NCBI GenBank assembly: GCA_016794035.1
Contig: JAEUHS010000020.1
Coordinates: 1-64,000, forward strand
Source: Planctomycetota bacterium
GTDB lineage: Bacteria; Planctomycetota; UBA1135; UBA2386
Direction: 5' to 3'
Length of the DNA: 64,000 bases
Shown one piece after another: positions 1 through 64,000 of this stretch. Position 1 is the stretch's first letter. The number at the start of each line of letters is the position of its first letter. Both the position numbers and the translations under genes were made by a program. Below the pieces are notes generated by a model. That model made no database searches. It saw only the letters and a program-made list of their open reading frames with translations, and was not told the origin of the DNA.

Positions 1-99
1 CGCCGTGCCGACCGAGCTGTTGGGCTCGGCGCCCTCGGGCACCTGCTGGGTCAGGGCGGCGGCGGCGAGCAGGACCGAAGACAAGGAGCCACGCCACAT
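1..99 (-). CDS. Secreted protein, N-terminal fragment cut by window edge
   Basis: Only the first 33 codons are inside the window, starting from an ATG at 99. They read as a short basic N-terminus (MWRGS), a hydrophobic stretch (SSVLLAAAALT) and then an acidic Ser/Asn/Pro-containing segment (EGAEPNSSVG). This looks like a cleavable signal peptide followed by the EPN-type beginning seen in many secreted planctomycete proteins. It follows the LamG-like gene on the same strand by 50 bases and may be its last operon member. A second ATG at 113 lies in another frame and gives an Arg-rich translation, so it was not chosen. The function cannot be read from this fragment. Confidence 0.55.
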   Translation of the reverse strand, partial: MWRGSLSSVLLAAAALTQQVPEGAEPNSSVGTA

Positions 100-149
100 G
101 GGCGCGCACCATACCCGGCCGCCCCGCCGCCGGCACGCCCGTTCGTCGC

Positions 150-1061
150 TCAGCGGCCGCTCGGCAGCAGGTTGCCGTAGGCGTCGTGCGGCCGCGCCGG
201 CGGCACGGCGCTGCGTACGCCGCCGGGGAAGAAGCGCGCGGCGAGGTAGCGCTGGTTGTGCTGCAGTTCCTCCGGCGACAACGCGCGGTCGTAGACCAGC
301 ATCGCGTGCAGCTCGAACCCCGGGTGCAGGCGCATGCGGCCGTACGGGATCAGCATGCGGTTGCCGAACGCGTCGATGCGGTGCTCGAGCTCGCTGACAT
401 GGTGTTCGATGCGGGCACCGGCGTTGTACTCGATGTTGCCGGGCGCGCCGATGTTCACGTAGTACGGCGAGTCGGCCGTGCTGGGTTCGACGTAGCGCCC
501 GTCGAAGCCGAACAGGTCGTCGTCGAGCGCCACGTGGCCCGTTGCCGCCGCATCGTCGATCGCGACCGCGGCGCGCTGCGTGCGACCGGTCGCCACCGCG
601 GCCGGGTGCGTGACGTGCACCGCGCGCGTCAGTTCGGTGCGGGCCTGGTTCTGGATGCTGAGCCGCAGGTTGCGGTTCTCGAAGTTGAAGAAGTAGAAGC
701 AGAACCCGGAGCCGCCGAGCGGATTGCCGTGCGCCGCGTCGGCCAGCAGGAAGTGCGGGTTACCGATGCGGTCGGCGGTCGTGAAGCAGCAGTCGATCGT
801 GAACCTGGCGCCGCGGCGCGCGAACGTCTTGAAGAAGCCGCGCTGGCTGCCGAGCAGCCGGACGAAGTTCTGGCCGCCGAAGCGGAAGCCGCGGCCGTTC
901 CAGTGCGGATCGGCGCGCTCGTTGCTCGCCTCGCCGGGCAGTTCGCCGTCGAAGTTGCCCTCGAGGTCGTGCCAGATCATGCCGCGACCGGCGTAGCTGC
1001 GCACGTCGGCGGCATCGAGGTGCACGGTCAGGCCGCGGCGGATCGGGGTGTCGGGATGCAT
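150..1061 (-). CDS. LamG/concanavalin-like jellyroll domain protein
   Basis: The 303-residue protein begins with a form typical of LamG-like jellyroll folds: a strand with GLTVHLDAADV, then WHDLEGN, and near the C-terminus a strand with MLVYDRALSPEELQ and RYLAARF. That last motif is the usual end of a LamG/Laminin-G-3 domain. No signal peptide or membrane segment is visible, so it may act in the cytoplasm or be exported another way. It starts 13 bases after the stop of the sulfotransferase gene, so the two are probably co-transcribed. Carbohydrate or polymer binding is the likely role, by family. The ligand is unknown. Confidence 0.75.
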   Translation of the reverse strand: MHPDTPIRRGLTVHLDAADVRSYAGRGMIWHDLEGNFDGELPGEASNERADPHWNGRGFRFGGQNFVRLLGSQRGFFKTFARRGARFTIDCCFTTADRIGNPHFLLADAAHGNPLGGSGFCFYFFNFENRNLRLSIQNQARTELTRAVHVTHPAAVATGRTQRAAVAIDDAAATGHVALDDDLFGFDGRYVEPSTADSPYYVNIGAPGNIEYNAGARIEHHVSELEHRIDAFGNRMLIPYGRMRLHPGFELHAMLVYDRALSPEELQHNQRYLAARFFPGGVRSAVPPARPHDAYGNLLPSGR

Positions 1062-1074
1062 CGTGGACTCCGGT

Positions 1075-1899
1075 TCAGACCTCGTAGCCGTGGGCGCGCA
1101 GCACCGGCGCGCAGATCGCCAGCGCCCGCTGCTGCTGTTCGGCGTTCAAGAGCCGCGCGAAGCCGCCGCTGCCGCCGCGCCGCACGTGCTGCGGGTTCTG
1201 CTGCTGCATCCGGTCGACCGACAGCTCGCCGGCGACGGCCAGGATGTCGGCGTCGTCGAGCCCGAGCCCGACCCAGCGGGCGAGGCGCCGCAGCGTCGCC
1301 GGCAGGTCCGCCACCATCTCCTCGTAGCGCACGAACTCGATGTCGAGGGCGCGCTTCGCCCGCAGGTGGTCGCCGGCGTGCCGGCACCAGTCCTCGAGGA
1401 ACGGCACCAGCTCCATCGCCACGTAGTCGGCCGGCGACCGCGCCGGGTGCGGATGGTAGCGCCGCATGAACGGCGTCTGCACGAAGTGCGCCATCGACAC
1501 CAGCGCATCGCGCGGATCGCGCACGATGTAGCAGACACGCGGGAACTGCGGGTAGACCTCCCAGCTGCGCTCGCACAGGAACGAGTGCGTCCAGACGTGG
1601 CTGCACGCGGCCAGGTACGCCGGCAGGTCGTCGATGCGCTCGATGTGCTGCGTCTCGATCTGCCAGTGCACGCCGTCGTCCTGCACCAGGATCTGGTCGA
1701 TGTCGAACTGCTCGATCGAGAACTCGGGCCACGCGCTGCGCTGGCCCTGGATCGTGTGCTGCTGCACGAAGCTGCGCTTCTGGCCCGCGCGCCGGAACAG
1801 CAGGTCGAAGGTCTTCCACAGCAGGAAACTGCCCGACTTCACGTAGCTGACGTGGAGCACCGGAGTCGCCGGGACCGTGAGCACCGCATTCGCCGCCAT
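1075..1899 (-). CDS. PAPS-dependent sulfotransferase
   Basis: This 274-residue enzyme would transfer sulfate from PAPS to a hydroxyl or amino group, probably of a surface glycan given its neighbours. The 5'-phosphosulfate loop is seen as YVKSGS at about residues 19–24. The 3'-phosphate site is seen as YIVRDPRDALVS at about 124–135, and a glycine-rich RRGGSGGF segment near the C-terminus corresponds to the family's last PAPS motif. The ATG at 1899 (MAANAVL) was chosen; an upstream in-frame ATG at 2064 adds a low-complexity Arg/Pro extension and runs into the divergent methyltransferase gene. Sulfotransferases of this size are abundant in planctomycetes. The acceptor cannot be inferred. Confidence 0.85.
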   Translation of the reverse strand: MAANAVLTVPATPVLHVSYVKSGSFLLWKTFDLLFRRAGQKRSFVQQHTIQGQRSAWPEFSIEQFDIDQILVQDDGVHWQIETQHIERIDDLPAYLAACSHVWTHSFLCERSWEVYPQFPRVCYIVRDPRDALVSMAHFVQTPFMRRYHPHPARSPADYVAMELVPFLEDWCRHAGDHLRAKRALDIEFVRYEEMVADLPATLRRLARWVGLGLDDADILAVAGELSVDRMQQQNPQHVRRGGSGGFARLLNAEQQQRALAICAPVLRAHGYEV

Positions 1900-2015
1900 C
1901 GTCGACTGCCATCGGCCGGCGCACGGCTCCGCATTGAGCACGAGCGGCCGACGGGACGGGCCGTTCGTGCCGGCGCCGATCAAGTCCGCCGGCCCCGCCG
2001 CCCGATGCCGAGGGC

Positions 2016-2984
2016 ATGCGGGCAGAGGTGATCGAGGGCGCGACGCTGGTCGTCGACGCGGCACGTCTTGCGACCATGGTCGGCGTCGAGCTGGACGCGC
2101 TGGCGGAGTCGTGCCGGCGCGTGCTCGCCGCCGGCGAACTGCGCGGTTCGGTGCTGAGCGGCGCCGAGCGCGAGACGCAGCTGCTGCGCGCGCTGCGCGC
2201 CAGCGAGGACCCGGCGCTGTCGTGTTCGGGTCCGCACCGCGCCGGCGACTGGGAACGCGGCTGGAGCGAGAACCTGCGCGAGCTGCACGGCGACGACGGC
2301 TCGCTGGTGACCCTGATGCCGAAGTACAACCGCCACCAGGTGCTGCGCCTGCAGGGCGACTACCTGCGCGTCAGCGACCCGGCGTTCGAGTACGCGGTCT
2401 ACACGGCGCTGCGCCACCACTGCTTCCAGCGCTGGTTCCGCGGCGTCGACGGCGTCGCCGAGTTCGGCTGCGGCACCGGCACCAGCCTCGTGCTGCTGGC
2501 GGAGCTGCTGCCGCAGCTCGAGCTGTGGGGACTCGACTGGGCCGAGTCGTCGCAACGGATCCTCGAGCAGATCGGCGCACGCACGGGCCGCACGATCCAC
2601 GGCCGCCGCTTCGACATGTTCGCGCCCGACGCGGACTTCCTGCTGCCGCCCGGCACCGCGGTGCTGACCTCCGCGGCGATGGAGCAGCTCGGCGCCGCGC
2701 ACGGTCCGTTCGTCGACTACCTGCTCGCGCAGCAGCCGGCGATCTGCGTGCACATCGAACCGATCGTCGAACTCTACCGCCCGGACAGCCTGTTCGACGA
2801 CGTGGCGATCCGCTACCACCGCCGCCGCAACTACCTCAGCGGCTTCCTGCCGCGCCTGCAGCGGCTCGCCGCGGCCGGGCGGATCGAACTGCTGACCGTG
2901 CAGCGCACCGGCTTCGGCTCGTTCCACCACGAAGGCTACAGCCTGGTGGTGTGGCGGCCGCGCGGCGCCGGGAGCCGCCGCTGA
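2016..2984 (+). CDS. Class I SAM-dependent methyltransferase
   Basis: The 322-residue protein has a glycine-rich SAM-binding motif I, VAEFGCGTGTS, at about residues 147–157. An acidic residue ends the next strand (WGLDWAESS), as in class I Rossmann methyltransferases. The first 140 residues form an accessory domain with several Cys and Trp positions; its middle part (MPKYNRHQ) resembles class I methyltransferases acting on glycan or peptide intermediates. It is the first gene of a plus-strand operon and its TGA overlaps the next gene's ATG (TGATG). It is divergent from the sulfotransferase across 116 bases, which probably hold both promoters. The substrate is unknown. Confidence 0.75.
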   Translation: MRAEVIEGATLVVDAARLATMVGVELDALAESCRRVLAAGELRGSVLSGAERETQLLRALRASEDPALSCSGPHRAGDWERGWSENLRELHGDDGSLVTLMPKYNRHQVLRLQGDYLRVSDPAFEYAVYTALRHHCFQRWFRGVDGVAEFGCGTGTSLVLLAELLPQLELWGLDWAESSQRILEQIGARTGRTIHGRRFDMFAPDADFLLPPGTAVLTSAAMEQLGAAHGPFVDYLLAQQPAICVHIEPIVELYRPDSLFDDVAIRYHRRRNYLSGFLPRLQRLAAAGRIELLTVQRTGFGSFHHEGYSLVVWRPRGAGSRR

Positions 2985-5900
2985 TGCGCGGCGCGGCCTG
3001 GACCCGCGAGGTCTTCGCCAGCGGTGACTACGCCGGCGCGGCGATGTTCGGCGATGCGGCGACCTGGCAGTGCCACGCCGCCCGCGCGCTGCTGCGCGGC
3101 GACGCACCGGCGTTCGCGGCCCTCGCCGACTGCGCCGAGCCCGAGGCGCGCCTGCACGCCGGTGCGGCGCGCTGGATCCACGGCGACGCCGCGATCGCGC
3201 GCCGCCTGCTGGCCGGCGTGCCGTTGCCGCACGCGCAGAACCTGCTCCGGCTGCTCGAGCAGCCGCGCATCCGCGTGCTGACGCAGCTGCCGTGGCTGGC
3301 GAACACGCCGACCGACCTGCTCGGCGGCGCCGCCCACGACCCGGCGTTCGAACTGCGCAACATCGGCCACCACGCCGGCGACGCGCAGGCGCATCCGTAC
3401 GCCGAGGTAGCGCGGTTCGTCGACGCCGGGTTCACGCCGGACTTCTTCCTCGCGGCGATGGTCGAGTGGCAGCACGTGCCGCCGGACCTGCAGTCGCTGC
3501 CGTGCCCGATCTTCGGTCACGTCGCCGATCACGACCTGCACGCGCAGACGCTGCTGCCGTGGCTGCACCTCTACGACGAGCTGTGCGTCACCGACCGCAG
3601 CGAGTGGCTGTCGGTGCAGGGCCTGACCGCCGCGCGCGTGTCGTCGTTCCCGAAGGTGTTCGGTCTGCCCGGCGACCTGCCGGCGGTGCCGCCGACCGAC
3701 CGGCACCTCGACTTCTTCGTCTCCGGCACCATGCTGGACCCGTACCACCCCGACAAGGCCGCGCTGCTGCACGAGCTGCTGTCGCTGCCGGGCATCGACC
3801 TGCGCGTCGTCACCGGCTTCACCGGCCCGATGGCGTACCGCGCGCTGCTCGCGGCCAGCAAGGCGTCGTTCACCTACGTGCGTCGGTCCGGGGCGATGCC
3901 GACGCGCGGCCTCGAGGCCCTGGCGATGGGCTGCGCGGTCGCCGTGCAGGAGGACTCGAGCCTGCGCCTGTTCGTCGGCGACGACCACGGCCTCGTGCCC
4001 TACGGCCCGCGCAGCGGCTCGCTGGCCGCGGCGATGCAGACGATCCTCGGCGACTGGCGCCGGCACGGCGCCGCGGCCGCGCGCGGCGCCGCCCGCGTGC
4101 GCGAGCAGTTCGCGATGCCGCGCGTCGCGTCCCAGTACCTGCGCTTCCTGACCTTCCGCGCCGCGGCGCCGCGCGCGGCGCGCCAGCGCCTCGACACCGG
4201 CAGCTGGTGCCAGAAGCGCGTCTCGGTCTCGCGCACGTGGTTGCCGAACAGCCCGGCGGCGCGGCGGCGCACGATGCAGGCCAACTTCCGCCAGCTCGGG
4301 CGCGTGCTGACGACGCGACCGACGGCCGCAGGCCTGCTCGACATGGCGCGCGAACTGCTGTGCGAGTTCGCGTTCTACCGCCAGCGCGGCCAGGACGGCG
4401 CCGACGAACAGGCGCTGTTCGCCGATGCGATCCGTCTGCTCGAGCGCTGCGAACGCCACTTCCCGCGCGCGCTGGTGCCGCGGTTCGTGCGCGTGCGCGC
4501 GCTGCTGCACCACGGCACGGCGACCCAACGCATGCACGCGCTGCAGGACGCGTTCGACCTGGTCGAGCGCGGCCCCGACGACTGGCTCGTCGACCCGCAG
4601 GACGACGTGATGCCGTTCGACTTCCACGGCGATCTGTTCGACTACCGCAGCTACCTCGACCTGGTGCTGCAGGCGGCGAAGGGCGAGACGGTGCCCGCGG
4701 CGGCGTTCGCGCGCCTGCTGCTGGCGTCGCTGGCCGGCTACGTGGCGCGCAAGACCGGCAGGCCCGAGCTGCACGAGCGTGCGGCGACCTGGAACCCCGC
4801 GTTCGCGCGCTTCCGGCTCGACCACGCCCGCGCGCTGCTCGCGCGCGGCGGCGACGCGGGGCGCGCGCCGGCGATCGCGCTGCTGCGCGAGCTCGCCAGC
4901 GGTTCGACCGAGTTCGCCGCCGCCGCACGGCTGCTGCACGAGCTCGAACCCGCGACGCCGGCGCCGCTCGCGCTGCAGCGCATCGACGAGGACACGCTCG
5001 ACGCCAGCGTACGCGTCGCGTCGCTGTTCGACGTCGAACGCCGCGCCTCGGCCCAGGCGCGCCGTGCCGCGCCGACCGGGGCGGGCGGATCCGTCCAGCC
5101 CGAGCTCGCGGTGCTGGTGCCCGACTGCGGCGATGCGCGCCAGCTCGCCGCGTTGCTGACGGACCTCGGTGGCCTGGTGGACGCGGCGGCCCTGCAACTG
5201 GTCGTGGCGCTGCCGCCGGCGGCCACCGCGCACACCGACGCGCTGGCCGCCTTCGCCGCCAACCATGCCGCCGTGCACACCGTCGCCACGGCCGCGACCG
5301 CCACCTTCGCGACCCGCCTGGAGGCCTGCCGCCGCGCCGCCACGGCGCCGCTGCTGACGATCGCCAACGCCGGCGACCGCTTCCGTCCCGACGCGCTGTC
5401 GCGTCTGGTCGACGAACTGCGCCAGCACCCCGACGCCGACCTCGCGTTCGGCAACCACGGCTGGACGGCGACGGTGCGCGCGCACTTCGACGCGTCGGCC
5501 TGCGTCGAGCTGACCTGCCTGCCCGCGTTCAGCCGACGCCGGCTCGCGCAGCGGCAGATCGTCGGGCTGCACCCGGTCTGGCGGCGACGCCTGCACGAAC
5601 GCCACGGCGGCTTCGACGCCGATGGCGGCCCGGCGAGCGAACACGCGTTCTGGCGCCGCGCCACGCGCGACGGCGAGGTGCGGCAGCTGCGCGCGCTGCT
5701 GAGCACGAGCCCGCTCGAGGCGCCGTGGCGCTGGCGCCGCCTCGCGCCGGACCAGGCGCCGCGACCGCTGCCCGCGCAGCTGTTCGCCCCCGGCCTGCGC
5801 GAGGAGGCCGAGAGCCACGCGCGTCTCGGCATCCTCGACGAATCGGTGCTCGCCGACGTGCGGCAACTCGAGGAGTTCCACGGCACCGCGCTGCTGCACG

Positions 5901-6157
5901 GCGACCTGGCCACCGCGCGGTGCCTGCTGCGCGCGGCGGTCGAGAACGTGCCGAGCCTGCTGTCGGCGCGCCTCGCGCTGGCGCGGCTGCTCGCCGCGAC
6001 CGGCTCGCCCGACGTGCGCGCGGTGCTCGAGGCCGCCCGCGCGTGTGAGCCCTACCACGAACTGACCACGCGGCTGCTGGCAGCCAGCCGGCACGCCGGA
6101 GCCCAGCCCCCCCGACCGGAGATCGAACCGTGCCCGACGCCCCAGCTGGTGCGCTGA
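2984..6157 (+). CDS. Large two-domain glycosyltransferase (GT4-like plus degenerate GT2-like)
   Basis: The start is the ATG overlapping the previous stop codon; an open frame continues upstream but is antisense-like. The 1057-residue product has a helical N-terminus. Residues about 105–400 resemble a CgeB/YkvP-type GT4 glycosyltransferase, with HLDFFVSGTMLDPYHPDK and a C-terminal GLEALAMGCAVAVQE, where the usual nucleotide-sugar site sits. A long helical middle follows. Residues about 710–930 look like a GT2 fold (ELAVLVPDCGD, then APLLTIANAGDRFRPDAL), but the DxD metal site reads NAGD. The second domain may therefore be inactive or structural. It lies in an operon with methyltransferases and a dioxygenase, which fits glycan assembly. 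Confidence 0.7.
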   Translation: MRGAAWTREVFASGDYAGAAMFGDAATWQCHAARALLRGDAPAFAALADCAEPEARLHAGAARWIHGDAAIARRLLAGVPLPHAQNLLRLLEQPRIRVLTQLPWLANTPTDLLGGAAHDPAFELRNIGHHAGDAQAHPYAEVARFVDAGFTPDFFLAAMVEWQHVPPDLQSLPCPIFGHVADHDLHAQTLLPWLHLYDELCVTDRSEWLSVQGLTAARVSSFPKVFGLPGDLPAVPPTDRHLDFFVSGTMLDPYHPDKAALLHELLSLPGIDLRVVTGFTGPMAYRALLAASKASFTYVRRSGAMPTRGLEALAMGCAVAVQEDSSLRLFVGDDHGLVPYGPRSGSLAAAMQTILGDWRRHGAAAARGAARVREQFAMPRVASQYLRFLTFRAAAPRAARQRLDTGSWCQKRVSVSRTWLPNSPAARRRTMQANFRQLGRVLTTRPTAAGLLDMARELLCEFAFYRQRGQDGADEQALFADAIRLLERCERHFPRALVPRFVRVRALLHHGTATQRMHALQDAFDLVERGPDDWLVDPQDDVMPFDFHGDLFDYRSYLDLVLQAAKGETVPAAAFARLLLASLAGYVARKTGRPELHERAATWNPAFARFRLDHARALLARGGDAGRAPAIALLRELASGSTEFAAAARLLHELEPATPAPLALQRIDEDTLDASVRVASLFDVERRASAQARRAAPTGAGGSVQPELAVLVPDCGDARQLAALLTDLGGLVDAAALQLVVALPPAATAHTDALAAFAANHAAVHTVATAATATFATRLEACRRAATAPLLTIANAGDRFRPDALSRLVDELRQHPDADLAFGNHGWTATVRAHFDASACVELTCLPAFSRRRLAQRQIVGLHPVWRRRLHERHGGFDADGGPASEHAFWRRATRDGEVRQLRALLSTSPLEAPWRWRRLAPDQAPRPLPAQLFAPGLREEAESHARLGILDESVLADVRQLEEFHGTALLHGDLATARCLLRAAVENVPSLLSARLALARLLAATGSPDVRAVLEAARACEPYHELTTRLLAASRHAGAQPPRPEIEPCPTPQLVR

Positions 6158-7047
6158 CGTTCGCGCCCGAGTACGCGGCCCATGACGAGCCGTCGTTCCG
6201 CGCCGAGTTCCTGGCCGACATGGCGCGGCAGAGCCCGTTGCAGGCCCGGCACGCGCGCGGCGTCTGCGTGCTGCGCTACGACCGGCGTGCGTTCGACGTC
6301 CGGGCGCTGGTCGGCGACGCGCTGGCCGCGGCCGGCATGCTCGATCGTGCCGCGCTGGCGGCGCGCGGCGACCGGCTGGAGACCCTGCACGACCTGGTCG
6401 ACCCGGCGCACCAGGCGATGGACGTCTCCCAGCAGTCGGCTGCCGCGCGCGCCCTGTACGAGATGCCGGCGGCGTTCGCGGCGCTGCACGAACGCCTGCT
6501 GGCCGAGGTCGTGGTGCCGCAGCTCGGGCTCGGGCCCGCGCACTGCCAACGCACGCCGACGTTCCGCGCGTTCTTCCCGCAGGCGCCCGGCTACCCCGGC
6601 GAGACGACCTACCACAACGACCTGATGCTCGGGCACAACCCGCGCGAGGTGAACGTGTTCGTGCCGCTGGTGCGCTGCGAGGCGACGCGGTCGCTGCTGC
6701 TGGCAGACCTCGACGACAGCCTCGCGCTGCTGCGCGAGTTCGACCACGACTTCCCGCGCTTCGGGCGGGCGACGCAGACCGACGCGGACCTGATGGCGCG
6801 CTGCGAACGCATCTGCCGGCCGCTCGAGGTCGACGTCGGCGACATCGTCGTGTTCGACTCCCGCTGTCTGCACGCGGGTCCCGCCAACCGCACCGCGCTG
6901 ACGCGGGTGACGTTCGACACGCGGCTGCTGCCGGTCGCCGACCTCGCGACGCAGCGCAATCGCTACCGCGGGCTCGGCCGCCGCCGCGCCAGTTTCACCA
7001 CCGGCGAGTACTTCTCGGCCCACCCGATCGGCGGGACGCCGCGGTGA
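6130..7047 (+). CDS. Fe(II)/2-oxoglutarate-type dioxygenase (StrG/phytanoyl-CoA hydroxylase-like)
   Basis: The 305-residue protein shows the double-stranded beta-helix iron site: H162-N-D164 in TYHNDLMLGH, the distal H248 in CLHAGP, and R259 as a probable 2-oxoglutarate-binding arginine. The nearest family I recognise is the StrG/phytanoyl-CoA dioxygenase group found in antibiotic and glycan clusters. The gene overlaps the end of the glycosyltransferase by 28 bases and its TGA overlaps the next gene's GTG start, so it is translationally coupled on both sides. Hydroxylation or another oxidation of a sugar or amino-sugar intermediate is plausible. The substrate is not known. Confidence 0.75.
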   Translation: MPDAPAGALTFAPEYAAHDEPSFRAEFLADMARQSPLQARHARGVCVLRYDRRAFDVRALVGDALAAAGMLDRAALAARGDRLETLHDLVDPAHQAMDVSQQSAAARALYEMPAAFAALHERLLAEVVVPQLGLGPAHCQRTPTFRAFFPQAPGYPGETTYHNDLMLGHNPREVNVFVPLVRCEATRSLLLADLDDSLALLREFDHDFPRFGRATQTDADLMARCERICRPLEVDVGDIVVFDSRCLHAGPANRTALTRVTFDTRLLPVADLATQRNRYRGLGRRRASFTTGEYFSAHPIGGTPR

Positions 7048-8636
7048 CCGCGACCGCCGAGCTGCGGCCGCTGCGGCACTGCCGCATGGTGCTGTGCCTG
7101 CCCGGCGACGACGCGAACACGCTCGCGTCGCTGCGCGCCGCCGGCGTGCCGGCAGTGACGCTCGATCCGGCCGCGGCGCCGGCGCGCCGCCTGCGCCACT
7201 TCCGCCACCGCTTCGACGGGGTCGTGTGCGACCTGGCCGCGTTCGGCGGCACCCTGCCCGCCGACCTCGCGGCGGCACTCGACGAGACCCTGCTGCCCGG
7301 CGGTCGCCTGCTGCTGCGCGGCGCCGACGCGCCGGGCACGGTCGCGCCCGATCTCGTCTGCTGCGGCCGGAGCCGCGGCAGCTCCCTGTGGCGCAAGCCG
7401 CGGCCGACGCCCCCCGGCGCGCAGCCCGCGATCGTGCGGGTCGCCCCCTACGCAGACCTGCTGGTCGGCTGCCGACGCGTGATCGAACTCGGCGCCGGCG
7501 GCGGTCGCTTCCTCGATGCGCTGCGCCTGCGCGGCATCGCGGCGGCCGGCCTCGAACGCGAAGCCGCGCTGGCCGGACCGGCGCGGGCCCGCGGCCACGA
7601 GGTGTGCATCGGCGGCCTCGCAGACCTGCCCGCGCTGGCGCGCGGCGCCGACGGACTGTTCGTCGGCCACTGGCTCGACGATCTCGACCGCGCCGCCGTC
7701 GAACGCGTGCTGCAGGCCTGTCGGCACGTGCTGCCCGCCGGCGGGCGGCTGCTGCTGCGCTGCGGGCGCGCGGCGGCGGCGCGGCTGCACGAGCCGTTCA
7801 CCGCCCGGCACTGGGCGCCGGTCCATCGCGTCGACGTGCCGCTCGACGCCGACGACGTCGCGCTGCTCGCCTTCGCGACCGGCGACCCACCGCCGTGGCC
7901 CGCCGGCGTCGCGGACGTGCGCATCGACACCGCGGCGCTGCCGCTGCAGCGGCCGCCGCGTTCGTGCTTCGACCTCGAACGCGCCGAACGCCAGGTCACC
8001 AGCCAGGGCGGCGAGGACGGCGTGCTGGCGGAGCTGTTCGCGCGGCTCGGCACGACGAACCGCCACTACGTCGAGTTCGGCTGCGGCGACGGCCTGCAGT
8101 GCAACACGACGCAGCTGCGGCGCGCGGGCTGGCAGGGCCTGCTGATGGACGGCATCGCCGCACCGGCGGCGCCCGACGCCGTGATCCATGCGGCCTGGAT
8201 CACGGCCGAGAACATCGGGGCCCTGCTCGACCACCACGGCGTGCCCGCCGAGCCCGACCTGCTGTCGATCGACGTCGACGGCAACGACTACTGGATCTGG
8301 CGCGCGATCACCCGCCGGCCGCGCGTCGTGGTCGTCGAGTACAACGCCAACCTGCCGGCCGACCGCGCGCTGACGATGCCGTACGACCCGCTGCACCGCT
8401 GGGACGGCAGCGACTTCTACGGCGCCAGCCTGCTGGCGCTGGTGCAGCTCGGCCGCGCCAAGGGCTACACGCTGGTCTACTGCACGCAGGCCGGCGTCAA
8501 CGCGTTCTTCGTGCGCGACGATCTGCTGCCGGGTCTCGAGCCGGTCGATTCGCAACTGCTCTACCGGGCGCCCAACTACTGGTACCGTGGGGCCCGTTCG
8601 CGGCCCGACCTGACGCGCGCGATGGTCACCGTGTGA
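7044..8636 (+). CDS. Tandem methyltransferase: SAM-type domain fused to FkbM-type domain
   Basis: The GTG start at 7044 overlaps the upstream stop (GTGA). The 530-residue product has two parts. Residues about 120–300 carry a class I SAM motif (VIELGAGGGRFLDAL) and a later GHWLDDLDRAAVERV segment. Residues about 320–520 match FkbM-type methyltransferases: SQGGEDGVLAELF, HYVEFGCGDG and LLSIDVDGNDYWIW. FkbM-family enzymes O-methylate sugars and polyketides, so this fits the glycan operon. The two domains could act on different positions of the same product, or the first may be non-catalytic. Confidence 0.75.
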   Translation: MTATAELRPLRHCRMVLCLPGDDANTLASLRAAGVPAVTLDPAAAPARRLRHFRHRFDGVVCDLAAFGGTLPADLAAALDETLLPGGRLLLRGADAPGTVAPDLVCCGRSRGSSLWRKPRPTPPGAQPAIVRVAPYADLLVGCRRVIELGAGGGRFLDALRLRGIAAAGLEREAALAGPARARGHEVCIGGLADLPALARGADGLFVGHWLDDLDRAAVERVLQACRHVLPAGGRLLLRCGRAAAARLHEPFTARHWAPVHRVDVPLDADDVALLAFATGDPPPWPAGVADVRIDTAALPLQRPPRSCFDLERAERQVTSQGGEDGVLAELFARLGTTNRHYVEFGCGDGLQCNTTQLRRAGWQGLLMDGIAAPAAPDAVIHAAWITAENIGALLDHHGVPAEPDLLSIDVDGNDYWIWRAITRRPRVVVVEYNANLPADRALTMPYDPLHRWDGSDFYGASLLALVQLGRAKGYTLVYCTQAGVNAFFVRDDLLPGLEPVDSQLLYRAPNYWYRGARSRPDLTRAMVTV

Positions 8637-8878
8637 GCCGCGTGCGGGCGCTTGCTGTTCCGGCGCCGGTCGCCGCCACCTCGTCGCCGCCGGGCACCGG
8701 CATCGTGATCGAGTTCCGCGGCTCGCCGAACGCACATGGTGACGTGCCCACCGCCTGGTCGACCAACCAGGACGTCGCCGACGGCAACGCCTATCTGCAG
8801 TACCGGATCACGCTGACCGCCGACCCGGTCACCGGCGCCGTGCCCTGGGTCGACTCGCTCGTGGTGCCCTACCAGTAG
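8633..8878 (+). pseudogene. C-terminal remnant of a secreted protein
   Basis: From a GTG that overlaps the previous stop (GTGA), 81 residues can be read. After a 20-residue Ala/Pro-rich beginning they show GTGIVIEFRGSPNAHGD, then YLQYRITLTADPVTG and a final DSLVVPYQ. This pattern, with a beta strand ending at the stop codon, looks like the extreme C-terminus of a much larger extracellular beta-sandwich protein. No signal peptide or upstream body exists in this frame. I read it as a decayed fragment fused behind the operon by chance, although a small functional protein cannot be excluded. Confidence 0.45.
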
Positions 8879-8893
8879 GGCGACCGGCCGACT

Positions 8894-9121
8894 TCACGCC
8901 TTCGGCTTGGGCGGCGGCAAGTCGCGCGCGGGACAGCTCGACTGGAAGCCCTTGCGCGCGTGCTGGCCGTCGCAGAACGGCTTGTTCTCCGACAGGCCGC
9001 AGCGGCACAGCGAGACCACGCTGCGGCCGGCGAGGCCGAACGCCTTGCCGCTCGCGTCGAGGATCTTGAGGTCGCCTTCGAGCCGCAGGGGCCCGTTGTC
9101 GTGCACGGTGACTTTGTTCAT
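8894..9121 (-). CDS. CDGSH-type [2Fe-2S] protein
   Basis: The 75-residue protein carries the exact CDGSH cluster ligand pattern: C39, C41, C50 and H54 in CRCGLSENKPFCDGQH. This binds a [2Fe-2S] cluster with three cysteines and one histidine. There is one motif and no membrane anchor, so it is a soluble single-domain CDGSH protein, probably an electron or cluster transfer factor. It stands convergent to the glycan operon with 15 bases between, and 33 bases downstream of the SDR gene on the same strand. Confidence 0.92.
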   Translation of the reverse strand: MNKVTVHDNGPLRLEGDLKILDASGKAFGLAGRSVVSLCRCGLSENKPFCDGQHARKGFQSSCPARDLPPPKPKA

Positions 9122-9154
9122 CGCCGCACGCTACCACCCGGACCGCCGGGGCGA

Positions 9155-10171
9155 TCAGCGAACCAGGAAGTTGCGGCCGCTGCGCACCCGGTCGCGCCAG
9201 TACTCGAGCAGGTCGTACATCGTCTGCTCGAACGGGATCTGCGGCGCCCAGCCGGTGTGCGCGCGGAACTTCGACGTGTCCGGGATCTGCAGGTCGGCGT
9301 CGATCGGCCGCAACCGCTCGGGATCGGTGACCACCTCGATGTCGTCGCGCGTCGACAGCGACAGCAGGTGCCGCAGCATGTCGCCGACGGTGCACGAGAA
9401 CGAGCCGCCGATGTTGTAGTAGGCGCCCGGCACCGGGTCCTTGGTGACCAGCAGGTGGTAGGCGCGCACGGCGTCGCGCACGTCGGCCCAGGTGCGCATC
9501 GAGTCGAGGTTGCCGGTCTTCAGCACCGGCGCGATGCGGCCCTCCTCGATCAGCGCGATCTGCTTGGCGAACGTCGACTCGGCGAACACGTCGCCGCGGC
9601 GCGGGCCGGTGTGCGTGAACATGCGCGTCGTCATCACGCACATGCCGTAGGCCTCGGCGTAGAACCGGCCGAGCAGGTCGGTGCCGACCTTGCTGATCGC
9701 GTACGGCGACGCCGGGTGGAACGGCGTGTCCTCGCCGATCGGCAAGTACTGCCTGGGCACGCGACCGAACACCTCCGACGACGCGCAGACGTGCACGACC
9801 GGCTGTCGGCCGGCGTGATGGATCGCTTCGAGCAGCGCCGCGGTGCCGAGGATGTTGGTCTGCAGCGTCTCGATCGGTGCCGAGAAGCTGGTCTGCGGGT
9901 AGCTCTGCGCCGCCAGGTGGAACACGTAGTCCGGCCGCGTGGCGGCGATCGCGCGCTCGAGCGACGGATGGTCGTTGAGGTCGCCGTAGACGAGGCCGAC
10001 GCGGTCCTTGTCGTTGATGCGCGGCAGCAGGTGGTCGACGTTCGTCAGGTCGTCGTTCCAGCGCAGCAGGCCGTGGATCTCCCAGTCGCTGTGCGCGAGC
10101 AGGTGGTCGGCGAGGTGGCTGCCGACCATGCCGGTGAAGCCGGTGATCAGGCAGCTAGGACGACGGGACAT
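9155..10171 (-). CDS. SDR sugar-nucleotide enzyme, GDP-mannose 4,6-dehydratase/4-reductase type
   Basis: The 338-residue extended short-chain dehydrogenase has the NAD(P) motif GFTGMVGSHL near residue 10, the pair SSEVFG and the catalytic YAISK. It also has GPRRGDVF and KTGNLDSMRTWADVRDAVRAY, which match the GDP-sugar branch (Gmd and Rmd). It would act on a GDP-hexose or GDP-heptose at C4/C6. The start overlaps the end of the RmlC-type gene by 17 bases, so the two are coupled. Whether it is a dehydratase or a reductase is unclear, because its substrate-site segments mix features of both. Confidence 0.8.
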   Translation of the reverse strand: MSRRPSCLITGFTGMVGSHLADHLLAHSDWEIHGLLRWNDDLTNVDHLLPRINDKDRVGLVYGDLNDHPSLERAIAATRPDYVFHLAAQSYPQTSFSAPIETLQTNILGTAALLEAIHHAGRQPVVHVCASSEVFGRVPRQYLPIGEDTPFHPASPYAISKVGTDLLGRFYAEAYGMCVMTTRMFTHTGPRRGDVFAESTFAKQIALIEEGRIAPVLKTGNLDSMRTWADVRDAVRAYHLLVTKDPVPGAYYNIGGSFSCTVGDMLRHLLSLSTRDDIEVVTDPERLRPIDADLQIPDTSKFRAHTGWAPQIPFEQTMYDLLEYWRDRVRSGRNFLVR

Positions 10172-10676
10172 AGCTCCCCTGCGCGTCGCGAGCCGACAGG
10201 ATCGGGCCCTCGGTCGGCCATTCGAAGCCCCACTCGGGGTCGTCCCAGCGGATCGTGAACTGCCGGCCCGGCGCCCAGTGCTGGTCCTGCTTGTACCAGT
10301 AGACCAGCGGCCCCTGCACCGCGAACACCGAGTTGCCGATGCCCGGCGGGATCAGCAGCTGGTGGTGGCTGTCGCCGTCGAGCGTGAACGCCTGCCAGCG
10401 GCGATAGGTCGGTGACGCCGGTCGGTTGTCGGCGAGGATCGCGTAACCGATGCCGCTGAGCACGCTGACCAGCTTGGTGGTCTGCCAGTCGCCGTGCAGC
10501 CCGCGCAGCACGTCCTGGTGCGAGATCGAGATGTCGTCCTGGACGAACTCGATGCCAGCGCACAGCTCGCGGTACTTCGCGGCGTCGAAGATCTCGACAT
10601 AGCTGCCGCGGTGGTCGGTGAAGATCTCGGGCTCGATCCGGCGGACGCCGTGCAGTTCGGTGTCGACGACGCGCAT
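10155..10676 (-). CDS. RmlC-type 3,5-epimerase of a keto-sugar nucleotide
   Basis: The 173-residue protein fits the RmlC cupin: FTDHRGSYVEIF, ISHQDVLRGLHGD with the catalytic-type histidine, KLVSVLSG and HHQLLIPPGIGNSVFAV. RmlC enzymes epimerise C3 and/or C5 of a 4-keto-6-deoxy sugar nucleotide. The gene sits directly upstream of, and overlaps, the GDP-sugar SDR, so a GDP-4-keto-6-deoxy sugar is the likely substrate rather than dTDP-glucose; no RmlA or RmlB gene is in the window. MlghB-type epimerases of GDP-6-deoxyheptose pathways belong to this same family. Confidence 0.8.
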   Translation of the reverse strand: MRVVDTELHGVRRIEPEIFTDHRGSYVEIFDAAKYRELCAGIEFVQDDISISHQDVLRGLHGDWQTTKLVSVLSGIGYAILADNRPASPTYRRWQAFTLDGDSHHQLLIPPGIGNSVFAVQGPLVYWYKQDQHWAPGRQFTIRWDDPEWGFEWPTEGPILSARDAQGSYVPSS

Positions 10677-10812
10677 GCGTCGGTCCTATCGGCGTCTCGG
10701 CCGCAGCGGCTTGAGACCGGGCGGCCCGCACCGCGCCGCCGGTCGCCCCGCCGGATTGCCGGTACCTTGGCTTGACCGCCGTCACGCCCGTTCCCATCGT
10801 CGCCGCGGTCTC

Positions 10813-12015
10813 ATGCCGAGTTCGCCCCGACGCGACTACGCCCTCGTCACGGCGTGCTACCAGGCGTTCACGCTCAGCGACGGCGCCCTGCGCATGCTGG
10901 TGCTGCTGCACCTGCACGCACTCGGCAACACGCCGCTGGCGCTCGCCCTCGTGCTGCTGCCGTACGAGGTCGCCGGCGTGGTGACCAACGTGCTCGGCGG
11001 CTGGCTCGGCGCGCGCTTCGGCCTCAAGGTCGCGCTGCTGCTCGGACTCGCGCTGCAGGTGCTGGCCTGCGGCCTGCTCGCGGCCGACGCCGCCCGGCTG
11101 ACCGTGCCGTACGTGATGGCGACGCAGGTGCTGTCGGGCATCGCCAAGGACCTCGCCAAGACCGGCGCCAAGAGCTACGTGCGCCAGCTCGCGCCCGAGG
11201 CCGCGCCCGGCAGCCTGTTCCGGCTGGTCGCGGTGCTGACCGGCAGCAAGAACGCGGTCAAGGGCCTCGGCTTCTTCGTCGGCGGCGCGCTGCTGGCGAC
11301 CGCGGGCTTTCGCTGGACGAACGTCGGCCTCGCCGCGCTGCTCGCCGCCGCGGCGGTGATCGCGTGGCGCACGCTGCCGCGTGCGACCGGCAAGCCGCGC
11401 GTGCCGTTGCGGTCGCTGTTCGCGCACGCACCCGCGATCCACTGGCTCGCGGCGGCGCGCCTGTTCCTGTTCGGCTCGCGCGATGTCTGGTTCGCGATCG
11501 CGCTGCCGCTGTTCCTCGCCAGCACGCTGCAGTGGTCGCCGGCGCTGGTCGGCGCGTTCCTGTCGGCCTGGGTGATCGGCTACGGCATCGTGCAGGTCAG
11601 TGCCCCGGCACTGGTGCGGCCGACGTCGCTGGCCGGCGGCGCACGCCGCACGCGGCTCGCCACCGCATCGCTGCTGCTGCCGCTCGGCGGTACGGTGCTG
11701 GCGCTGCACCTCGGCGCCCCGGTGGCCGCCACGCTGGTCGTGGGGCTGTGCGCCTACGGCGCGCTGTTCGCGATCACCAGCAGCCTGCACAGCTGGCTCG
11801 TCGTCGGCCTCGCCGGCCACGACAACGTCGCCGAACGGGTCGGCTTCTACTATGCGGCCAACGCGACCGGCCGGCTGGCGGGCACGCTCGCCTCGGGTTG
11901 GCTCTACGCGACGTGGCAGCCCGGCGTGTCGGGGCTGGTCGCGTGCCTCTGGGCCGCTGCGGGCGCCGTGCTGGTGGCGACGGCCTGCACGGCAGCGGTC
12001 GCCGCGCGCAGCTGA
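10813..12015 (+). CDS. arsJ: ArsJ-type MFS exporter
   Basis: The 400-residue protein is a polytopic major-facilitator transporter. Its sequence carries features I recognise from ArsJ: YQAFTLSDGALRMLVLLHLH at the first helix, VVTNVLGGWLGARFGL, QVLSGIAKDLAKTGAKSY, VAVLTGSKNAVKGLGFF and AARLFLFGSRDVWF. ArsJ exports 1-arseno-3-phosphoglycerate made by an arsenate-using GAPDH, giving arsenate resistance. The start ATG at 10813 (MPSSPRRDYAL) was chosen because the upstream extension is Arg-rich and non-hydrophobic. No gapdh, arsR or arsC gene is next to it, which is unusual for this family. Confidence 0.85.
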   Translation: MPSSPRRDYALVTACYQAFTLSDGALRMLVLLHLHALGNTPLALALVLLPYEVAGVVTNVLGGWLGARFGLKVALLLGLALQVLACGLLAADAARLTVPYVMATQVLSGIAKDLAKTGAKSYVRQLAPEAAPGSLFRLVAVLTGSKNAVKGLGFFVGGALLATAGFRWTNVGLAALLAAAAVIAWRTLPRATGKPRVPLRSLFAHAPAIHWLAAARLFLFGSRDVWFAIALPLFLASTLQWSPALVGAFLSAWVIGYGIVQVSAPALVRPTSLAGGARRTRLATASLLLPLGGTVLALHLGAPVAATLVVGLCAYGALFAITSSLHSWLVVGLAGHDNVAERVGFYYAANATGRLAGTLASGWLYATWQPGVSGLVACLWAAAGAVLVATACTAAVAARS

Positions 12016-12123
12016 ACGCCCGCTGCCGCAGTTGTGGCGCTCTTCCTGGCGGCAGGGAGGAGCTCCTGGCTCCGGTTTCGCTGCGCCAGATTCGAGCTGA
12101 AAAAATCTCTCGCAGCAGTGCGT

Positions 12124-12132
12124 CCCCCCCCC
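12124..12132. other. Nine-C homopolymer
   Basis: Nine consecutive C residues lie 24 bases before the ATG at 12156 of the large repeat protein. This protein has no signal peptide in the reading as given. Length errors or slippage here could hide the true N-terminus, although I found no good signal peptide in either alternative upstream frame. Confidence 0.5.
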
Positions 12133-12155
12133 TGCCGGAATTGTCTCGAATCCGT

Positions 12156-14798
12156 ATGGTCGCGGCAACTCCGTATGGCCCAGGGCCCCAATGTCCTCCG
12201 CCGGACGGACTCACCCGTACCCCCCAGAGCCTCTCCAACTACAGCGACTCGACGGGCTTCACCACGAGCACGATTGTCGACGACGAGGGCATGACGTCGA
12301 CTCCCATCCCGCTCGGGTTCAACTTCCCGATGGGCAACCACGTCGGCACGCTGGACCAGATCTGGGTCAGCATCAACGGCCACATCTTCCTCACCGACTC
12401 GGCCCTGCTCCTGCCCGATCCGCACCCGGCGGGCTGCACCTTCGGCATGGACCTCCTCGACGAGATGCGCGGGGACGCCGTCGGCGAAGGGCCGCGCATC
12501 GCCGTGATCGGCGACGACCAGGAAGGCGCCCCGGCTTCGAACGGCACCTTCGAGATCCGCGTCGACACGAGCATCCCGGGCCAGGTCACGGTCAGCTGGA
12601 TCGACATCATGTCGTATGCGGCAAGCACGACCAAGCCGATGTGGAACTTCGGCTGCACGCTCTACAGCACCGGCGTCGTCCAGATGCGGTATGGCGTGGT
12701 CGTCGAACCGACCAACACCCGCTACGTCGGCATGTCGATCGGCAACGGCGTCGGCTCGACCACGTCGGCGGGTCAGGACCTGAACGGCGGCACCGCCGAC
12801 TCGGGCACCGAGAGCCTGCTGTTCGAGGTGTTCGGCACGACGAACCCGTTCGACCTCGCCAACACCGAGATCACGTTCGCCCCCAACGGCACGGGTGGCT
12901 GGGTCGCGGCGCAGACCTCGACCGGCGTCTGCGTCCCGGCCTTCCACCAGGAGTTCGGCATCGGCTGCTACAGCCCGCTGCCCAGCTCGGTCTACGAGCT
13001 CTACGCGGACTCGGCCGCGGCCAAGGCGACCCTCGACGGCAACGCCGTCCTGTTTGCCCCGACCGGCGACGGCTACACCGCGCTCTGGGTCCCCGCTGGC
13101 GCGTCGGCCTTCGTCCCGCCGTCGGTCGGCGCGACGACCGTGCCGATCTTCACCAGCAACGGCGCCGCGGTGCTGACGCCGTCGATCCCGTTCCCGATCC
13201 CCGGTGGCTCCGCCCCGAACCTGACCGTGTCCGAGAACGGCATCGTGACCTGCGCGTCGACCCCCAACAACGGCATCGACACGACCCCGGCAGGCGCCGA
13301 CATGACGACGAGCACGGCGGCCCCGGACCTCGGGTTCTACGCCTGGCGTGACTACACGCTCGGCGTCGCCGGCAGCGGCGTCATCAAGTACGAGGAGGTC
13401 GCCATCGGCCCCGACCCCGTGCTCTGCATCACCTGGGATGGCGTCGAGTCCCTGCCGACCACGCTGGTCAACCCGACCACGCTGCAGTTCCAGTTCAACC
13501 TGAACACCGGCACGGTCCAGCTGCTCGTGGTCGACTTCGACTCCGGCAACTCGACCGCCGACGTGCTCGTCGGTTGCACCCTCGCCGGTCTGGGCACCAA
13601 CCCGGGCTCGTCGAGCCTGCCGACCGATCTGCCGATCGCCATCGCGCCGGAGCAATCGCCGACGGCCTACCAGCTGTTCCCCGACTCGCCGACGGCCAAG
13701 TTGGCGCTCGACGGCAACAGGATGACCGCCGTGCCCACCGTCAACGGCTACACGCTCGCCTGGGTCCCCGGTGGCGCCAGCGCCTACATCGCCCCGACCG
13801 GTGGTGCGACGACGTATTTCTTCGCGTCGAACGGCGCCAACAACGTGACGCCATCGGTGGCCTTCCCGACGCCGTTCGGCGCCGTGCCCACCCTGACGAT
13901 CTCGGAGAACGGCATCCTGACCGCCGGGCCGAGCCCCAACAACGGCACTTCGACGGCGCCGTCCGCGACCTCGCTGATCAGCTCCACGGCACCCGACCTC
14001 GGCTTCTACTGCTGGCGCGACTTCACGCTGTCGGAAGTCGGCAGCGGGCCGATCCAGTCGGAAGAAGTCACGGTCGGCCCGGACACGGTCCTGTGCGTGA
14101 CCTGGAACGGTGTCGAAGCCGCCCCGTCGACGGCCGCGAACCCGACCACGTTCCAGTTCCAGCTGAACCTGAACACCGGCGTCGTCGACTACATCTGGGT
14201 CAGCTACGACTCGAGCACCTCGACCGGCGACACGCTGATCGGGCTGACGCTGCCGGGCACGATCACCGACGGTTCGGACTCGAACCTCGGCTCGATCGAC
14301 CTGGCGACGGCGCTGCCGATCACGCTGAAGCCGATCGACCTGCCGCTGTCGCTGTCGGCGTCGCCGGCACCGGCCATCACCGGCGGTGGCACCGGCCCCG
14401 CCGTCTCGTGCACCTACACGGTGAAACACGTGCCGGAATTCCCCGGCTTCCCCGGCATCGGCGCGTGCAACCTGATCTTCAGCGTCGGCCCGCCGATCCC
14501 CGGCGGTCTGGACCTGGGCACGTTCCCGGTCGACATCGGCATGCCCGGCTGCCGGACCTACATCTCGAGCCCCGACGCGTTCGTCGACATCAGCGGTGTG
14601 ATCGCCGGCGGCCCCGGTGGCACGCTCGACTTCACGATCGCGATGCCGCAGCCGCTGACGCCGGGCCTGGAGTTCCAGGTGCAGGCGATCGCGCTGCTCG
14701 CCCCGGGCACGCCGGCGACCGGCTCCAACATGCTGGTCGGCACGCCCTACGGCGCGCGCACCAGCAACGGTCTGACGATCCACTACGAGATCCAGTGA
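12156..14798 (+). CDS. Large extracellular-type repeat protein with C-terminal Cys domain
   Basis: The 880-residue acidic, Thr/Ser/Gly-rich protein is built of beta-rich modules. An N-terminal domain (about 15–265) has LGFNFPMGNHV and WVSINGHIFLTD, a nidogen-like pattern also seen in the later modules. Two tandem repeats of about 225 residues follow, both with DSxxAKxxLDGN, the SENGI strand, SPNNG or TPNNG, APDLGFYxWRD and NLNTG. The last ~150 residues (VSCTYTVKHV to the end) resemble the terminal domain of planctomycete secreted proteins. No signal peptide is seen after the chosen ATG, and the gene begins 140 bases after arsJ. Surface or matrix function is inferred from composition. Confidence 0.7.
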   Translation: MVAATPYGPGPQCPPPDGLTRTPQSLSNYSDSTGFTTSTIVDDEGMTSTPIPLGFNFPMGNHVGTLDQIWVSINGHIFLTDSALLLPDPHPAGCTFGMDLLDEMRGDAVGEGPRIAVIGDDQEGAPASNGTFEIRVDTSIPGQVTVSWIDIMSYAASTTKPMWNFGCTLYSTGVVQMRYGVVVEPTNTRYVGMSIGNGVGSTTSAGQDLNGGTADSGTESLLFEVFGTTNPFDLANTEITFAPNGTGGWVAAQTSTGVCVPAFHQEFGIGCYSPLPSSVYELYADSAAAKATLDGNAVLFAPTGDGYTALWVPAGASAFVPPSVGATTVPIFTSNGAAVLTPSIPFPIPGGSAPNLTVSENGIVTCASTPNNGIDTTPAGADMTTSTAAPDLGFYAWRDYTLGVAGSGVIKYEEVAIGPDPVLCITWDGVESLPTTLVNPTTLQFQFNLNTGTVQLLVVDFDSGNSTADVLVGCTLAGLGTNPGSSSLPTDLPIAIAPEQSPTAYQLFPDSPTAKLALDGNRMTAVPTVNGYTLAWVPGGASAYIAPTGGATTYFFASNGANNVTPSVAFPTPFGAVPTLTISENGILTAGPSPNNGTSTAPSATSLISSTAPDLGFYCWRDFTLSEVGSGPIQSEEVTVGPDTVLCVTWNGVEAAPSTAANPTTFQFQLNLNTGVVDYIWVSYDSSTSTGDTLIGLTLPGTITDGSDSNLGSIDLATALPITLKPIDLPLSLSASPAPAITGGGTGPAVSCTYTVKHVPEFPGFPGIGACNLIFSVGPPIPGGLDLGTFPVDIGMPGCRTYISSPDAFVDISGVIAGGPGGTLDFTIAMPQPLTPGLEFQVQAIALLAPGTPATGSNMLVGTPYGARTSNGLTIHYEIQ
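12988..14335 (+). repeat. Two tandem coding repeats of about 675 bases
   Basis: Inside the large protein gene, about 12988–13662 and 13663–14335 encode homologous modules. Matching segments are the VYELYADS and AYQLFPDS starts, the NLTVSENGIVT and TLTISENGILT strands, and GFYAWRD and GFYCWRD. The proteins are clearly related but not identical, so this is an old duplication rather than a recent one. Confidence 0.8.
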
Positions 14799-14810
14799 CC
14801 CGCGCCGCCC

Positions 14811-14835
14811 CTCGGTGAGGCCCCGCCTCACCGAG
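14811..14835. terminator. Bidirectional terminator-like hairpin
   Basis: A perfect 10-base inverted repeat (CTCGGTGAGG, loop CCCCG, CCTCACCGAG) lies between two convergent genes ending at 14798 and 14901. It has no U-tract, which is common in GC-rich genomes. Its position and perfect stem fit termination from both sides. Confidence 0.65.
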
Positions 14836-14852
14836 CCAGGCGACGAACGCAC

Positions 14853-14885
14853 GCGGCCCGTCGGCTCCCCGAGTCGTCGGGCCGC
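14853..14885. terminator. Second terminator-like hairpin
   Basis: GCGGCCCG at 14853–14860 pairs with CGGGCCGC at 14878–14885, and an inner 5-base stem (with one G-T pair) closes a CCCCG loop. It lies in tandem with the hairpin at 14811 between convergent genes and probably serves the minus-strand operon. Confidence 0.5.
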
Positions 14886-14900
14886 GGCCCGTACCGGGCA

Positions 14901-17444
14901 CTACCGCGCCGACGCCGCCAACGCGGGCGATGGCACCCGTGCCTCGTAGACGGCGAGCACGTCGCCGACGAACGCGCCGAGCCCGCGCGGCGGCGCGATC
15001 GCGCGCTGCATGCGCCCGAGCAACCGCGGGTCGTCGCGGAACGAGCGCAGCCGCGCCGCGAGCGCCGCGGCGTCCCCCGCCGCGAACAACCAGCCGGTGC
15101 GCCCGTGCTCGACGAAGTCGGGGATGCCGCCGATGCGGCTGCCGAGCACCGGGCAGCGCGCCGCCAGCGCCTCGGCGACCACGTAAGGTGCACAGTCGTC
15201 CCAGACCGACGGCACGACGACGACGTCGACCGCAGCCAGCAGCTCGGGCAGTGCCGCCGGCGCGTAGCCGCCGTGGAAGTGCACGCGCCCCGCGACGTCG
15301 AGCTGCCGCAACTGCGCCAGATAGCCGGGCTCCTGGTCGCCGAGCACCACACACACGGCGCTGCGCTCGGGCAGCAGCTGCAGCGCCTGCACCAGCACGT
15401 GCACGCCCTTGTGCGGCAGCACCGAACCGAAGAATCCGACGCGCAGTGGCCGCTGCAGCTCGGCGACGATCTCGCGCCGGCCGCCGGCGCGCTGCCAGAT
15501 CGCTTCGACCTGCGGCGGCTCCTGCCGCAGCACGCGCACGTGCGCCGGGTCGTCGCCGTTCTGCACGTGCAGGTCGCGCACGCGCGTCGACACCGCCAGG
15601 TGCACGTCGATGTCCTCGCGCAGCATGCGGATGCCCTCGCGCCGCCGTTCGGCGTGCGCCGCCGCCGCCGCCGGTGCGCCGACGCACGACGCACACCTGG
15701 CGCCGTCGGCGCTGCCGCCCGCGCAGCGCTGCAGCCGGTCGTCGATCAGGTACAAGCGCGCGCAGATCGACCAGTAGTTGTTCGAGCTGAGCACGGTCGG
15801 GATGCCGCGCTGCCGGCATGCGCCGGGCAGCGACATGCCGAGGTTGTGCAGGTTCCAGAAGTGCACGACGTCGGGCCGCAGCTCGTCGAGCAGGTCGGCG
15901 AACACCGCGCGTATCGCGGGATCGTCGACCTCGCGTCCGGGATGCTGCAGGTCGCGGAACAGCGCCGGCCGGTTGACCAGCCCGAACAGCGCGACCTCGC
16001 CTTCGCGATGGCGGCGCACGCCGTACGCCGGCAGGTCCGGCTCGGGCCGGGCCGCCGCGTAGAGCACCGAGACGCGCACACCCTGACGCGCGAGCTCGGC
16101 GGCGAACGCGCGCGGCAGCATCGTGCCACCGCCGCTGTCGGCCCAGCCGTACATCACCAGCAGCACGTGCCGCACCGCCGGCGGCCGGCTCGGCAGCGGC
16201 AGCGACCACACCTTGTCGATGCGCGGCGCCGCGGCCTCGATCGGCGCCCCGTCGGCGCCGGCGAACGTCTGCCACGGCACCTGCTGGTGGCTCGCCGACC
16301 ACCGCAGTTCGTCGCCGTCGCGCACCAGGCCGCGCGCCGCCCGGCTGTCGCGCACGACCGCGTGGTCCAGCTCGACGAAGCCCAGCTGCTGCAGCCGCGG
16401 TCGCTGGCCCGCGGCCTGCGCGCGCGCCAGCAGTTCGCCGTTGCCGCGTAACGGGCCGCGTTCGCCTGCCAGCGCCCAGGCGCGCCGCGCGGCGTCGGTC
16501 GCGCCGGCGCACGCGAGCACGTTGCCGCTGTTGACGGCGAACGCCTGCCGTACCCGCGCCACCTCGTCGCCGACCACCGGCTCCCCGACCGCGCGCTGGT
16601 AGCAGTGCAGCGCCAGTTCGCCGTCGGTGTAGGGGCCGAGCGCGCACAGGTTGCCGAGTTCGACCCACGCGGCCGCGCGCGCGAACGGCAGATCGTGCCG
16701 CGCCAGCGCCGGGAACACCTCGTCGAGCGTCCAGCTGGTGCGGTGTCGTCGCAGCACCGCCAGCACGTCGGCCAGCGTCGCCGCGCGATTGTCCGCCCCG
16801 CTCTGGCTGTCCGGTCGCATCAGGAACAGGCCCAGCGCCTCGCGCACGTGCACGGCCGAGAACCGGCGCGCGATGCGCAGGAACATGTCGTGGTCGTTGG
16901 CGAACGGATGTGCTTCGTCCCAGTGGCCCACCACGTCGTGCGCGGCGCGGCGCCACACCGCCTGCGCACCGAACAGGCAGTGCGACAGCGCCGTGGCCGG
17001 CGTGTAGTCGGGCCACGAGTAGCGCCGGGACGCCGTGTGCACCTGCCAGGTCTCGTTGTCGCGATGCGTGATCAGCGAGTCGGCGTAGGCGAGGCCGATG
17101 TCGGCGTGCCGTTCGAGCGCGGCCACCATGCGGGCGCCGAACTCGGGATGGTGCCGGTCGTCGGTGTTGGCGGTCGTCAGGTAGCGGCCGCGCGCCATCG
17201 CGGTCGCGCGGCGGAACGCCGCCGACGTCGACTCGCGCCCGGGAGTGCGCACGTAGCGCAGGTTCGGCGCGCGCTGCTGGTAGGCGCGCACCAGCTCGCC
17301 TTCGCGTTCGGGCGAGCCGGCATCGACGACGACGATCTCGAGCCGCTCGCCGAGCGACTGCTGCAGCAGGTCGTCGAGACAGCCGGCCAGGTAGCGTTCA
17401 CTGGCGTAGGTCGAGACCATCGCCGTGAGCAGCGGCGCGCTCAT
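14901..17444 (-). CDS. GT2–GT4 fusion glycosyltransferase
   Basis: The 847-residue protein starts at the ATG that overlaps the radical SAM stop codon (ATGA). Residues 1–230 are a GT2 domain: LLTAMVSTYASERYLAGCLDDLL, LEIVVVDAGS and a TANTDDRHHPEF segment in the place of the metal-binding DxD. A helical linker follows. Residues about 390–840 are a GT4 domain with LVMYGWADSGGGTMLP, LRVGFFGSVLPHKGVHVL, VVVPSVWDDCAPYVVAEALA and GGIPDFVEHGRTGWLF. Two sugars could be added in series by one polypeptide. It is the last gene of the heptose operon and is followed by two hairpins. Confidence 0.85.
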   Translation of the reverse strand: MSAPLLTAMVSTYASERYLAGCLDDLLQQSLGERLEIVVVDAGSPEREGELVRAYQQRAPNLRYVRTPGRESTSAAFRRATAMARGRYLTTANTDDRHHPEFGARMVAALERHADIGLAYADSLITHRDNETWQVHTASRRYSWPDYTPATALSHCLFGAQAVWRRAAHDVVGHWDEAHPFANDHDMFLRIARRFSAVHVREALGLFLMRPDSQSGADNRAATLADVLAVLRRHRTSWTLDEVFPALARHDLPFARAAAWVELGNLCALGPYTDGELALHCYQRAVGEPVVGDEVARVRQAFAVNSGNVLACAGATDAARRAWALAGERGPLRGNGELLARAQAAGQRPRLQQLGFVELDHAVVRDSRAARGLVRDGDELRWSASHQQVPWQTFAGADGAPIEAAAPRIDKVWSLPLPSRPPAVRHVLLVMYGWADSGGGTMLPRAFAAELARQGVRVSVLYAAARPEPDLPAYGVRRHREGEVALFGLVNRPALFRDLQHPGREVDDPAIRAVFADLLDELRPDVVHFWNLHNLGMSLPGACRQRGIPTVLSSNNYWSICARLYLIDDRLQRCAGGSADGARCASCVGAPAAAAAHAERRREGIRMLREDIDVHLAVSTRVRDLHVQNGDDPAHVRVLRQEPPQVEAIWQRAGGRREIVAELQRPLRVGFFGSVLPHKGVHVLVQALQLLPERSAVCVVLGDQEPGYLAQLRQLDVAGRVHFHGGYAPAALPELLAAVDVVVVPSVWDDCAPYVVAEALAARCPVLGSRIGGIPDFVEHGRTGWLFAAGDAAALAARLRSFRDDPRLLGRMQRAIAPPRGLGAFVGDVLAVYEARVPSPALAASAR

Positions 17445-18985
17445 CGCGCCGGCTCCGGCTCCACCGGCGTCGCGGCGTGGGCGCGCGGCAGCGGCTGTGC
17501 GACCATGCGCGCGACCTCGGCCGCGGCCCGCTCGCCGAACGTGCGCCGCACGAGCTGCCGGTACTCGTCGCGGTCGAAGTACTCGAGGAACGCCGCGTCG
17601 CGGAACGCCAGCACCTCGCCCCCGGACAGGTGCCTGGTCGGCAGCGGCAGGCAGTCCCGGCTGTGCTGCGAGTAACCCGACCACTTCGCGGGCAGCGGCC
17701 AGCCGCGCGCGATCGCGTCGCGATACAGCTGCGAACCCGGGTAGGCCATCGCCGAGAAGAAGTTCGCGAACTCGGTGTTCAGCTGCTTGGCGAAGTCGAG
17801 CGTCAGCCGCATCGAGGCCAGGTCGTCGTCGGGCAGACCGAACATGTAGTTGCCCATCACGTGGATGCCGCTCCGTTGCACCATGCCGATCGCCTTGCCG
17901 ATCGCCTCGGGCCGGTAGCCCTTGTCGACGCCGGCGCGCACGCTCTCGCTGGCCGACTCGATGCCAACCGCCAGCCAGCGCACGCCGGCCGCCCGCATGC
18001 GGTCCATCAGCTCCTGGTCGCGGCAGGTGTCGACCCGTGCGTAGGCCCAGATGTTGAGGTCGGCGCGCAGCGCGGCGAGGCCGTCGCAGATGCGGCCGAC
18101 GTGGTCGCGGTGCAGCAGGAACAGCTCGTCGGCGATCTTGAGGTTCTGCACGCCGTGCTCGGCCACCAGGTGCGCGACCTGCGTCACCACGTGGTCCGGG
18201 TCGAAGCGGCGGTAGCTGTTCTTGCTCGGATCGAGCCCGGCCGCGGCCTCGCCGCTCTTGAACGGCGCCTGGATGCAGCAGAACGTGCAAGTGAACGGGC
18301 AGCCGAGCGTCGTGTAGAGCGCGGCGTAGGGCTCGCGCCTGTCGCGGCCGAAGCAGTGCCAGTTGTGCGCGCGGTAGCGGTCCATCGGCAGCAGGTCCCA
18401 CGCCACGCCCGGCATCTCGCCGGGCAGGTCGCGCAGGATCGGCGCGGCGGCGTTGTGCTGCACCTCGTCCCCGTCCCACCACCACAGGCCGCGCACCTTC
18501 GACAACTCGGGCCGCGCCACGCCGGCCGCCAGCGCGCCCAGCAGTTCGTCGATCGTGATCGGACCCTCGCCGCCGCAGACGAAGTCGACCTTCTCCTCGC
18601 GCAGCGTGCGCTCGGGCAGCGCCGCCACGTGGCCACCCAGCAGCATCACGCGCCGCTCGGGCACGTGCGCAGCGAGCGCGTCGCAGATGTCGGTCGCGCC
18701 CGGCATCGCGAACGTCGACGCGTTCGGGTTGTGGCCGTAGACCACGACCACGGTCAGCAGCGGCCGCAGCACCGCCGTGTGCACCGCGACCTCCTCCGGG
18801 CTCAGGTCGAGCGCGTTGGCGTCGAGGATCGCGACCGAGCGGCCGCGCCGCCGTGCGTGCGTGGCCAGCAGACCCGCCCAGATCGGCGGCTCCTTGGCGG
18901 CCAGGTCGGCGCCGAGGTTCTGGTAGATGCGCCGGCGCCCGCCCGGGTTCACCAGCAGCAGGTCGATACCGTGCTCAGCGGCCAT
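17441..18985 (-). CDS. B12-binding-domain radical SAM protein
   Basis: The 514-residue enzyme has a cobalamin-binding-like N-terminal domain (LLLVNPGG, ADLAAKEPPIWAGLLATHAR, LLGGHVAALPE). The radical SAM core carries the CxxxCxxC cluster site GCPFTCTFC near residue 230, and later MGNYMFGLPDDD. Family members methylate or rearrange unreactive carbons, often in lipids, antibiotics or hopanoids. The cobalamin DxHxxG motif is not clear, so B12 binding is uncertain. The ATG at 18985 lies inside the end of the E1 beta gene (11-base overlap), and the stop overlaps the GT2–GT4 start. A role in modifying the glycan or its lipid carrier is inferred. Confidence 0.8.
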   Translation of the reverse strand: MAAEHGIDLLLVNPGGRRRIYQNLGADLAAKEPPIWAGLLATHARRRGRSVAILDANALDLSPEEVAVHTAVLRPLLTVVVVYGHNPNASTFAMPGATDICDALAAHVPERRVMLLGGHVAALPERTLREEKVDFVCGGEGPITIDELLGALAAGVARPELSKVRGLWWWDGDEVQHNAAAPILRDLPGEMPGVAWDLLPMDRYRAHNWHCFGRDRREPYAALYTTLGCPFTCTFCCIQAPFKSGEAAAGLDPSKNSYRRFDPDHVVTQVAHLVAEHGVQNLKIADELFLLHRDHVGRICDGLAALRADLNIWAYARVDTCRDQELMDRMRAAGVRWLAVGIESASESVRAGVDKGYRPEAIGKAIGMVQRSGIHVMGNYMFGLPDDDLASMRLTLDFAKQLNTEFANFFSAMAYPGSQLYRDAIARGWPLPAKWSGYSQHSRDCLPLPTRHLSGGEVLAFRDAAFLEYFDRDEYRQLVRRTFGERAAAEVARMVAQPLPRAHAATPVEPEPAR

Positions 18986-20024
18986 GGCCACCGCCCACGA
19001 GCAGGTCGTCGGCCACCGGCGCGCCGTCCAGCAGGTTCTGCATCGCCGCCGCGAGCCGCTCCGGCGTCGGGTAGTACGCGCGCTCGAGGATGCCGCTCGC
19101 CGGCATGCCGCGGTCCGGGAAGCAGATGCGCACCGGCGCCTGCCGCAGCGCGCCGTGGGCCCGCTCCGCCACCTGGGCGCACACCTCGGCCGCGAAACCG
19201 CCGAACGGGAAGTCGTAGTCGACGACCAGCAGCCGGCCGGTGCGCCGCACCGACGCCACGATCGTGTCGATGTCCAGCGGCTTGATCGTGCGCGGGTCGA
19301 GCAGGTCGACGTCGAGCCCGTTGCCCTCGCAGGCCAGGCGCGCATGCACCGCGGCCAGCGACGCGGCGACGACCGTCAGGCCCTCGCCGGCGTGCAGCCG
19401 CTGGCACTTGCCGAACGGCAGCGTGTAGATCGCCTCGGGCACGTCGCCGGTGTTCTTGTAGAGCCAGCGGTGTTCGAGGAACAGCACCGGCGAGTCGTCG
19501 GCGACGGACGCCAGGAACAGGCCCTTGACGTCGTACGGCGTCGACGGCATCACGACCTTGAGCCCCGGCACCTGCGCGAACAGGCCGTGCAGCGCCTGGC
19601 TGTGCTGCGCGCCGCAGCCCCAGCCGCGGCCGATGATCGAGCGGATCACCAGCGGCACCCGGACCTGCCGGTCGAACATGTCCTCCCACTTGGCGACGTA
19701 GTTGACGATCTGGTCCATCGCCACCAGCAGGAAGTCGTTGCGCAGGTGCACGTGGATCGGCCGCAGCCCGCTGAGCGCGGCGCCCAGCGCGACGCCGGTC
19801 ATCGCGTTCTCGGCGATCGGCGTGCCGAGCACGCGCTCGGGATGCGACAGGTTCGCCATCGAGCCGAACACGCCGAACTTGTCGTCGGCGTCGAGGCCGA
19901 TCGCGAACACGCGCGGGTCGTGCCCCATCGCCTGGTCGATCGCCTCGCGCACGGCGGCGCAGTAGCTGATCGTGCGGCCGCCGGTCGGCGCGGCGTAGTC
20001 CTGCTGGAACTTGCTCCACGGCAT
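18975..20024 (-). CDS. TPP-dependent E1 beta subunit, pyruvate/acetoin dehydrogenase type
   Basis: The 349-residue protein resembles E1 beta: YCAAVREAIDQAM, GTPIAENAMTGVALGAALSGLRPI, MDQIVNYVAKW, then VMPSTPYDVKGLF and the C-terminal LDPRTIKPLD. It starts 3 bases after the alpha gene stops, and together they would form an alpha2beta2 thiamine-diphosphate enzyme. No lipoyl acyltransferase (E2) or lipoamide dehydrogenase (E3) gene is near, and both neighbours are sugar genes. It may therefore transfer a two- or three-carbon unit in sugar biosynthesis rather than belong to a central dehydrogenase complex. Confidence 0.82.
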   Translation of the reverse strand: MPWSKFQQDYAAPTGGRTISYCAAVREAIDQAMGHDPRVFAIGLDADDKFGVFGSMANLSHPERVLGTPIAENAMTGVALGAALSGLRPIHVHLRNDFLLVAMDQIVNYVAKWEDMFDRQVRVPLVIRSIIGRGWGCGAQHSQALHGLFAQVPGLKVVMPSTPYDVKGLFLASVADDSPVLFLEHRWLYKNTGDVPEAIYTLPFGKCQRLHAGEGLTVVAASLAAVHARLACEGNGLDVDLLDPRTIKPLDIDTIVASVRRTGRLLVVDYDFPFGGFAAEVCAQVAERAHGALRQAPVRICFPDRGMPASGILERAYYPTPERLAAAMQNLLDGAPVADDLLVGGGHGR

Positions 20025-20027
20025 GGC

Positions 20028-20975
20028 TCAGGCCTCCAGCAATTCAGGGGTGGGGAACGGGGACGCCTCGGCGAACGCGATCGCGGCGTCGATCTCGGCC
20101 TCGATCGCGCGCTCGATCGCCGCGCATTCGTCGGCGCGGACCATGCCGCTGCGGGTGGCGAACGCCTCCAGCTTGACGATCGGGCAGTCGCGCGCCGGAT
20201 CGACGGCGTTCTCCGGCAGGTCGCAGCGGTCTGGACCCTGGTGCTTCATCCATCGCTTCGTGCGGCAGTGCAGCAGCATCGGGCCGTTGCCGGCGCGGAC
20301 GTGCTGCACCGCGGCGCCGGCGCGATCGAACACCGACAGCACGTCGGTGCCGTCGGCCTGCAGCACCGGCAGGAAGCGTTCGGCGACGCTGGTGATGTCG
20401 TGCGCCGAGTGCGCGCTCTTCGGCATCACGTTCGACCAGCCGTTGTCCTCGCACAGGAACAGCACCGGCAGCTTGCGCAGCGCGGCGAAGTTCAGGCTCT
20501 CGTAGAACACGCCGGCGTTGGTCGCCGCGTCGCCGAAGTACGACACGCCGAGGAAGCCGCCGCCGGTCAGCGACGAGGCGAGGGCGGCGCCGACGCCCAG
20601 CGCGATGCTGCCACCGACGATCGCCGACGAACCGGGCAGGCCGTGCTCGGTGTCGATCAGGTGCATCGAGCCGCCGAACGCGTGCGAGCAGCCGCTGGTG
20701 CGGCCGTACAGCTCCGCCATCAGCTTGGGCAGCGGCAGCCCCTTGGCGAGCGCCGGGCCGTGCGTGCGATGGCCGAGGAACAGCTTGTCGCGGTCGGTCA
20801 GGTGGCGGCACAGGCCGACCGACACGGCCTCCTGGCCGATGCACAGGTGCACCGGCGTCTCCATGACGTCGGTCGCATAGAGCTTCGCGATGCGCTCGCT
20901 GGTCTGGCGGATCAGGCGCATGCGCCGCAGCATCCAGAGCACGGCTTCACGATCGATGGTGTGGGTTCGCTGCAT
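20028..20975 (-). CDS. TPP-dependent E1 alpha subunit
   Basis: The 315-residue protein follows E1 alpha of the 2-oxo-acid dehydrogenases: residues about 40–55 METPVHLCIGQEAVSVG, RTHGPALAKGLPL, the SGCSHAFGGSMHL loop, and the TPP site YFGDAATNAGVFYESLN at about 147–162. The usual GDG of the TPP motif reads GDA. ATG 20975 was chosen; it lies 2 bases after the stop of the heptose kinase gene. The subunit is short for its family and lacks the extended phosphorylation loops of eukaryotic types. It pairs with the beta gene immediately downstream. Confidence 0.83.
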   Translation of the reverse strand: MQRTHTIDREAVLWMLRRMRLIRQTSERIAKLYATDVMETPVHLCIGQEAVSVGLCRHLTDRDKLFLGHRTHGPALAKGLPLPKLMAELYGRTSGCSHAFGGSMHLIDTEHGLPGSSAIVGGSIALGVGAALASSLTGGGFLGVSYFGDAATNAGVFYESLNFAALRKLPVLFLCEDNGWSNVMPKSAHSAHDITSVAERFLPVLQADGTDVLSVFDRAGAAVQHVRAGNGPMLLHCRTKRWMKHQGPDRCDLPENAVDPARDCPIVKLEAFATRSGMVRADECAAIERAIEAEIDAAIAFAEASPFPTPELLEA

Positions 20976-20977
20976 GG

Positions 20978-22102
20978 TCAGGCCTTGCCGGGCACGGCCG
21001 GCGCCTCGTCGTGCGGGTACGGGATCGCCCAGGAGTCCGGACCCGGCACCTGGTCGGTGTCGCGGAAGGCGGCGATCGGCCGGCCCTCGCGCGCGGCTTC
21101 GACCGACGAGAAGTCCTCCTCGCGGTCGTAGAAGATGATCTGGCTGCCCGACGACTCGAACCGGAACGGCACCTGGACCAGTTCCGGCAGCGCCGCCGCG
21201 ACCTCGGCCTGGCGTTCCGGCGGCACGAACAGCAGCAGGAAGCCGCCGCCGCCGGCACCGGTGATCTTGCCGCCGATCGCGCCCGCAGCCCGCGCCCGCG
21301 CGTAGACCTGGTCGACCTCGTCGGTCGAGATGCCGGCGGCGAGGCTGCGCTTGTGGCTCCACGCCTCGTCGAGCAGTTCGCCGAAGCCTTCGATCGAGCG
21401 TTCGCTGGCCAGCAGCTCGATGCTCTCGTCGACGAGGTCGCGCAGGATGCGCAGCTGGCGGCGCTTCTTCGGCAGGTCGGTCACGTAGCTCGCGGCCACG
21501 CGCGACGCCGTGCGCACGATGCCGGTGTAGAACAGCATCAGGTGGTCGTCGAGTTCCTCGGTGCGACCGGGCCGCAGCACCACCGGCGTCACCACGATCT
21601 GCCCGGTCGGCGCGAAGGTGATCTTGTTGAACCCGCCGAACGCCGCGGCGACCTGGTCCTGGGACCCGACGGTCTCGCGCAGCAGCACCTGCTCGGCGTG
21701 CATGGCCTCGCTCATCAGCTCCCGCTTGCCGACCATGCGGCCCTGCAGCGCGTGCAGCGCGTGCAGCAGCCCGACGGTGAAGGCGCTGCTCGAGCCCATG
21801 CCGCTGCGCGCCGGCAGGTCACCGACATGGTGCACCTCGACGCCGCGCTCGATGCCGAGGTGGCCGAGCAGACAGCGCACGACCGGGTGCTCGATCTCGG
21901 CGAGCGTGCGGCAGTTCTCGACCTTCGACCAGACCACGCGGTAGCGGTAGTCGAAGAACGGCGGCAGGTAGCGGCAGCTCAGGTAGCAGTACTTGTCGAT
22001 CGTCGTCGACAGCACCGCGCCCCCGTGCGCCAGGTACCACTCGGGGTAGTCGGTGCCGCCGCCGAAGAACGAGATCCGGAACGGCGTGCGGCTGAGGATC
22101 AC
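20978..22102 (-). CDS. hddA: GHMP kinase, heptose 7-phosphate kinase type
   Basis: The 374-residue protein starts at a GTG that overlaps the HddC–GmhB stop codon. It carries the GHMP signatures: SRTPFRISFFGGGTDYPEWY at the N-terminus, the ATP loop PARSGMGSSSAFTVG at about 98–112, and the C-terminal GGKITGAGGGGFLLLF. The N-terminal GGGTDYPEWY form is typical of D-glycero-alpha-D-manno-heptose 7-phosphate kinase (HddA), which makes the 1,7-bisphosphate. The following gene product would remove the 7-phosphate and add GDP, so the neighbourhood supports this call over fucose or galactose kinase. Confidence 0.83.
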   Translation of the reverse strand: MILSRTPFRISFFGGGTDYPEWYLAHGGAVLSTTIDKYCYLSCRYLPPFFDYRYRVVWSKVENCRTLAEIEHPVVRCLLGHLGIERGVEVHHVGDLPARSGMGSSSAFTVGLLHALHALQGRMVGKRELMSEAMHAEQVLLRETVGSQDQVAAAFGGFNKITFAPTGQIVVTPVVLRPGRTEELDDHLMLFYTGIVRTASRVAASYVTDLPKKRRQLRILRDLVDESIELLASERSIEGFGELLDEAWSHKRSLAAGISTDEVDQVYARARAAGAIGGKITGAGGGGFLLLFVPPERQAEVAAALPELVQVPFRFESSGSQIIFYDREEDFSSVEAAREGRPIAAFRDTDQVPGPDSWAIPYPHDEAPAVPGKA

Positions 22103-23412
22103 GGGCGCACCTCGTCGCGGGCGTCGTGCCGGGCGAGTTCGTGCAGCGAGTCGACGATCAGGTCCGGCGCACACAGGCCGTCGCGCTCGGTGCCGGCGCC
22201 GTAGCCGGTGCGCACCAGCGCGGTGCGCACGCCGAGGCGCGTGCCGAGCTCGATGTCGCAGGCCTTGTCGCCGACCACCAGGCACTGTTCGCGCGCGTAG
22301 CCGAGCTGCTGCATCGCGGTCACGAGCAGCAGCGGCTCGGGCTTGCGACACGCACAGGCGTCGTCGGGGTGGTGTGGGCAGTGCCAGATGCCGTCGAGCG
22401 TGATGCCGGCCGCCGCGAGCTGCCGCCGCAGCTCGGCGTGCACGGCAGCGAGGGTCTGCTCGTCGAAGTAGCCGCGGCCGATGCCGGACTGGTTGGTGAC
22501 GACGGCGATCCGGTAGCCGCGGGCGGCGAACGCGCGCAGGCCGTCGACGACCCCGGGCAGCAACTGCACCGCCGCCGGATCGGCCAGGTAGTTGCGTTCG
22601 TCGATCAGCGTGCCGTCGCGGTCGACGACCAGCAGACCGCCGCGCGGCCGGCGGCGGCGACGCGCACAGGCGGCGAAGAACGCGCTCGCGGCCGCGTAGT
22701 CGGCCGGCACGCCGATGTCGAGGAACGGCGCCTCGGTGCAGAACGCGCGCAGCCCAATCGGCAGCAGTTCCGGCAGCACCTGGCGTTCCAGCGACACGGT
22801 GTGCTGCGGCGGCAGCAGCGCCAGCACGCGCGCCGGCAGCCAGTAGATGCCGGCGTTGATCCACGCCGCGCCGGCGGCGGACTTCTCGCCGAACGCCTGC
22901 ACGCGGCCGGCGGTGTCGATCGTCAGCGCGCCGAAGCGCGATGCGTCGTCGCTGCGCGCGGCGACCAGCGCCGGCTCGACGGCGCGCTCGCGCGCCCAGG
23001 CCACGAACCCGGCGAGGTCGAGATCGCAGAACGAGTCGCCGTTGACGACCAGTGCCGCCGGCTCGCGCAGCAGCGGCAGCGCGAGGCGCAGCGCCCCGGC
23101 GGTGCCGAGCGGCGACGGCTCGCGCGAGTACTCCAGCACGATGCCGGCGTGCTCGCGGCCGAGTTCGCGTTCGATCTGCTCGCCCAGGTGGCCGGTGCAC
23201 AGGATCGCGCGGCGGCAGCCGGCGGCGGCCAGCTGGTCGAGCAGCCGCAGCAGGAACGGCTCGCCGTCGATCGGCGCCAGCGCCTTCGGCCGGTCGGCGA
23301 CGCAGGTCGCGAGCCGGGTGCCGAGCCCCCCCGCCAGCACCATCGCCGTGAACCCGGGCGTGGCCGTGGCCTCCCCCGTTCGCTGCGCCGTTCGGTTTCG
23401 ATCCTCTGCCAT
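22099..23412 (-). CDS. Fused heptose-1-phosphate nucleotidyltransferase and heptose bisphosphate phosphatase
   Basis: The 437-residue protein joins two enzymes. Residues about 20–250 are a nucleotidyltransferase: MVLAGGLGTRL, a KALAPIDGEPFLL active site and VVNGDSF, matching HddC. Residues about 258–437 are a HAD phosphatase of the GmhB type: VVDRDGTLIDERN, VTNQSGIGRGYF, the zinc loop CPHHPDDACACRKPEP and VVGDKACDIELG. Together they would dephosphorylate heptose 1,7-bisphosphate and make GDP-heptose. ATG 23412 was chosen as the first good start; in-frame ATGs further up add a low-complexity leader. The gene's stop overlaps the hddA start. Confidence 0.85.
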   Translation of the reverse strand: MAEDRNRTAQRTGEATATPGFTAMVLAGGLGTRLATCVADRPKALAPIDGEPFLLRLLDQLAAAGCRRAILCTGHLGEQIERELGREHAGIVLEYSREPSPLGTAGALRLALPLLREPAALVVNGDSFCDLDLAGFVAWARERAVEPALVAARSDDASRFGALTIDTAGRVQAFGEKSAAGAAWINAGIYWLPARVLALLPPQHTVSLERQVLPELLPIGLRAFCTEAPFLDIGVPADYAAASAFFAACARRRRRPRGGLLVVDRDGTLIDERNYLADPAAVQLLPGVVDGLRAFAARGYRIAVVTNQSGIGRGYFDEQTLAAVHAELRRQLAAAGITLDGIWHCPHHPDDACACRKPEPLLLVTAMQQLGYAREQCLVVGDKACDIELGTRLGVRTALVRTGYGAGTERDGLCAPDLIVDSLHELARHDARDEVRP

Positions 23413-23492
23413 GCCGCGACCCGCGACCCCGTCCGGGGCCGCTGCCATCGGGCTATCGGGCCCGCTGGCGCCGCGACTTGAACCCGCCGCGG

Positions 23493-24452
23493 TCAGCGCG
23501 CCAGCAGACGCTGCAGCAGCGGCAGCGGCAGGTTGCCGCCGCAGACGACGATCGCCGCGCGCCGGCCCGCGGGCGGCGCGTCCTGCCGGCAGCCGGCCAC
23601 GGCGACCGCGGCGGCGCCCTCGACCAGCAGGTGCTGTTCGCCGAGCATCGCCAGCAGCGCATGCTCGATCGCCGGCTCGTCGACGTCGACGAAGCGGTCG
23701 ATCAGCTGCTGGCAGAGCGGGAACGTGAGCGCACCGGGCTCGACGCCGCCGGCCGTGCTGTCGGACCAGGTCGGCTCGCACGGCACGTCGACGATGCGCC
23801 CCTGTCGCACGCACGCGGCCATCGCCGCCGAGGCCGACGGCGAGCAGGCGACGAACTCGATGGCCGGCCGCACCGACCTGGCGTACGCCGCCATGCCGCC
23901 GATCAGGCCGCCGCCGCCCAGCGCCACGTAGACGACCTCGACGTCCGGCCATTGCGCGAGCAGTTCGACGGCGACGGTGCCCTGGCCGGCGACGACGTCG
24001 GCGTCGTTGTACGGCGACACGTAGTGCCGCCCGGTCGCGGCGGCGACCTCGCGCGCGTGCCGCTCGGTGTCGACACAGTCGGCGCCGAAGCGCTCGACGC
24101 TCGCGCCGGCACGTTCGATCGCCGCGACCTTGCCGGCCGGCGTCGACTCGGGCACGAACACCGCCGCCGCGAGCTGCAGCTGCGCGGCCGCCGTGGCGAC
24201 GCCGAGGCCGTGGTTGCCGGACGAGGCGCAGACGACCCCGTGCCGGCGCTGCGCCGGCGACAGCCGCAGCAGCGCGTGCAGCGCCCCGCGCAGCTTGAAC
24301 GAGCCGGTGCGCTGCACGTTCTCGAGCTTCAGCCGCACGTCCGCGCCGGTCGCCGCCGACAACCATGGGCACGGCACCACCGGCGTGCGCACCACCAGGT
24401 CACCGAGCCGGCGCGCGGCCGCCATCACCTCGTGCGCCAGGGACGCGGACAT
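23493..24452 (-). CDS. Threonine/serine dehydratase-like PLP enzyme, short form
   Basis: The 319-residue fold-type II PLP enzyme has the Schiff-base lysine K53 in GSFKLRGA, the phosphate-side SSGNHG at 77–82 and the glycine loop GGGGLIGG. This matches catabolic threonine dehydratase (TdcB-like), which makes 2-oxobutanoate and ammonia. The C-terminal ACT regulatory domain of biosynthetic IlvA is missing. The gene lies 10 bases after the secreted-protein gene and 80 bases ahead of the heptose genes. Serine racemase-like or other activities remain possible. Confidence 0.8.
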   Translation of the reverse strand: MSASLAHEVMAAARRLGDLVVRTPVVPCPWLSAATGADVRLKLENVQRTGSFKLRGALHALLRLSPAQRRHGVVCASSGNHGLGVATAAAQLQLAAAVFVPESTPAGKVAAIERAGASVERFGADCVDTERHAREVAAATGRHYVSPYNDADVVAGQGTVAVELLAQWPDVEVVYVALGGGGLIGGMAAYARSVRPAIEFVACSPSASAAMAACVRQGRIVDVPCEPTWSDSTAGGVEPGALTFPLCQQLIDRFVDVDEPAIEHALLAMLGEQHLLVEGAAAVAVAGCRQDAPPAGRRAAIVVCGGNLPLPLLQRLLAR

Positions 24453-24462
24453 CGCCGCGCGC

Positions 24463-25614
24463 TCAGCGTCTCGGTTCGGCGCCGGCGGCGTCCGCCGGCG
24501 GCGCCACGAACGGATCGCCCTGCAGCGGGTCGAGGCGCAGGCTGCGACCGCCACCGACCTGGAACCTGGCCCCGCACCACGACAGGCTCGCACCCTCGGC
24601 GCCTTCGAAGCGCACCGCGGCGCCGTCGCGGATCATCTGGCCACCGTCGTCGCGCAGCGGCGCGGCGATCGTGGTCGCCGGTGGTCGCAGGAACAACGTC
24701 ACGCGCTCGCCGGGCTGCAGGTGGCAGACGCCGAACGCGTGCTGCCAGCGCACGCTGCGCGCGCCGGCGTTGAACAGCGTCGCGCGGCCGCCGTAGCGGC
24801 TCGGTTCGTCGGCGCGCTGCAGCAGCACCAGCACCGGGCCTTCGCTCGCCCCGGGTTCGGCCGCGGCGCCGAACTGCAGCTGCGAGCCATCGGGCAGGCG
24901 CAGCACGTGGTCGCGGCCGCTGGCCTGCACGCGCAGGCGCGTGAAGCGCCGCACGTCGAGTTCGACTGCGGTCGCCGTCAACGCCCCGAGCTGCACGTCG
25001 GTCGGTCCCTGGGCGACGAACCGCGTGCTCGCGTGCAGCAGCAGCTCGAACTCGCCGGCCTGGCGCACCTGCACCTCGCCGCCGGCCTGCAACGTGCGCA
25101 GCTTGTCGTGGAAGTAGAGCGGCACGAACGCGTCGCCGACCGCCGCGCGCCACCAGACCCGATCGGAGTGACGCACGAGCAGCGCGAGGTCGACGGCGTA
25201 CGGCAGCGGCTCGCGGCTGCGCAACCGCGCCCAGGCCGGCCAGCCCGCCGGCTCCGGCGCCGCCAGCGGCAGCAGCGGAAACGGCAGCGGCAGCTGCCCG
25301 CCGGCCTGCGCGCCCGGCTGCCCGCCGGGCACCGGGTAGTTGCCGTAGCCGGACAGGCGCGACGGGAACACCGGGAAGCCCTCGAACCGCGGCCGCGGCA
25401 CGCTGGTCCAGGTCGGGTCGAACGGATCGCGCTGCTCCGGCCGCCAGCTGCCCGGCAGATCCGACGGCGTCTCGCCGGACGGCGGCGGCGTCGGTTTCGA
25501 CGCATCTTCGGGCCGTGGCACCTGGGGTACCTGCGGCACCTGCGCCGCCGCCGCACTCGGCAGCAGCGCGCCGAACAGGGCGACGACTGCGGCGACGACC
25601 CAGGGCGCGTTCAC
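24463..25614 (-). CDS. Secreted protein of unknown function
   Basis: The 383-residue protein opens with a clear signal peptide (MNAPWVVAAVVALFGALLPSA) followed by AAAQVPQVPQVPRP, a Pro/Gln-rich linker. The rest is beta-rich, with segments such as VRQAGEFELLLHASTRF and GPTDVQLGALTATAVELDV that resemble FecR-type or anti-sigma-linked exported proteins. I do not recognise a known family with confidence. It overlaps the phosphofructokinase gene by 4 bases (ATGA), so it is part of the acc–pfk operon. Location is outside the cytoplasm, by the signal peptide. Confidence 0.7.
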   Translation of the reverse strand: MNAPWVVAAVVALFGALLPSAAAAQVPQVPQVPRPEDASKPTPPPSGETPSDLPGSWRPEQRDPFDPTWTSVPRPRFEGFPVFPSRLSGYGNYPVPGGQPGAQAGGQLPLPFPLLPLAAPEPAGWPAWARLRSREPLPYAVDLALLVRHSDRVWWRAAVGDAFVPLYFHDKLRTLQAGGEVQVRQAGEFELLLHASTRFVAQGPTDVQLGALTATAVELDVRRFTRLRVQASGRDHVLRLPDGSQLQFGAAAEPGASEGPVLVLLQRADEPSRYGGRATLFNAGARSVRWQHAFGVCHLQPGERVTLFLRPPATTIAAPLRDDGGQMIRDGAAVRFEGAEGASLSWCGARFQVGGGRSLRLDPLQGDPFVAPPADAAGAEPRR

Positions 25615-26663
25615 GGGCCCCCGATCGGCAGGAAGAACGACTCGTAGCGGTCGAGGAACTTGTCCGAGATCAGCTTGCGCGCCGCGACCGCCGTCTGCAG
25701 CGGCACCTCGACGATCTCACCGGCGCGCATCGCCGCCATGTAGCCGAACCGACCCTCCAGCACCAGCCGCGCCGCGCGCGCACCGAGCCGCAGCGCGAAG
25801 ATGCGGTCGAACGCCGTCGGTCGGCCGGCGCGCTGCAGGTGGCCCAGGACCAGATGGCGTGCGTCCCACTGGATCCGTTCGCGGATGCGCCGCGCCACCA
25901 GCTCGGCCATGCCGCCGGTGCGGTACTCGCCGAACTCGTCGCGCTCGCTCGACGACAGGCAGACGCCGTCTTCCCACACCCGCGCGCCTTCGGCGACCGC
26001 GACGATCGCCGACTTGGCGCCGCTCTGCCGCAGGTGCTCGAGCCGGCCGCAGAGTTCCTCGAGGTGCGCCGGCCGTTCGGGCACCAGGATGCCCTCGGCA
26101 CCTGCCGCGACGCCGGCATAGGCCGTGATCCAGCCCGCGTGCCGGCCCATGCACTCGACGACCATGACGCGCGCGTGCGATTCCGCGGTGCTGCGCAGGT
26201 CGTCCATCGCGCGCGTCGCGACCTCGACCGCCGAGAAGAACCCGAACGTGAAGTCGGTGGCCTCGAGGTCGTTGTCGATCGTCTTGGGCACGCCGACGAT
26301 CGGCAGCGCGTGGTCGCGGAACAGCCGGTCGGCGGCGCCGAGCGTGCCTTCGCCGCCGATCGCCACCAGCGCGTCGAGCCGGTGCCGGCGCACCGTCGCC
26401 AGCACCTTCGGCACGTCGGTCGCCGGGTGCCGGTACGGGTTGTCGCCGCTGCTGCCGATCAGCGTGCCGCCGTAGACCAGCAGGTGCTGGAAGTTCTCGT
26501 GCTGCAGCGAGCGGGTGCGATCCTGCATCAGGCCGCGCCAGCCGTCCTCGAAGCCGATCAGTTCGGCGCCGGCGGCGACCAGGCGCCGGCCGAGGCCGCA
26601 GATCGCCGCGTTCAGGCCCGGCGCGTCGCCGCCGCCGGTCAGCACCCCGACGCGCAGGCTCAC
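25611..26663 (-). CDS. pfkA: 6-phosphofructokinase
   Basis: The 350-residue enzyme starts at GTG 26663, overlapping the upstream stop (GTGA). Motifs are GGGDAPGLNAAI at the nucleotide site, GSSGDNPYR, IGGEGTLGAA (103–111), VPKTIDNDL (125–133) with catalytic D130, and CMGRHAGW. The glycine at position 106 (where PPi-dependent enzymes have Asp) favours ATP as donor, while PKTIDND with K127 is the form usual in PPi-dependent and mixed groups. The donor is therefore uncertain. It sits in an operon after acetyl-CoA carboxylase genes. Confidence 0.88.
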   Translation of the reverse strand: MSLRVGVLTGGGDAPGLNAAICGLGRRLVAAGAELIGFEDGWRGLMQDRTRSLQHENFQHLLVYGGTLIGSSGDNPYRHPATDVPKVLATVRRHRLDALVAIGGEGTLGAADRLFRDHALPIVGVPKTIDNDLEATDFTFGFFSAVEVATRAMDDLRSTAESHARVMVVECMGRHAGWITAYAGVAAGAEGILVPERPAHLEELCGRLEHLRQSGAKSAIVAVAEGARVWEDGVCLSSSERDEFGEYRTGGMAELVARRIRERIQWDARHLVLGHLQRAGRPTAFDRIFALRLGARAARLVLEGRFGYMAAMRAGEIVEVPLQTAVAARKLISDKFLDRYESFFLPIGGP

Positions 26664-27343
26664 CGCGAGCCCCCGAGCGTCGACTCGTCGTCGATCGGAT
26701 AGCGCGGCCCCGTGAACGGTTGCTCGTCGCCCGGTGGCGGCGGCAGGTCGACGCTCTTCTTGCCGAGCTTGCCGGCGAAACCCTGGAACTCGAGGTCGAA
26801 CTCCACGCGCGTCCCATCGGCGGGCCGCACCATCGCACCGAAGCGTTCGACCATCGCCTGCCGCAGCCGCTGGCTCGCTGGCAGGTTGCTGGCCCCTTCG
26901 GCGCACTGGAACCACGCCGTCACGTGCACCCGCTTCTGGGTGCGGGTGTCGACCTCGACGCGCAGCCGCGTGATCTCGGGCAACGCCTCACCGGCCTGCC
27001 GCAGGCCGCCCTCGAGCGCCTCGCGGGCGATGCGCACCGGACCCGACGGCGTGTCGCTGACCACCCAGTCCGCCGGCTGCGGCCGTTCGCGGCGGCGCAC
27101 CAGCCAGGCGAAGTTGCAGACCAGCAGCACGCCACCGCCCAGGAACACCAGCCAGGCCTGCCAGGTGGTCAGCGGCGCCACCAGCACGCGGCCGCCGAAC
27201 GCGTTGCCGACCGGGCCGGTGTCGAAGCCGACGAAGCCGGGCCGCAGGAAACCGACGACGGCCAGCGCCGCCGCGGCGTTGGCGGCGACGAGGTTGGCCA
27301 CCAACAGCAGCCGACCCGCGACGCGCTGCCGGGTGGCGGCCAT
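26660..27343 (-). CDS. Two-helix membrane protein resembling AmaP (alkaline shock membrane anchor)
   Basis: The 227-residue protein begins with two hydrophobic segments (LLLVANLVAANAAAALAVV and WLVFLGGGVLLVCNFAWLV). A cytoplasmic basic linker and an Asp23-like alpha/beta part follow (GPVRIAREALEGGLRQAG, LRVEVDTRTQKRVHVTAWF). AmaP proteins have this layout and anchor Asp23 to the membrane in firmicutes. The C-terminus is a Pro/Gly-rich tail. ATG 27343 overlaps the accC stop by one base (TGATG). No Asp23 gene is nearby, so the resemblance alone supports the call. Confidence 0.5.
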   Translation of the reverse strand: MAATRQRVAGRLLLVANLVAANAAAALAVVGFLRPGFVGFDTGPVGNAFGGRVLVAPLTTWQAWLVFLGGGVLLVCNFAWLVRRRERPQPADWVVSDTPSGPVRIAREALEGGLRQAGEALPEITRLRVEVDTRTQKRVHVTAWFQCAEGASNLPASQRLRQAMVERFGAMVRPADGTRVEFDLEFQGFAGKLGKKSVDLPPPPGDEQPFTGPRYPIDDESTLGGSR

Positions 27344-28689
27344 CAGCGGGGCGAGAAGTAGCGATCGACGAAGCCGGTGTCGACCTCGCCGGCGCAGAAG
27401 TCCGAGTGGTCGAGGATGCGCAGGAACAGGCTGGCGGTCGTCGTGATGCCGTCGATGGTCAGCTCCTGCAGCGCGCGGCGCGCGACCGCGATCGTCTGCT
27501 TGCGGTTCTGCCGGTGGATGATCAGCTTGCCCACCATCGAATCGTAGTGCGGCGGCACCGTGTAGCCCTGGTAGATGTGGCTGTCCCAGCGCACGCCGGG
27601 ACCCGCGGGCGCGACGAAGGTGCGGACCGTGCCCGGGCTCGGCTTGAAGTTGTGATCCGGGTCCTCGGCATTGATGCGGAACTCCATCGCATGGCCGCGC
27701 ATGCGGATGTCTTCCTGGCGGAACGACAGCCGCTCGCCGGCGGCGACCAGGATCATCTCGCGGATCAGGTCGGTGTCGGTGACCGACTCGGTCACCGGAT
27801 GCTCGACCTGGATGCGCGAGTTGATCTCGATGAAGTAGAAGTGCTTGTCCTTGTCGAGCAGGAACTCGACCGTGCCGGCGGAGGTGTAGTTCGCGGCCTT
27901 GGCCAGCCGCACCGCGGCCTCGCCCATCGCCTCGCGGGTCTTGTCGTCGAGCACCGGGCACGGGCTCTCCTCGACCAGCTTCTGGTGCCGGCGCTGCAGC
28001 GAGCAGTCACGTTCGCCGAGGTGCACGATGTTGCCGTGCTGGTCGGCCATGATCTGGATCTCGACGTGGCGCGGCTTCTCGATGTACTTCTCGAGGTAGA
28101 CGGTCGAGTCCTTGAACGCCTTCTCGGCCTCGCTGCGCGCCGCGTGGTAGCCGGTGACCAGGCTCGGCTCGTTGTGCGCGACGCGCATGCCGCGGCCACC
28201 GCCGCCGGCCGCCGCCTTGATCAGCACCGGGAAGCCGATCTTGCGCGCGATCACGAGCGCGTCCTGCTCGTTGTCGATCGGCCCGTCGCTGCCCGGCACG
28301 CACGGCACGTTGGCCGCCTTCGCCAGCTGCTTGGCCGCGACCTTGTCGCCGCACTGGGCGATGGCCTGGGGCGAAGGGCCGATGAACTTGATGTTGCAGC
28401 TCTGACAGACCTCGGCGAAGTGCTCGTTCTCGGACAGGAAGCCGTAGCCGGGGTGGATCGCCTCGACATCGGCGATCTCGGCGGCGGCGATCAGCGCCGG
28501 GATGTTCAGGTAGCTGTCGGCACTGGCGGCCGGCCCGATGCAGATCGTCTCGTCGGCGTAGCGCAGGTGCAGCGAGTCCTTGTCCGCCTCGCTGTAGACG
28601 GCGACGGACTCGATGCCGAGATCCTTGCAGGCGCGCAGGATGCGGAGCGCGATCTCGCCGCGGTTGGCGATCAGGATGCGATGGAACAT
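27343..28689 (-). CDS. accC: Acetyl-CoA carboxylase, biotin carboxylase subunit
   Basis: The 448-residue protein is full length. It has the N-terminal [18 protein letters not shown], the ATP-grasp loop [12 protein letters not shown] (about 163–174), [13 protein letters not shown], the [16 protein letters not shown] catalytic segment, and the C-terminal [13 protein letters not shown]. It carboxylates the biotin of AccB with bicarbonate and ATP, the first step of malonyl-CoA formation. It begins 6 bases after accB, the standard pairing. The carboxyltransferase subunits AccA and AccD are not in this window. Confidence 0.96.
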
Positions 28690-28695
28690 GGGGCG

Positions 28696-29244
28696 CTACC
28701 GGATCAGGAACAACGGCTGGCCGAACTCGACCGGCTCGCCGTTCTTGACCAGGATGTCGAGGATCTCGAACTCCCGCTCGGCCTTGATCTCGTTCATCAC
28801 CTTCATCGCCTCGATGATGCACAGCGTCTTGTCGGCGGTGACCTTGTCGCCCACCTTGGTGAACGGCTCCGCCTCGGGCGACCCGGCGCGGTAGAAGGTG
28901 CCGAGCATCGGCGACTTGAACACCTCGCCCTGCGGCTCCGGCGGGGCGCCCGCGGGCACCGCACCGTGACCGGTCGCCGGTGCCGCGTGCGACATCGGCA
29001 GCGACGGCATCGCCATCGTCGGCGGCGCGGCGAAGGTCATCGTCTGCGGCTCGTTGCGGCGCACCCGCCAGCGGGCACCGGCCTCCTCGAGTTCGACCTC
29101 GACCACGTCGCGCGACACCATCAGCTCGATCAGCCGCTCGAGCTGCTGGAGCCGGTCGCCACCGCCCCCGCCGCTCGCGCGGCTGGCAGCGGGCCTCGGC
29201 ACCGGCGGGGACTTCTTCTGCTTGTTGGGGCGCTTTCCTGCCAT
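28696..29244 (-). CDS. accB: Biotin carboxyl carrier protein of acetyl-CoA carboxylase
   Basis: The 182-residue protein has an N-terminal Lys/Pro and Gly-rich region, a helix with LQQLERLIELMVSRDVVEVELEE, a long Pro/Ala linker and the C-terminal biotinyl domain. The biotin-attachment lysine is K148 in IIEAMKVMNEI, and the thumb loop is FKSPMLGTFYRA. It carries the carboxyl group between AccC and the transferase. Start ATG 29244 has a good AGGAG upstream. It is the first gene of the long minus-strand series, so its promoter lies in 29245–29457. Confidence 0.95.
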   Translation of the reverse strand: MAGKRPNKQKKSPPVPRPAASRASGGGGGDRLQQLERLIELMVSRDVVEVELEEAGARWRVRRNEPQTMTFAAPPTMAMPSLPMSHAAPATGHGAVPAGAPPEPQGEVFKSPMLGTFYRAGSPEAEPFTKVGDKVTADKTLCIIEAMKVMNEIKAEREFEILDILVKNGEPVEFGQPLFLIR

Positions 29245-29253
29245 CGCATCGAT

Positions 29254-29258
29254 CTCCT
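29254..29258 (-). promoter_or_regulatory. Ribosome binding site of accB
   Basis: AGGAG on the minus strand lies 9 bases before the ATG of accB. It supports the chosen start at 29244 over the longer upstream open frame. Confidence 0.7.
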
Positions 29259-29457
29259 GGAGCGGAATCGCTGCCAAGGCCGGGGAAGCTAAGGGGTTCA
29301 GGCGGCCGGAGTCCAGTCTCCGTCGGCGATGCCCGGGCGGGCGCAGCAACGCGACGGGATTCGGTCGATTCCACCGGCCAACCGACCGCGATCCGGCTCC
29401 TGTGCTCTCGGCGCACGGTTCGCCCTGCCCCGACCAGCTCCAGGACCACCCTTGCCC

Positions 29458-30852
29458 ATGCCTCGCATCGTCTTCCTGCCACTGCTCTGCGCGATCGCCG
29501 CCGGCACGCTCCCGGCCCAGTGGACGCCGATGTCCCCCGCCTCGCAGCCGGCCGCCCGCGCGGGTCACGCGATGGCTGCCCACCCGTTCGTCGACGCGGC
29601 GCTGCTGTTCGGTGGCGCCGGCGGCTTCAACACCTACAACGACACCTGGCGCTACGACGGCACGACCTGGACGCAGCTCTTCCCGGCCACGTCGCCCAGC
29701 TACAAGTTCTACACGGGTCTCGCCTACGACCTCGTGCGCGGCGTGCACGTGCTCTACGGCGGCAACGCGACCTACACCAGCCAGGGCGTCGACGAGACCT
29801 GGGAGTTCGACGGCGCGACGTGGACCCAGCGGTTCCCGGCGACGAATCCGGGCCGGCTCGGCGGACACGCGATGGTCTACGACCTCGGCCGCAACCGCGT
29901 CGTGCTCTACGGCGGCATCAAGACGGTCGGGCCGATCGTCGACAGCAACGAGACCTGGGAATACGACGGCGTCGACTGGGTCAACCGCGCGCCGGCGACG
30001 AACCCGGGCCGGCTCGAGCACCACTCGATGTGCTACCACTACGGCGTCGGCAAGACGATCCTGTTCGGGGGCGTGAACGCCAACCCGAGCACGCCGCCCA
30101 CCAACGTCTACAACGACAAGACCTGGGCCTACGACGGGTTCACCAACACCTGGACCGAGCTGACGGTGACCGGAGCGCGGCCCAACAAGCGCGAACGGGC
30201 GACGCTGGCCTACGACGCGGTGCGGGACGTCTGCGTGCTGACCGGCGGCCTGCGCGGCGGCAGCGGCCAGGCCGAGAGCGGCACCTGGGAGCTGCAGGTC
30301 ACCGGCACGACCGGCACCTGGACGCTGGTCGACAACCCGGCCACCGGCGGTCGCCTGAACAGCGCGATGGTGTTCCTGATCGGGGAGCGCCACATGGTCA
30401 GGTTCGGCGGCAGCAACGCCGCCGGCGGCGTGCAGTACCAGGAGACCCTCGAATGGGGTGCCCAGAACATCGCCTACGGCAGCGGCTGTCCGGGCAGCAA
30501 CGGCGTGCCGGTGCTGTCGGCCAACGACGCGCCGCGCCTGGGCCAGAGCTGGACCGTCACCGCCGCGAACCTGAACCCGGGCCTGAACCTCGCTGTGCTG
30601 GTGTTCGGCTTCACGCAGCTGCCCGGCATCGACCTGGGCCCCCTGCTCGACATGCCGGGCTGCCTGGCGTTCACGACCCCGGACGCGACCGTCGGCATCG
30701 CCGGCGCCGGCGGCGCCGCGAGCTGGCTATGGCCCTCGGTCGGCGGCGCGCTCGGCGACACGTTCTACTGCCAGGCGATGAGCTACGACCCGGGCGTCAA
30801 CGGGTTCGACTTCACGGTCTCGAACGCGATCCTGTCGCGGCTCGGTTGGTAG
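29458..30852 (+). CDS. Secreted Kelch-repeat protein with C-terminal Cys domain
   Basis: The 464-residue protein starts at ATG 29458 with a signal peptide (MPRIVFLPLLCAIAAGTLPAQ). Residues about 30–330 hold Kelch-type repeats: HAMAAHPFVDAALLFGG, then four or more copies of DxxRxxxVLYGG followed by TWEFDGATW or TWEYDGVDW. The ~130 C-terminal residues (YGSGCPGS onward, with LLDMPGC and FYCQAM) are the domain common to secreted planctomycete proteins. A beta-propeller that binds extracellular ligands is expected. It is divergent from accB. Confidence 0.85.
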   Translation: MPRIVFLPLLCAIAAGTLPAQWTPMSPASQPAARAGHAMAAHPFVDAALLFGGAGGFNTYNDTWRYDGTTWTQLFPATSPSYKFYTGLAYDLVRGVHVLYGGNATYTSQGVDETWEFDGATWTQRFPATNPGRLGGHAMVYDLGRNRVVLYGGIKTVGPIVDSNETWEYDGVDWVNRAPATNPGRLEHHSMCYHYGVGKTILFGGVNANPSTPPTNVYNDKTWAYDGFTNTWTELTVTGARPNKRERATLAYDAVRDVCVLTGGLRGGSGQAESGTWELQVTGTTGTWTLVDNPATGGRLNSAMVFLIGERHMVRFGGSNAAGGVQYQETLEWGAQNIAYGSGCPGSNGVPVLSANDAPRLGQSWTVTAANLNPGLNLAVLVFGFTQLPGIDLGPLLDMPGCLAFTTPDATVGIAGAGGAASWLWPSVGGALGDTFYCQAMSYDPGVNGFDFTVSNAILSRLGW

Positions 30853-30877
30853 CGGCACGGGCCGCCGCCGACCGCGG

Positions 30878-31873
30878 CTACAGCAGCTCGGCGATCTGCA
30901 CCGCGTTCAGCGCCGCGCCCTTGCGCAGCTGGTCACCGGCGAGCCAGAACGTGAGCCCCGGCACGAACACGCGGCCGAGCCGGATGCGGCCGACGGCGAC
31001 CGGATCGCGGCCGGCCATCGCCAGCGGCATCGGGTAGCGCTGCTGCGCCGGGTCGTCGACCAGTTCGAGGCCCGGCGCCGCGGCCAACAGCTCGCGCGCG
31101 GCCGCGACCGCCAGCGGGCGTTCGAGCTGCACCGTGACCGACTCGCTGTGGCAGCGCTCGACCGGCACCCGCACGCAGGTGGCATCGACCGGCAGCTCGG
31201 GCATGCCGAGGATCTTGCGGGTCTCGAACTGCAGCTTGTCCTCTTCCTTCGTGAAACCGTCGGGCTGGAACACGTCGACCTGCGGGAACAGGTTGAACGC
31301 CAGCGTCTGCGGCAGCACGCGCGGCGGCCGCGTCTCGCCGCGCAGCGCGGCCGCGGTGCCCTCGCGCAGTTCGAGCATCGCCTGCTGGCCGGCGCCCGAC
31401 GCGGCCTGGTAGGTCGAGACCACCACGGCGCGCAGGCCGGCGGCGCGCTGCAGCGGCGCCAGCGCCAGCACCAGCAGGATCGTCGAGCAGTTGGGGTTGG
31501 CGATCACGCCGCGGTGCCCGTGCACGGCGGCCGGATTGACCTCGGGCACGACCAGCGGCACGGCCGGGTCCATGCGGAACGCCGAGCTGTTGTCGACGAC
31601 GACCGCGCCGCTGGCGACCGCGCGCGGCGCGTGTTCGCGCGACACGGCGCCACCCGCCGAGAACAGCGCCAGATCGATGCCGCGGAACGACTCCGGACCC
31701 AGCGCCTCGATCGGCAACGACTCGCCGCGGAATGCGACCCGCGTGCCGGCGGAGCGCGGCGACGCCAGCAGCCGCAGGCTGCGCAACGGGAACTCGCGCG
31801 CGGCCAGCACCGCCAGGAAGTCCTGGCCGACGGCGCCGGAGGCGCCGACGATCGCGACCGAGCGCGGCGTCAT
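30878..31873 (-). CDS. asd: Aspartate-semialdehyde dehydrogenase
   Basis: The 331-residue enzyme has the NADP motif VAIVGASGAVG at 6–16, the catalytic cysteine C129 in NPNCSTI, RKILGMPELPVDATCVRVPVE and the second catalytic residue H242. It reduces aspartyl phosphate to aspartate semialdehyde for lysine, threonine and methionine. ATG 31873 overlaps the moaC stop by 4 bases. It is convergent to the Kelch gene with 25 bases between. The length matches the bacterial family. Confidence 0.94.
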   Translation of the reverse strand: MTPRSVAIVGASGAVGQDFLAVLAAREFPLRSLRLLASPRSAGTRVAFRGESLPIEALGPESFRGIDLALFSAGGAVSREHAPRAVASGAVVVDNSSAFRMDPAVPLVVPEVNPAAVHGHRGVIANPNCSTILLVLALAPLQRAAGLRAVVVSTYQAASGAGQQAMLELREGTAAALRGETRPPRVLPQTLAFNLFPQVDVFQPDGFTKEEDKLQFETRKILGMPELPVDATCVRVPVERCHSESVTVQLERPLAVAAARELLAAAPGLELVDDPAQQRYPMPLAMAGRDPVAVGRIRLGRVFVPGLTFWLAGDQLRKGAALNAVQIAELL

Positions 31874-32397
31874 GCCGGCTCCCCGGCGGAGTCGCGGCGC
31901 CAGTCGCCGGACCGACCGCCCGACTTCTGCAGCAGCCGCACGTCGCGGATCGACGCGCCGCGGCAGCGGCTCTTGACCATGTCGTAGAGCGTCAGCGCCG
32001 CGATGCTGGCGGCGACCAGCGCCTCCATCTCGACCCCGGTCGCGGCCAGCGTGCGCGCCTCGCTGGTGATGCGGATCGCCGCGTCGCCGCTCGGCTCGAA
32101 CTCGACGCCGACGTGGGCCAGCGGCACCGTGTGGCACAACGGGATCAGCCGCGCGGTCTCCTTGGCCGCCTGGATGCCGGCGATGCGCGCCACGGCGAGC
32201 GCCTCCCCCTTGGGCAGCGCGCCGGCGAGCACCTGGTCGCGCACCTCGGCGGACAGCTGCACGGTCGCCTCCGCCGTGGCGTGGCGCAAGGTCGCGCCCT
32301 TGCCAGAGACGTCGACCATGCTGGCGCGCCCGCGGGCGTCGATGTGGGTGAGACCCGGCGGGTCGCGATCGGGATCGGAGGCGTGCGTTTCGGCCAC
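31870..32397 (-). CDS. moaC: Cyclic pyranopterin monophosphate synthase (molybdenum cofactor)
   Basis: The 175-residue protein matches MoaC: LTHIDARGRASMVDVSGK near the start, the hydrophobic PLCHTVPL, ATGVEMEALVAASIAALTLYDMVK, and the basic tail GASIRDVRLLQKSGGRSG. It turns the MoaA product into cyclic pyranopterin monophosphate. The GTG at 32397 was chosen because it keeps a short leader before the THID motif, while upstream ATG 32559 adds an Arg/Pro-rich leader. It is coupled to asd by a 4-base overlap, an unusual partner for moaC. Confidence 0.92.
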   Translation of the reverse strand: MAETHASDPDRDPPGLTHIDARGRASMVDVSGKGATLRHATAEATVQLSAEVRDQVLAGALPKGEALAVARIAGIQAAKETARLIPLCHTVPLAHVGVEFEPSGDAAIRITSEARTLAATGVEMEALVAASIAALTLYDMVKSRCRGASIRDVRLLQKSGGRSGDWRRDSAGEPA

Positions 32398-32528
32398 GGG
32401 GCACAGCCTACTGCGCCGTGCCGCCGCGGCACGGCCGCGAATTCCTGTTCGGCATCCGACCGGCGGCGACGTATAGGATGCCGGTCGTGGCTGTTCCGAT
32501 GGGACGGACACACTGGCGGTCTTCCCCG

Positions 32529-32614
32529 ATCGGGCGGCCCGATGCAGGTTTGCTTGCATCCAGCCGGGTCGAAAGGCCGATCATCCTCGGCGAACCCGGC
32601 GACCCTGCGGGGTC
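32529..32614 (+). promoter_or_regulatory. Structured leader before the S41 protease gene
   Basis: Several perfect stems follow one another. 32529–32534 pairs with 32538–32543. 32541–32548 pairs with 32553–32560 around a TTTG loop (one G-T pair). 32563–32569 pairs with 32594–32600, enclosing a small hairpin at 32576–32580/32587–32591. 32601–32605 pairs with 32610–32614. The first two overlap and could be alternatives. No known riboswitch family is recognised. Confidence 0.4.
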
Positions 32615-32628
32615 TCCACGGCAACCTC

Positions 32629-34989
32629 ATGAACGCAGCCAGATTCCGTTCGGTCTTCACCTGCCTTCGCGCCTGTGTCCTGCTCGCCGCGGCGGCGCCG
32701 ATCCTGACCGCGCCGACGCTCGGCGCCCAGAGCGGCCCCGCCGTGGCGACGCTGCTGCGCCAGGCCGAGGTCGCCCCGGTGCTGCAGGTCTACGAGTATG
32801 CGAACCAGATCGTCGACCTGGCGCCGGACAGCAACCTCGACGGGTTCCGCGACCAGGTACTGGGTGCGGTGGCCCCGGGCAGCAGCGCGGAGACCGCGAA
32901 GGGCCGCCTCGCCGCGGCCCTGGCGCTCCGTTCCCTGAAGAACGACAGCACCTACGGCAAGGACGTGCTGGACCTGCTGACCCCGGTCGCGAACAGCGCG
33001 GACGACGGCGTGCGCGCCGCGACCATGGCGGTGCTCGGCGACGACCGGTTGTTCAACAACCGCGTGCTGCCCGACGTGCGCAAGATCGTGCTCGAGAACT
33101 GCAAGGACGAACTGGTCGCGCCGTCGGTGCGCATCGAGGCGGCGCTGGCGCTGTGGCAGGTCGGCACCAACGAGGATCGTGCGACCGCGAAGGCGACGCT
33201 CGAGCAGTTCCTGCAGTCGACCGATCGCGAGCTGCGGCAGCGAGGCGCCCTGGCGCTGGCCGAACTCAACATCGAAGGCGGGCCGGCGTGGACCGTGCTG
33301 CGTGAGATCCGCGACGAGCCGACCGACGCCGGTCGCCGCGCGCGCCTGTTCCTGCGCCGCGAGGAGGAACGGCGGCAGCTCGAGCAGTCGCTGGCCCGCA
33401 TCGTCGAACGCAACACCGGCACCGGCAGCGAGCACGACGACTACCGCATCCTGACCGAACTGCGCCAGCGCGTGCGCGCGCAGCACCTGCGCGGCAGCAC
33501 CGTCACCGACCAGGAGCTGGTCGAGTATGCCGCCAAGGGCATGCTCGAGGGTCTCGATCCGCACAGCACGTTCTTCACCAGCGACGAGTACAAGCGGTTC
33601 TTCTTCGACCTGAACCGCGAGTACGGCGGCATCGGCGCCTTCGTCAACTTCGACCAGGACAACGACTTCTCGATCGTGCGACCGATCTACTCCGGCCCCG
33701 CCTACGAGATCGGCCTGCGCAGCGGCGACAAGATCCTCGAGGTCGACGGCTGGGAGACCGCCGGCCACACCTCGGACGAGATCGTGACCCGGCTCAAGGG
33801 CCGGCCCGAGACACCGGTCGTGTTGAAGGTGTTCCGCGCCGGATTCCAGGAGCCGCAGGTGCTGACCGTGCTGCGCCGCCAGATCTCGGTGCCGGCCGTC
33901 AACTGGACGATGGTCCCGGGCGAGATCGGCTACGTCGAGCTGATCAGCTTCAGCAGCAACCTCGCCGAGGAGTTGCGCCGCGCGCTGGCCGACGTGACCG
34001 CCAAGGGCGCGCGCGGCATCGTGCTCGACGTGCGCAACAACACCGGCGGCTTCCTGTCGCAGGCCGGCGACGTCGTCGAGCAGTTCCTCGACGGCAAGAA
34101 GCTGGTCGTCTACACCGAAGGCCCGGCCGAGCCGCGGCGCGACTACTACACCGAGGACGGCCCGCGCGCGGTCTGCAAGCTGCCGCTGGCGGTGCTGACC
34201 AACAACTTCTCGGCCTCGGCGTCGGAGATCACCGCCGGCGCGCTGCAGGATCACGGCCGCGCGACGATCATCGGCCAGCGCTCGTTCGGCAAGGGCAGCG
34301 TGCAGAACCTGTTCGCGCTGCGCAGCGACCCGCCGGAGGCCTGGGACGACCTGAACGGCGACGGCAACTGGCAGGAAGGCGAGCCCTTCACCGACCGCAA
34401 CCAGAACGGCAAGTACGACTACGGTGCGCACATCAAGCTGACCGTCGCCAAGTACCACCTGCCGAGCGGCCGCTGCCCGCACCGCGAGTTCGACAAGGAG
34501 GGCCGCATCGTCGATCCGAACTGGGGCGTGATGCCGGACAAGGTCGTCGACCTGCTCGAGAACAAGCCCGAGGACGCGTGGAAGAACGCCGCCGTGTTCG
34601 CGCTGCTGAAGAAGGCCGTGTTCCGCGACTACGTGAAGTCGCACATGGCCGAGCACGAGGCGCTGTTCCGCCAGCTGGCCGAGGGCGACGAGGGTGACCC
34701 GAAGAAGTATCCGGGCTTCGACGAGTTCTACCGCGGGCTCGACACCAAGCTGACCGAGGACGACGTGCGCCGCTGGCTGCGCTACGAGGTGCGCGACCAG
34801 ATCAGCGACCTGCGCGGCGCCGTCTATCCGGGCCAGCGCGCGCTCGGCGACCCGCAGGAGGACGCGCAGCTGCAGGAGGCGGTGCGCACGCTGCTGCAGC
34901 AGGACGGCCGCGACATCCGCGAGCTCGCCGCCTACCACAACGTGCTGAAGATCAAGTTCCCCGAGGAGCCGCGCACGTCGGCGAAGTGA
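32629..34989 (+). CDS. C-terminal processing peptidase (S41), secreted, with calcium-loop insertion
   Basis: The 786-residue protein begins with a signal peptide, then a HEAT-like helical segment (about 40–270), a tail-specific protease core with a PDZ domain (about 330–410; GGIGAFVNF, LRSGDKILEVDG), and the catalytic dyad S530 in SASASE and K555 in FGKGSVQ. The serine–lysine spacing of 25 residues equals that of the D1P/CtpA family. After the lysine comes an insertion with EF-hand-like loops (DLNGDGNWQEGE and DRNQNGKYD), which suggests calcium control. It degrades or trims exported proteins. No nearby gene shows its partner. Confidence 0.9.
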   Translation: MNAARFRSVFTCLRACVLLAAAAPILTAPTLGAQSGPAVATLLRQAEVAPVLQVYEYANQIVDLAPDSNLDGFRDQVLGAVAPGSSAETAKGRLAAALALRSLKNDSTYGKDVLDLLTPVANSADDGVRAATMAVLGDDRLFNNRVLPDVRKIVLENCKDELVAPSVRIEAALALWQVGTNEDRATAKATLEQFLQSTDRELRQRGALALAELNIEGGPAWTVLREIRDEPTDAGRRARLFLRREEERRQLEQSLARIVERNTGTGSEHDDYRILTELRQRVRAQHLRGSTVTDQELVEYAAKGMLEGLDPHSTFFTSDEYKRFFFDLNREYGGIGAFVNFDQDNDFSIVRPIYSGPAYEIGLRSGDKILEVDGWETAGHTSDEIVTRLKGRPETPVVLKVFRAGFQEPQVLTVLRRQISVPAVNWTMVPGEIGYVELISFSSNLAEELRRALADVTAKGARGIVLDVRNNTGGFLSQAGDVVEQFLDGKKLVVYTEGPAEPRRDYYTEDGPRAVCKLPLAVLTNNFSASASEITAGALQDHGRATIIGQRSFGKGSVQNLFALRSDPPEAWDDLNGDGNWQEGEPFTDRNQNGKYDYGAHIKLTVAKYHLPSGRCPHREFDKEGRIVDPNWGVMPDKVVDLLENKPEDAWKNAAVFALLKKAVFRDYVKSHMAEHEALFRQLAEGDEGDPKKYPGFDEFYRGLDTKLTEDDVRRWLRYEVRDQISDLRGAVYPGQRALGDPQEDAQLQEAVRTLLQQDGRDIRELAAYHNVLKIKFPEEPRTSAK

Positions 34990-35026
34990 CCGCGGCCCGG
35001 GCGCCCGATGCCATGGTCGGCCGCGG
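34990..35026 (+). terminator. Inverted repeat after the S41 protease gene
   Basis: CCGCGGCC at 34990–34997 pairs perfectly with GGCCGCGG at 35019–35026 across a 21-base loop, immediately after the stop codon. This fits a stem-type terminator between two plus-strand genes, but the loop is long and no U-tract follows. Confidence 0.35.
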
Positions 35027-35110
35027 CGGGCGCGGTGCGGAATCGCGCTTCGACCTGCAACGACCGGGCTCGGGCGGGCTAGCCTGTGACGCCCCCCGTC
35101 CTGCCCGCCG

Positions 35111-37009
35111 ATGCGCGTTCCACCGTCCCTCCTGTTCGCGTTCGCCGCGTCCGCCCTGCTGACCGCCTGCGGCGGCGGCGGCGGCGGCGGCGGGGGCGGC
35201 GGCCCGCCGCAGCAGCCGAACGATCCGCCGAGCCTGCAGGTGCCGACCGGCGTGGCCGGCAGCGGCGCGCTGCGCTCGGTCACGCTGGCGACCACGGGCA
35301 CCGAGCAGCTGGTGTTCACGGCGACCGACCCGGACGGGGACCCGCTGCAGTGGCAGTTGCAGCTGAGCCTGCCGCACGCCGCCGCGGCCGGACTCAGCTT
35401 CCAGACGCCGGTGAACGGGTCGAGCTTCCCGCTGGCGCTCGCGCCGGTGGCGGCGCCGGTCGCGGTGCTCGCCAACCTGCTGGTCGAAGACGCGCGCGGC
35501 GCCGCGGTCGCGATCGACCTCCGCATCGTGCGCTCCGGCGCGCCGACGATCCTGGCCGTCGCGCCCGACAGCGCCTTCGTCAACCAGCCACAGGTGGTGA
35601 CCGTCACCGGCAGCGCACTGTCGCTCGGCGGCACGGTGCAGCCGGCGGTCCAGTTCGACGGCATCGCGGCCGGCGCCAGCACCGTCGTCGACGACCAGAC
35701 CGTGCGCTGCTCCACGCCGAGCGCGGGCCTCGCGCCCGGCCCGACCGTCGTGCGGGTGACGCAGCTGTTCGGCAGCGCCCAGCTGCCGGACACGGCGTTC
35801 ACGGCGTATGCCTTCCCGCCGGTGCTGACCGCCGCCGACGTGCGCCTCGATGGCGGTGCCGGCAGCGCGTTCGACCTCGCCAGCGAGGGCGCCACGGTGC
35901 ACCTGGTCTGGCTCGAGGGCACCGCGGTTGCGCACCGCACCTCGTCCGACGGCGGTGCCAGCTGGACCGCGGCGCAGGTGCTCAGCGGCGGCGAGGTGGC
36001 GAGCGAACCGCGCGTCGCGATGGTCGGCGGTGACGTCACGGTCGCCTGGATCGCCGACGGCTCGGGACTGAACGTGCGCAGCTCGCACGACGCCGGCGTG
36101 TCGTTCGCCGCGGCGCAGCCGCTGGACGCGGCGGGCAGCTCGGTGCGGCGACCGCGGCTGGTCGCCAGCGGCGCGCGCCGCTACGTGGCCTGGCTGCGCG
36201 GCAACCAGGGCCTCGGCGCCTCGCGGCTGGTCGCCAGCGCCTCGACCAACGCCGGCGACACCTGGCTCGCGGCGGCGCTGGTCGCCGACGGCGGCGCCAA
36301 CCAGTACGAACACAGCCTCATCGGCGACGGCGCCACCGCGCTGCTCGCGTTCGTCGACGAACGGCAGGGCCCCGGCGTGCCCGGCATCTACACGGCGCGC
36401 ACCAGCACCAACGGCCTCGCCTGGGGCCCCGCGCAACGGCGCAGCCTGACTGGCGCCGCGGCCAACGCGCCGCGCCTGTGCGCCGCCGGCGGTCGCGCCT
36501 GGCTCGCGTGGCTGCGCGCCGACGTGCTCGAGTTCGTCGGCTCGGCCGACGGCGGCCTGTCGTGGCCCACCGTGGCCAGCGAACTGCGCGGCAGCGGCCA
36601 GGGCGCCGTGTCCGAAGCGAGCCTCGCCGGCGACGGCGACCGGCTCTACGCGATCTACGTGCTCGCCGGCACCAGCGTCGCCGTGACGCGGGTCGGTGGC
36701 GTCGGCGCGCAACCGCAACACCAGACCGTCAGCATCGTCACCGGCCCGGCCGGCGCGCCGGAGGTCCGCAGCCGCGGCAACTACGTGGTGGCCGCATGGC
36801 GGGACGGCGCCGTTGCCGGCGGGTCGGCGCGCATCGTGCAGGCGGTGTCGACCGACCTCGGCGCCAGCTTCACCGCGCCGGCCGGCTTCGGCGACGCCAG
36901 CGCCGCGCAGGAGATGCCGCGGCTGGAACTCGACGGCGCCCGGCTGCTGCTGCTGTGGCTCGACCACCGCAGCACCCCGCCGGGCATCTTCGCCAACCGC
37001 ACGCAGTAG
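35111..37009 (+). CDS. Lipoprotein with BNR-like repeats
   Basis: The 632-residue protein begins with a lipoprotein signal (lipobox LTAC) followed by a run of 11 glycines, a flexible spacer before the folded part. After a segment with ATDPDGDPLQW (cadherin-like) and an IPT/TIG-like strand (APTILAVAPDSAFVNQPQVVTVTG), residues about 250–630 hold sialidase-like BNR repeats such as SSDGGASWTAAQ, SHDAGVSF, STNAGDTW and SADGGLSW. This gives a membrane-anchored beta-propeller outside the cytoplasm. No sialidase catalytic residues were recognised, so a binding or structural role is more likely. Confidence 0.8.
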   Translation: MRVPPSLLFAFAASALLTACGGGGGGGGGGGPPQQPNDPPSLQVPTGVAGSGALRSVTLATTGTEQLVFTATDPDGDPLQWQLQLSLPHAAAAGLSFQTPVNGSSFPLALAPVAAPVAVLANLLVEDARGAAVAIDLRIVRSGAPTILAVAPDSAFVNQPQVVTVTGSALSLGGTVQPAVQFDGIAAGASTVVDDQTVRCSTPSAGLAPGPTVVRVTQLFGSAQLPDTAFTAYAFPPVLTAADVRLDGGAGSAFDLASEGATVHLVWLEGTAVAHRTSSDGGASWTAAQVLSGGEVASEPRVAMVGGDVTVAWIADGSGLNVRSSHDAGVSFAAAQPLDAAGSSVRRPRLVASGARRYVAWLRGNQGLGASRLVASASTNAGDTWLAAALVADGGANQYEHSLIGDGATALLAFVDERQGPGVPGIYTARTSTNGLAWGPAQRRSLTGAAANAPRLCAAGGRAWLAWLRADVLEFVGSADGGLSWPTVASELRGSGQGAVSEASLAGDGDRLYAIYVLAGTSVAVTRVGGVGAQPQHQTVSIVTGPAGAPEVRSRGNYVVAAWRDGAVAGGSARIVQAVSTDLGASFTAPAGFGDASAAQEMPRLELDGARLLLLWLDHRSTPPGIFANRTQ

Positions 37010-37071
37010 CTGGCGCTCGGCCCACGCAGGCCGCTGTCCCCGGCCACCCGCCGCGCGGCAACCGACACCCG

Positions 37072-38610
37072 ATGCCGACTCGCCCCGTCGCCCTGCTCTG
37101 TGCGCTGCTGCCCCGGCTGGTGGCGACCGCGGTCGCCCAGGCGCCGGCGACGCCGACCTTCACCGAGCACGTCGCCCCGATCGTGTTCGGCTCGTGCGCC
37201 CACTGCCACCGGCCGGGCGAGGTCGCGCCGTTCCCGTTGCTGAGCTACGCCGACGTGAAGAAGCGCGGCCGCAACCTGCTGGCCGTGGTCGAGGACCGCT
37301 TCATGCCGCCGTGGCATCCGGCGCCCGGCTACGGCTCGTTCCGCGGCGAGGCGCGGCTGACCGATGCCCAGATCGACACGCTGCGCGCCTGGGTCGAAGC
37401 CGGCATGCCCGAGGGCCCGGCCGACCGGCTGCCGCCGCTGCCGGCGTTCCCGCCGGGCTGGCAACTCGGCGAGCCCGATCTGGTGCTGCAGACGCAGGGC
37501 GCGTTCGTGGTGCCGGCCGACGGGCGCGACATCTACCGCAACTTCGCGATCCCGCTCGGGCTGCCCGACGACGTCTGGGTCACGGCGATCGAGGTGCGGC
37601 CGCAGGCACGGGGCGTGCTGCACCACGTGCTGATCTTCCTCGACGAGGAACGGCAGGCGCAGGCACTCGAAGGCAGGGACGGCCGCCCCGGCTTCGCCGG
37701 CATGCGGCTGCAGCGCGCACCGATGCTGGCCGGCTGGGCCGTCGGCGGTATGCCCGAACACCTGCCCGACGGCCTCGCGCTGCGCATCCCGAAGGGCAGC
37801 GACCTGGTGCTCCAGAGCCACCTCCACCCTTCGGGCAAGCGCGAGTCGGAACAGACGACCATCGGTCTGCACCTGGCGCGGCGGCCGCCGCCGCACACGC
37901 TGGTGTCGATCCAGCTGCCGCCGTTCTTCGGCTTCACCAAGGGCCTCGACATCCCCGCCGGGGAGCCGGACTACCGGTTCGCCGACTCGTTCGAGTTGCC
38001 GTGCGACGTGCTGGCGATCACCGTCGGCGGCCACGCCCACAAGCTCTGCCGGTCGATGCGCATGCACGCGGTGCTGCCGGACGGCGCCGACGTGCCGCTG
38101 CTGCACATCCCCCACTGGGACTTCGACTGGCAGAATCGCTACACCTACCGCGAGCCGGTGCGCCTGCCCAAGGGCGCGGTCGTGCACGCGGAGCTGCGGT
38201 ACGACAACAGCGCCGCCAACCCCGACAACCCCAACGACCCGCCCGAACGCGTGCGGTGGGGCCGGGAGACGACCGACGAGATGGGCAGCATCACGCTGCT
38301 GGTCGTGCCGGCCGACGACGCCGACCTCGACACGCTGCAGGCCGCCGTCGGCCGCAAGAACGTCGAGCTGGCCAGGGCCCGCGTCGAGGGCGCCGTCGAG
38401 AAGCGGTTCCACGAGTTCGACACCAACGGCGACGGTGTGCTGACCAGGGACGAGGCGCCGCGCAATCTGCGGCAGTACTTCGATCGCCTCGACCGGAACG
38501 GCGACGGCCAGCTGTCGCCGAGCGAAGCCAAGGCGCTCGCCGAACTGCTCGACGGACTCGGGCGCGAGCCGGGCGCCGGTTCCCGGCCCGGGCGGCGGCT
38601 GCCGCGATGA
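37072..38610 (+). CDS. Exported c-type cytochrome / copper monooxygenase / EF-hand fusion
   Basis: The 512-residue protein has a signal peptide and then a planctomycete-type cytochrome motif C42-A-H-C45-H46 in SCAHCHRPGE. Copper type II ascorbate-dependent monooxygenase-like domains follow, with LHHVLIF, QSHLHPSGK and VGGHAHKL as likely copper ligands. Two EF-hands close the protein at about 450–461 (DTNGDGVLTRDE) and 474–485 (DRNGDGQLSPSE). Such proteins are planctomycete hallmarks. An exported oxidation of unknown substrate is expected. Its stop codon overlaps the redoxin start (ATGA). Confidence 0.85.
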   Translation: MPTRPVALLCALLPRLVATAVAQAPATPTFTEHVAPIVFGSCAHCHRPGEVAPFPLLSYADVKKRGRNLLAVVEDRFMPPWHPAPGYGSFRGEARLTDAQIDTLRAWVEAGMPEGPADRLPPLPAFPPGWQLGEPDLVLQTQGAFVVPADGRDIYRNFAIPLGLPDDVWVTAIEVRPQARGVLHHVLIFLDEERQAQALEGRDGRPGFAGMRLQRAPMLAGWAVGGMPEHLPDGLALRIPKGSDLVLQSHLHPSGKRESEQTTIGLHLARRPPPHTLVSIQLPPFFGFTKGLDIPAGEPDYRFADSFELPCDVLAITVGGHAHKLCRSMRMHAVLPDGADVPLLHIPHWDFDWQNRYTYREPVRLPKGAVVHAELRYDNSAANPDNPNDPPERVRWGRETTDEMGSITLLVVPADDADLDTLQAAVGRKNVELARARVEGAVEKRFHEFDTNGDGVLTRDEAPRNLRQYFDRLDRNGDGQLSPSEAKALAELLDGLGREPGAGSRPGRRLPR

Positions 38611-39170
38611 CACGCTGCCGGACCCGGGGCTGGTCGTGGGCGCTGGCACTGGGCGCCTGCGCGGCCGCTCCGGCCGGGAATCTCGCCCTCGCCGACCTCG
38701 ACGGCGCCCGGCACGCCCCGCTGCAGGTCGCCGACGGAACCGTGCACGTGCTGGTGTTCGTCAGCCACGAGTGCCCGATCGCCAACGCCTACGCCCCGAC
38801 GCTGCGCGCGCTGGCCGCGGCGTGGTCGTCGCAGCCGGTGCGGCTGTTCCTGGTGCACGTCGACCCGGACCTGACGCCGGCGGCGGCGCGAGCGCATGCC
38901 GCCGGGTACGAATTGCCCGGCACCGTGGTGCTCGACGGCGGCGCGCTGGCCCGGGCGGTGGGCGTCACGCGCACCCCGGAGGCCGTCGTGTGGACCCGCC
39001 GGGGCCTCGCCTACCGCGGCCGCATCGACGACCAGTGGCGGGGACTCGGCACGCGCGCGCCAGCGGCGTCGCGGCACGATCTGCAGGCGGCGGTGGCCGC
39101 GGTCCTGGCGGGCCGCGAGGTGGCCACGCCGTTTCCGCCGGCCATCGGCTGTCTGCTGCCCGACGGCTGA
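38607..39170 (+). CDS. Exported redoxin (thioredoxin-fold, probable lipoprotein)
   Basis: The 187-residue protein has a short hydrophobic N-terminus with LGAC (a lipobox candidate). A thioredoxin-like domain follows, with VLVFVSHECPIANAYAP carrying a single active-site cysteine, and GVTRTPEAVVWTR as the cis-Pro-type segment. In related genomes such redoxins lie next to, or are fused with, the cytochrome/copper monooxygenase. Here it is coupled to that gene by ATGA. A redox partner role outside the cytoplasm is inferred. Confidence 0.78.
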   Translation: MTRCRTRGWSWALALGACAAAPAGNLALADLDGARHAPLQVADGTVHVLVFVSHECPIANAYAPTLRALAAAWSSQPVRLFLVHVDPDLTPAAARAHAAGYELPGTVVLDGGALARAVGVTRTPEAVVWTRRGLAYRGRIDDQWRGLGTRAPAASRHDLQAAVAAVLAGREVATPFPPAIGCLLPDG

Positions 39171-39225
39171 TCGGCGGGCCGGAACCGCCCCGGTCGCCGC
39201 GCCGCAATTTGCGAACTCCTGCCCT

Positions 39226-39243
39226 CCGCCGCTGCTCCGGCGG
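39226..39243 (+). terminator. Hairpin downstream of the redoxin gene
   Basis: CCGCCG pairs with CGGCGG around a 6-base loop, 56 bases after the redoxin stop. A short TCTTTT run follows 18 bases later, too far to be a classic U-tract. A weak terminator is plausible. Confidence 0.3.
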
Positions 39244-39279
39244 CAGCCCGGCGACACCGCTCTTTTCGCTACCGGTGGG

Positions 39280-39308
39280 TTGCCAACGCCCTGGGGACCC
39301 AATAGATA
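39280..39308 (+). promoter_or_regulatory. Possible sigma-70 promoter of nrdJ
   Basis: TTGCCA (one mismatch to TTGACA) lies 17 bases before TAGATA in the AT-rich patch AATAGATAGTAGG. If used, the transcript would have a leader of about 510 bases before nrdJ. The −10 box is poor, so this is a weak call. Confidence 0.3.
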
Positions 39309-39523
39309 GTAGGCCCCCTCGGCACGCCGCCCACTCGTTCCCCATGCCCGTTCGACGGTCTCGGGGCGACGCGCCACCGGGGTCGGGCATCGGTCGGCTG
39401 CCCGGAACGCGCCCTCCCGCGCGGTTGTCTGCTGCCGCCACGCGCGTCAGGGCAGGTGCCCCTGGCGCCGGGGCGATGCAGGGATCCCGTGGGTGAGCGC
39501 AACAGGCTCAGGCACGTGCCAGG

Positions 39524-39595
39524 AACATCGGCGAAGACATCGGTGGCGACATTGCTGGAGACACTGCGGGAGACTCTGCGGGCGATTCGGCCTCT
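39524..39595. repeat. Six imperfect 12-base tandem repeats
   Basis: Units starting at 39524, 39536, 39548, 39560, 39572 and 39584 are variants of GACATTGCTGGA. The middle units share most of their bases, while the first and last are worn. They lie between the proposed promoter and the nrdJ start. Confidence 0.7.
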
Positions 39596-39741
39596 GGCGG
39601 CACCGCCGCGAGAGAGCACGGAGACACCGTGATGGTCTCGGCAGGATCCCAGTTGCCGCCGCGGTGCGCGCGCGCGATGTTGCCCGGCACCCGGCCTGGC
39701 GAGTTGCTGGTATGGAGCGGGCAGGCAGCGGCACCCGGCTG

Positions 39742-39764
39742 GTTCGGACTTGGTCGGTCCGAAC
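39742..39764 (+). promoter_or_regulatory. Perfect 8-base hairpin in the nrdJ leader
   Basis: GTTCGGAC (39742–39749) and GTCCGAAC (39757–39764) form a perfect stem with a 7-base loop, 62 bases before the nrdJ start. It could be an RNA hairpin or a dyad bound by a regulator. NrdR boxes have a different, more AT-rich pattern. Confidence 0.4.
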
Positions 39765-39790
39765 TCTCGCCGAGCGCCTGAAACCACTGG

Positions 39791-39809
39791 CGGGTGGAGC
39801 CCCCACCCG
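39791..39809 (+). promoter_or_regulatory. Hairpin immediately before the nrdJ ribosome site
   Basis: CGGGTGG (39791–39797) pairs with CCACCCG (39803–39809) around AGCCC, ending 2 bases before the GAGGAGG ribosome site. A stem this close could modulate access of the ribosome. Confidence 0.4.
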
Positions 39810-39811
39810 GT

Positions 39812-39818
39812 GAGGAGG
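39812..39818 (+). promoter_or_regulatory. Ribosome binding site of nrdJ
   Basis: GAGGAGG lies 7 bases before the GTG at 39826. It is the strongest Shine–Dalgarno sequence I saw in the window and fixes this non-ATG start. Confidence 0.8.
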
Positions 39819-39825
39819 AAGCAGC

Positions 39826-42800
39826 GTGAAGGTCACTCGTCGGTTCACGGTCAAGGGCAAGTCGCCCTACGAAGGCATCCCGTTCGGCAAGCGCCACTCC
39901 GAGATCCGCAACACCAACGGATCGCTGGTGTTCGAGGCGCGCGACATCGACGTGCCGCAGGCCTGGAGTCAGGTCGCCGTCGACATCCTGGCGCAGAAGT
40001 ACTTCCGCAAGGCCGGCGTGCCGCAGCGCACCGCCGACGGCAAGCTGCGCACCGACGACGCGGGCAACCCGGTGCTCGGCGGCGAGCACGACGCCCGGCA
40101 GGTGTTCCACCGGCTGGCCGGCTGCTGGCGCCATTGGGGCGAGGACTACGGCTACTTCGACGGGCCGGACGACGCGCAGGCGTTCGAAGACGAACTCTGC
40201 CACATGCTCGCGGCGCAGCACGCCGCCCCCAACTCGCCGCAGTGGTTCAACACCGGCCTGCACTACGCCTACGGCATCACCGGCCCGGCGCAGGGTCACT
40301 GGTTCGTCGACCCGGGCAGCGCCGAGTCCGGCCGCCGTGCCCGTGACGCCAAACCGGGCGAGAGCAGGGCGTCGGGCAAGCTGCTGAAGAGCAAGAACGC
40401 CTACGAGCGGCCGCAGCCGCACGCCTGCTTCATCCAGGCCGTGACCGACGACCTCGTCAACGAGGGCGGCATCATGGACCTGTGGACGCGCGAGGCGCGG
40501 CTGTTCAAGTACGGCTCCGGCACCGGCAGCAACTTCTCGCAGCTGCGCGGCGAGAACGAGCCGCTGTCCGGCGGCGGCAAGAGTTCGGGCCTGATGAGCT
40601 TCCTGCGCATCGGCGACCGTGCCGCCGGCGCGATCAAGTCGGGCGGCACCACGCGCCGGGCGGCGAAGATGGTCTGCCTCGACCTCGACCACCCCGACAT
40701 CGAGACGTTCGTGTCGTGGAAGGTCCACGAGGAGCAGAAGGTCGCCGCGCTGGTGACCGGCAGCAAGATCACGCGCCGACACCTGAACGCGGTCGTCAAC
40801 GCCTGCCACACGCTCGATGCCGACGGCAACCCGGTGATCGTCACCGTGCCGCGCGAGAACGAGGCGCTGCGCGCCGCGCTGCACGAGGCGCGCGCCGCCT
40901 GCATCCCCGAGAACTACCTGCAGCGCGCGATCCAGCTCGGCGGCCAGGGCCTGCGCGCGATCGAGGTGCCCGAGTACACGACCGACTGGGACGGCGAGGC
41001 CTACAACACGGTCTCCGGCCAGAACTCGAACAACTCGGTGCGGGTGCCCAACGAGTTCTTCCGCGCCGTCGAGGAAAGCGGCAAGTGGCGGCTGATCCGC
41101 CGCACCGACCGCGGCGTCGCCAAGGAAGTCGACGCGCGGGCGCTGTGGGACAAGGTCGCCTACGCGGCCTGGGCCTGCGCCGATCCGGGCGTGCAGTACG
41201 ACACCACGATCAACGAGTGGCACACGTGCCCGACCGATGGGCGCATCAACGCCAGCAATCCGTGCTCCGAGTACATGTTCCTCGACGACACCGCCTGCAA
41301 CCTGGCGTCGATCAACCTCGCCAAGTTCGTGCGCGAGGGCGACGACAAGCAGGCCGCCGGCTTCGACATCGAGGGGTTCAAGCACGCCTGCCGCCTGTGG
41401 ACGATGGTGCTGGAGATCAGCGTGCTGATGGCGAGCTTCCCGAGCGCGTCGATCGCGCAGAAGAGCTACGAGTTCCGCACGCTCGGCCTCGGCTACGCCA
41501 ACCTCGGCACGATCCTGATGCGCATGGGCATCCCCTACGCCTCGCCGAAGGCCTACGCGATCGCCGGCGGCCTGTCGGCGATCCTGACCGGCGAGGCCTA
41601 CGCGACCTCGGCCGAGATGAGCAAGGAGCTGGGTGCGTTCCCCGGTTTCGACCGCAACCGTGAGCCGATGCTGCGCGTGATCCGCAACCACCGCCGCGCC
41701 GCCTACCACGCGTCGGAGTCCGAGTACGAAGGGCTGTCGGTCAAGCCGGTCGGCATCGACCCGAAGCTGTGCCCGGCACCGCTGCTCGAGTCCGCGCGTG
41801 AGTGCTGGGACCGCGCCGTGGCGCTCGGCGAGAAGCACGGCTACCGCAACGCCCAGGTCACCTGCATCGCGCCGACCGGCACGATCGGGCTGTTGATGGA
41901 CTGCGACACGACCGGCGTCGAGCCCGACTTCGCGCTGGTGAAGTTCAAGAAGCTCGCCGGCGGCGGCTACTTCAAGATCGCCAACCAGAGCCTGCAGCCG
42001 GCGCTGAAGAAGCTCGGCTACACGCCGCCGCAGATCGACGACATCCTCGCGTACGTCGTCGGCCGCAAGACGCTGGCCAAGGCGCCGGCGATCAACCACG
42101 AGACGCTGGCGGCGCGCGGCTTCGACGACGCGACGCTGAAGCGGCTGGAGAAGGCCCTCGACAGCGCGTTCGACATCAGCTTCGCGTTCAACAAGAGCAT
42201 CCTCGGCGCCGACTTCCTGCAGACGAAACTCGGCGTCTCCGACGAGGAGTTGGCCGACTGGAGCTTCGACCTGCTGAAGCACCTCGGCTTCTCCAAGGCC
42301 GACGTCCAGGCCGCCAACGACTACGTCTGCGGCACCATGACCGTCGAGGGCGCGCCGCACCTGAAGGACGCGCACCTGCCGGTGTTCGACTGCGCGAACC
42401 GCTGCGGCCGCAAGGGCCAGCGCTTCATCCCCTACGCCGCGCACATCCACATGATGGCCGCGGTGCAGCCGTTCATCAGCGGCGCGATCAGCAAGACCAT
42501 CAACATGCCGAACGAGGCGACGCTCGAGGACGTCAAGGTCGCCTATCGCACCGGCTGGCAGTCGATGCTGAAAGCGGTCGCGCTCTACCGCGACGGCAGC
42601 AAGCTGAGCCAGCCGCTGAGTTCGACCGTCGAGGACGACGACTACGGCGGCATCACCGCGCCGACGCCGGAGGTGCAGCGCATGGCCGCACGCATCACCG
42701 AGCGCGTCGTGCACCGCTACATCGCCAAGCGCCGCCGCCTGCCGAACCGCCGCGCCGGCTACACCCAGAAGGCCGTCGTCGGCGGCCACAAGATCTACCT

Positions 42801-43488
42801 GCGCACCGGGGAGTACGAGGACGGCTCGCTCGGCGAGATCTTCCTCGACATGCACAAGGAGGGTGCGGCGTTCCGCAGCCTGATGAACTGCTTCGCGATC
42901 GCGGTGTCGCTCGGCCTGCAGCACGGCGTGCCGCTGGACGAGTTCGCCGACGCGTTCGTGTTCACGCGCTTCGAGCCGAACGGCATCGTGCAGGGCCACG
43001 ACCAGATCAAGATGGTCACCTCGGTGATCGACTACGTGTTCCGCGAGCTGGCGATCAGCTACCTCGGCCGCGAGGAGCTGGCGCAGGTTCAGAGCGAAGA
43101 CCTGCGCAACACGACCATGGGCGCCCGCCTCAAGGAAGGTCCCGAGTTCACCGACGAGGAGGTCGTCTCGGAGACGATCTACGAGGGTGAGGAGGCTCCG
43201 CCGGTCGTGCACGACAACACCCACCTGCACCCGCACAGCCGCGGCATCACGCGCGGCTTCGAAGGCGCGGACGCCGGCAGCGACGGCAAGAACGCGGTGC
43301 TGCTGCGCGCCGAGACCTCGACGCTGAAGGTGACGATGGAGACGCGGCAGACGCGGCTGAAGATCGCCGAGGCCAAGCTCAAGGGCTACGAAGGCGACCC
43401 GTGCGGGGGCTGCGGCGCGTTCACGCTGGTGCGCAACGGCACCTGCCTGAAGTGCGTGTCGTGTGGCGCGACCAGCGGCTGCTCGTAG
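39826..43488 (+). CDS. nrdJ: Adenosylcobalamin-dependent ribonucleotide reductase (class II)
   Basis: The 1220-residue enzyme matches long bacterial NrdJ. It has [23 protein letters not shown] near the start, [11 protein letters not shown] and [11 protein letters not shown], the active-site [21 protein letters not shown] region, and [17 protein letters not shown]. The C-terminus has a cysteine-rich zinc-ribbon-like end ([15 protein letters not shown]). It makes deoxyribonucleotides using B12 and works with or without oxygen. GTG 39826 with the strong ribosome site is the start. No nrdR or other nrd gene is nearby. Confidence 0.96.
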
Positions 43489-43611
43489 CGCAGTCGCTGG
43501 TCCGTGACTCCTCCCTCACCCGGCGCCAACGAGCGGGCCCAGACCCGCCGGTTCTTCCGCCGCTGCGTGCAGGCCGTCACACGGGTGAGAGCAGCTACCG
43601 GCGAACGATGG

Positions 43612-43617
43612 TAGAAT
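43612..43617 (+). promoter_or_regulatory. Possible −10 box before the toxin–antitoxin pair
   Basis: TAGAAT lies about 40 bases before the antitoxin start in a locally AT-richer stretch (GATGGTAGAATCC). No good −35 box is seen at the usual distance, so this is a weak call. Confidence 0.25.
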
Positions 43618-43656
43618 CCGGCCTCATTTCTGGCCCTTTTCTAGCCTGTTCGGGCC

Positions 43657-43938
43657 ATGCCCACCGATACCCCGGCCATGACCGACGTCTCGATCCAGGA
43701 GCTGAAGCAGAATCTCTCCGCCTACCTCTCGCGCGCCGAGGCCGGTGAGGCGTTGGTCGTGACCCGGCACGGCAAACCGTTGGTCCGCATCGTCGCCGTG
43801 ACCGAACCGGAGGTCGTGGTCGGGCCAGGCTTCGGCAAGACGAAGCTGCGCCAGGTCGTGCGCGAGCGGGTCGGAGACCTGGCCCTGCGCACGCTCGACG
43901 AGGATCGACGCGACCGCTTCGACGAGCCCAAGGCATGA
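43657..43938 (+). CDS. Phd/YefM-type antitoxin
   Basis: The 93-residue protein (86 from the second ATG at 43678) shows the Phd/YefM fold: VSIQELKQNLSAYLSRAEAGE, then ALVVTRHGKPLVRI. The C-terminal half is charged and probably wraps the toxin. It binds the promoter and neutralises the toxin. The toxin's first ATG overlaps its stop codon (ATGATGA), the usual coupling. The second ATG matches the family's normal N-terminus better than the first. Confidence 0.88.
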   Translation: MPTDTPAMTDVSIQELKQNLSAYLSRAEAGEALVVTRHGKPLVRIVAVTEPEVVVGPGFGKTKLRQVVRERVGDLALRTLDEDRRDRFDEPKA

Positions 43939-44369
43939 TGAAGCGCCGCGTCTACCTCGACACGTCGGCCTACCTGGCCTCGTTGCTCAACGAGTCGCGG
44001 GCCGGGGTGGTGCGCAAGGCCGTCGACAAGGCGGCCGTGTTCACCAGCGTCTTGCTGGTCGCCGAGACGAAGCGGGCACTGGTGCGGCTGTCGCGCGATG
44101 GCAAGGTGTCGATGCAGAGCTACGTCACGCTGTCACGTCAGGTGGACGCCGACTGTGCGACGTTCGCCCTGGCGCCGGTCAGCCACGAGCTCTGTGCAAG
44201 CCAGGTCATGCCAACGGTCGCGACGCCTCGAACCCTCGACCTGATCCATCTGCGCACCGCGCTGTGGTTTCACGAGCAGCACTTGCTGACGGCGTTCCTC
44301 AGTCTGGATGCGCAGCAGAACCACGCCGCTGCCGAGCTGGGCTTGCCGGTGGCCATCGCTAGCACCTGA
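43935..44369 (+). CDS. vapC: VapC-type PIN-domain toxin
   Basis: The 144-residue PIN protein has the acidic metal residues D9 (YLDTSAYL), E44 (VAETKRAL), D102 (TLDLIHL) and D125 (SLDAQQ). Such VapC toxins cleave RNA, typically tRNA, when not held by the antitoxin. The gene overlaps the antitoxin by 4 bases. The pair stands alone between nrdJ and a convergent dehydrogenase gene. It looks intact. Confidence 0.9.
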   Translation: MMKRRVYLDTSAYLASLLNESRAGVVRKAVDKAAVFTSVLLVAETKRALVRLSRDGKVSMQSYVTLSRQVDADCATFALAPVSHELCASQVMPTVATPRTLDLIHLRTALWFHEQHLLTAFLSLDAQQNHAAAELGLPVAIAST

Positions 44370-44497
44370 CCGACGAATGCCGTCCGAGTCGCAGCCGCGC
44401 CGTCAGCGGCTGCGCGTCACGAGCCCCGCGCACGCGATTCGCATCGCGACAGTTGACTCACCACCACCAGCACGGTCGACGGCGAACTGGCGCCGAC

Positions 44498-46072
44498 CTA
44501 CTGCTCGACCCCGTCCACCATGCGCCGGATGCGGCGCGGGTTGTCGTCGCGCAGCTCCTCGGGCAGCAGCGCGTGCGGCCAGTCCTGCCAGCACACCGGC
44601 CGCACCCAGCGCGTGATCGACGACGTGCCGACGGCCGAGAAACGCGCGTCCGTGCTCGCCGGATAGGGCCCGCCGTGCACCATCGACGCGCACACCTCGA
44701 CGCCGGTCGGCACGCCGTTGGCGATCAACCGCCCGACCTTGCGCCGCAGCACCGCGATCAGTTCGGCGTGCTGTTCGAAGTCGTCGCCGTCGCCGTGCAC
44801 GGTCGCGGTCAGGTAGCCAGGCAGCGACCTGGCGATCGCCAGCAGGTCGGCCGGCTCGTGCGTCGGCACCGCCAGCAGCGCCGGGCCGAAGATCTCGCTG
44901 CGCAGCCGCGGGTGCGCCAGCACCGCGTCGGGCGTCGCGGCGAGCAGCGTCGGGCAGACCTTGGTCGCCGCGGCGTCGCCGCCGGTCGCGACCGCGTGCA
45001 CGGCCACCGGCAGCGCGCGCACCTCGGCGAGCACCCGTTCGTAGCCGCTGCGGATCGTCGCGTGCACGGTCGGCCCCGGCCGCGAGGCGCCGAGCTGCGT
45101 GCGCAACGCGGCGGCGAACGTACCGGCGCCCGGCCCCGGCAGCCACAGCACCATGCCCGGGCTGGTGCAGAACTGGCCGCTCGCCAGCGTCGCCGACGCG
45201 GCGAGCTGCTCGGCGATCCTGCTGCCGCGCAGCGCCATCGCGCGCGGCAGCACGAACACCGGGTTCATCGAGCCCATCTCCGCGAACACCGGGATCGGCT
45301 GCGGCCGCGCCGCGGCGAGGTCGAACAGCGCGCGGCCACCGCCCTCGGAACCGGTGAAGCCCACCGCCGTGATCGCCGGATGCCGGACCAGCGCGCCGCC
45401 GGTCGCCGGCGTGCGACCGTGCAGCAGCGAGAACGTGCCCGCCGGCAGCCGCTGCGCGCGCACGACCTCGGTGACCATCGCGCCGACCAGTTCGCTGGTG
45501 CCCGGGTGGGCCGGGTGGCCCTTGACGACCACCGGGCACCCCGCCGCGAGCGCCGACGCGGTGTCGCCGCCGACGACCGAGTAGGCGAGCGGGAAGTTGC
45601 TGGCGCCGAACACCGCCACCGGTCCGAGCGGCACCAGCATGCGGCGCAGGTCGGGCTTCGGCTGCGGCCGGCGCGCCGGGTCGCCATGGTCGATGCGCGC
45701 GTCCACCCACGAGCCCTCTGCGAGCAGGTCGGCGACCTGCTGCAGCTGCTGCCGGGTGCGACCGCGTTCGGCCAGCACCCGTTCGGCCGGCAGCGCGGTC
45801 TCGGCGGTGATGCGCTGCAGCAGTTCGTCGCCGAGCGCTTCGAGACCGTCGGCGATGCCGCGCAACAGGGTCGCGCGCACCGCTGGCGTGGCCGCGGCGT
45901 ACGCCGGTGCCGCGGCGCCCGCCTGCGCGCAGGCGCGGTCGATCTGGCCGGCACCGGCCTCGCGGTAGTCCGGCGCCAGCGCGCCACCACCGATCGGGTC
46001 GACGCCGGTGAACACCTCGCCCTCGCCGGGCTCGGCGCGGCCCGCCACGAAGTGGCGGCCGGACAGCGTCAC
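44498..46072 (-). CDS. 2-oxoglutarate semialdehyde dehydrogenase
   Basis: The 524-residue enzyme belongs to the KGSADH branch of aldehyde dehydrogenases. It has GASNFPLAYSVVGGDTASAL (N159), the NAD-site K184, the general base E265 in FAEMGSMNPVF and the catalytic C302 in SGQFCTSPG. It oxidises 2-oxoglutarate semialdehyde to 2-oxoglutarate. The GTG at 46072 overlaps the DapA-family gene's stop (GTGA). Together they fit the ends of hydroxyproline or of non-phosphorylating pentose/glucarate breakdown, both of which form this aldehyde. Confidence 0.87.
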   Translation of the reverse strand: MTLSGRHFVAGRAEPGEGEVFTGVDPIGGGALAPDYREAGAGQIDRACAQAGAAAPAYAAATPAVRATLLRGIADGLEALGDELLQRITAETALPAERVLAERGRTRQQLQQVADLLAEGSWVDARIDHGDPARRPQPKPDLRRMLVPLGPVAVFGASNFPLAYSVVGGDTASALAAGCPVVVKGHPAHPGTSELVGAMVTEVVRAQRLPAGTFSLLHGRTPATGGALVRHPAITAVGFTGSEGGGRALFDLAAARPQPIPVFAEMGSMNPVFVLPRAMALRGSRIAEQLAASATLASGQFCTSPGMVLWLPGPGAGTFAAALRTQLGASRPGPTVHATIRSGYERVLAEVRALPVAVHAVATGGDAAATKVCPTLLAATPDAVLAHPRLRSEIFGPALLAVPTHEPADLLAIARSLPGYLTATVHGDGDDFEQHAELIAVLRRKVGRLIANGVPTGVEVCASMVHGGPYPASTDARFSAVGTSSITRWVRPVCWQDWPHALLPEELRDDNPRRIRRMVDGVEQ

Positions 46073-46974
46073 GGCAGCACCTCCGGCCGCTGGGCCAGCG
46101 CCTGTTCGACGATCGCCAGCGCGTGGTCGCGCAGGGCGCCCTGGACCGGCAGCCGCGGCGGCCGCACCCGCTCGTCGGCGCCGCCGACGACGTGCTGCAC
46201 GAGTTTGATCAGTTGCACGAACTCCGGCAGCGTGTCGAGCCGCAGCAGCGGCAGGAACCAGTGATACAACGCCTGCGCGGCGGCCGCGTGCCCGGCGCGC
46301 GCGTGGTCGTACAGCGCCACTGCCTCGCGCGGGAACGCGTTGACGAGCCCCGCGACCCAGCCGCTCGCGCCGGCGGCGACGCCTTCGAGCAGCAGGTCGT
46401 CGAGCCCGACCAGCACCGCGAGCCGATCGCCGCGCAGCGCCTGCAGCGCGGTCACCCGTCGCACGTCGCCGCTGGACTCCTTGACCGCGACCAGGTTCTC
46501 GTGCGCCTGCGCCAGTTCGACGATCACCTCCGGCACGAAGTCGGCGCCGTAGGCGGCCGGGTTGTTGTAGAGCATGCACGGCAGCGCCGTCGCCCGCAGC
46601 ACGGCCGCCACGTGCGCCGCGGTCTCGCGCACCGGCCCGCGATGCAGGTACGGGGGCAGGACCATCAGGCCGCGGCAGCCCAGCTCGGCGGCGTCCTCGG
46701 CGAGCCGCACGGCGGCGCGCGTGCTGGTGGCGCCGATGCCCGGCAGCACCGGCCTGGTACCCGCCACGTCGACGATCGTGCGCAGCACGGCCCGCTTCTC
46801 GTCCTCGTCGAGCGCCGCGCCTTCGCCGAGCGAGCCCAGCGGGATCACCCCCGAACAGCCCTGCTCGAGCTGGGCCCGCGCGTGCAGCGCCAGCCGCGTG
46901 TGGTCGACCGTACCGTCGGCGGCGAACGGCGTCGTCAGCGCGGACAACACGTCGCGAAAGGGACTCTGGCGCAT
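46069..46974 (-). CDS. DapA-family aldolase/dehydratase or deaminase
   Basis: The 301-residue TIM-barrel protein has Y136 in MLYNNPAAYG and the Schiff-base K165 in VAVKESSG. In place of the GTTGE of lysine-pathway DapA it has PLGSLGE. That change and the coupled KGSADH gene argue against lysine synthesis. 4-hydroxy-pyrroline carboxylate deaminase or 5-keto-4-deoxyglucarate dehydratase/L-2-keto-3-deoxyarabonate dehydratase are better guesses. ATG 46974 (MRQSPFRDVL) was chosen; an in-frame ATG at 47004 is also possible. Confidence 0.82.
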   Translation of the reverse strand: MRQSPFRDVLSALTTPFAADGTVDHTRLALHARAQLEQGCSGVIPLGSLGEGAALDEDEKRAVLRTIVDVAGTRPVLPGIGATSTRAAVRLAEDAAELGCRGLMVLPPYLHRGPVRETAAHVAAVLRATALPCMLYNNPAAYGADFVPEVIVELAQAHENLVAVKESSGDVRRVTALQALRGDRLAVLVGLDDLLLEGVAAGASGWVAGLVNAFPREAVALYDHARAGHAAAAQALYHWFLPLLRLDTLPEFVQLIKLVQHVVGGADERVRPPRLPVQGALRDHALAIVEQALAQRPEVLP

Positions 46975-47078
46975 CCCCCCAGCGAACGCCCAACGGCGCG
47001 CCACCGCAAGGGCAACCGTGGCCCGGACGCGTATTGCCCGCGCACCGGCGGCCCCCTACGGTCGGGGGCGGTTCCCGC

Positions 47079-48731
47079 ATGCCGTTCGACGCCCTCGATC
47101 GCCTGCAGAAGAACGGCAAGCGCGCCGCCGAGGTCGCCGCCGTGCTGGCCAAGTACGGACTCGCCGACGGACTGCGCTGGCTCGACGTCGACTGGATCCA
47201 GGACCGGCTGCGCAGTCGCGACGGCGTCAAGCTGCACGACCAGCCGCTCGCCACGCGCATCCGGCTGGCGCTCGGCGATCTCGGCACGACGTTCATCAAG
47301 CTCGGCCAGGTGCTGAGCACGCGGCCCGATCTGGTCGGTGCGGAGCTGGCGACCGAACTGGCCCGGCTGCAGGCCCGGACGACGCCGGACCCACCCGAGG
47401 TCGCCCGCGCGACGCTGGTGGCCGAGCTCGGCCGCCCGCCCGAGGCGTTGTTCGCCACCTACGAACCCGCGGCGTTCGCGTCGGCGTCGATCGCGCAGGT
47501 GCACGGCGCCCGCCTGCACGACGGGCGCGAGGTCGTGGTGAAGATCCTGCGCGCCGACGTGCGGCAGCGGGCCGAGGCCGACCTCGAGCTCCTCGAGGCG
47601 GTCGCCCGCCTCGCCGAGCGCCACGCGACCTGGCTGCGCCCCTACCAACCGGTCGCCGTCGCGCGCCACTTCCGCCGCACGCTGCGGCGGGAACTCGACT
47701 TCACCTACGAGCGCCGCAACCTCGACACGTTCGCGGCGCGGTTCGCCGGCGACGCGACCGTGCACTTCCCGGCGTCGGTGCCCGAACTCAGCACCAGGTC
47801 GGTGCTGACGATGGAGCGGCTCGACGGCATCGCCGCCGCCGACGTGTCGGCGCTGCGCGCGTCGGGCTGCGACCTCGCCGAGTTCGCGCGCCGCGGCGCG
47901 TCGATGTGGCTGGCGATGATCTTCCGCGACAGCGTCTACCACGCCGATCCGCACCCGGGCAACCTGCTGCTGCTGCCGGGCACGGTCGTCGGCGTGCTCG
48001 ACTGCGGCATGGTCGGACGCATCGACTCGGGCCTGCGGCAGCAGGTCGAGGCGCTGCTGTTCGCGGCCGTCGAGCAGGACGCGGCCGAACTGGCCGAGAT
48101 CGTCCTGCGGCTCGGCAAGGCGCCGATCGACACCGACCGCGCGGCGCTGACCACCGAGCTCGACGAGTTCCTCGCCGACTACATCGGTCACTCCCTGCAC
48201 GACCTCGACGTCGGCGCGGCGCTGCAGAGCCTGTTCGACCTCGTGCGCCGCTACCACATCGTGCTGCCCGCGCCGCTGTCGCTGCTGCTGCGCACGCTGC
48301 TGGTGCTCGACGGCACCTCGCGCGCGCTCGACCGCGACTTCAGCCTCGCCGAGCTGATCGAGCCGTTCTACGTGCAGGCGCTGCGCCGGCGCGCGTCGCC
48401 GCGTGCGCTGCTGCGCCGCCTGCGCCGCACCTGGCGCGACTGGGATCGCCTGCTCGACGCCGCGCCACGCGACCTGCGCGACGTGCTCGGCCGCCTGCGC
48501 GACGGCAGCCTGCGCATGCGCCTCGAACACGGCCACCTCGATGCGGTGCTGAACCGGCTGACGCTCGGCATCCTGGTGGCCGCGCTGGTGCTCGGCGGCT
48601 CGGCGCTGTGGGCCAGCGCGGCGCCACCGCGGCTCGGCGGCGTCTCGGTGCCGGCGGTCGTGCTCTACCTGCTGGCGATCCGGCTCGGCTGGCGCCTGCT
48701 GCGCGCGATCCGCCGCTCCGGCGAGCTGTGA
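47079..48731 (+). CDS. UbiB/ABC1-type atypical kinase
   Basis: The 550-residue protein has the UbiB/ADCK signatures: the KxGQ motif in FIKLGQVLSTRPDL, the Ala-rich nucleotide loop FASASIAQVHGA, EVVVKILR, DPHPGNLL and, for the DFG motif, LDCGMVGR. Two C-terminal hydrophobic segments (ILVAALVLGGSALWA and PAVVLYLLAI) anchor it in the membrane. The family supports ubiquinone or isoprenoid lipid metabolism. It is divergent from the DapA gene by about 105 bases. Confidence 0.9.
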   Translation: MPFDALDRLQKNGKRAAEVAAVLAKYGLADGLRWLDVDWIQDRLRSRDGVKLHDQPLATRIRLALGDLGTTFIKLGQVLSTRPDLVGAELATELARLQARTTPDPPEVARATLVAELGRPPEALFATYEPAAFASASIAQVHGARLHDGREVVVKILRADVRQRAEADLELLEAVARLAERHATWLRPYQPVAVARHFRRTLRRELDFTYERRNLDTFAARFAGDATVHFPASVPELSTRSVLTMERLDGIAAADVSALRASGCDLAEFARRGASMWLAMIFRDSVYHADPHPGNLLLLPGTVVGVLDCGMVGRIDSGLRQQVEALLFAAVEQDAAELAEIVLRLGKAPIDTDRAALTTELDEFLADYIGHSLHDLDVGAALQSLFDLVRRYHIVLPAPLSLLLRTLLVLDGTSRALDRDFSLAELIEPFYVQALRRRASPRALLRRLRRTWRDWDRLLDAAPRDLRDVLGRLRDGSLRMRLEHGHLDAVLNRLTLGILVAALVLGGSALWASAAPPRLGGVSVPAVVLYLLAIRLGWRLLRAIRRSGEL

Positions 48732-48740
48732 CCCGGGCCG

Positions 48741-50087
48741 TCAGGCGTCGCGCGCGCAGCGGAAGCCGGCGAACACGTGCTGGTAGTGCGGTTGGAACCA
48801 GTTGCGGAACGACCGCCGCAGGAATCGCGTCGCCGTGACGGCGCTGCCGCCCTTCATCACGAAGTGCCGGCCGTCGAAGAAGTCCGCCGAGTAGCCGCGG
48901 TAGAACGGCAGCGGTTCGAAGCCTGCGAACGGCGCGAACACCGTGCTGGTCCACTGCCAGCCGTTGCCGCACAGGCCGTGCACGCCGAACGCGCTCTGTC
49001 CGTGCGGGTGGGCGTCGACGGCGACCGGGTCCCACGACGCGAACCCGAAGTTGCCGTGGTGCCCGGGCCGCGGCGCCGCGTCGCCCCACGGGTACTCGCG
49101 CTGCGTGCCGGCCGCGGTGCCGAGCGCCGCGCGGTGCCATTCGGCCTCGCTCGGCAGCCGCAGGCCGCGGAAGCGCGCGAACGCGCTCGCCTCGGCATGG
49201 CTGACGTACACCGGCCAGGCCATCGGCAGCGGCACCGTGCCGAACATGGTGCGCAGCTGCAGCGCGCGGCGGTCGCCGCTCCAGCCGGCGGGCCGGTCGA
49301 TGCCGGCCCGCTGCCGCCAGGCCCAGTCGGCGTCGTGCCACAGCTCCGGATCCTCGTAGCCGCCGGCATCGACGAACTCGAGCCAATCGGCGTTGGTCAC
49401 CGCGTGCCGCTCGATGTGGAACGCCGGCACCTCGACGTCGTGCGCGTCGTACTCGTTGTCCCAGCCATCGTGCGGGTGCTGCGCGCGCGATCGCCCGAGC
49501 CGCGCGCAGCCGGCCGGGATCGCCACCAGTTCGTGCGCCGGCGCCGGAGTGCGCGGGTCCTGCGGCACCGGTCCCGGCAGCAGGTGCTGCAGCGGCAGCC
49601 GGTGGACCAGGTAGGCCAGCGTCTCGGCGTGCATCGCACGATGTTCGATCGCCATGTGCCAGGCCCAGCCATCGGCGAGCCAGTCCCGCAGCGGCGCCTG
49701 CGCCAGTGCGCGATCGACGTCCGCGCGCCGCTCGTCGCCGAACGCCCGCACGTCGGCGATCGTCGGCCAGTCCTCGGGCGCGTCGGTCGGCAGTTCGCCG
49801 TCGACGGGATCGATGCCGAACGCGAACAGCTGCTCCCACTCGCGGTGACGCGACGGCCGACCCAGGCAGTCGCGCACCAGCAGGTTCCAGTCGAACACCT
49901 CGAGGTGCCCCAGGTAGAAGATCAGGCGGTGCCGTTCGGCGATCGCCCGCGCGTAGAAGCCCTCCGGGCGCAGCATGGCGAACACGGCGTCGGTGCGCGC
50001 CCGCGCCGCGCGCAGCTCGGCGAACAGCCGGCTGCGCAGGGCTTCGGCGCCGATCTCGGCCGGCGCCGGGTGTCGTCTCGTCTCCAT
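48741..50087 (-). CDS. EgtB-like nonheme iron sulfoxide synthase family protein
   Basis: The 448-residue protein has an N-terminal DinB-like bundle with likely iron ligands H61, H149 and H153 (HRAMHAE). A C-terminal FGE-sulfatase domain follows, with [36 protein letters not shown], and [20 protein letters not shown]. EgtB joins cysteine or gamma-glutamylcysteine to trimethylhistidine in ergothioneine synthesis. No EgtD methyltransferase is adjacent, so the true substrate is uncertain. ATG 50087 was taken as the start. It is convergent to the UbiB gene, with 9 bases between them. Confidence 0.83.
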
Positions 50088-50182
50088 GGCGGTCGCAAGA
50101 CCATAGTCGATGCGGCGCACGGATCCTCCTGCAGCGACGCCCCATGGCGGTCGGGATCCCGCCGTGCGATCCTTGGCGCCGC

Positions 50183-50566
50183 ATGCCCGACTCCGCGGAG
50201 CGCACGGCCCAGCGCAGCGTCGCCGACCGGATCGGCGTGCCGATCGCACGCCGTCACATCTTCCTGTGTGCCGACGCATCGACGCCGAAGTGCTGCGACC
50301 GCGACCGCAGCCTCGCGGCCTGGGAGTTCCTCAAGCGACGGCTGCAGGAACTGGGCCTGTCCGGGGCCGGTGGCATCCTGCGCACCAAGGCCAACTGCCT
50401 GCGCATCTGCTGCGGCGGGCCGATCGCGGTCGTCTACCCCGAGGGCACCTGGTACGCGGGCTGCGACCCGGCCGTGCTCGAGCAGATCGTGCAGCGCCAC
50501 CTGCTGCGCGGCGAGGTCGTGGCGGAGCACGCGATCGTCTCGCGGCCGCTCGACCCCGACGCGTGA
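50183..50566 (+). CDS. Thioredoxin-fold [2Fe-2S] ferredoxin
   Basis: The 127-residue protein has the pattern of thioredoxin-like [2Fe-2S] ferredoxins: [13 protein letters not shown] (C29, C37) and, 35 residues on, [10 protein letters not shown] (C72, C76). These coordinate a [2Fe-2S] cluster. A slightly longer start at 50144 is possible, but ATG 50183 fits the family. It is divergent from the EgtB-like gene and its stop overlaps the next gene's GTG. An electron-transfer role is expected. Confidence 0.85.
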
Positions 50567-51012
50567 ACGGCGATGGACCCGACGGCGGCGCCGGTGGTAG
50601 CGTGCCGGCCGTGGACCCCGCCGCACGCTTCGCCGCGACACCGTGCAACCGGCTGTTCGGCTTCCGGCTGCGTACGCGCAGCGCGACCCGCGTCGAGATC
50701 GAGCTGCCGCTGCGGCCCGAGTTCCTGCAGGAGGAAGGCGTGGTGCAGGGCGGCATCCTGACCGCGCTCGCCGACACCGCCGCGGTCTGGCTGCTGTGGC
50801 CCGACCTGCCTGCCGACCGCACGATGACCGGCGTCGACGCGTCGATGCGGTTTCTCGGCGCGGGCCGGCTCGACGGCGGCGCGCTGCTGGCGACCGCGAC
50901 GCCGCTGCGCGTCGGCACCACCATCGCCGTCTGCGAGAGCAGGATCGAGCAGGCCCAGCGGCTCGTTGCCAAGGGCACGTTCTCGTTCCTGCTGCGCCAG
51001 CGGCCGATATAG
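50563..51012 (+). CDS. Hotdog-fold thioesterase (PaaI type)
   Basis: The 149-residue protein has the PaaI-type hotdog signature, [20 protein letters not shown], then a [12 protein letters not shown] strand and [19 protein letters not shown]. It would hydrolyse an acyl- or aryl-CoA thioester. GTG 50563 overlaps the ferredoxin stop codon (GTGA); GTG 50602 or 50611 would give a shorter protein that begins nearer the conserved fold. The substrate is unknown. Confidence 0.8.
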
Positions 51013-51029
51013 TCGGGCGCTTCGCACCG

Positions 51030-51743
51030 ATGGGTCTCAACACTCTGTTCAACCGGCTGTCGCTGCGCTCCCGGCGCATCAAGATGGAGCTGCTGCAGCG
51101 CTATCTGCCGCTGCAGGGCACCGAGCGGGTGCTGGACATCGGCAGCCAGGTCGACACCCAGTCCCGCCAGCTGCTCGAGCGCTTCCCGGACCAGAGCCGC
51201 ATCACCGCGGTGAACCTGTTCCCCGAGCACCTCGAGTCGATCCGCGCCGCCTACCCGGGCATCCACACGGTGCAGGCGGACGCGCGCAGCCTGCCGTTCC
51301 CCGACAAGTCGTTCGACCTGGTCTACAGCAACGCCGTGATCGAACACGTCGGCGACCTCGCCGACCAGCAGCGCATGGCCGAGGAGGTGCGCCGGGTCGG
51401 CAAGCGCTGGTTCCTGACCACGCCCAATCGCTGGTACCCGTTCGAGTTCCACGCCCGGCTGCCGCTGGTGTCGTGGCTGCCCGCGCGGCTGATGCACAAG
51501 ACGACGCGCCTGTGGTCCTACAACCACGTGCACGGCCGCTACCAGCCCGGCAACGACCTGTCCGACGTACAGCTGCTGACCGCGCGGCAGCTGCGAGCCC
51601 TGTTCCCGGACTCACTGATCGTGAAGCCGCGCGTGACGTTCTGGCCCGAGACGCTGGTCGTCATCGGGCCCCTCGCGGCCGACGGCACGCTGCCGGCGCT
51701 CGACGGGGTGCGCGCCGAGCCCGCCGGATCGCCCGCGTCGTAG
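51030..51743 (+). CDS. Class I SAM methyltransferase (Methyltransf_11 type)
   Basis: The 237-residue protein has motif I RVLDIGSQVDTQS at about 33–45, an acidic PGIHTVQADARSLPFPDKSFDLVYSNAVIEH stretch read across motifs II–III, and TTPNRWYPFEFHARLPLV. This is close to glycolipid, quinone or O-antigen methyltransferases. It begins 17 bases after the thioesterase gene, so it probably shares its transcript. The motif I glycines are fewer than usual (GSQVD), so activity should not be taken for granted. Confidence 0.75.
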   Translation: MGLNTLFNRLSLRSRRIKMELLQRYLPLQGTERVLDIGSQVDTQSRQLLERFPDQSRITAVNLFPEHLESIRAAYPGIHTVQADARSLPFPDKSFDLVYSNAVIEHVGDLADQQRMAEEVRRVGKRWFLTTPNRWYPFEFHARLPLVSWLPARLMHKTTRLWSYNHVHGRYQPGNDLSDVQLLTARQLRALFPDSLIVKPRVTFWPETLVVIGPLAADGTLPALDGVRAEPAGSPAS

Positions 51744-51920
51744 CGCCGGCCGCGTCGACTACAGGCAGCTCCTGCCATCGCGGTCGGCAACTGGAACGAG
51801 ATCGGATCGACGGCCTGAGCCGCGACGCTTCTGCCAAGGCGCGACCCGACTTGTTGTGAGTGGCACCCGCGGCGACTGGACCCGCGCGCAACCTGTTCGG
51901 CACAATCTCCGCACTGCAGC

Positions 51921-52544
51921 ATGCAGCCCATCCTTCGAGACGGACCCGACCCCGCGCCGGCGACGGTCGTACTGGCCCACGGCGCCGGGGCGGGCATGGA
52001 GCACCCGTTCCTGCAGACGGTCGCCGAAGGCCTCGCCGCGACCGGCGTCGCGGTCGTGCGGTTCGAGTTCCCCTACCAGCACGCGGCGCGCACCGGTCCA
52101 CGCAAGGCGCCCGACCGCATGCCGGTGCTGCAGGCGACGATGCGCGAGATCGTGTGCGAACACGCGCCGCCGCCGTTCGTGCTGGCCGGCAAGTCGATGG
52201 GCGGCCGCGTGGCGACGATGCTCGCCGACGAGCTCGACGCCGCCGGCGTGCTGGTGTTCGGCTACCCGTTCCACCCACCGCGGCAGCCGACCCGGTTGCG
52301 CACCGAGCACCTCGCCGCGCTGCGCACGCCGTGCCTGATCCTGCAGGGCGAACGCGATCCGTTCGGCACGCGGGCGCAGGTCGCCGCCTACGCGCTCGCG
52401 CCGGGCATCACGATCGAATGGCTGCCCGACGGCGACCATTCGCTGGCGCCGCGCAAGAGCAGCGGCCACACCGCCGCCGACCACCTCGCGCACGCGATCG
52501 CAGCGGCCGCGCGGTTCGTGCGCCGCGTCACGCGGCCGACCTGA
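51921..52544 (+). CDS. Small alpha/beta hydrolase (KANL3/Tex30 type)
   Basis: The 207-residue protein carries the alpha/beta hydrolase triad: nucleophile S92 in AGKSMGGRV, D146 in GERDPFG and H173 in DGDHSLAP, with an HGAGAGM oxyanion loop. This matches the KANL3/Tex30-type family of bacterial hydrolases. The reaction is unknown. It stops at 52544, end to end with a convergent membrane protein gene, with no space for a separate terminator. Confidence 0.85.
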   Translation: MQPILRDGPDPAPATVVLAHGAGAGMEHPFLQTVAEGLAATGVAVVRFEFPYQHAARTGPRKAPDRMPVLQATMREIVCEHAPPPFVLAGKSMGGRVATMLADELDAAGVLVFGYPFHPPRQPTRLRTEHLAALRTPCLILQGERDPFGTRAQVAAYALAPGITIEWLPDGDHSLAPRKSSGHTAADHLAHAIAAAARFVRRVTRPT

Positions 52545-52835
52545 TCAGCGCGCGTGGCCGGCGACGACCGGGGCACGCTCGCGCCAGGTGATCTGCAGCG
52601 ACAGCGAGTGGTCGCCGCGGCGCAGGTCGATCGTCAGCTCGCGGTCTCGCAGCTGCTCGACGAACGTGCGCAGCCATGACTCTGCGGCGCGACGCGGCGC
52701 CGCGCCGTCGGGGGCGGCGACGACCGCGGGTCCGGCCGTCGCGACGGTCGCGGCCTGCACGTCTCCCTGCCAGATCGCGAAGCCGCTGACGGCGGCGACG
52801 AGCAGGGTGACGGCGACGGCCATGCGCTGGTTCAC
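52545..52835 (-). CDS. Small single-pass membrane protein coupled to the 2-oxoglutarate enzyme gene
   Basis: The 96-residue protein starts at a GTG that overlaps the upstream stop codon (GTGA); an ATG follows at 52823. One hydrophobic segment (VAVTLLVAAVSGFAIW) is followed by a soluble part with RAAESWLRTFVEQLRDRELTIDLRRG. The family is not recognised. The coupling to the 2-oxoglutarate enzyme gene is strong, but nothing in the sequence gives the role. Confidence 0.6.
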   Translation of the reverse strand: MNQRMAVAVTLLVAAVSGFAIWQGDVQAATVATAGPAVVAAPDGAAPRRAAESWLRTFVEQLRDRELTIDLRRGDHSLSLQITWRERAPVVAGHAR

Positions 52836-55800
52836 GGCGTCGCCTTGCCGAGCGCCTCGGCGGTCAGAGCCTGTTGTTCGGCCTTGTGCTTCTGCAGCGA
52901 ACCGGTGGCCGGACTCGCGGCGGCACGGCGCATCGCGCTGCCCGACCACGGCAAGCGGTCGCGCACGAACGTCCACGCGCCCATGTTCGCCGGCTCCTCC
53001 TGGCACCACACGAACGCCGCCTTGCCATAGCGCCGGCGCAGCGCCTGCATCGCCGAGGCCGGCCACGGATACAGCAGTTCGAGCCGCACCAGCGCCACGG
53101 TCCGGTCGTCGCCGCGCGCGTCGAGCAGGTCGTAGTAGACCTTGCCCGAGCAGCAGACGACGCGGCGCACGGCGCCGGGCTCGCGCACGGTGACGTCGTC
53201 CTGCACCGGCCGGAACACACCCTCGGCGAGTTCTTCGGGCCGGCTGCCGGCCTCCTTCTGCCGCAGCAGGCTCTTCGGCGTCATCACCACCAGCGGCTTC
53301 TTCTCCTGGTCCAGCGCCTGGGCGCGCAGCAGGTGGTAGTAGCTCGCCGCCGACGACGGATTGGCGACGCGCAGGTTGTTCTCGGCACACAGCTGCAGGA
53401 AGCGCTCGAGCCGCGCGCTGCTGTGCTCGGGACCCTGCCCGTCGTAGCCGTGCGGCAGCAGCAGCACCAGGCCCGAGGTCTGGGTCCATTTCGCCTCGCC
53501 GGCGGCGAGGAACTGGTCGATCTGGATCTGCGCGCCGTTGACGAAGTCGCCGAACTGCGCCTCCCACAGCACCAGCCCGTCGGTGGCCGCACAGCTGTAG
53601 CCGTACTCGAAGCCGAGCGCCGCCTCCTCGCTGAGCAGCGAATCGACGACCACGAACGGCGCCTGGCCGTCGGCGAGGTGGTTCAGCGGCACGTAGCGCC
53701 GGCCGTCGCTGGCGTCGTAGAGGGCCGCATGGCGCTGGCTGAAGGTGCCGCGCCCAGAGTCCTGGCCGGCGAGGCGCACCGGCACGCCGGCGACCAGCAG
53801 GCTGCCGAACGCGAGCGTCTCGGCGGTGGCGAAGTCGATCGGCTGCGTGCCGGCCAGCATGTCGGCGCGGCGCCCGAGCACGCCTTTGACCTTGGGATGC
53901 GGCGTCCAGTCCGCCGGCCAGTCGAGCAGGCGGGCGTTCCATTGCCGCAGCCGTTCGAGCGGCACCGGCCGTGGCTCGGGCGTCCATTCGCGATCGGCGG
54001 CCTCGGGCGGCAGCACGACGGGCGGCGGCTCGCTGGCGCGCACTTCGTCGAGCGACTGCTTGAGGCGCTGCTGCACCTTCTGGTCGTAGCCGGCGAGTTC
54101 GTCCTCGCGCAGCACGCCGGCCCGGATCAGGTAGTTCTGGTAGATCCGGCGCACGGTCGGATGGGCCTCGATCTGGCGATACAGCAGCGGCTGCGTGTAG
54201 CTCGGCTCGTCGCCCTCGTTGTGGCCGTGGCGACGGTAGCAGACGATGTCGAGCACGACGTCGCTGTGGAAGCGGGCCCGGTAGTCCATCGCCAGCCGGA
54301 TCATGCGCACCGCGGCCAGCGGATCGTCGCCGTTGACGTGGAAGATCGGCGCCTGCACGCCCTTGGCGACGTCGGTGCAGAACGGCGTGCTGCGCGAGTC
54401 CTGGGGCGACGTCGTGTAGCCGATCTGGTTGTTGACGACGACGTGCACGGTGCCGCCGGTGCGATAGCCGTGCAGCTGCGACATCTGCAGCGTCTCGTGC
54501 ACGACGCCCTGACCGGCGAACGCGGCGTCGCCGTGCACCAGGATCGGCAGCACCTGCGTCCACGCCGTGTGCTCGCTGTCCTGCGGCAGACGCTCCTGGC
54601 GCGCGCGCGCCATGCCTTCGACCACGGGATCCACCGCTTCGAGGTGGCTCGGATTGCAGGCCAGCTCGACGGCGACGCGGTGGCCGCTCGCGGTCTCGTA
54701 TTCGGCCGCGGCGCCGAGGTGGTACTTCACGTCGCCGGAGCCCTGCGTCATCGACGGATCGAGCCAGCCCTCGAACTCGCCGAAGATCTTCGTCAACGGC
54801 TTGCCGAGCACGTGCGCCAGCACGTTGAGGCGGCCGCGGTGGGCCATGCCGAGCACCGCGCGCTGCGCGCCCAGCTCGGCGGCCCGGTCGAGCAGCGCGT
54901 CGAGCACGGGGATCAGCGTGTCGCCCCCTTCGAGCGAGAAGCGCTTGTGGCCGACGAACCGCGTGTGCAGGAACTGCTCGAACGCCTCGGCCTCGACCAG
55001 CTTGTCGAGGATCTGCAGCTGCGCCTCCCGGCTGAGGCGCTCCTCGTTGCGGTTGCCCTCCATGCGCTCGCGCAGCCAGTGGCGCTGCTCCTGGTCGGCG
55101 ATGTGCATGAACTCGGCGCCGACGTGGCGGCAGTACGTGAGGTGCAGCACCTCCTGGATCTCCCGCAACGTCGCGAACGGCTTCTTGGTGACGCCGTCGC
55201 TGTAGAACGTGCGCTCCTTGTCCCACAGCGTCAGGCCGTAGGTCGACATGTCGAGCTCGGGCCAGTCGCCGCGCTCGGAGGCGCCGGACTCGCTCCGCAG
55301 CGGGTCGAGGTTGGCCAGCACGTGACCCCGCACGCGGTAGCTGCGGATGTAGGTCATCAGTCCGGCCGCGCGTTCGAGGTTCTCGGCCTCGCGCAGGCTG
55401 CTGCCGAGCGGTGGCCGGCGGTCGGCGCTGTGGCGCACCGGCCGGTACGGCACCTTCAGCGAGCGGAACACCTCGTCGTAGAAGCCCTCCTCGCCGAGCA
55501 GCAACCGGTGCATCCAGTCGAGGAACTGCCCCGACTCGGCGCCCTGGATCACGCGGTGGTCGTAGGTGCTGCTGACCACCATCGAGCGCGACACGCCGAG
55601 TTCGGTCAGCGTCTCCGGCGAAGCACCCTGGAACGCGGCCGGCACTGCGATCGCGCCGGTCGCCAGGATGAAGCTCTGTCCGGCCATCAGCCGCGGCAGC
55701 GAGCTGACGGTGCCGATCGTGCCCGGGTTGGTCAACGAGCAGGTCGTGCCGGCGAAGTCGTCGGGCGCGAGCGTGCCGGCGCGAGCCTTGTCGATCAGCT

Positions 55801-56410
55801 GCTGGAACGCCGCGAAGAAGCCGGCGAAGTCCAGCGACGCGCAGTCCTTGACGTTCGGCACGACGAGGCTGCGGCGGCCGTCCTTGCCGGGCAGGTCGAC
55901 GGCGATGCCGACGTTCCACGCGCGCCCGCGGCGGCGGAACGGCTTGCCGTCCTGCTCGACGAACTGACCGGCCATCGCCGGCACCCGCTGCATCGCGCGC
56001 ACCATCGCCCAGGCGATCAGGTGCGTGAAGCTCACCTTCGGCAGGTAGAGGCCCTGCTGGTGCCGGTTGATGGAGTGCCGGTTCTCCTCGAGCACCTTGA
56101 CCGGGATCTCGCGCGTCGACGTCGCCGTCGGCACCGAGAGGCTCTCGGTCATGTTCTTGACGATACGCCCGGCGACGCCGACGAGCGGCTGCAGGTCGGC
56201 GTCACCTTCGACGGCGGGTTCGGTCGCCGGCGCCACCTTGCGCGCCGGCCTCGCCACGGCGCTGGCCCGCTGCTCGGGCGGCAACGCCGTCTCGAACCAG
56301 CTGCGCCACTCCGTCGGCACCGACTCCGGTGCCTGCAGGTAGTCGCCGTAGACCTTCTCGGCGTAGGCGGCGTTGAGGCCGAACACTTCTTCGAAGTCGG
56401 GGCGGTGCAT
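52832..56410 (-). CDS. kgd: Multifunctional 2-oxoglutarate dehydrogenase/decarboxylase (E2-like plus E1)
   Basis: The 1192-residue protein joins an N-terminal region typical of E1o (FGLNAAYAEKVYGDYLQAP), an E2-type acyltransferase domain (about 80–330, with STYDHRVIQGAESG), and a full E1o core (about 370–1190, with AHRGRLNVLAHVLGKP, HGDAAFAGQGVVHETLQMS and VVVNNQIGYTTSP). This is the arrangement of actinobacterial KGD, which catalyses decarboxylation and acyl transfer but lacks its own lipoyl domain. It feeds the TCA cycle. No lipoamide dehydrogenase or lipoyl E2 is in the window. Confidence 0.9.
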   Translation of the reverse strand: MHRPDFEEVFGLNAAYAEKVYGDYLQAPESVPTEWRSWFETALPPEQRASAVARPARKVAPATEPAVEGDADLQPLVGVAGRIVKNMTESLSVPTATSTREIPVKVLEENRHSINRHQQGLYLPKVSFTHLIAWAMVRAMQRVPAMAGQFVEQDGKPFRRRGRAWNVGIAVDLPGKDGRRSLVVPNVKDCASLDFAGFFAAFQQLIDKARAGTLAPDDFAGTTCSLTNPGTIGTVSSLPRLMAGQSFILATGAIAVPAAFQGASPETLTELGVSRSMVVSSTYDHRVIQGAESGQFLDWMHRLLLGEEGFYDEVFRSLKVPYRPVRHSADRRPPLGSSLREAENLERAAGLMTYIRSYRVRGHVLANLDPLRSESGASERGDWPELDMSTYGLTLWDKERTFYSDGVTKKPFATLREIQEVLHLTYCRHVGAEFMHIADQEQRHWLRERMEGNRNEERLSREAQLQILDKLVEAEAFEQFLHTRFVGHKRFSLEGGDTLIPVLDALLDRAAELGAQRAVLGMAHRGRLNVLAHVLGKPLTKIFGEFEGWLDPSMTQGSGDVKYHLGAAAEYETASGHRVAVELACNPSHLEAVDPVVEGMARARQERLPQDSEHTAWTQVLPILVHGDAAFAGQGVVHETLQMSQLHGYRTGGTVHVVVNNQIGYTTSPQDSRSTPFCTDVAKGVQAPIFHVNGDDPLAAVRMIRLAMDYRARFHSDVVLDIVCYRRHGHNEGDEPSYTQPLLYRQIEAHPTVRRIYQNYLIRAGVLREDELAGYDQKVQQRLKQSLDEVRASEPPPVVLPPEAADREWTPEPRPVPLERLRQWNARLLDWPADWTPHPKVKGVLGRRADMLAGTQPIDFATAETLAFGSLLVAGVPVRLAGQDSGRGTFSQRHAALYDASDGRRYVPLNHLADGQAPFVVVDSLLSEEAALGFEYGYSCAATDGLVLWEAQFGDFVNGAQIQIDQFLAAGEAKWTQTSGLVLLLPHGYDGQGPEHSSARLERFLQLCAENNLRVANPSSAASYYHLLRAQALDQEKKPLVVMTPKSLLRQKEAGSRPEELAEGVFRPVQDDVTVREPGAVRRVVCCSGKVYYDLLDARGDDRTVALVRLELLYPWPASAMQALRRRYGKAAFVWCQEEPANMGAWTFVRDRLPWSGSAMRRAAASPATGSLQKHKAEQQALTAEALGKATP

Positions 56411-56429
56411 GCGCGGCTCCGCGGGGCGG

Positions 56430-56972
56430 CTACTTCTTCGTCAGCAGGAGGACCATGCGCCGGCCTTCCATGCGGATGCCGGACTCGACCTTGGCCACGT
56501 CGGCCAGCAGCTTGACGACTTCCTGCACGACCTGCTCGCCGACTTCCTTGTGCGCCATCTGCCGGCCGCGGAACAGGCAGCAGACCAGCACCTTGTCGCC
56601 GTCGGCGAGGAACTGCCGCGCCTGCTTGATCTTGACCTGCAGGTCGTGCTCGCCGGTCGCCGGTCGCACCCGCAGCTCCTTGACCTGGACCTGGTGCTGC
56701 TTCCTGCGGCTCGCCTGCTCCTTCTTCTTCTCCTCGTACTTGTACTTCCCGAAGTCCATGATGCGGCACACCGGGGGCCGCTGGTTCGGGGCGATCTCGA
56801 CGAGGTCGAGTTGCTTGTGCAGCGCCAGGGCGAGGGCGTCGGCGGTCTCCATGATGCCGAGCTGCTTGTTCTCCTCGTCGATGACGCGCACCTGACGGAT
56901 GCGGATCTGATGGTTGATGCGCGGACCCCGGTCGTGGCTACCGGGACGCCGCGGATCAGGCCTGCCGGACAT
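56430..56972 (-). CDS. infC: Translation initiation factor IF-3
   Basis: The 180-residue protein is a complete IF-3: RINHQIRIRQVRVIDEENKQLGI, VCRIMDFGKYKYE, HDLQVKIKQARQFLADGDKV and GRRMVLLLTKK. It splits 70S ribosomes and checks the initiator tRNA. The start is ATG with an AGAGGA 3 bases away, whereas many bacteria use AUU or AUC to autoregulate infC. It lies 19 bases after the preceding boundary of the 2-oxoglutarate gene on the same strand. The usual downstream rpmI and rplT are absent. Confidence 0.95.
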   Translation of the reverse strand: MSGRPDPRRPGSHDRGPRINHQIRIRQVRVIDEENKQLGIMETADALALALHKQLDLVEIAPNQRPPVCRIMDFGKYKYEEKKKEQASRRKQHQVQVKELRVRPATGEHDLQVKIKQARQFLADGDKVLVCCLFRGRQMAHKEVGEQVVQEVVKLLADVAKVESGIRMEGRRMVLLLTKK

Positions 56973-57195
56973 GAATCCTCTTCGACTTCATCTGCACGTG
57001 GTACGGACTCCTGGGGTGGAGGGATGGAAGGCCGGGGCCGCGCACTCGCGCCGACCCCGGGGGCGAGGAAGGTAGTGGCCGCCGAGCCCCGCCGCAACGG
57101 CGTATCGGTCGGCTGTGGCAACGGGCTGGATCGGCCGGCTAGCATCGGGGCCGCGATGCCGCCGGCAGACCCGGCGCCGCCCGCCCCTACCGACC

Positions 57196-57603
57196 ATGAA
57201 CATCCTCGTCCGCCGGATCCCCCTGTTGCTCCTGTGCCTGGCCGTCGGCTGCAAGTCGGCCGAGGAGAAGCGCGCCGCGCGCGAGGCCAAGCAGGCCGAA
57301 CGCGAGGCGGCGATCCGGGAGCAGATGCACGCCAACGTGCCCGCCGACTCGCCGCTGCAGAAGGTCACGCTCGGCATGACCGAGGCCGAGGTGCAGGCGA
57401 TCCTCGGCGCGCCCACCCGGACCAGCACCCACATGACGGGCAAGCAGTTCAACCCGTGGAACTTCAGCGGCCGCGACACCATGCGCGTGGTCTACCACTG
57501 GCAGGGCATCGGGCGGGTCGAGTTCTCGGCCGGCAGCTGGGGCCAGCGCAACGGCGCGATCCTCTGCTACGGCGACGTCAACGAGCCGGGCAGCGGCCAG
57601 TAG
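57196..57603 (+). CDS. BamE/SmpA-like lipoprotein
   Basis: The 135-residue protein begins with a lipoprotein signal (MNILVRRIPLLLLCLAVGC, lipid Cys 19). A charged coiled-coil-prone stretch (SAEEKRAAREAKQAEREAA) follows, then a small BamE-like domain (LQKVTLGMTEAEVQAILGAP and VYHWQGIGRVEFSAG). The family's best-known member sits in the outer-membrane assembly complex. It lies between the divergent infC and the convergent small secreted protein gene. Whether it does BamE's job is unknown. Confidence 0.75.
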   Translation: MNILVRRIPLLLLCLAVGCKSAEEKRAAREAKQAEREAAIREQMHANVPADSPLQKVTLGMTEAEVQAILGAPTRTSTHMTGKQFNPWNFSGRDTMRVVYHWQGIGRVEFSAGSWGQRNGAILCYGDVNEPGSGQ

Positions 57604-57642
57604 CCGCCGCCGGCGCGGCCCGGCCGGGCGACGCGCGCGGCC

Positions 57643-58092
57643 TCAGGCGCCGAAGTGGAACGGCACGACGTTCGACGTGCAGGTCGAGAACCCGAACGTC
57701 GGCATGCCGCCACCGGTGGGCATCGAGAACGTGAACGACAGCGACAGGCCCTGGCCGAAGCCGTCGACGCCCACGGTCGCGGTGCTCGGCACCGCGAAGC
57801 CACGCGAGACGGCGCCGGTCGCGCTCGCCATGCCGAGCGGCACCGGGAAGAACGGCGCGTCGAGGCCCAGCACCAGCGAGCCCGCGCTGCCGAGGCTGAT
57901 GGTGGTGCTGCCCTGCGTCTCGCCGATCACGACGAAGGCGATGGCGTTGGCCGTCGAACCGGTGAGGTCGACCTGCAACGTGGTACCGGGCAGGCCGGTG
58001 CCGGTGATCGCCAGCGTCGAGCACTGGGCGGTCGCGGCGGTGGTGAGCAAGCCGAGGGAGAGAGCGAGCAAGGACCTGGTGAGCATGGTCAT
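57643..58092 (-). CDS. Small secreted protein, stand-alone C-terminal-type domain
   Basis: The 149-residue protein has a signal peptide (MTMLTRSLLALSLGLLTTAATA). A beta-rich Gly/Ser/Thr domain follows with CSTLAITGTGLPG at its start, LVLGLDAPFFPVPLG in the middle and CTSN near the end. The domain resembles the C-terminal parts of the Kelch protein and of the large repeat protein, so it may be a free copy of that domain. It is convergent with the BamE-like gene. Function unknown. Confidence 0.72.
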   Translation of the reverse strand: MTMLTRSLLALSLGLLTTAATAQCSTLAITGTGLPGTTLQVDLTGSTANAIAFVVIGETQGSTTISLGSAGSLVLGLDAPFFPVPLGMASATGAVSRGFAVPSTATVGVDGFGQGLSLSFTFSMPTGGGMPTFGFSTCTSNVVPFHFGA

Positions 58093-58283
58093 GGTGGTGT
58101 CGATGTCGGGGAGGTGATTGACGGCACCGTATTGACCGCACCAGCCGCCGCGGGACGGGATTCCGGCCGCCGCCCCGGCGCGCCGCGGAGGCCTCGAGCC
58201 GTGCGCACAACCAGAAGCCATGCGGCGTGCCGCGCGGTCACCCGGCACGCTCCGGCCGACGCCGGCACGACACTCGCGCGGCG

Positions 58284-60230
58284 CTACTTGCGATCGCGGT
58301 CGAGTTGCGCCAGCAGGTCCGCGAACGCCGCCACCGGCATCGCGCCGAGGTCGCCGTCGGTGCGCGAGCGCACCGTGACCGTGCCGTTCGCGAGCTCCTG
58401 GTCGCCGATCACGCCGACGAACGGCACCTTCTCCTGGAACAGGTGGTGCCGGATCTTCTGGCCGATCTTCTCGTTGCTGTCGTCGGGGTCGACGCGCAGG
58501 TCGCGCGTGCGCAGGTCGCGCGCCCGGCCGACGACGGCCTCGGCGTGGCGCTCGCCCACCGACAGCAGCACCGCCTGCACCGGCGCCAGCCAGACCGGGA
58601 ACGCGCCGCCGTGGTGTTCGACCAGCACGCCGAAGAAGCGCTCGAGCGAGCCGAGCAGCGCGCGGTGCACCATCACCGGCCGCGCCTTCTCGCCCTTGCC
58701 GTCGATGTAGGTCATGTCGAAGCGCTCGGGCAGGTTGAAGTCGCACTGGATCGTGCTGCACTGCCAGGTGCGGCCCAGCACGTCCTTGATCTTGACGTCG
58801 ATCTTCGGCCCGTAGAACGCGCCGCCGCCGACGTCGACCTCGTACGGCAGGCCCACGGCCTTCAGCGCCGCCTCGAGGGCATGGGTCGCCTTCTCCCAGC
58901 TCGCGTCGCTGCCGACGCTCTTGCCCGGCCGCGTGCTCAGGTTCATCGCGTATTCGTGGAAGCCGAACGCCTGCAGCATCGAGATCACGAACCGCAGGCA
59001 GCGCTCGATCTCCGCTTCGACCTGGTCCTCGCGCAGGAACAGGTGCGCGTCGTCCTGCGTGAAGCCACGCACGCGCAGCAGGCCGTGCAGCGAACCCTGG
59101 TTCTCGTAGCGGTAGACGGTGCCGAGTTCCGCCCAGCGGAACGGCAGCTCGCGGTAGCTGCGGCGCTTGCTCTTGAAGATCTGCACGTGGAACGGACAGT
59201 TCATCGGCTTCAGCCGGTACTCGGCGCCGTCGATGTCGATGCCCGAGTACATCGAGTCCTTGTAGAAGTCGAGGTGGCCCGAGGTCTGCCACAGGTCGGC
59301 CTTGGCGATGTGCGGCGAGTTGACGAGGTCGTAGCCGCCGCGCAGGTGTGCCTGGCGCCAGTACTCCTCGATCTTGTGCCGCACGAAGCCGCCCTTCGGG
59401 TGCCAGAGGATCAGCCCCGCCCCGAGGTCCCCCATCGACGAGAACAGGTCGAGGTCGATGCCGAGCCGCCGGTGGTCGCGCTTGCCCGCCTCCTCGAGGT
59501 TGTGGCGGTGCAGGTCCATCGCCTTCTTGTCGGGGAAGGCGTGGCCGTAGATGCGGGTCAGCATCTTGTTGTCGGCATCGTTGCCGAAGTAGGCGCCGGC
59601 CAGCGCGAGCACGGCGATGCCCGGACCGATCTTGCCGGTGCTCGGCACGTGCGGACCCCGGCACATGTCGACGAACTCGCCGGAACGGTAGAACGTGATC
59701 GGCTCGTCCGACGGGATCTTGTCGATCGTCGCGACCTTGTAGTCCTCGCCGTGCTGCACCATCAGCGCGCGCGCCGCCTGCCGATCCATCGACTCGAGTA
59801 CGAACGGCACGTCCTGCTGCACGATCTCGTGCATCAGCTGCTCGATCTTCGGCAGGTCGTCGTGCGTGATCGGCTGGTCGCCGAAGTCGATGTCGTAGTA
59901 GTAGCCGTAGCGCGGATCGTCGACCGGCGGCCCCTTCCACAGCTTGGCCTTCGGCCGGATGCGCTTGACGGCGTCGGCGAGCACGTGCGCCGCCGAGTGC
60001 CGCAGCACCTCGAGCCCCTCCTTGCTGTCGCGCGTGTAGATCCTGATCTTCGCCGAGCGCTGGATCGGCAGCTGCAGGCTCTGCACCTGGCCGTCCAGTT
60101 CGATGCCGACCGCGGCCTTCGCCAGGCCCTTGCCGATCGACTCCGCGACCTGCATGCCCGTCGTGCCCGCGGCGTACTCGCGCACGGAGCCATCGGGGAG
60201 GGTGAGCTGGATCTGGGTGGCGGTCGACAT
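58284..60230 (-). CDS. thrS: Threonyl-tRNA synthetase
   Basis: The 648-residue enzyme has an N-terminal TGS domain (about 1–65), the editing domain (HSAAHVLADAV and CRGPHVPSTG), and the class II core: YRLKPMNCPFHVQIF with the zinc cysteine, FRWAELGTVYRYE as motif 2, and motif 3 in RPVMVHRALLGSLERF. The C-terminal anticodon-binding part ends with GVIGDQELANGTV. It charges tRNA-Thr. ATG 60230 (MSTATQIQ) was chosen. infC lies downstream on the same strand, but two genes, one on the opposite strand, separate them. Confidence 0.96.
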   Translation of the reverse strand: MSTATQIQLTLPDGSVREYAAGTTGMQVAESIGKGLAKAAVGIELDGQVQSLQLPIQRSAKIRIYTRDSKEGLEVLRHSAAHVLADAVKRIRPKAKLWKGPPVDDPRYGYYYDIDFGDQPITHDDLPKIEQLMHEIVQQDVPFVLESMDRQAARALMVQHGEDYKVATIDKIPSDEPITFYRSGEFVDMCRGPHVPSTGKIGPGIAVLALAGAYFGNDADNKMLTRIYGHAFPDKKAMDLHRHNLEEAGKRDHRRLGIDLDLFSSMGDLGAGLILWHPKGGFVRHKIEEYWRQAHLRGGYDLVNSPHIAKADLWQTSGHLDFYKDSMYSGIDIDGAEYRLKPMNCPFHVQIFKSKRRSYRELPFRWAELGTVYRYENQGSLHGLLRVRGFTQDDAHLFLREDQVEAEIERCLRFVISMLQAFGFHEYAMNLSTRPGKSVGSDASWEKATHALEAALKAVGLPYEVDVGGGAFYGPKIDVKIKDVLGRTWQCSTIQCDFNLPERFDMTYIDGKGEKARPVMVHRALLGSLERFFGVLVEHHGGAFPVWLAPVQAVLLSVGERHAEAVVGRARDLRTRDLRVDPDDSNEKIGQKIRHHLFQEKVPFVGVIGDQELANGTVTVRSRTDGDLGAMPVAAFADLLAQLDRDRK

Positions 60231-60436
60231 GTGGGAATCGCTGGCGGCGGAACGCCGCGGTTGTGGGGCGACGATTGTTGCGAGCGCCGCCGGAACGGGC
60301 AAGCGCGCAGTGGTCTTGGCGTCGATCGCGCGCCTGGTCGCGCCCCGCGTCGGCGCCAGCGAGCCGGCGGCCGGCGCCCGCGTGCAGGCGGCAACGGAGC
60401 TTGGCCAGCGCACGCGCCAGCCGCTACAAGCGCACC

Positions 60437-62281
60437 ATGCGCGTCCTGTTCGCCTGTTCGCTTCTCTGCGCCTGCGCCACCGTGCCCCCCCGCCCACCCG
60501 CCATCGACGACCCTCACAGCTTCGCGCGCCCGTACGAGGTGCGCTCGACGCACCTGGACCTCGACCTGACGCTCGACTTCGACCGGCACGTCGCGCGCGG
60601 CACCGCCACCCACCTGCTCGAGCGCTTCGATGCGACGGCGCCGTTCGTGCTCGACAGCGACGGCCTGAACCTGATCGCGATCGCCGACCAGGACGGCAAC
60701 GAACTGACCTGCGAGCGGCCGACGACGCCCGATCCGGTGCGCGGCACGCGCCTGCAGATCCGCCTGCTGCCGACCACGAAGCGCGTGTCGATCACCTACG
60801 AGACGGCGCCCGACGCCGAGGCGATGCAGTGGCTCGATCCGGAGCAGACCGCCGGCGGCGAGCGGCCGTTCCTGTTCACGCAGGGCCAGGCGATCCTGAC
60901 GCGCAGCTGGATCCCGCTGCAGGACTCGCCGGCGGTGCGCATCACCTGGAGCGCGCGCATCCGCGCGCCGCAGGGCCTGTTGCCGGTGATGAGCGCCGGC
61001 GAACGTGGCCACGACGGCGACACGGCCACGTTCCGCATGGACCGACCGGTGCCGCCCTACCTGATCGCGCTCGCCTGCGGCGACCTGGTGTCGCGCGACA
61101 TCAGCGCGCGCTGCGCGGTGTGGGCCGAGCCGGCGACGATCGACCTCGCCGCGCGCGAGCTGTCGGACATGGAGCACATGGTCGCGGCCTGCGAGCAGCT
61201 GTTCGGGCCGTACCGCTGGGGTCGCTACGACGTGCTGGTGCTGCCGCCGAGCTTCCCGTTCGGCGGCATGGAGAACCCGTGCCTGACGTTCGCGACGCCG
61301 ACGATCCTGGCCGGCGACAAGTCGCTGGTGTCGCTGATCGCGCACGAGCTGTCGCACAGCTGGTCCGGCAACCTGGTGACCAACGCCACCTGGCGCGACT
61401 TCTGGCTCAACGAGGGCTTCACGGTCTACCTCGAGAACCGCATCATGGAGCACCTCTACGGCCGCGATCGGGCGGCGATGGAGATCGTGCTCGGCATGCA
61501 GGAACTCGGCGCCGAGATGAAGACGCTGCCGGCCGGCGACCAGGTGCTGCACATCGACCTCAGCGGTCGCAACCCGGACGACGGCATGACCGGCGTGCCG
61601 TACCAGAAGGGCGCCGCGTTCCTGCGCCGGCTCGAGCAGATCGTCGGTCGCCCGGCGATGGACGCGTTCCTGCGCCAGTGGTTCGACGAGCACGCGTTCC
61701 AGAGCGTGACCACGGCGACGTTCCTCGCCTTCCTCGACCAGCGGTTGCTGCGCGACCACCCCGAGCGGCGGGCGCAGATCGACGTCGAGCGCTGGGTCGG
61801 CGCGGCCGGTCTGCCGATCGACGCGCCGGTGCCGGACAGCGTGCTGTTCGCCGCGGTCGACGCCGAACTGGCGCAGTGGCGCAACGGCACGCCGCCGGCC
61901 AGCCTCGCGACCGCGGGCTGGGTCTCGCAGCAGTGGCAGCGCTTCCTGTCGGGCGTCGCGGACGCCGACGCGGCGGCGGCGTCCCCGTCGCGGCTGGCCG
62001 AACTCGACGACGCGTTCGCGTTCACGCGCAGCGGCAACAGCGAGATCCTGACCGCCTGGCTCGTGCTGGCGACGCGCAACGGCTACCACGCCGTCGACCG
62101 CCGGCTCGAGCTGTTCCTGATGACGGTCGGCCGGCGCAAGTTCCTGAAGCCGCTGTACGAGGCGGTGCTGGCCGGGGCCGACGGCAAGGCGCGCGCGCTG
62201 GCGATCTACCGGAAGGCGCGGCCGCGCTACCACGCGGTATCACAGCGCACGCTCGACGCGATGCTCGGCTACACGCCCTGA
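60437..62281 (+). CDS. M1-family aminopeptidase (leukotriene A4 hydrolase-like), probable lipoprotein
   Basis: The 614-residue protein has an N-terminal signal with a lipobox-like LCAC. The catalytic core shows FPFGGMENPCLTF, the zinc site H303-E-L-S-H307 (HELSHSW) and E326 in LNEGF. The C-terminus is a helical ARM-like domain as in leukotriene A4 hydrolase-type members. It cleaves N-terminal residues from peptides, probably outside the cytoplasmic membrane. It is divergent from thrS across 206 bases. Confidence 0.9.
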   Translation: MRVLFACSLLCACATVPPRPPAIDDPHSFARPYEVRSTHLDLDLTLDFDRHVARGTATHLLERFDATAPFVLDSDGLNLIAIADQDGNELTCERPTTPDPVRGTRLQIRLLPTTKRVSITYETAPDAEAMQWLDPEQTAGGERPFLFTQGQAILTRSWIPLQDSPAVRITWSARIRAPQGLLPVMSAGERGHDGDTATFRMDRPVPPYLIALACGDLVSRDISARCAVWAEPATIDLAARELSDMEHMVAACEQLFGPYRWGRYDVLVLPPSFPFGGMENPCLTFATPTILAGDKSLVSLIAHELSHSWSGNLVTNATWRDFWLNEGFTVYLENRIMEHLYGRDRAAMEIVLGMQELGAEMKTLPAGDQVLHIDLSGRNPDDGMTGVPYQKGAAFLRRLEQIVGRPAMDAFLRQWFDEHAFQSVTTATFLAFLDQRLLRDHPERRAQIDVERWVGAAGLPIDAPVPDSVLFAAVDAELAQWRNGTPPASLATAGWVSQQWQRFLSGVADADAAAASPSRLAELDDAFAFTRSGNSEILTAWLVLATRNGYHAVDRRLELFLMTVGRRKFLKPLYEAVLAGADGKARALAIYRKARPRYHAVSQRTLDAMLGYTP

Positions 62282-62359
62282 GCCGACCGCGGGCTCCGGC
62301 GCGATCCGGCGGCGCGGGCTCGCATCGGCACGGGCCGGCGTCTATCCTCCGCCCCCGCC

Positions 62360-62518
62360 ATGAGCGCACCCAAGTCGTTGCCGATCGATCCCAAGGACCT
62401 GCTGCCTGCCGCCGTCGGCTTCGTCATCGGCCTCGGCATCCTGGTGTTCTTCGTGCTGCTCGCGAAGTCGATGGATCTGACGCTGCTGGTCAACCACCAC
62501 GACATTCCGCGCCAGTAG
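62360..62518 (+). CDS. 52-residue single-pass membrane protein
   Basis: ATG 62360 to TAG 62518 gives MSAPKSLPIDPKDLLPAAVG, then a hydrophobic helix (FVIGLGILVFFVLLA) and a short tail with HHDIPRQ. Third-position GC and a clean helix flanked by charged ends argue that it is real. It follows the aminopeptidase by 78 bases. No known family is recognised. Confidence 0.6.
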   Translation: MSAPKSLPIDPKDLLPAAVGFVIGLGILVFFVLLAKSMDLTLLVNHHDIPRQ

Positions 62519-62546
62519 GCCGCCCCGGAACGAGGCGCCCAGGAAC

Positions 62547-62580
62547 GGCGGCAGCGACGGGCGGCAGCGACGGGCGGCAG
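62547..62580. repeat. 13-base tandem repeat, 2.6 copies
   Basis: GGCGGCAGCGACG is repeated at 62547, 62560 and partly at 62573. It lies in the gap between convergent genes and looks like replication slippage. Confidence 0.7.
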
Positions 62581-62655
62581 CCCGCTGTGCCGGCCAGCGC
62601 GGCCGGCGCAGGCCGCCCGCCGGCGGCACACGCGAGCCATCCGTGCCGACCGCGG

Positions 62656-63912
62656 TCACTTCGTCAACGACGGTGTGCGCAGCTGGAACCCGTGCGGGCC
62701 GCGCGGCAGCTGTCCCAGCAGGCCCGCCGCGGCGCCGACGACGACCGCGCCGAACCCGTGCCGCTGCCGCACGGCGTCGACCGCCGCGAACAACCGCTGC
62801 CGCGCCTTGCCGCCGTCGTCGAACAGCCGCCCCTGCGCCGGTTGTTCGGCCGCCAGCGACGTCAGGGTCACGCCGACCAGCCGCACCAGCACGCGTCGCA
62901 CCAGCAGTTCGTCGAGCAGCGTGCTGGCCACCACCATCAGCGCATCGGTGCGTTCGGTCGCAGCCGGCAACGACCGCGCGCGCTCCTGCCGCACGCCGTC
63001 GACGTGGTGCAGGCGCACCTGCACGGTGCGGGCCTGCAACCGCTGCTGGCGCAGTTCACTGGCGGCGCGATCGAGCAGGTAGGCGAGCATCGAGCGCAGG
63101 AAGTCGCGCTGCTGCGAGCCGGCGTCGCGGCGCGGCTCGAACGACGTCTCGCGCGAGATGCTGCGCAAGGTCGGCGTCGACTGCACCGGTGCGTCGTCGA
63201 GACCGCGGCAACGCCGCCAGATCTCCTCGCCGCGCGCGCCGAAACTCTGTCGCAGCAGCTCGACGTCGAGCGCCCACAGTTCGCGCACGGTGGCGACGCC
63301 GACCTGCTGCAGCAGCGCCGCCGTCTTCGGCCCGATGCCGGGTACGCTCTCGACCGCGAAGTCGGCCAGGAACTCGAGTTCGCCGCCGGCTGGCACCTCG
63401 CAGATGCCGCCCGGCTTGGCCTTGGTCGTCGCCAGCCTGGCGACCGTCCGGGTGCTGCCGATGCCCTGCGCGATCGACAGCCCGGTCTCGGCCCGGACCT
63501 GCGCCCGCAGCTCGCGGCACAGCGCCACCAGCGACCGTTCGGCCTCGGCGCGCGTGGTGTCGTCGAGCGCCTGCACGACGCGCAGCGGCACCCCGGTCAG
63601 ATCGGCGTAGAAATCGTCGAGCGAACACACCTCGACCACCGGCGAGAAGCGGCGCATCACGGTCGCCACCGCCTGCCGGTAACGTTCCGCCAGACGGGAA
63701 TCGCCTTCGCGCACGATCAGCTCGGGACACCGGCGCAGCGCCTCGTGCAGCGGCATCGCCGTCTGCACGCCGCGGGCCTTGGCCTCGTACGACCGCGACG
63801 CGACGACGCCGGTGCCGACCGCCACCGGTCGGCCGATCAGCACCGGATCGCGCAACTGTTCGACGGAGGCGAGGAAGGCATCGATGTCGAGGTGCAGGAT
63901 GCGGCGCAGCAT
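62656..63912 (-). CDS. dinB: Y-family DNA polymerase (DinB type) with changed active-site residues
   Basis: The 418-residue protein has Y-family motifs: ILHLDIDAFLASVEQ (D9), the catalytic pair D99–D100 in CSLDDFYADLTG, and the helix-hairpin part SVPGIGPKTAALLQQVGV. It ends with GFQLRTPSL. It copies across damaged DNA. Two positions differ from typical DinB: the catalytic Glu of the SxDE motif is Asp (D100), and the steric-gate Phe/Tyr that excludes ribonucleotides is Leu (L14). It starts at ATG 63912; promoter sequence should lie at 63913–64000. Confidence 0.9.
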   Translation of the reverse strand: MLRRILHLDIDAFLASVEQLRDPVLIGRPVAVGTGVVASRSYEAKARGVQTAMPLHEALRRCPELIVREGDSRLAERYRQAVATVMRRFSPVVEVCSLDDFYADLTGVPLRVVQALDDTTRAEAERSLVALCRELRAQVRAETGLSIAQGIGSTRTVARLATTKAKPGGICEVPAGGELEFLADFAVESVPGIGPKTAALLQQVGVATVRELWALDVELLRQSFGARGEEIWRRCRGLDDAPVQSTPTLRSISRETSFEPRRDAGSQQRDFLRSMLAYLLDRAASELRQQRLQARTVQVRLHHVDGVRQERARSLPAATERTDALMVVASTLLDELLVRRVLVRLVGVTLTSLAAEQPAQGRLFDDGGKARQRLFAAVDAVRQRHGFGAVVVGAAAGLLGQLPRGPHGFQLRTPSLTK

Positions 63913-63947
63913 GGCGCCAACACCCTAACAAACCACGAACTCGGTTG

Positions 63948-63984
63948 CACGCCGCCTCGTCTCACGCCGGCTCAAGGCGGCGTG
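63948..63984 (-). promoter_or_regulatory. Inverted repeat upstream of dinB
   Basis: CACGCCGCC (63948–63956) and GGCGGCGTG (63976–63984) form a perfect 9-base dyad, 35 bases before the dinB start. It could be an operator or the terminator of a gene beyond the window. It does not look like a LexA box. Confidence 0.35.
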
Positions 63985-64000
63985 GACAATGTGCACGTTT

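Follow-up and report, generated by a model that had tools for sequence, protein, structure and literature searches.

Transfer of a two-carbon unit from pyruvate onto a keto-deoxysugar has been proposed or shown for the αKADH2 pairs, which include AviB1/AviB2, Plm8/Plm9 (the same as Pau11/Pau12), the aldgamycin and kosinostatin pairs, and KbDH-α/β (PMC12247030, PMC4802897, PMC4753412). Structures of αKADH2 enzymes that accept ketones are still lacking (PMC12247030). The window analyzed here, a 64,000-nucleotide stretch of a Planctomycetota genome, contains an E1α/E1β-type pair within a tight operon of six genes, all of them on the minus strand. In order of transcription these are:

22099..23448, minus strand: fusion of an HddC-like heptose-1-phosphate nucleotidyltransferase and a GmhB-like 1,7-bisphosphate phosphatase (NTase-HAD), assigned from PDB matches (NTase half best to 5xhw/6jq8, of the 6-deoxy-D-manno-heptose pathway; HAD half best to 4pnh, which is GmhB)
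20978..22102, minus strand: HddA-like kinase (best PDB matches 3k85, 4usk and 4n3o; top NCBIfam HddA, under its cut-off)
20028..20975, minus strand: E1-type alpha subunit, ThDP/Mg-binding, of the E2-independent clade described below (315 aa; PF00676, E 1.6e-49)
18975..20024, minus strand: E1-type beta subunit with Transket_pyr and Transketolase_C domains (349 aa; PF02779 and PF02780)
17441..18985, minus strand: radical SAM protein with a B12-binding domain (best PDB match 6fd2, AprD4; weak NCBIfam matches to HpnJ/BchE/AprD4)
14901..17444, minus strand: GT2-GT4 double glycosyltransferase

The coordinates of the two E1 genes and their 2–3 base spacing after hddA, as given in the original prediction, were confirmed: 2 bases separate the end of hddA from E1α, and 3 the end of E1α from E1β. 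The operon itself is longer than was recognized there, reaching upstream to the NTase-HAD fusion, which overlaps hddA by 4 bases, and downstream to the radical-SAM gene (overlapping E1β by 11 bases) and the GT2-GT4 gene (overlapping the radical-SAM gene by 4). The same operon is kept in 10 other planctomycete loci, with E1 identities of 54–90%, and the radical-SAM gene is a conserved partner across related loci. It also holds that no E2 gene is near the pair: 2-oxoglutarate dehydrogenase, encoded 35 kb away, carries the window's sole E2 as a fused domain (55499–56197).

The pair has the ThDP/Mg fold and the catalytic residues of a dehydrogenase-complex E1. Comparison with relatives and solved E1s shows the active-site residues of E1α to be kept; in E1β, the Glu of TPIAEN and the His of AQHSQ are retained, within a clade motif IGRGWG-GAQHSQ. 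The E1α loop that faces the E2 lipoyl arm has been rewritten, from GH(S/F)xxD to KHQGP/EHVGP. A change of the TPP motif to GDA had been flagged as something to be considered; it is real (VSYFGDAATN), but appears to be a mild derived change of minor consequence. Loss of function was rejected as an explanation because the Mg-binding Asp and the Asn are retained, close relatives vary at this position (GDG in L059-L061), and the genes show signs of purifying selection (dN/dS about 0.2–0.4 against L015, a rough NG86 estimate).

A tree of 42 E1 pairs places the window pair with 28 relatives in a single clade (29 members, support 100/100) that excludes every E2-linked pair sampled; the acetoin- and pyruvate-type E1s fall outside it. 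Both subunits miss the cut-offs of the curated families (260 bits against 394 for α, 240 against 321 for β). Relatives also occur in Alphaproteobacteria and Desulfovibrionia, one cultivated carrier of the operon or a relative of it being Solidesulfovibrio magneticus RS-1 (plasmid pDMC1), and two unassigned pairs of the clade (L030 and L078) are from Streptomyces plasmids; the viral contigs searched had no close relative of the pair. The original prediction held that a grouping with pyruvate or acetoin E1, in a genome with a free E2/E3 but no other E1, would count against it. Besides the separate tree position, the genome was found to have its own pyruvate dehydrogenase (PDH) operon on C108, consisting of the E1β end, E2, E1α and E3, and a further E1 pair on C55.

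Gene neighborhoods point the same way as the tree: E2 genes flank none of the 30 clade loci vs. 7 of 14 others, and sugar-nucleotide genes flank 25 of the 30 vs. none of the 14, the comparison loci being few and partly hand-picked. The commonest clade neighbor is a heptose-type kinase (18/30 loci). Five clade loci have no flanking sugar-nucleotide gene; loci without such genes include two Streptomyces plasmid clusters and L062. Fifteen of the relatives' loci have a DegT neighbor, and in ten of these it carries His at the PLP-Lys position, the signature of ColD/RfbH 3-dehydratases; L074 has a His-type DegT together with a protein resembling 4,6-dehydratases, for which 7us5 is the top PDB match. 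The best reading of these ten loci is that they may follow yersiniose logic, with E1αβ standing where YerE stands. A ColD-like 3-dehydratase was also searched for in the window genome and not found: among four DegT-family matches, both of those with a readable PLP-lysine motif keep the Lys.

Three further genes of the window, all outside the operon, bear on the proposed reaction:

9155..10171, minus strand: GDP-D-glycero-D-manno-heptose 4,6-dehydratase, by homology (PDB 7us5, E 4e-106; 358 bits, next match 183)
10155..10676, minus strand: RmlC-fold epimerase, nearest to GDP-4-keto-heptose 3(,5)-epimerases (best PDB match 7m14, also 8db5), whose lead over RmlC proper is small
23493..24452, minus strand: threonine/serine dehydratase-like PLP enzyme, upstream of the operon, a possible 2-oxo acid source

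Of the GDP-6-deoxy-heptose pathway, the window has, judged by homology only, HddA, HddC, GmhB and the GDP-heptose 4,6-dehydratase. The dehydratase and epimerase genes are linked to the operon and not inside it, lying 4–5 kb away with opposite-strand genes between; they come after the operon in L015, L018 and L058, and none was seen within about 9 kb of it in L059-L061. The surroundings of the window operon showed no C4-reductase, which is what conversion of C4 into a tertiary alcohol would lead one to expect; in L059 and L061, a GDP-fucose-synthase-like SDR follows E1β, and could reduce the C4 ketone instead. The threonine/serine dehydratase-like gene is probably outside the operon core, since in relatives it adjoins the operon only where an accBC-PFK block adjoins too, and it was not adopted as the core donor supplier.

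From the genes, their order and conservation, their families and the catalytic residues, we infer a donor, an acceptor, an order of steps and a product for E1αβ. We put at roughly 60% the probability that the two subunits form an E2-independent ThDP carboligase acylating C4 of a GDP-4-keto-6-deoxyheptose; the added group is probably acetyl, from pyruvate. Sedoheptulose-7-phosphate would be isomerized by GmhA (none is within the window operon; a candidate is on C99, elsewhere in the genome), HddA would phosphorylate the heptose-phosphate, and the HAD and nucleotidyltransferase domains of the fusion would respectively dephosphorylate and activate it to GDP-heptose. The 4,6-dehydratase would then give the 4-keto sugar, which the RmlC-like epimerase may epimerize. 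E1αβ would decarboxylate a 2-oxo acid, probably pyruvate, and add the acyl anion to the C4 ketone, so that C4 of the resulting 4-C-acyl-branched heptose becomes a tertiary alcohol. The product may be modified further by the radical-SAM enzyme, and the glycosyltransferase would attach it to a surface glycan. The earlier idea of an E2/E3-free transfer of a short carbon unit to a sugar gains support from phylogeny, context, loss of the lipoyl-side loop motif and the αKADH2 precedent, with the putative acceptor narrowed to GDP-4-keto-6-deoxyheptose. Counting against this reading are the distance between the operon and the dehydratase and epimerase genes, the failure to see those genes around L059-L061, the SDR of L059 and L061, the lack of a ColD-type DegT among the matches in the window genome, and the five clade loci with no sugar-nucleotide gene.

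Could the carboligase act earlier, before activation? By ketol or acyl transfer to an aldehyde or sugar phosphate it would make a longer-chain sugar, on which the kinase and then the nucleotidyltransferase would act. Such a route is favored by the kinship of E1β with transketolase and DXS, by the lack of GmhA in the operon, and by the ability of HddA/HddC homologues to process C8 sugars when lincosamides are made; against it, pairs in relatives occur alongside makers of 4-keto or 3-deoxy-4-keto nucleotide sugars and, in L028 and L029, alongside GmhA, and we consider it unlikely. Less probable again is that the pair, still a ThDP carboligase of this clade, naturally acts on a sugar other than a heptose or on no sugar at all, and that the heptose genes supply another residue of the same glycan: the two Streptomyces plasmid clusters, L062, and the position of the GDP-4-keto-heptose genes outside the window operon would fit this, but the prevalence of sugar-nucleotide genes and heptose-type kinases around clade loci (25/30 and 18/30) would not.

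An ordinary 2-oxo acid dehydrogenase E1, in this operon by chance and using the PDH E2 and E3 in trans, is very improbable despite the shared fold and cofactor residues and the presence of both partners in the genome, given the separate clade, the altered lipoyl-side loop, an operon kept with heptose genes, the lack of E2 at all 30 clade loci and the genome's other E1 sets; the idea that the pair borrows the PDH E2 was rejected on phylogeny, context and the separate PDH operon. Acylation of the GDP-4-keto-6-deoxyheptose extends, more tentatively and at somewhat under even odds, to a general proposal: a widespread E2-independent E1αβ family may replace YerE in planctomycete and proteobacterial surface-glycan loci, giving 4-C-branched 6-deoxy- and 3,6-dideoxy-heptoses (branched nonoses), with the radical-SAM enzyme acting on the same sugar in the window clade. 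Among the papers searched there was no report of such a sugar class, nor of αKADH2-type branching on heptoses in surface-glycan loci of this kind.

Annotation pipelines label such genes as dehydrogenase-complex or transketolase subunits, inflating predicted central metabolism and hiding what is probably a C-C bond-forming step of glycan synthesis. Were the proposal true, αKADH2-type sugar branching would reach from actinomycete antibiotics to the envelope polysaccharides of several phyla, branched heptoses should be detectable by NMR or MS, and new ketone-accepting ThDP biocatalysts would become available.

With pyruvate and acetoin dehydrogenase E1αβ, its best PDB matches, the window pair shares fold, cofactor site and catalytic histidines; it differs in its separate clade, in having no E2 partner gene, and in an α loop that lacks GHxxxD and an altered β motif. 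The Campylobacter jejuni GDP-6-deoxy- and GDP-3,6-dideoxy-heptose pathways (PMC10440746, PMC10680097) have in common with this system hddA, hddC, the GDP-heptose 4,6-dehydratase, the RmlC-like epimerase and, in relatives, the PLP C3-dehydratase, but they end with the C4-reductase, in place of which the window operon has E1αβ. Yersiniose A synthesis by YerE resembles relatives such as L074 in that, within a glycan locus, a 4,6-dehydratase and a 3-dehydratase prepare an activated 4-keto sugar for ThDP-dependent carboligation at its C4; YerE, however, is a ThDP-dependent flavoprotein made of one chain and belongs to the decarboxylase superfamily, while the window has E1/transketolase-type α and β chains in an operon without a 3-dehydratase. 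The αKADH2 systems, compared here in gene content and context, also combine an E1α/E1β-type pair lacking E2 and E3 with nucleotide-sugar genes for the making of a keto-deoxysugar, although in the window the keto-sugar genes are linked to the operon and not in it; the known cases serve actinomycete antibiotic sugars, whereas the window pair is found with GDP-heptose, radical-SAM and glycosyltransferase genes in Planctomycetota.

The E1α and E1β genes lie at the positions and with the spacing given in the original prediction, as the third and fourth of six minus-strand genes that are separated by 2–3 bases or overlap by 4–11. In order, these encode an NTase-HAD fusion, an HddA-like kinase, E1α, E1β, a B12-binding-domain radical SAM protein and a GT2-GT4 glycosyltransferase; past the operon come opposite-strand genes, then RmlC-like and GDP-sugar dehydratase genes on the operon strand:

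20028–20975, minus strand, E1α (315 aa, PF00676 match)
18975–20024, minus strand, E1β (349 aa, both transketolase domains matched)
10155–10676, minus strand, RmlC-like gene
9155–10171, minus strand, GDP-sugar dehydratase gene

A small CDGSH-type iron-sulfur protein gene (8894–9121, minus strand) follows 33 bases after the dehydratase gene. The same core order is found at ten loci outside the window (L015–L021 from a genome contig search, L019 and L021 being partial, and L059–L061 from a phylum search), with E1 identities of 54–90%; the epimerase-dehydratase pair comes after the operon in L015, L018 and L058 (L016 and L058 denote one locus). Of 392 Planctomycetota genomes sampled, 21 have an E1β match at E ≤ 1e-70. 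The E1β matches of two planctomycete genomes (G386, locus L036; G306, locus L052) contain one in-frame stop each (TAG, TGA).

The proposal considered here is that E1αβ is a ThDP carboligase that would branch C4 of GDP-4-keto-6-deoxyheptose. PDB sequence searches place the dehydratase nearest GDP-D-glycero-D-manno-heptose 4,6-dehydratase (7us5, 358 bits; next match 183), the HddA-like kinase nearest heptose kinases, the NTase-HAD fusion nearest 6-deoxy-manno-heptose nucleotidyltransferases and GmhB, and the RmlC-like protein, by a small margin, nearest C. jejuni GDP-4-keto-heptose epimerases; a GmhA candidate is on another contig of the genome (C99). The C. jejuni route to GDP-6-deoxy-4-keto-heptose has these same steps (PMC10440746, PMC10680097). 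Reduction at C4 comes next in Campylobacter; the surroundings of the window operon showed no C4 reductase. The radical SAM protein best matches AprD4 in the PDB, at a modest score; NCBIfam calls the AprD4 family radical-SAM diol-dehydratase. In L059 and L061, E1β is followed by a GDP-fucose-synthase-like SDR. This SDR might act as a reductase on the branch ketone, like Pau7 in paulomycin, or on the ketone at C4, and in the second case the branching claim would be weaker.

The suggestion that the pair acts outside an E2-containing complex is supported by a tree of 42 concatenated pairs, in which it and 28 others form one clade (support 100/100) separate from the acetoin-type pairs (L080, L081, L084), from other E2-linked pairs (L031, L079) and from the remaining E1s of this genome. 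Within the clade, the ten window-type operons sampled group as a subclade (100/100). In a fixed neighbor scan of 30 clade and 14 other loci, E2-like genes were alongside at 0/30 vs 7/14 (Fisher p 9e-5), heptose-type kinases at 18/30 vs 0/14, and any sugar-nucleotide gene at 25/30 vs 0/14 (p 1e-7). The p values are descriptive, since the loci share ancestry, some were chosen by hand, and generic SDR matches count towards the dehydratase class. Five clade loci are without sugar-nucleotide genes, so members of the E2-free family may differ in function. Clade pairs are also found in seemingly non-sugar biosynthetic clusters (L030, Streptomyces griseofuscus pSGRIFU1; L078, S. albogriseolus pSALBX2), beside several radical-SAM genes (L062:1162–3297) and among other genes that include no heptose pathway (L063, E1β at 9012–10121).

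The genome (4.83 Mb assembly, 94% complete) also has a separate PDH operon with its own E1, E2 and E3: contig C108 encodes an E1β C-terminus, E2, E1α and E3. The five clear E1_dh loci (two more are weak) are this operon, the window pair, an E1 pair on C55, a fused protein on C45 and, at 52832–56410 (minus strand), a fused 2-oxoglutarate dehydrogenase E1 with an N-terminal E2 catalytic domain, an OdhA/Kgd-like architecture in a planctomycete:

55499–56197, minus strand, fused E2 catalytic domain (PF00198)
54023–54988, minus strand, E1 domain of the same protein (PF00676)

E2 catalytic domains were found only in this protein and on C108. On C55 (L085, 8000–12520) the E1 pair follows lipA as consecutive lipA, E1α and E1β; an E2 could lie past this E1β, since the contig stops inside it. 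The window pair scores far under the NCBI pyruvate dehydrogenase subunit cut-offs (α, 260 vs 394 bits; β, 240 vs 321). The C45 protein (L087/L005, ~18.4–20.7 kb) and L025 are 742–760-aa fused E1αβ-like proteins adjoining an acyltransferase (FabD)-like ORF, in identical layout in two planctomycetes.

Cofactor and catalytic positions known from human E1 are conserved in both subunits. Those of α, His43, Arg70, His72, Asp149, Asn178 and His245 (window numbering), are invariant in the alignment, and β retains the Glu of TPIAEN and His of AQHSQ. GDA replaces GDG in the window pair and its nearest kin; L059–L061 have GDG, and some other rows GDA or GEA. The α segment GH(S/F)xxD, which adjoins the entry point of the E2 lipoyl arm in complex-forming E1s, is replaced in the clade by KHQGP or EHVGP, and β GAG....AQHSQ mostly by IG(R/K).WG..AQHSQ (INR in L054, L068 and L076). 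These changes fit an acceptor other than lipoamide.

An independent clue to sugar chemistry comes from DegT-family neighbors at 15 clade loci, 10 of which (L026, L027, L028, L067, L070, L071, L073, L074, L075 and L082) have His in place of the PLP-binding Lys, as in ColD. The L074 protein, for which ColD is the best PDB match, has E1β on one side and, on the other, a dehydratase-like protein with top PDB match 7us5, narrowly over a GDP-hexulose reductase (192 vs 191 bits). The window genome yielded no His-type DegT protein, and the proposed window acceptor therefore keeps its C3 hydroxyl; we infer the donor, acceptor and product of the window E1αβ.

Open-access papers were searched for E1 pairs linked to heptoses, O-antigens or branched sugars, and none of those found describes such an operon; subscription journals were mostly outside the search scope, so the absence of an earlier report is not proven. 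E2-free sugar branching by E1αβ-type pairs is known from actinomycete antibiotics, where they act on keto-deoxysugars and are said to occur in about 120 clusters; feeding and knockout identify pyruvate as donor in aldgamycin, and KbDH-α/β accepts cyclic ketones in vitro (PMC12247030). The two-carbon C4 branch of paulomycose is assigned to Plm8/Plm9 and Pau11/Pau12 (PMC4802897, PMC4753412). Given this precedent, and with no earlier report found of the arrangement itself, we rank the heptose-operon setting, seemingly unreported, as a variant of known chemistry. In the literature found, Gram-negative branched sugars have YerE rather than E1αβ: yersiniose is made by 4,6-dehydration, 3-dehydration and ThDP-dependent C4 branching, an order that the L074 genes match, but where Yersinia uses YerE, L074 has E1αβ.
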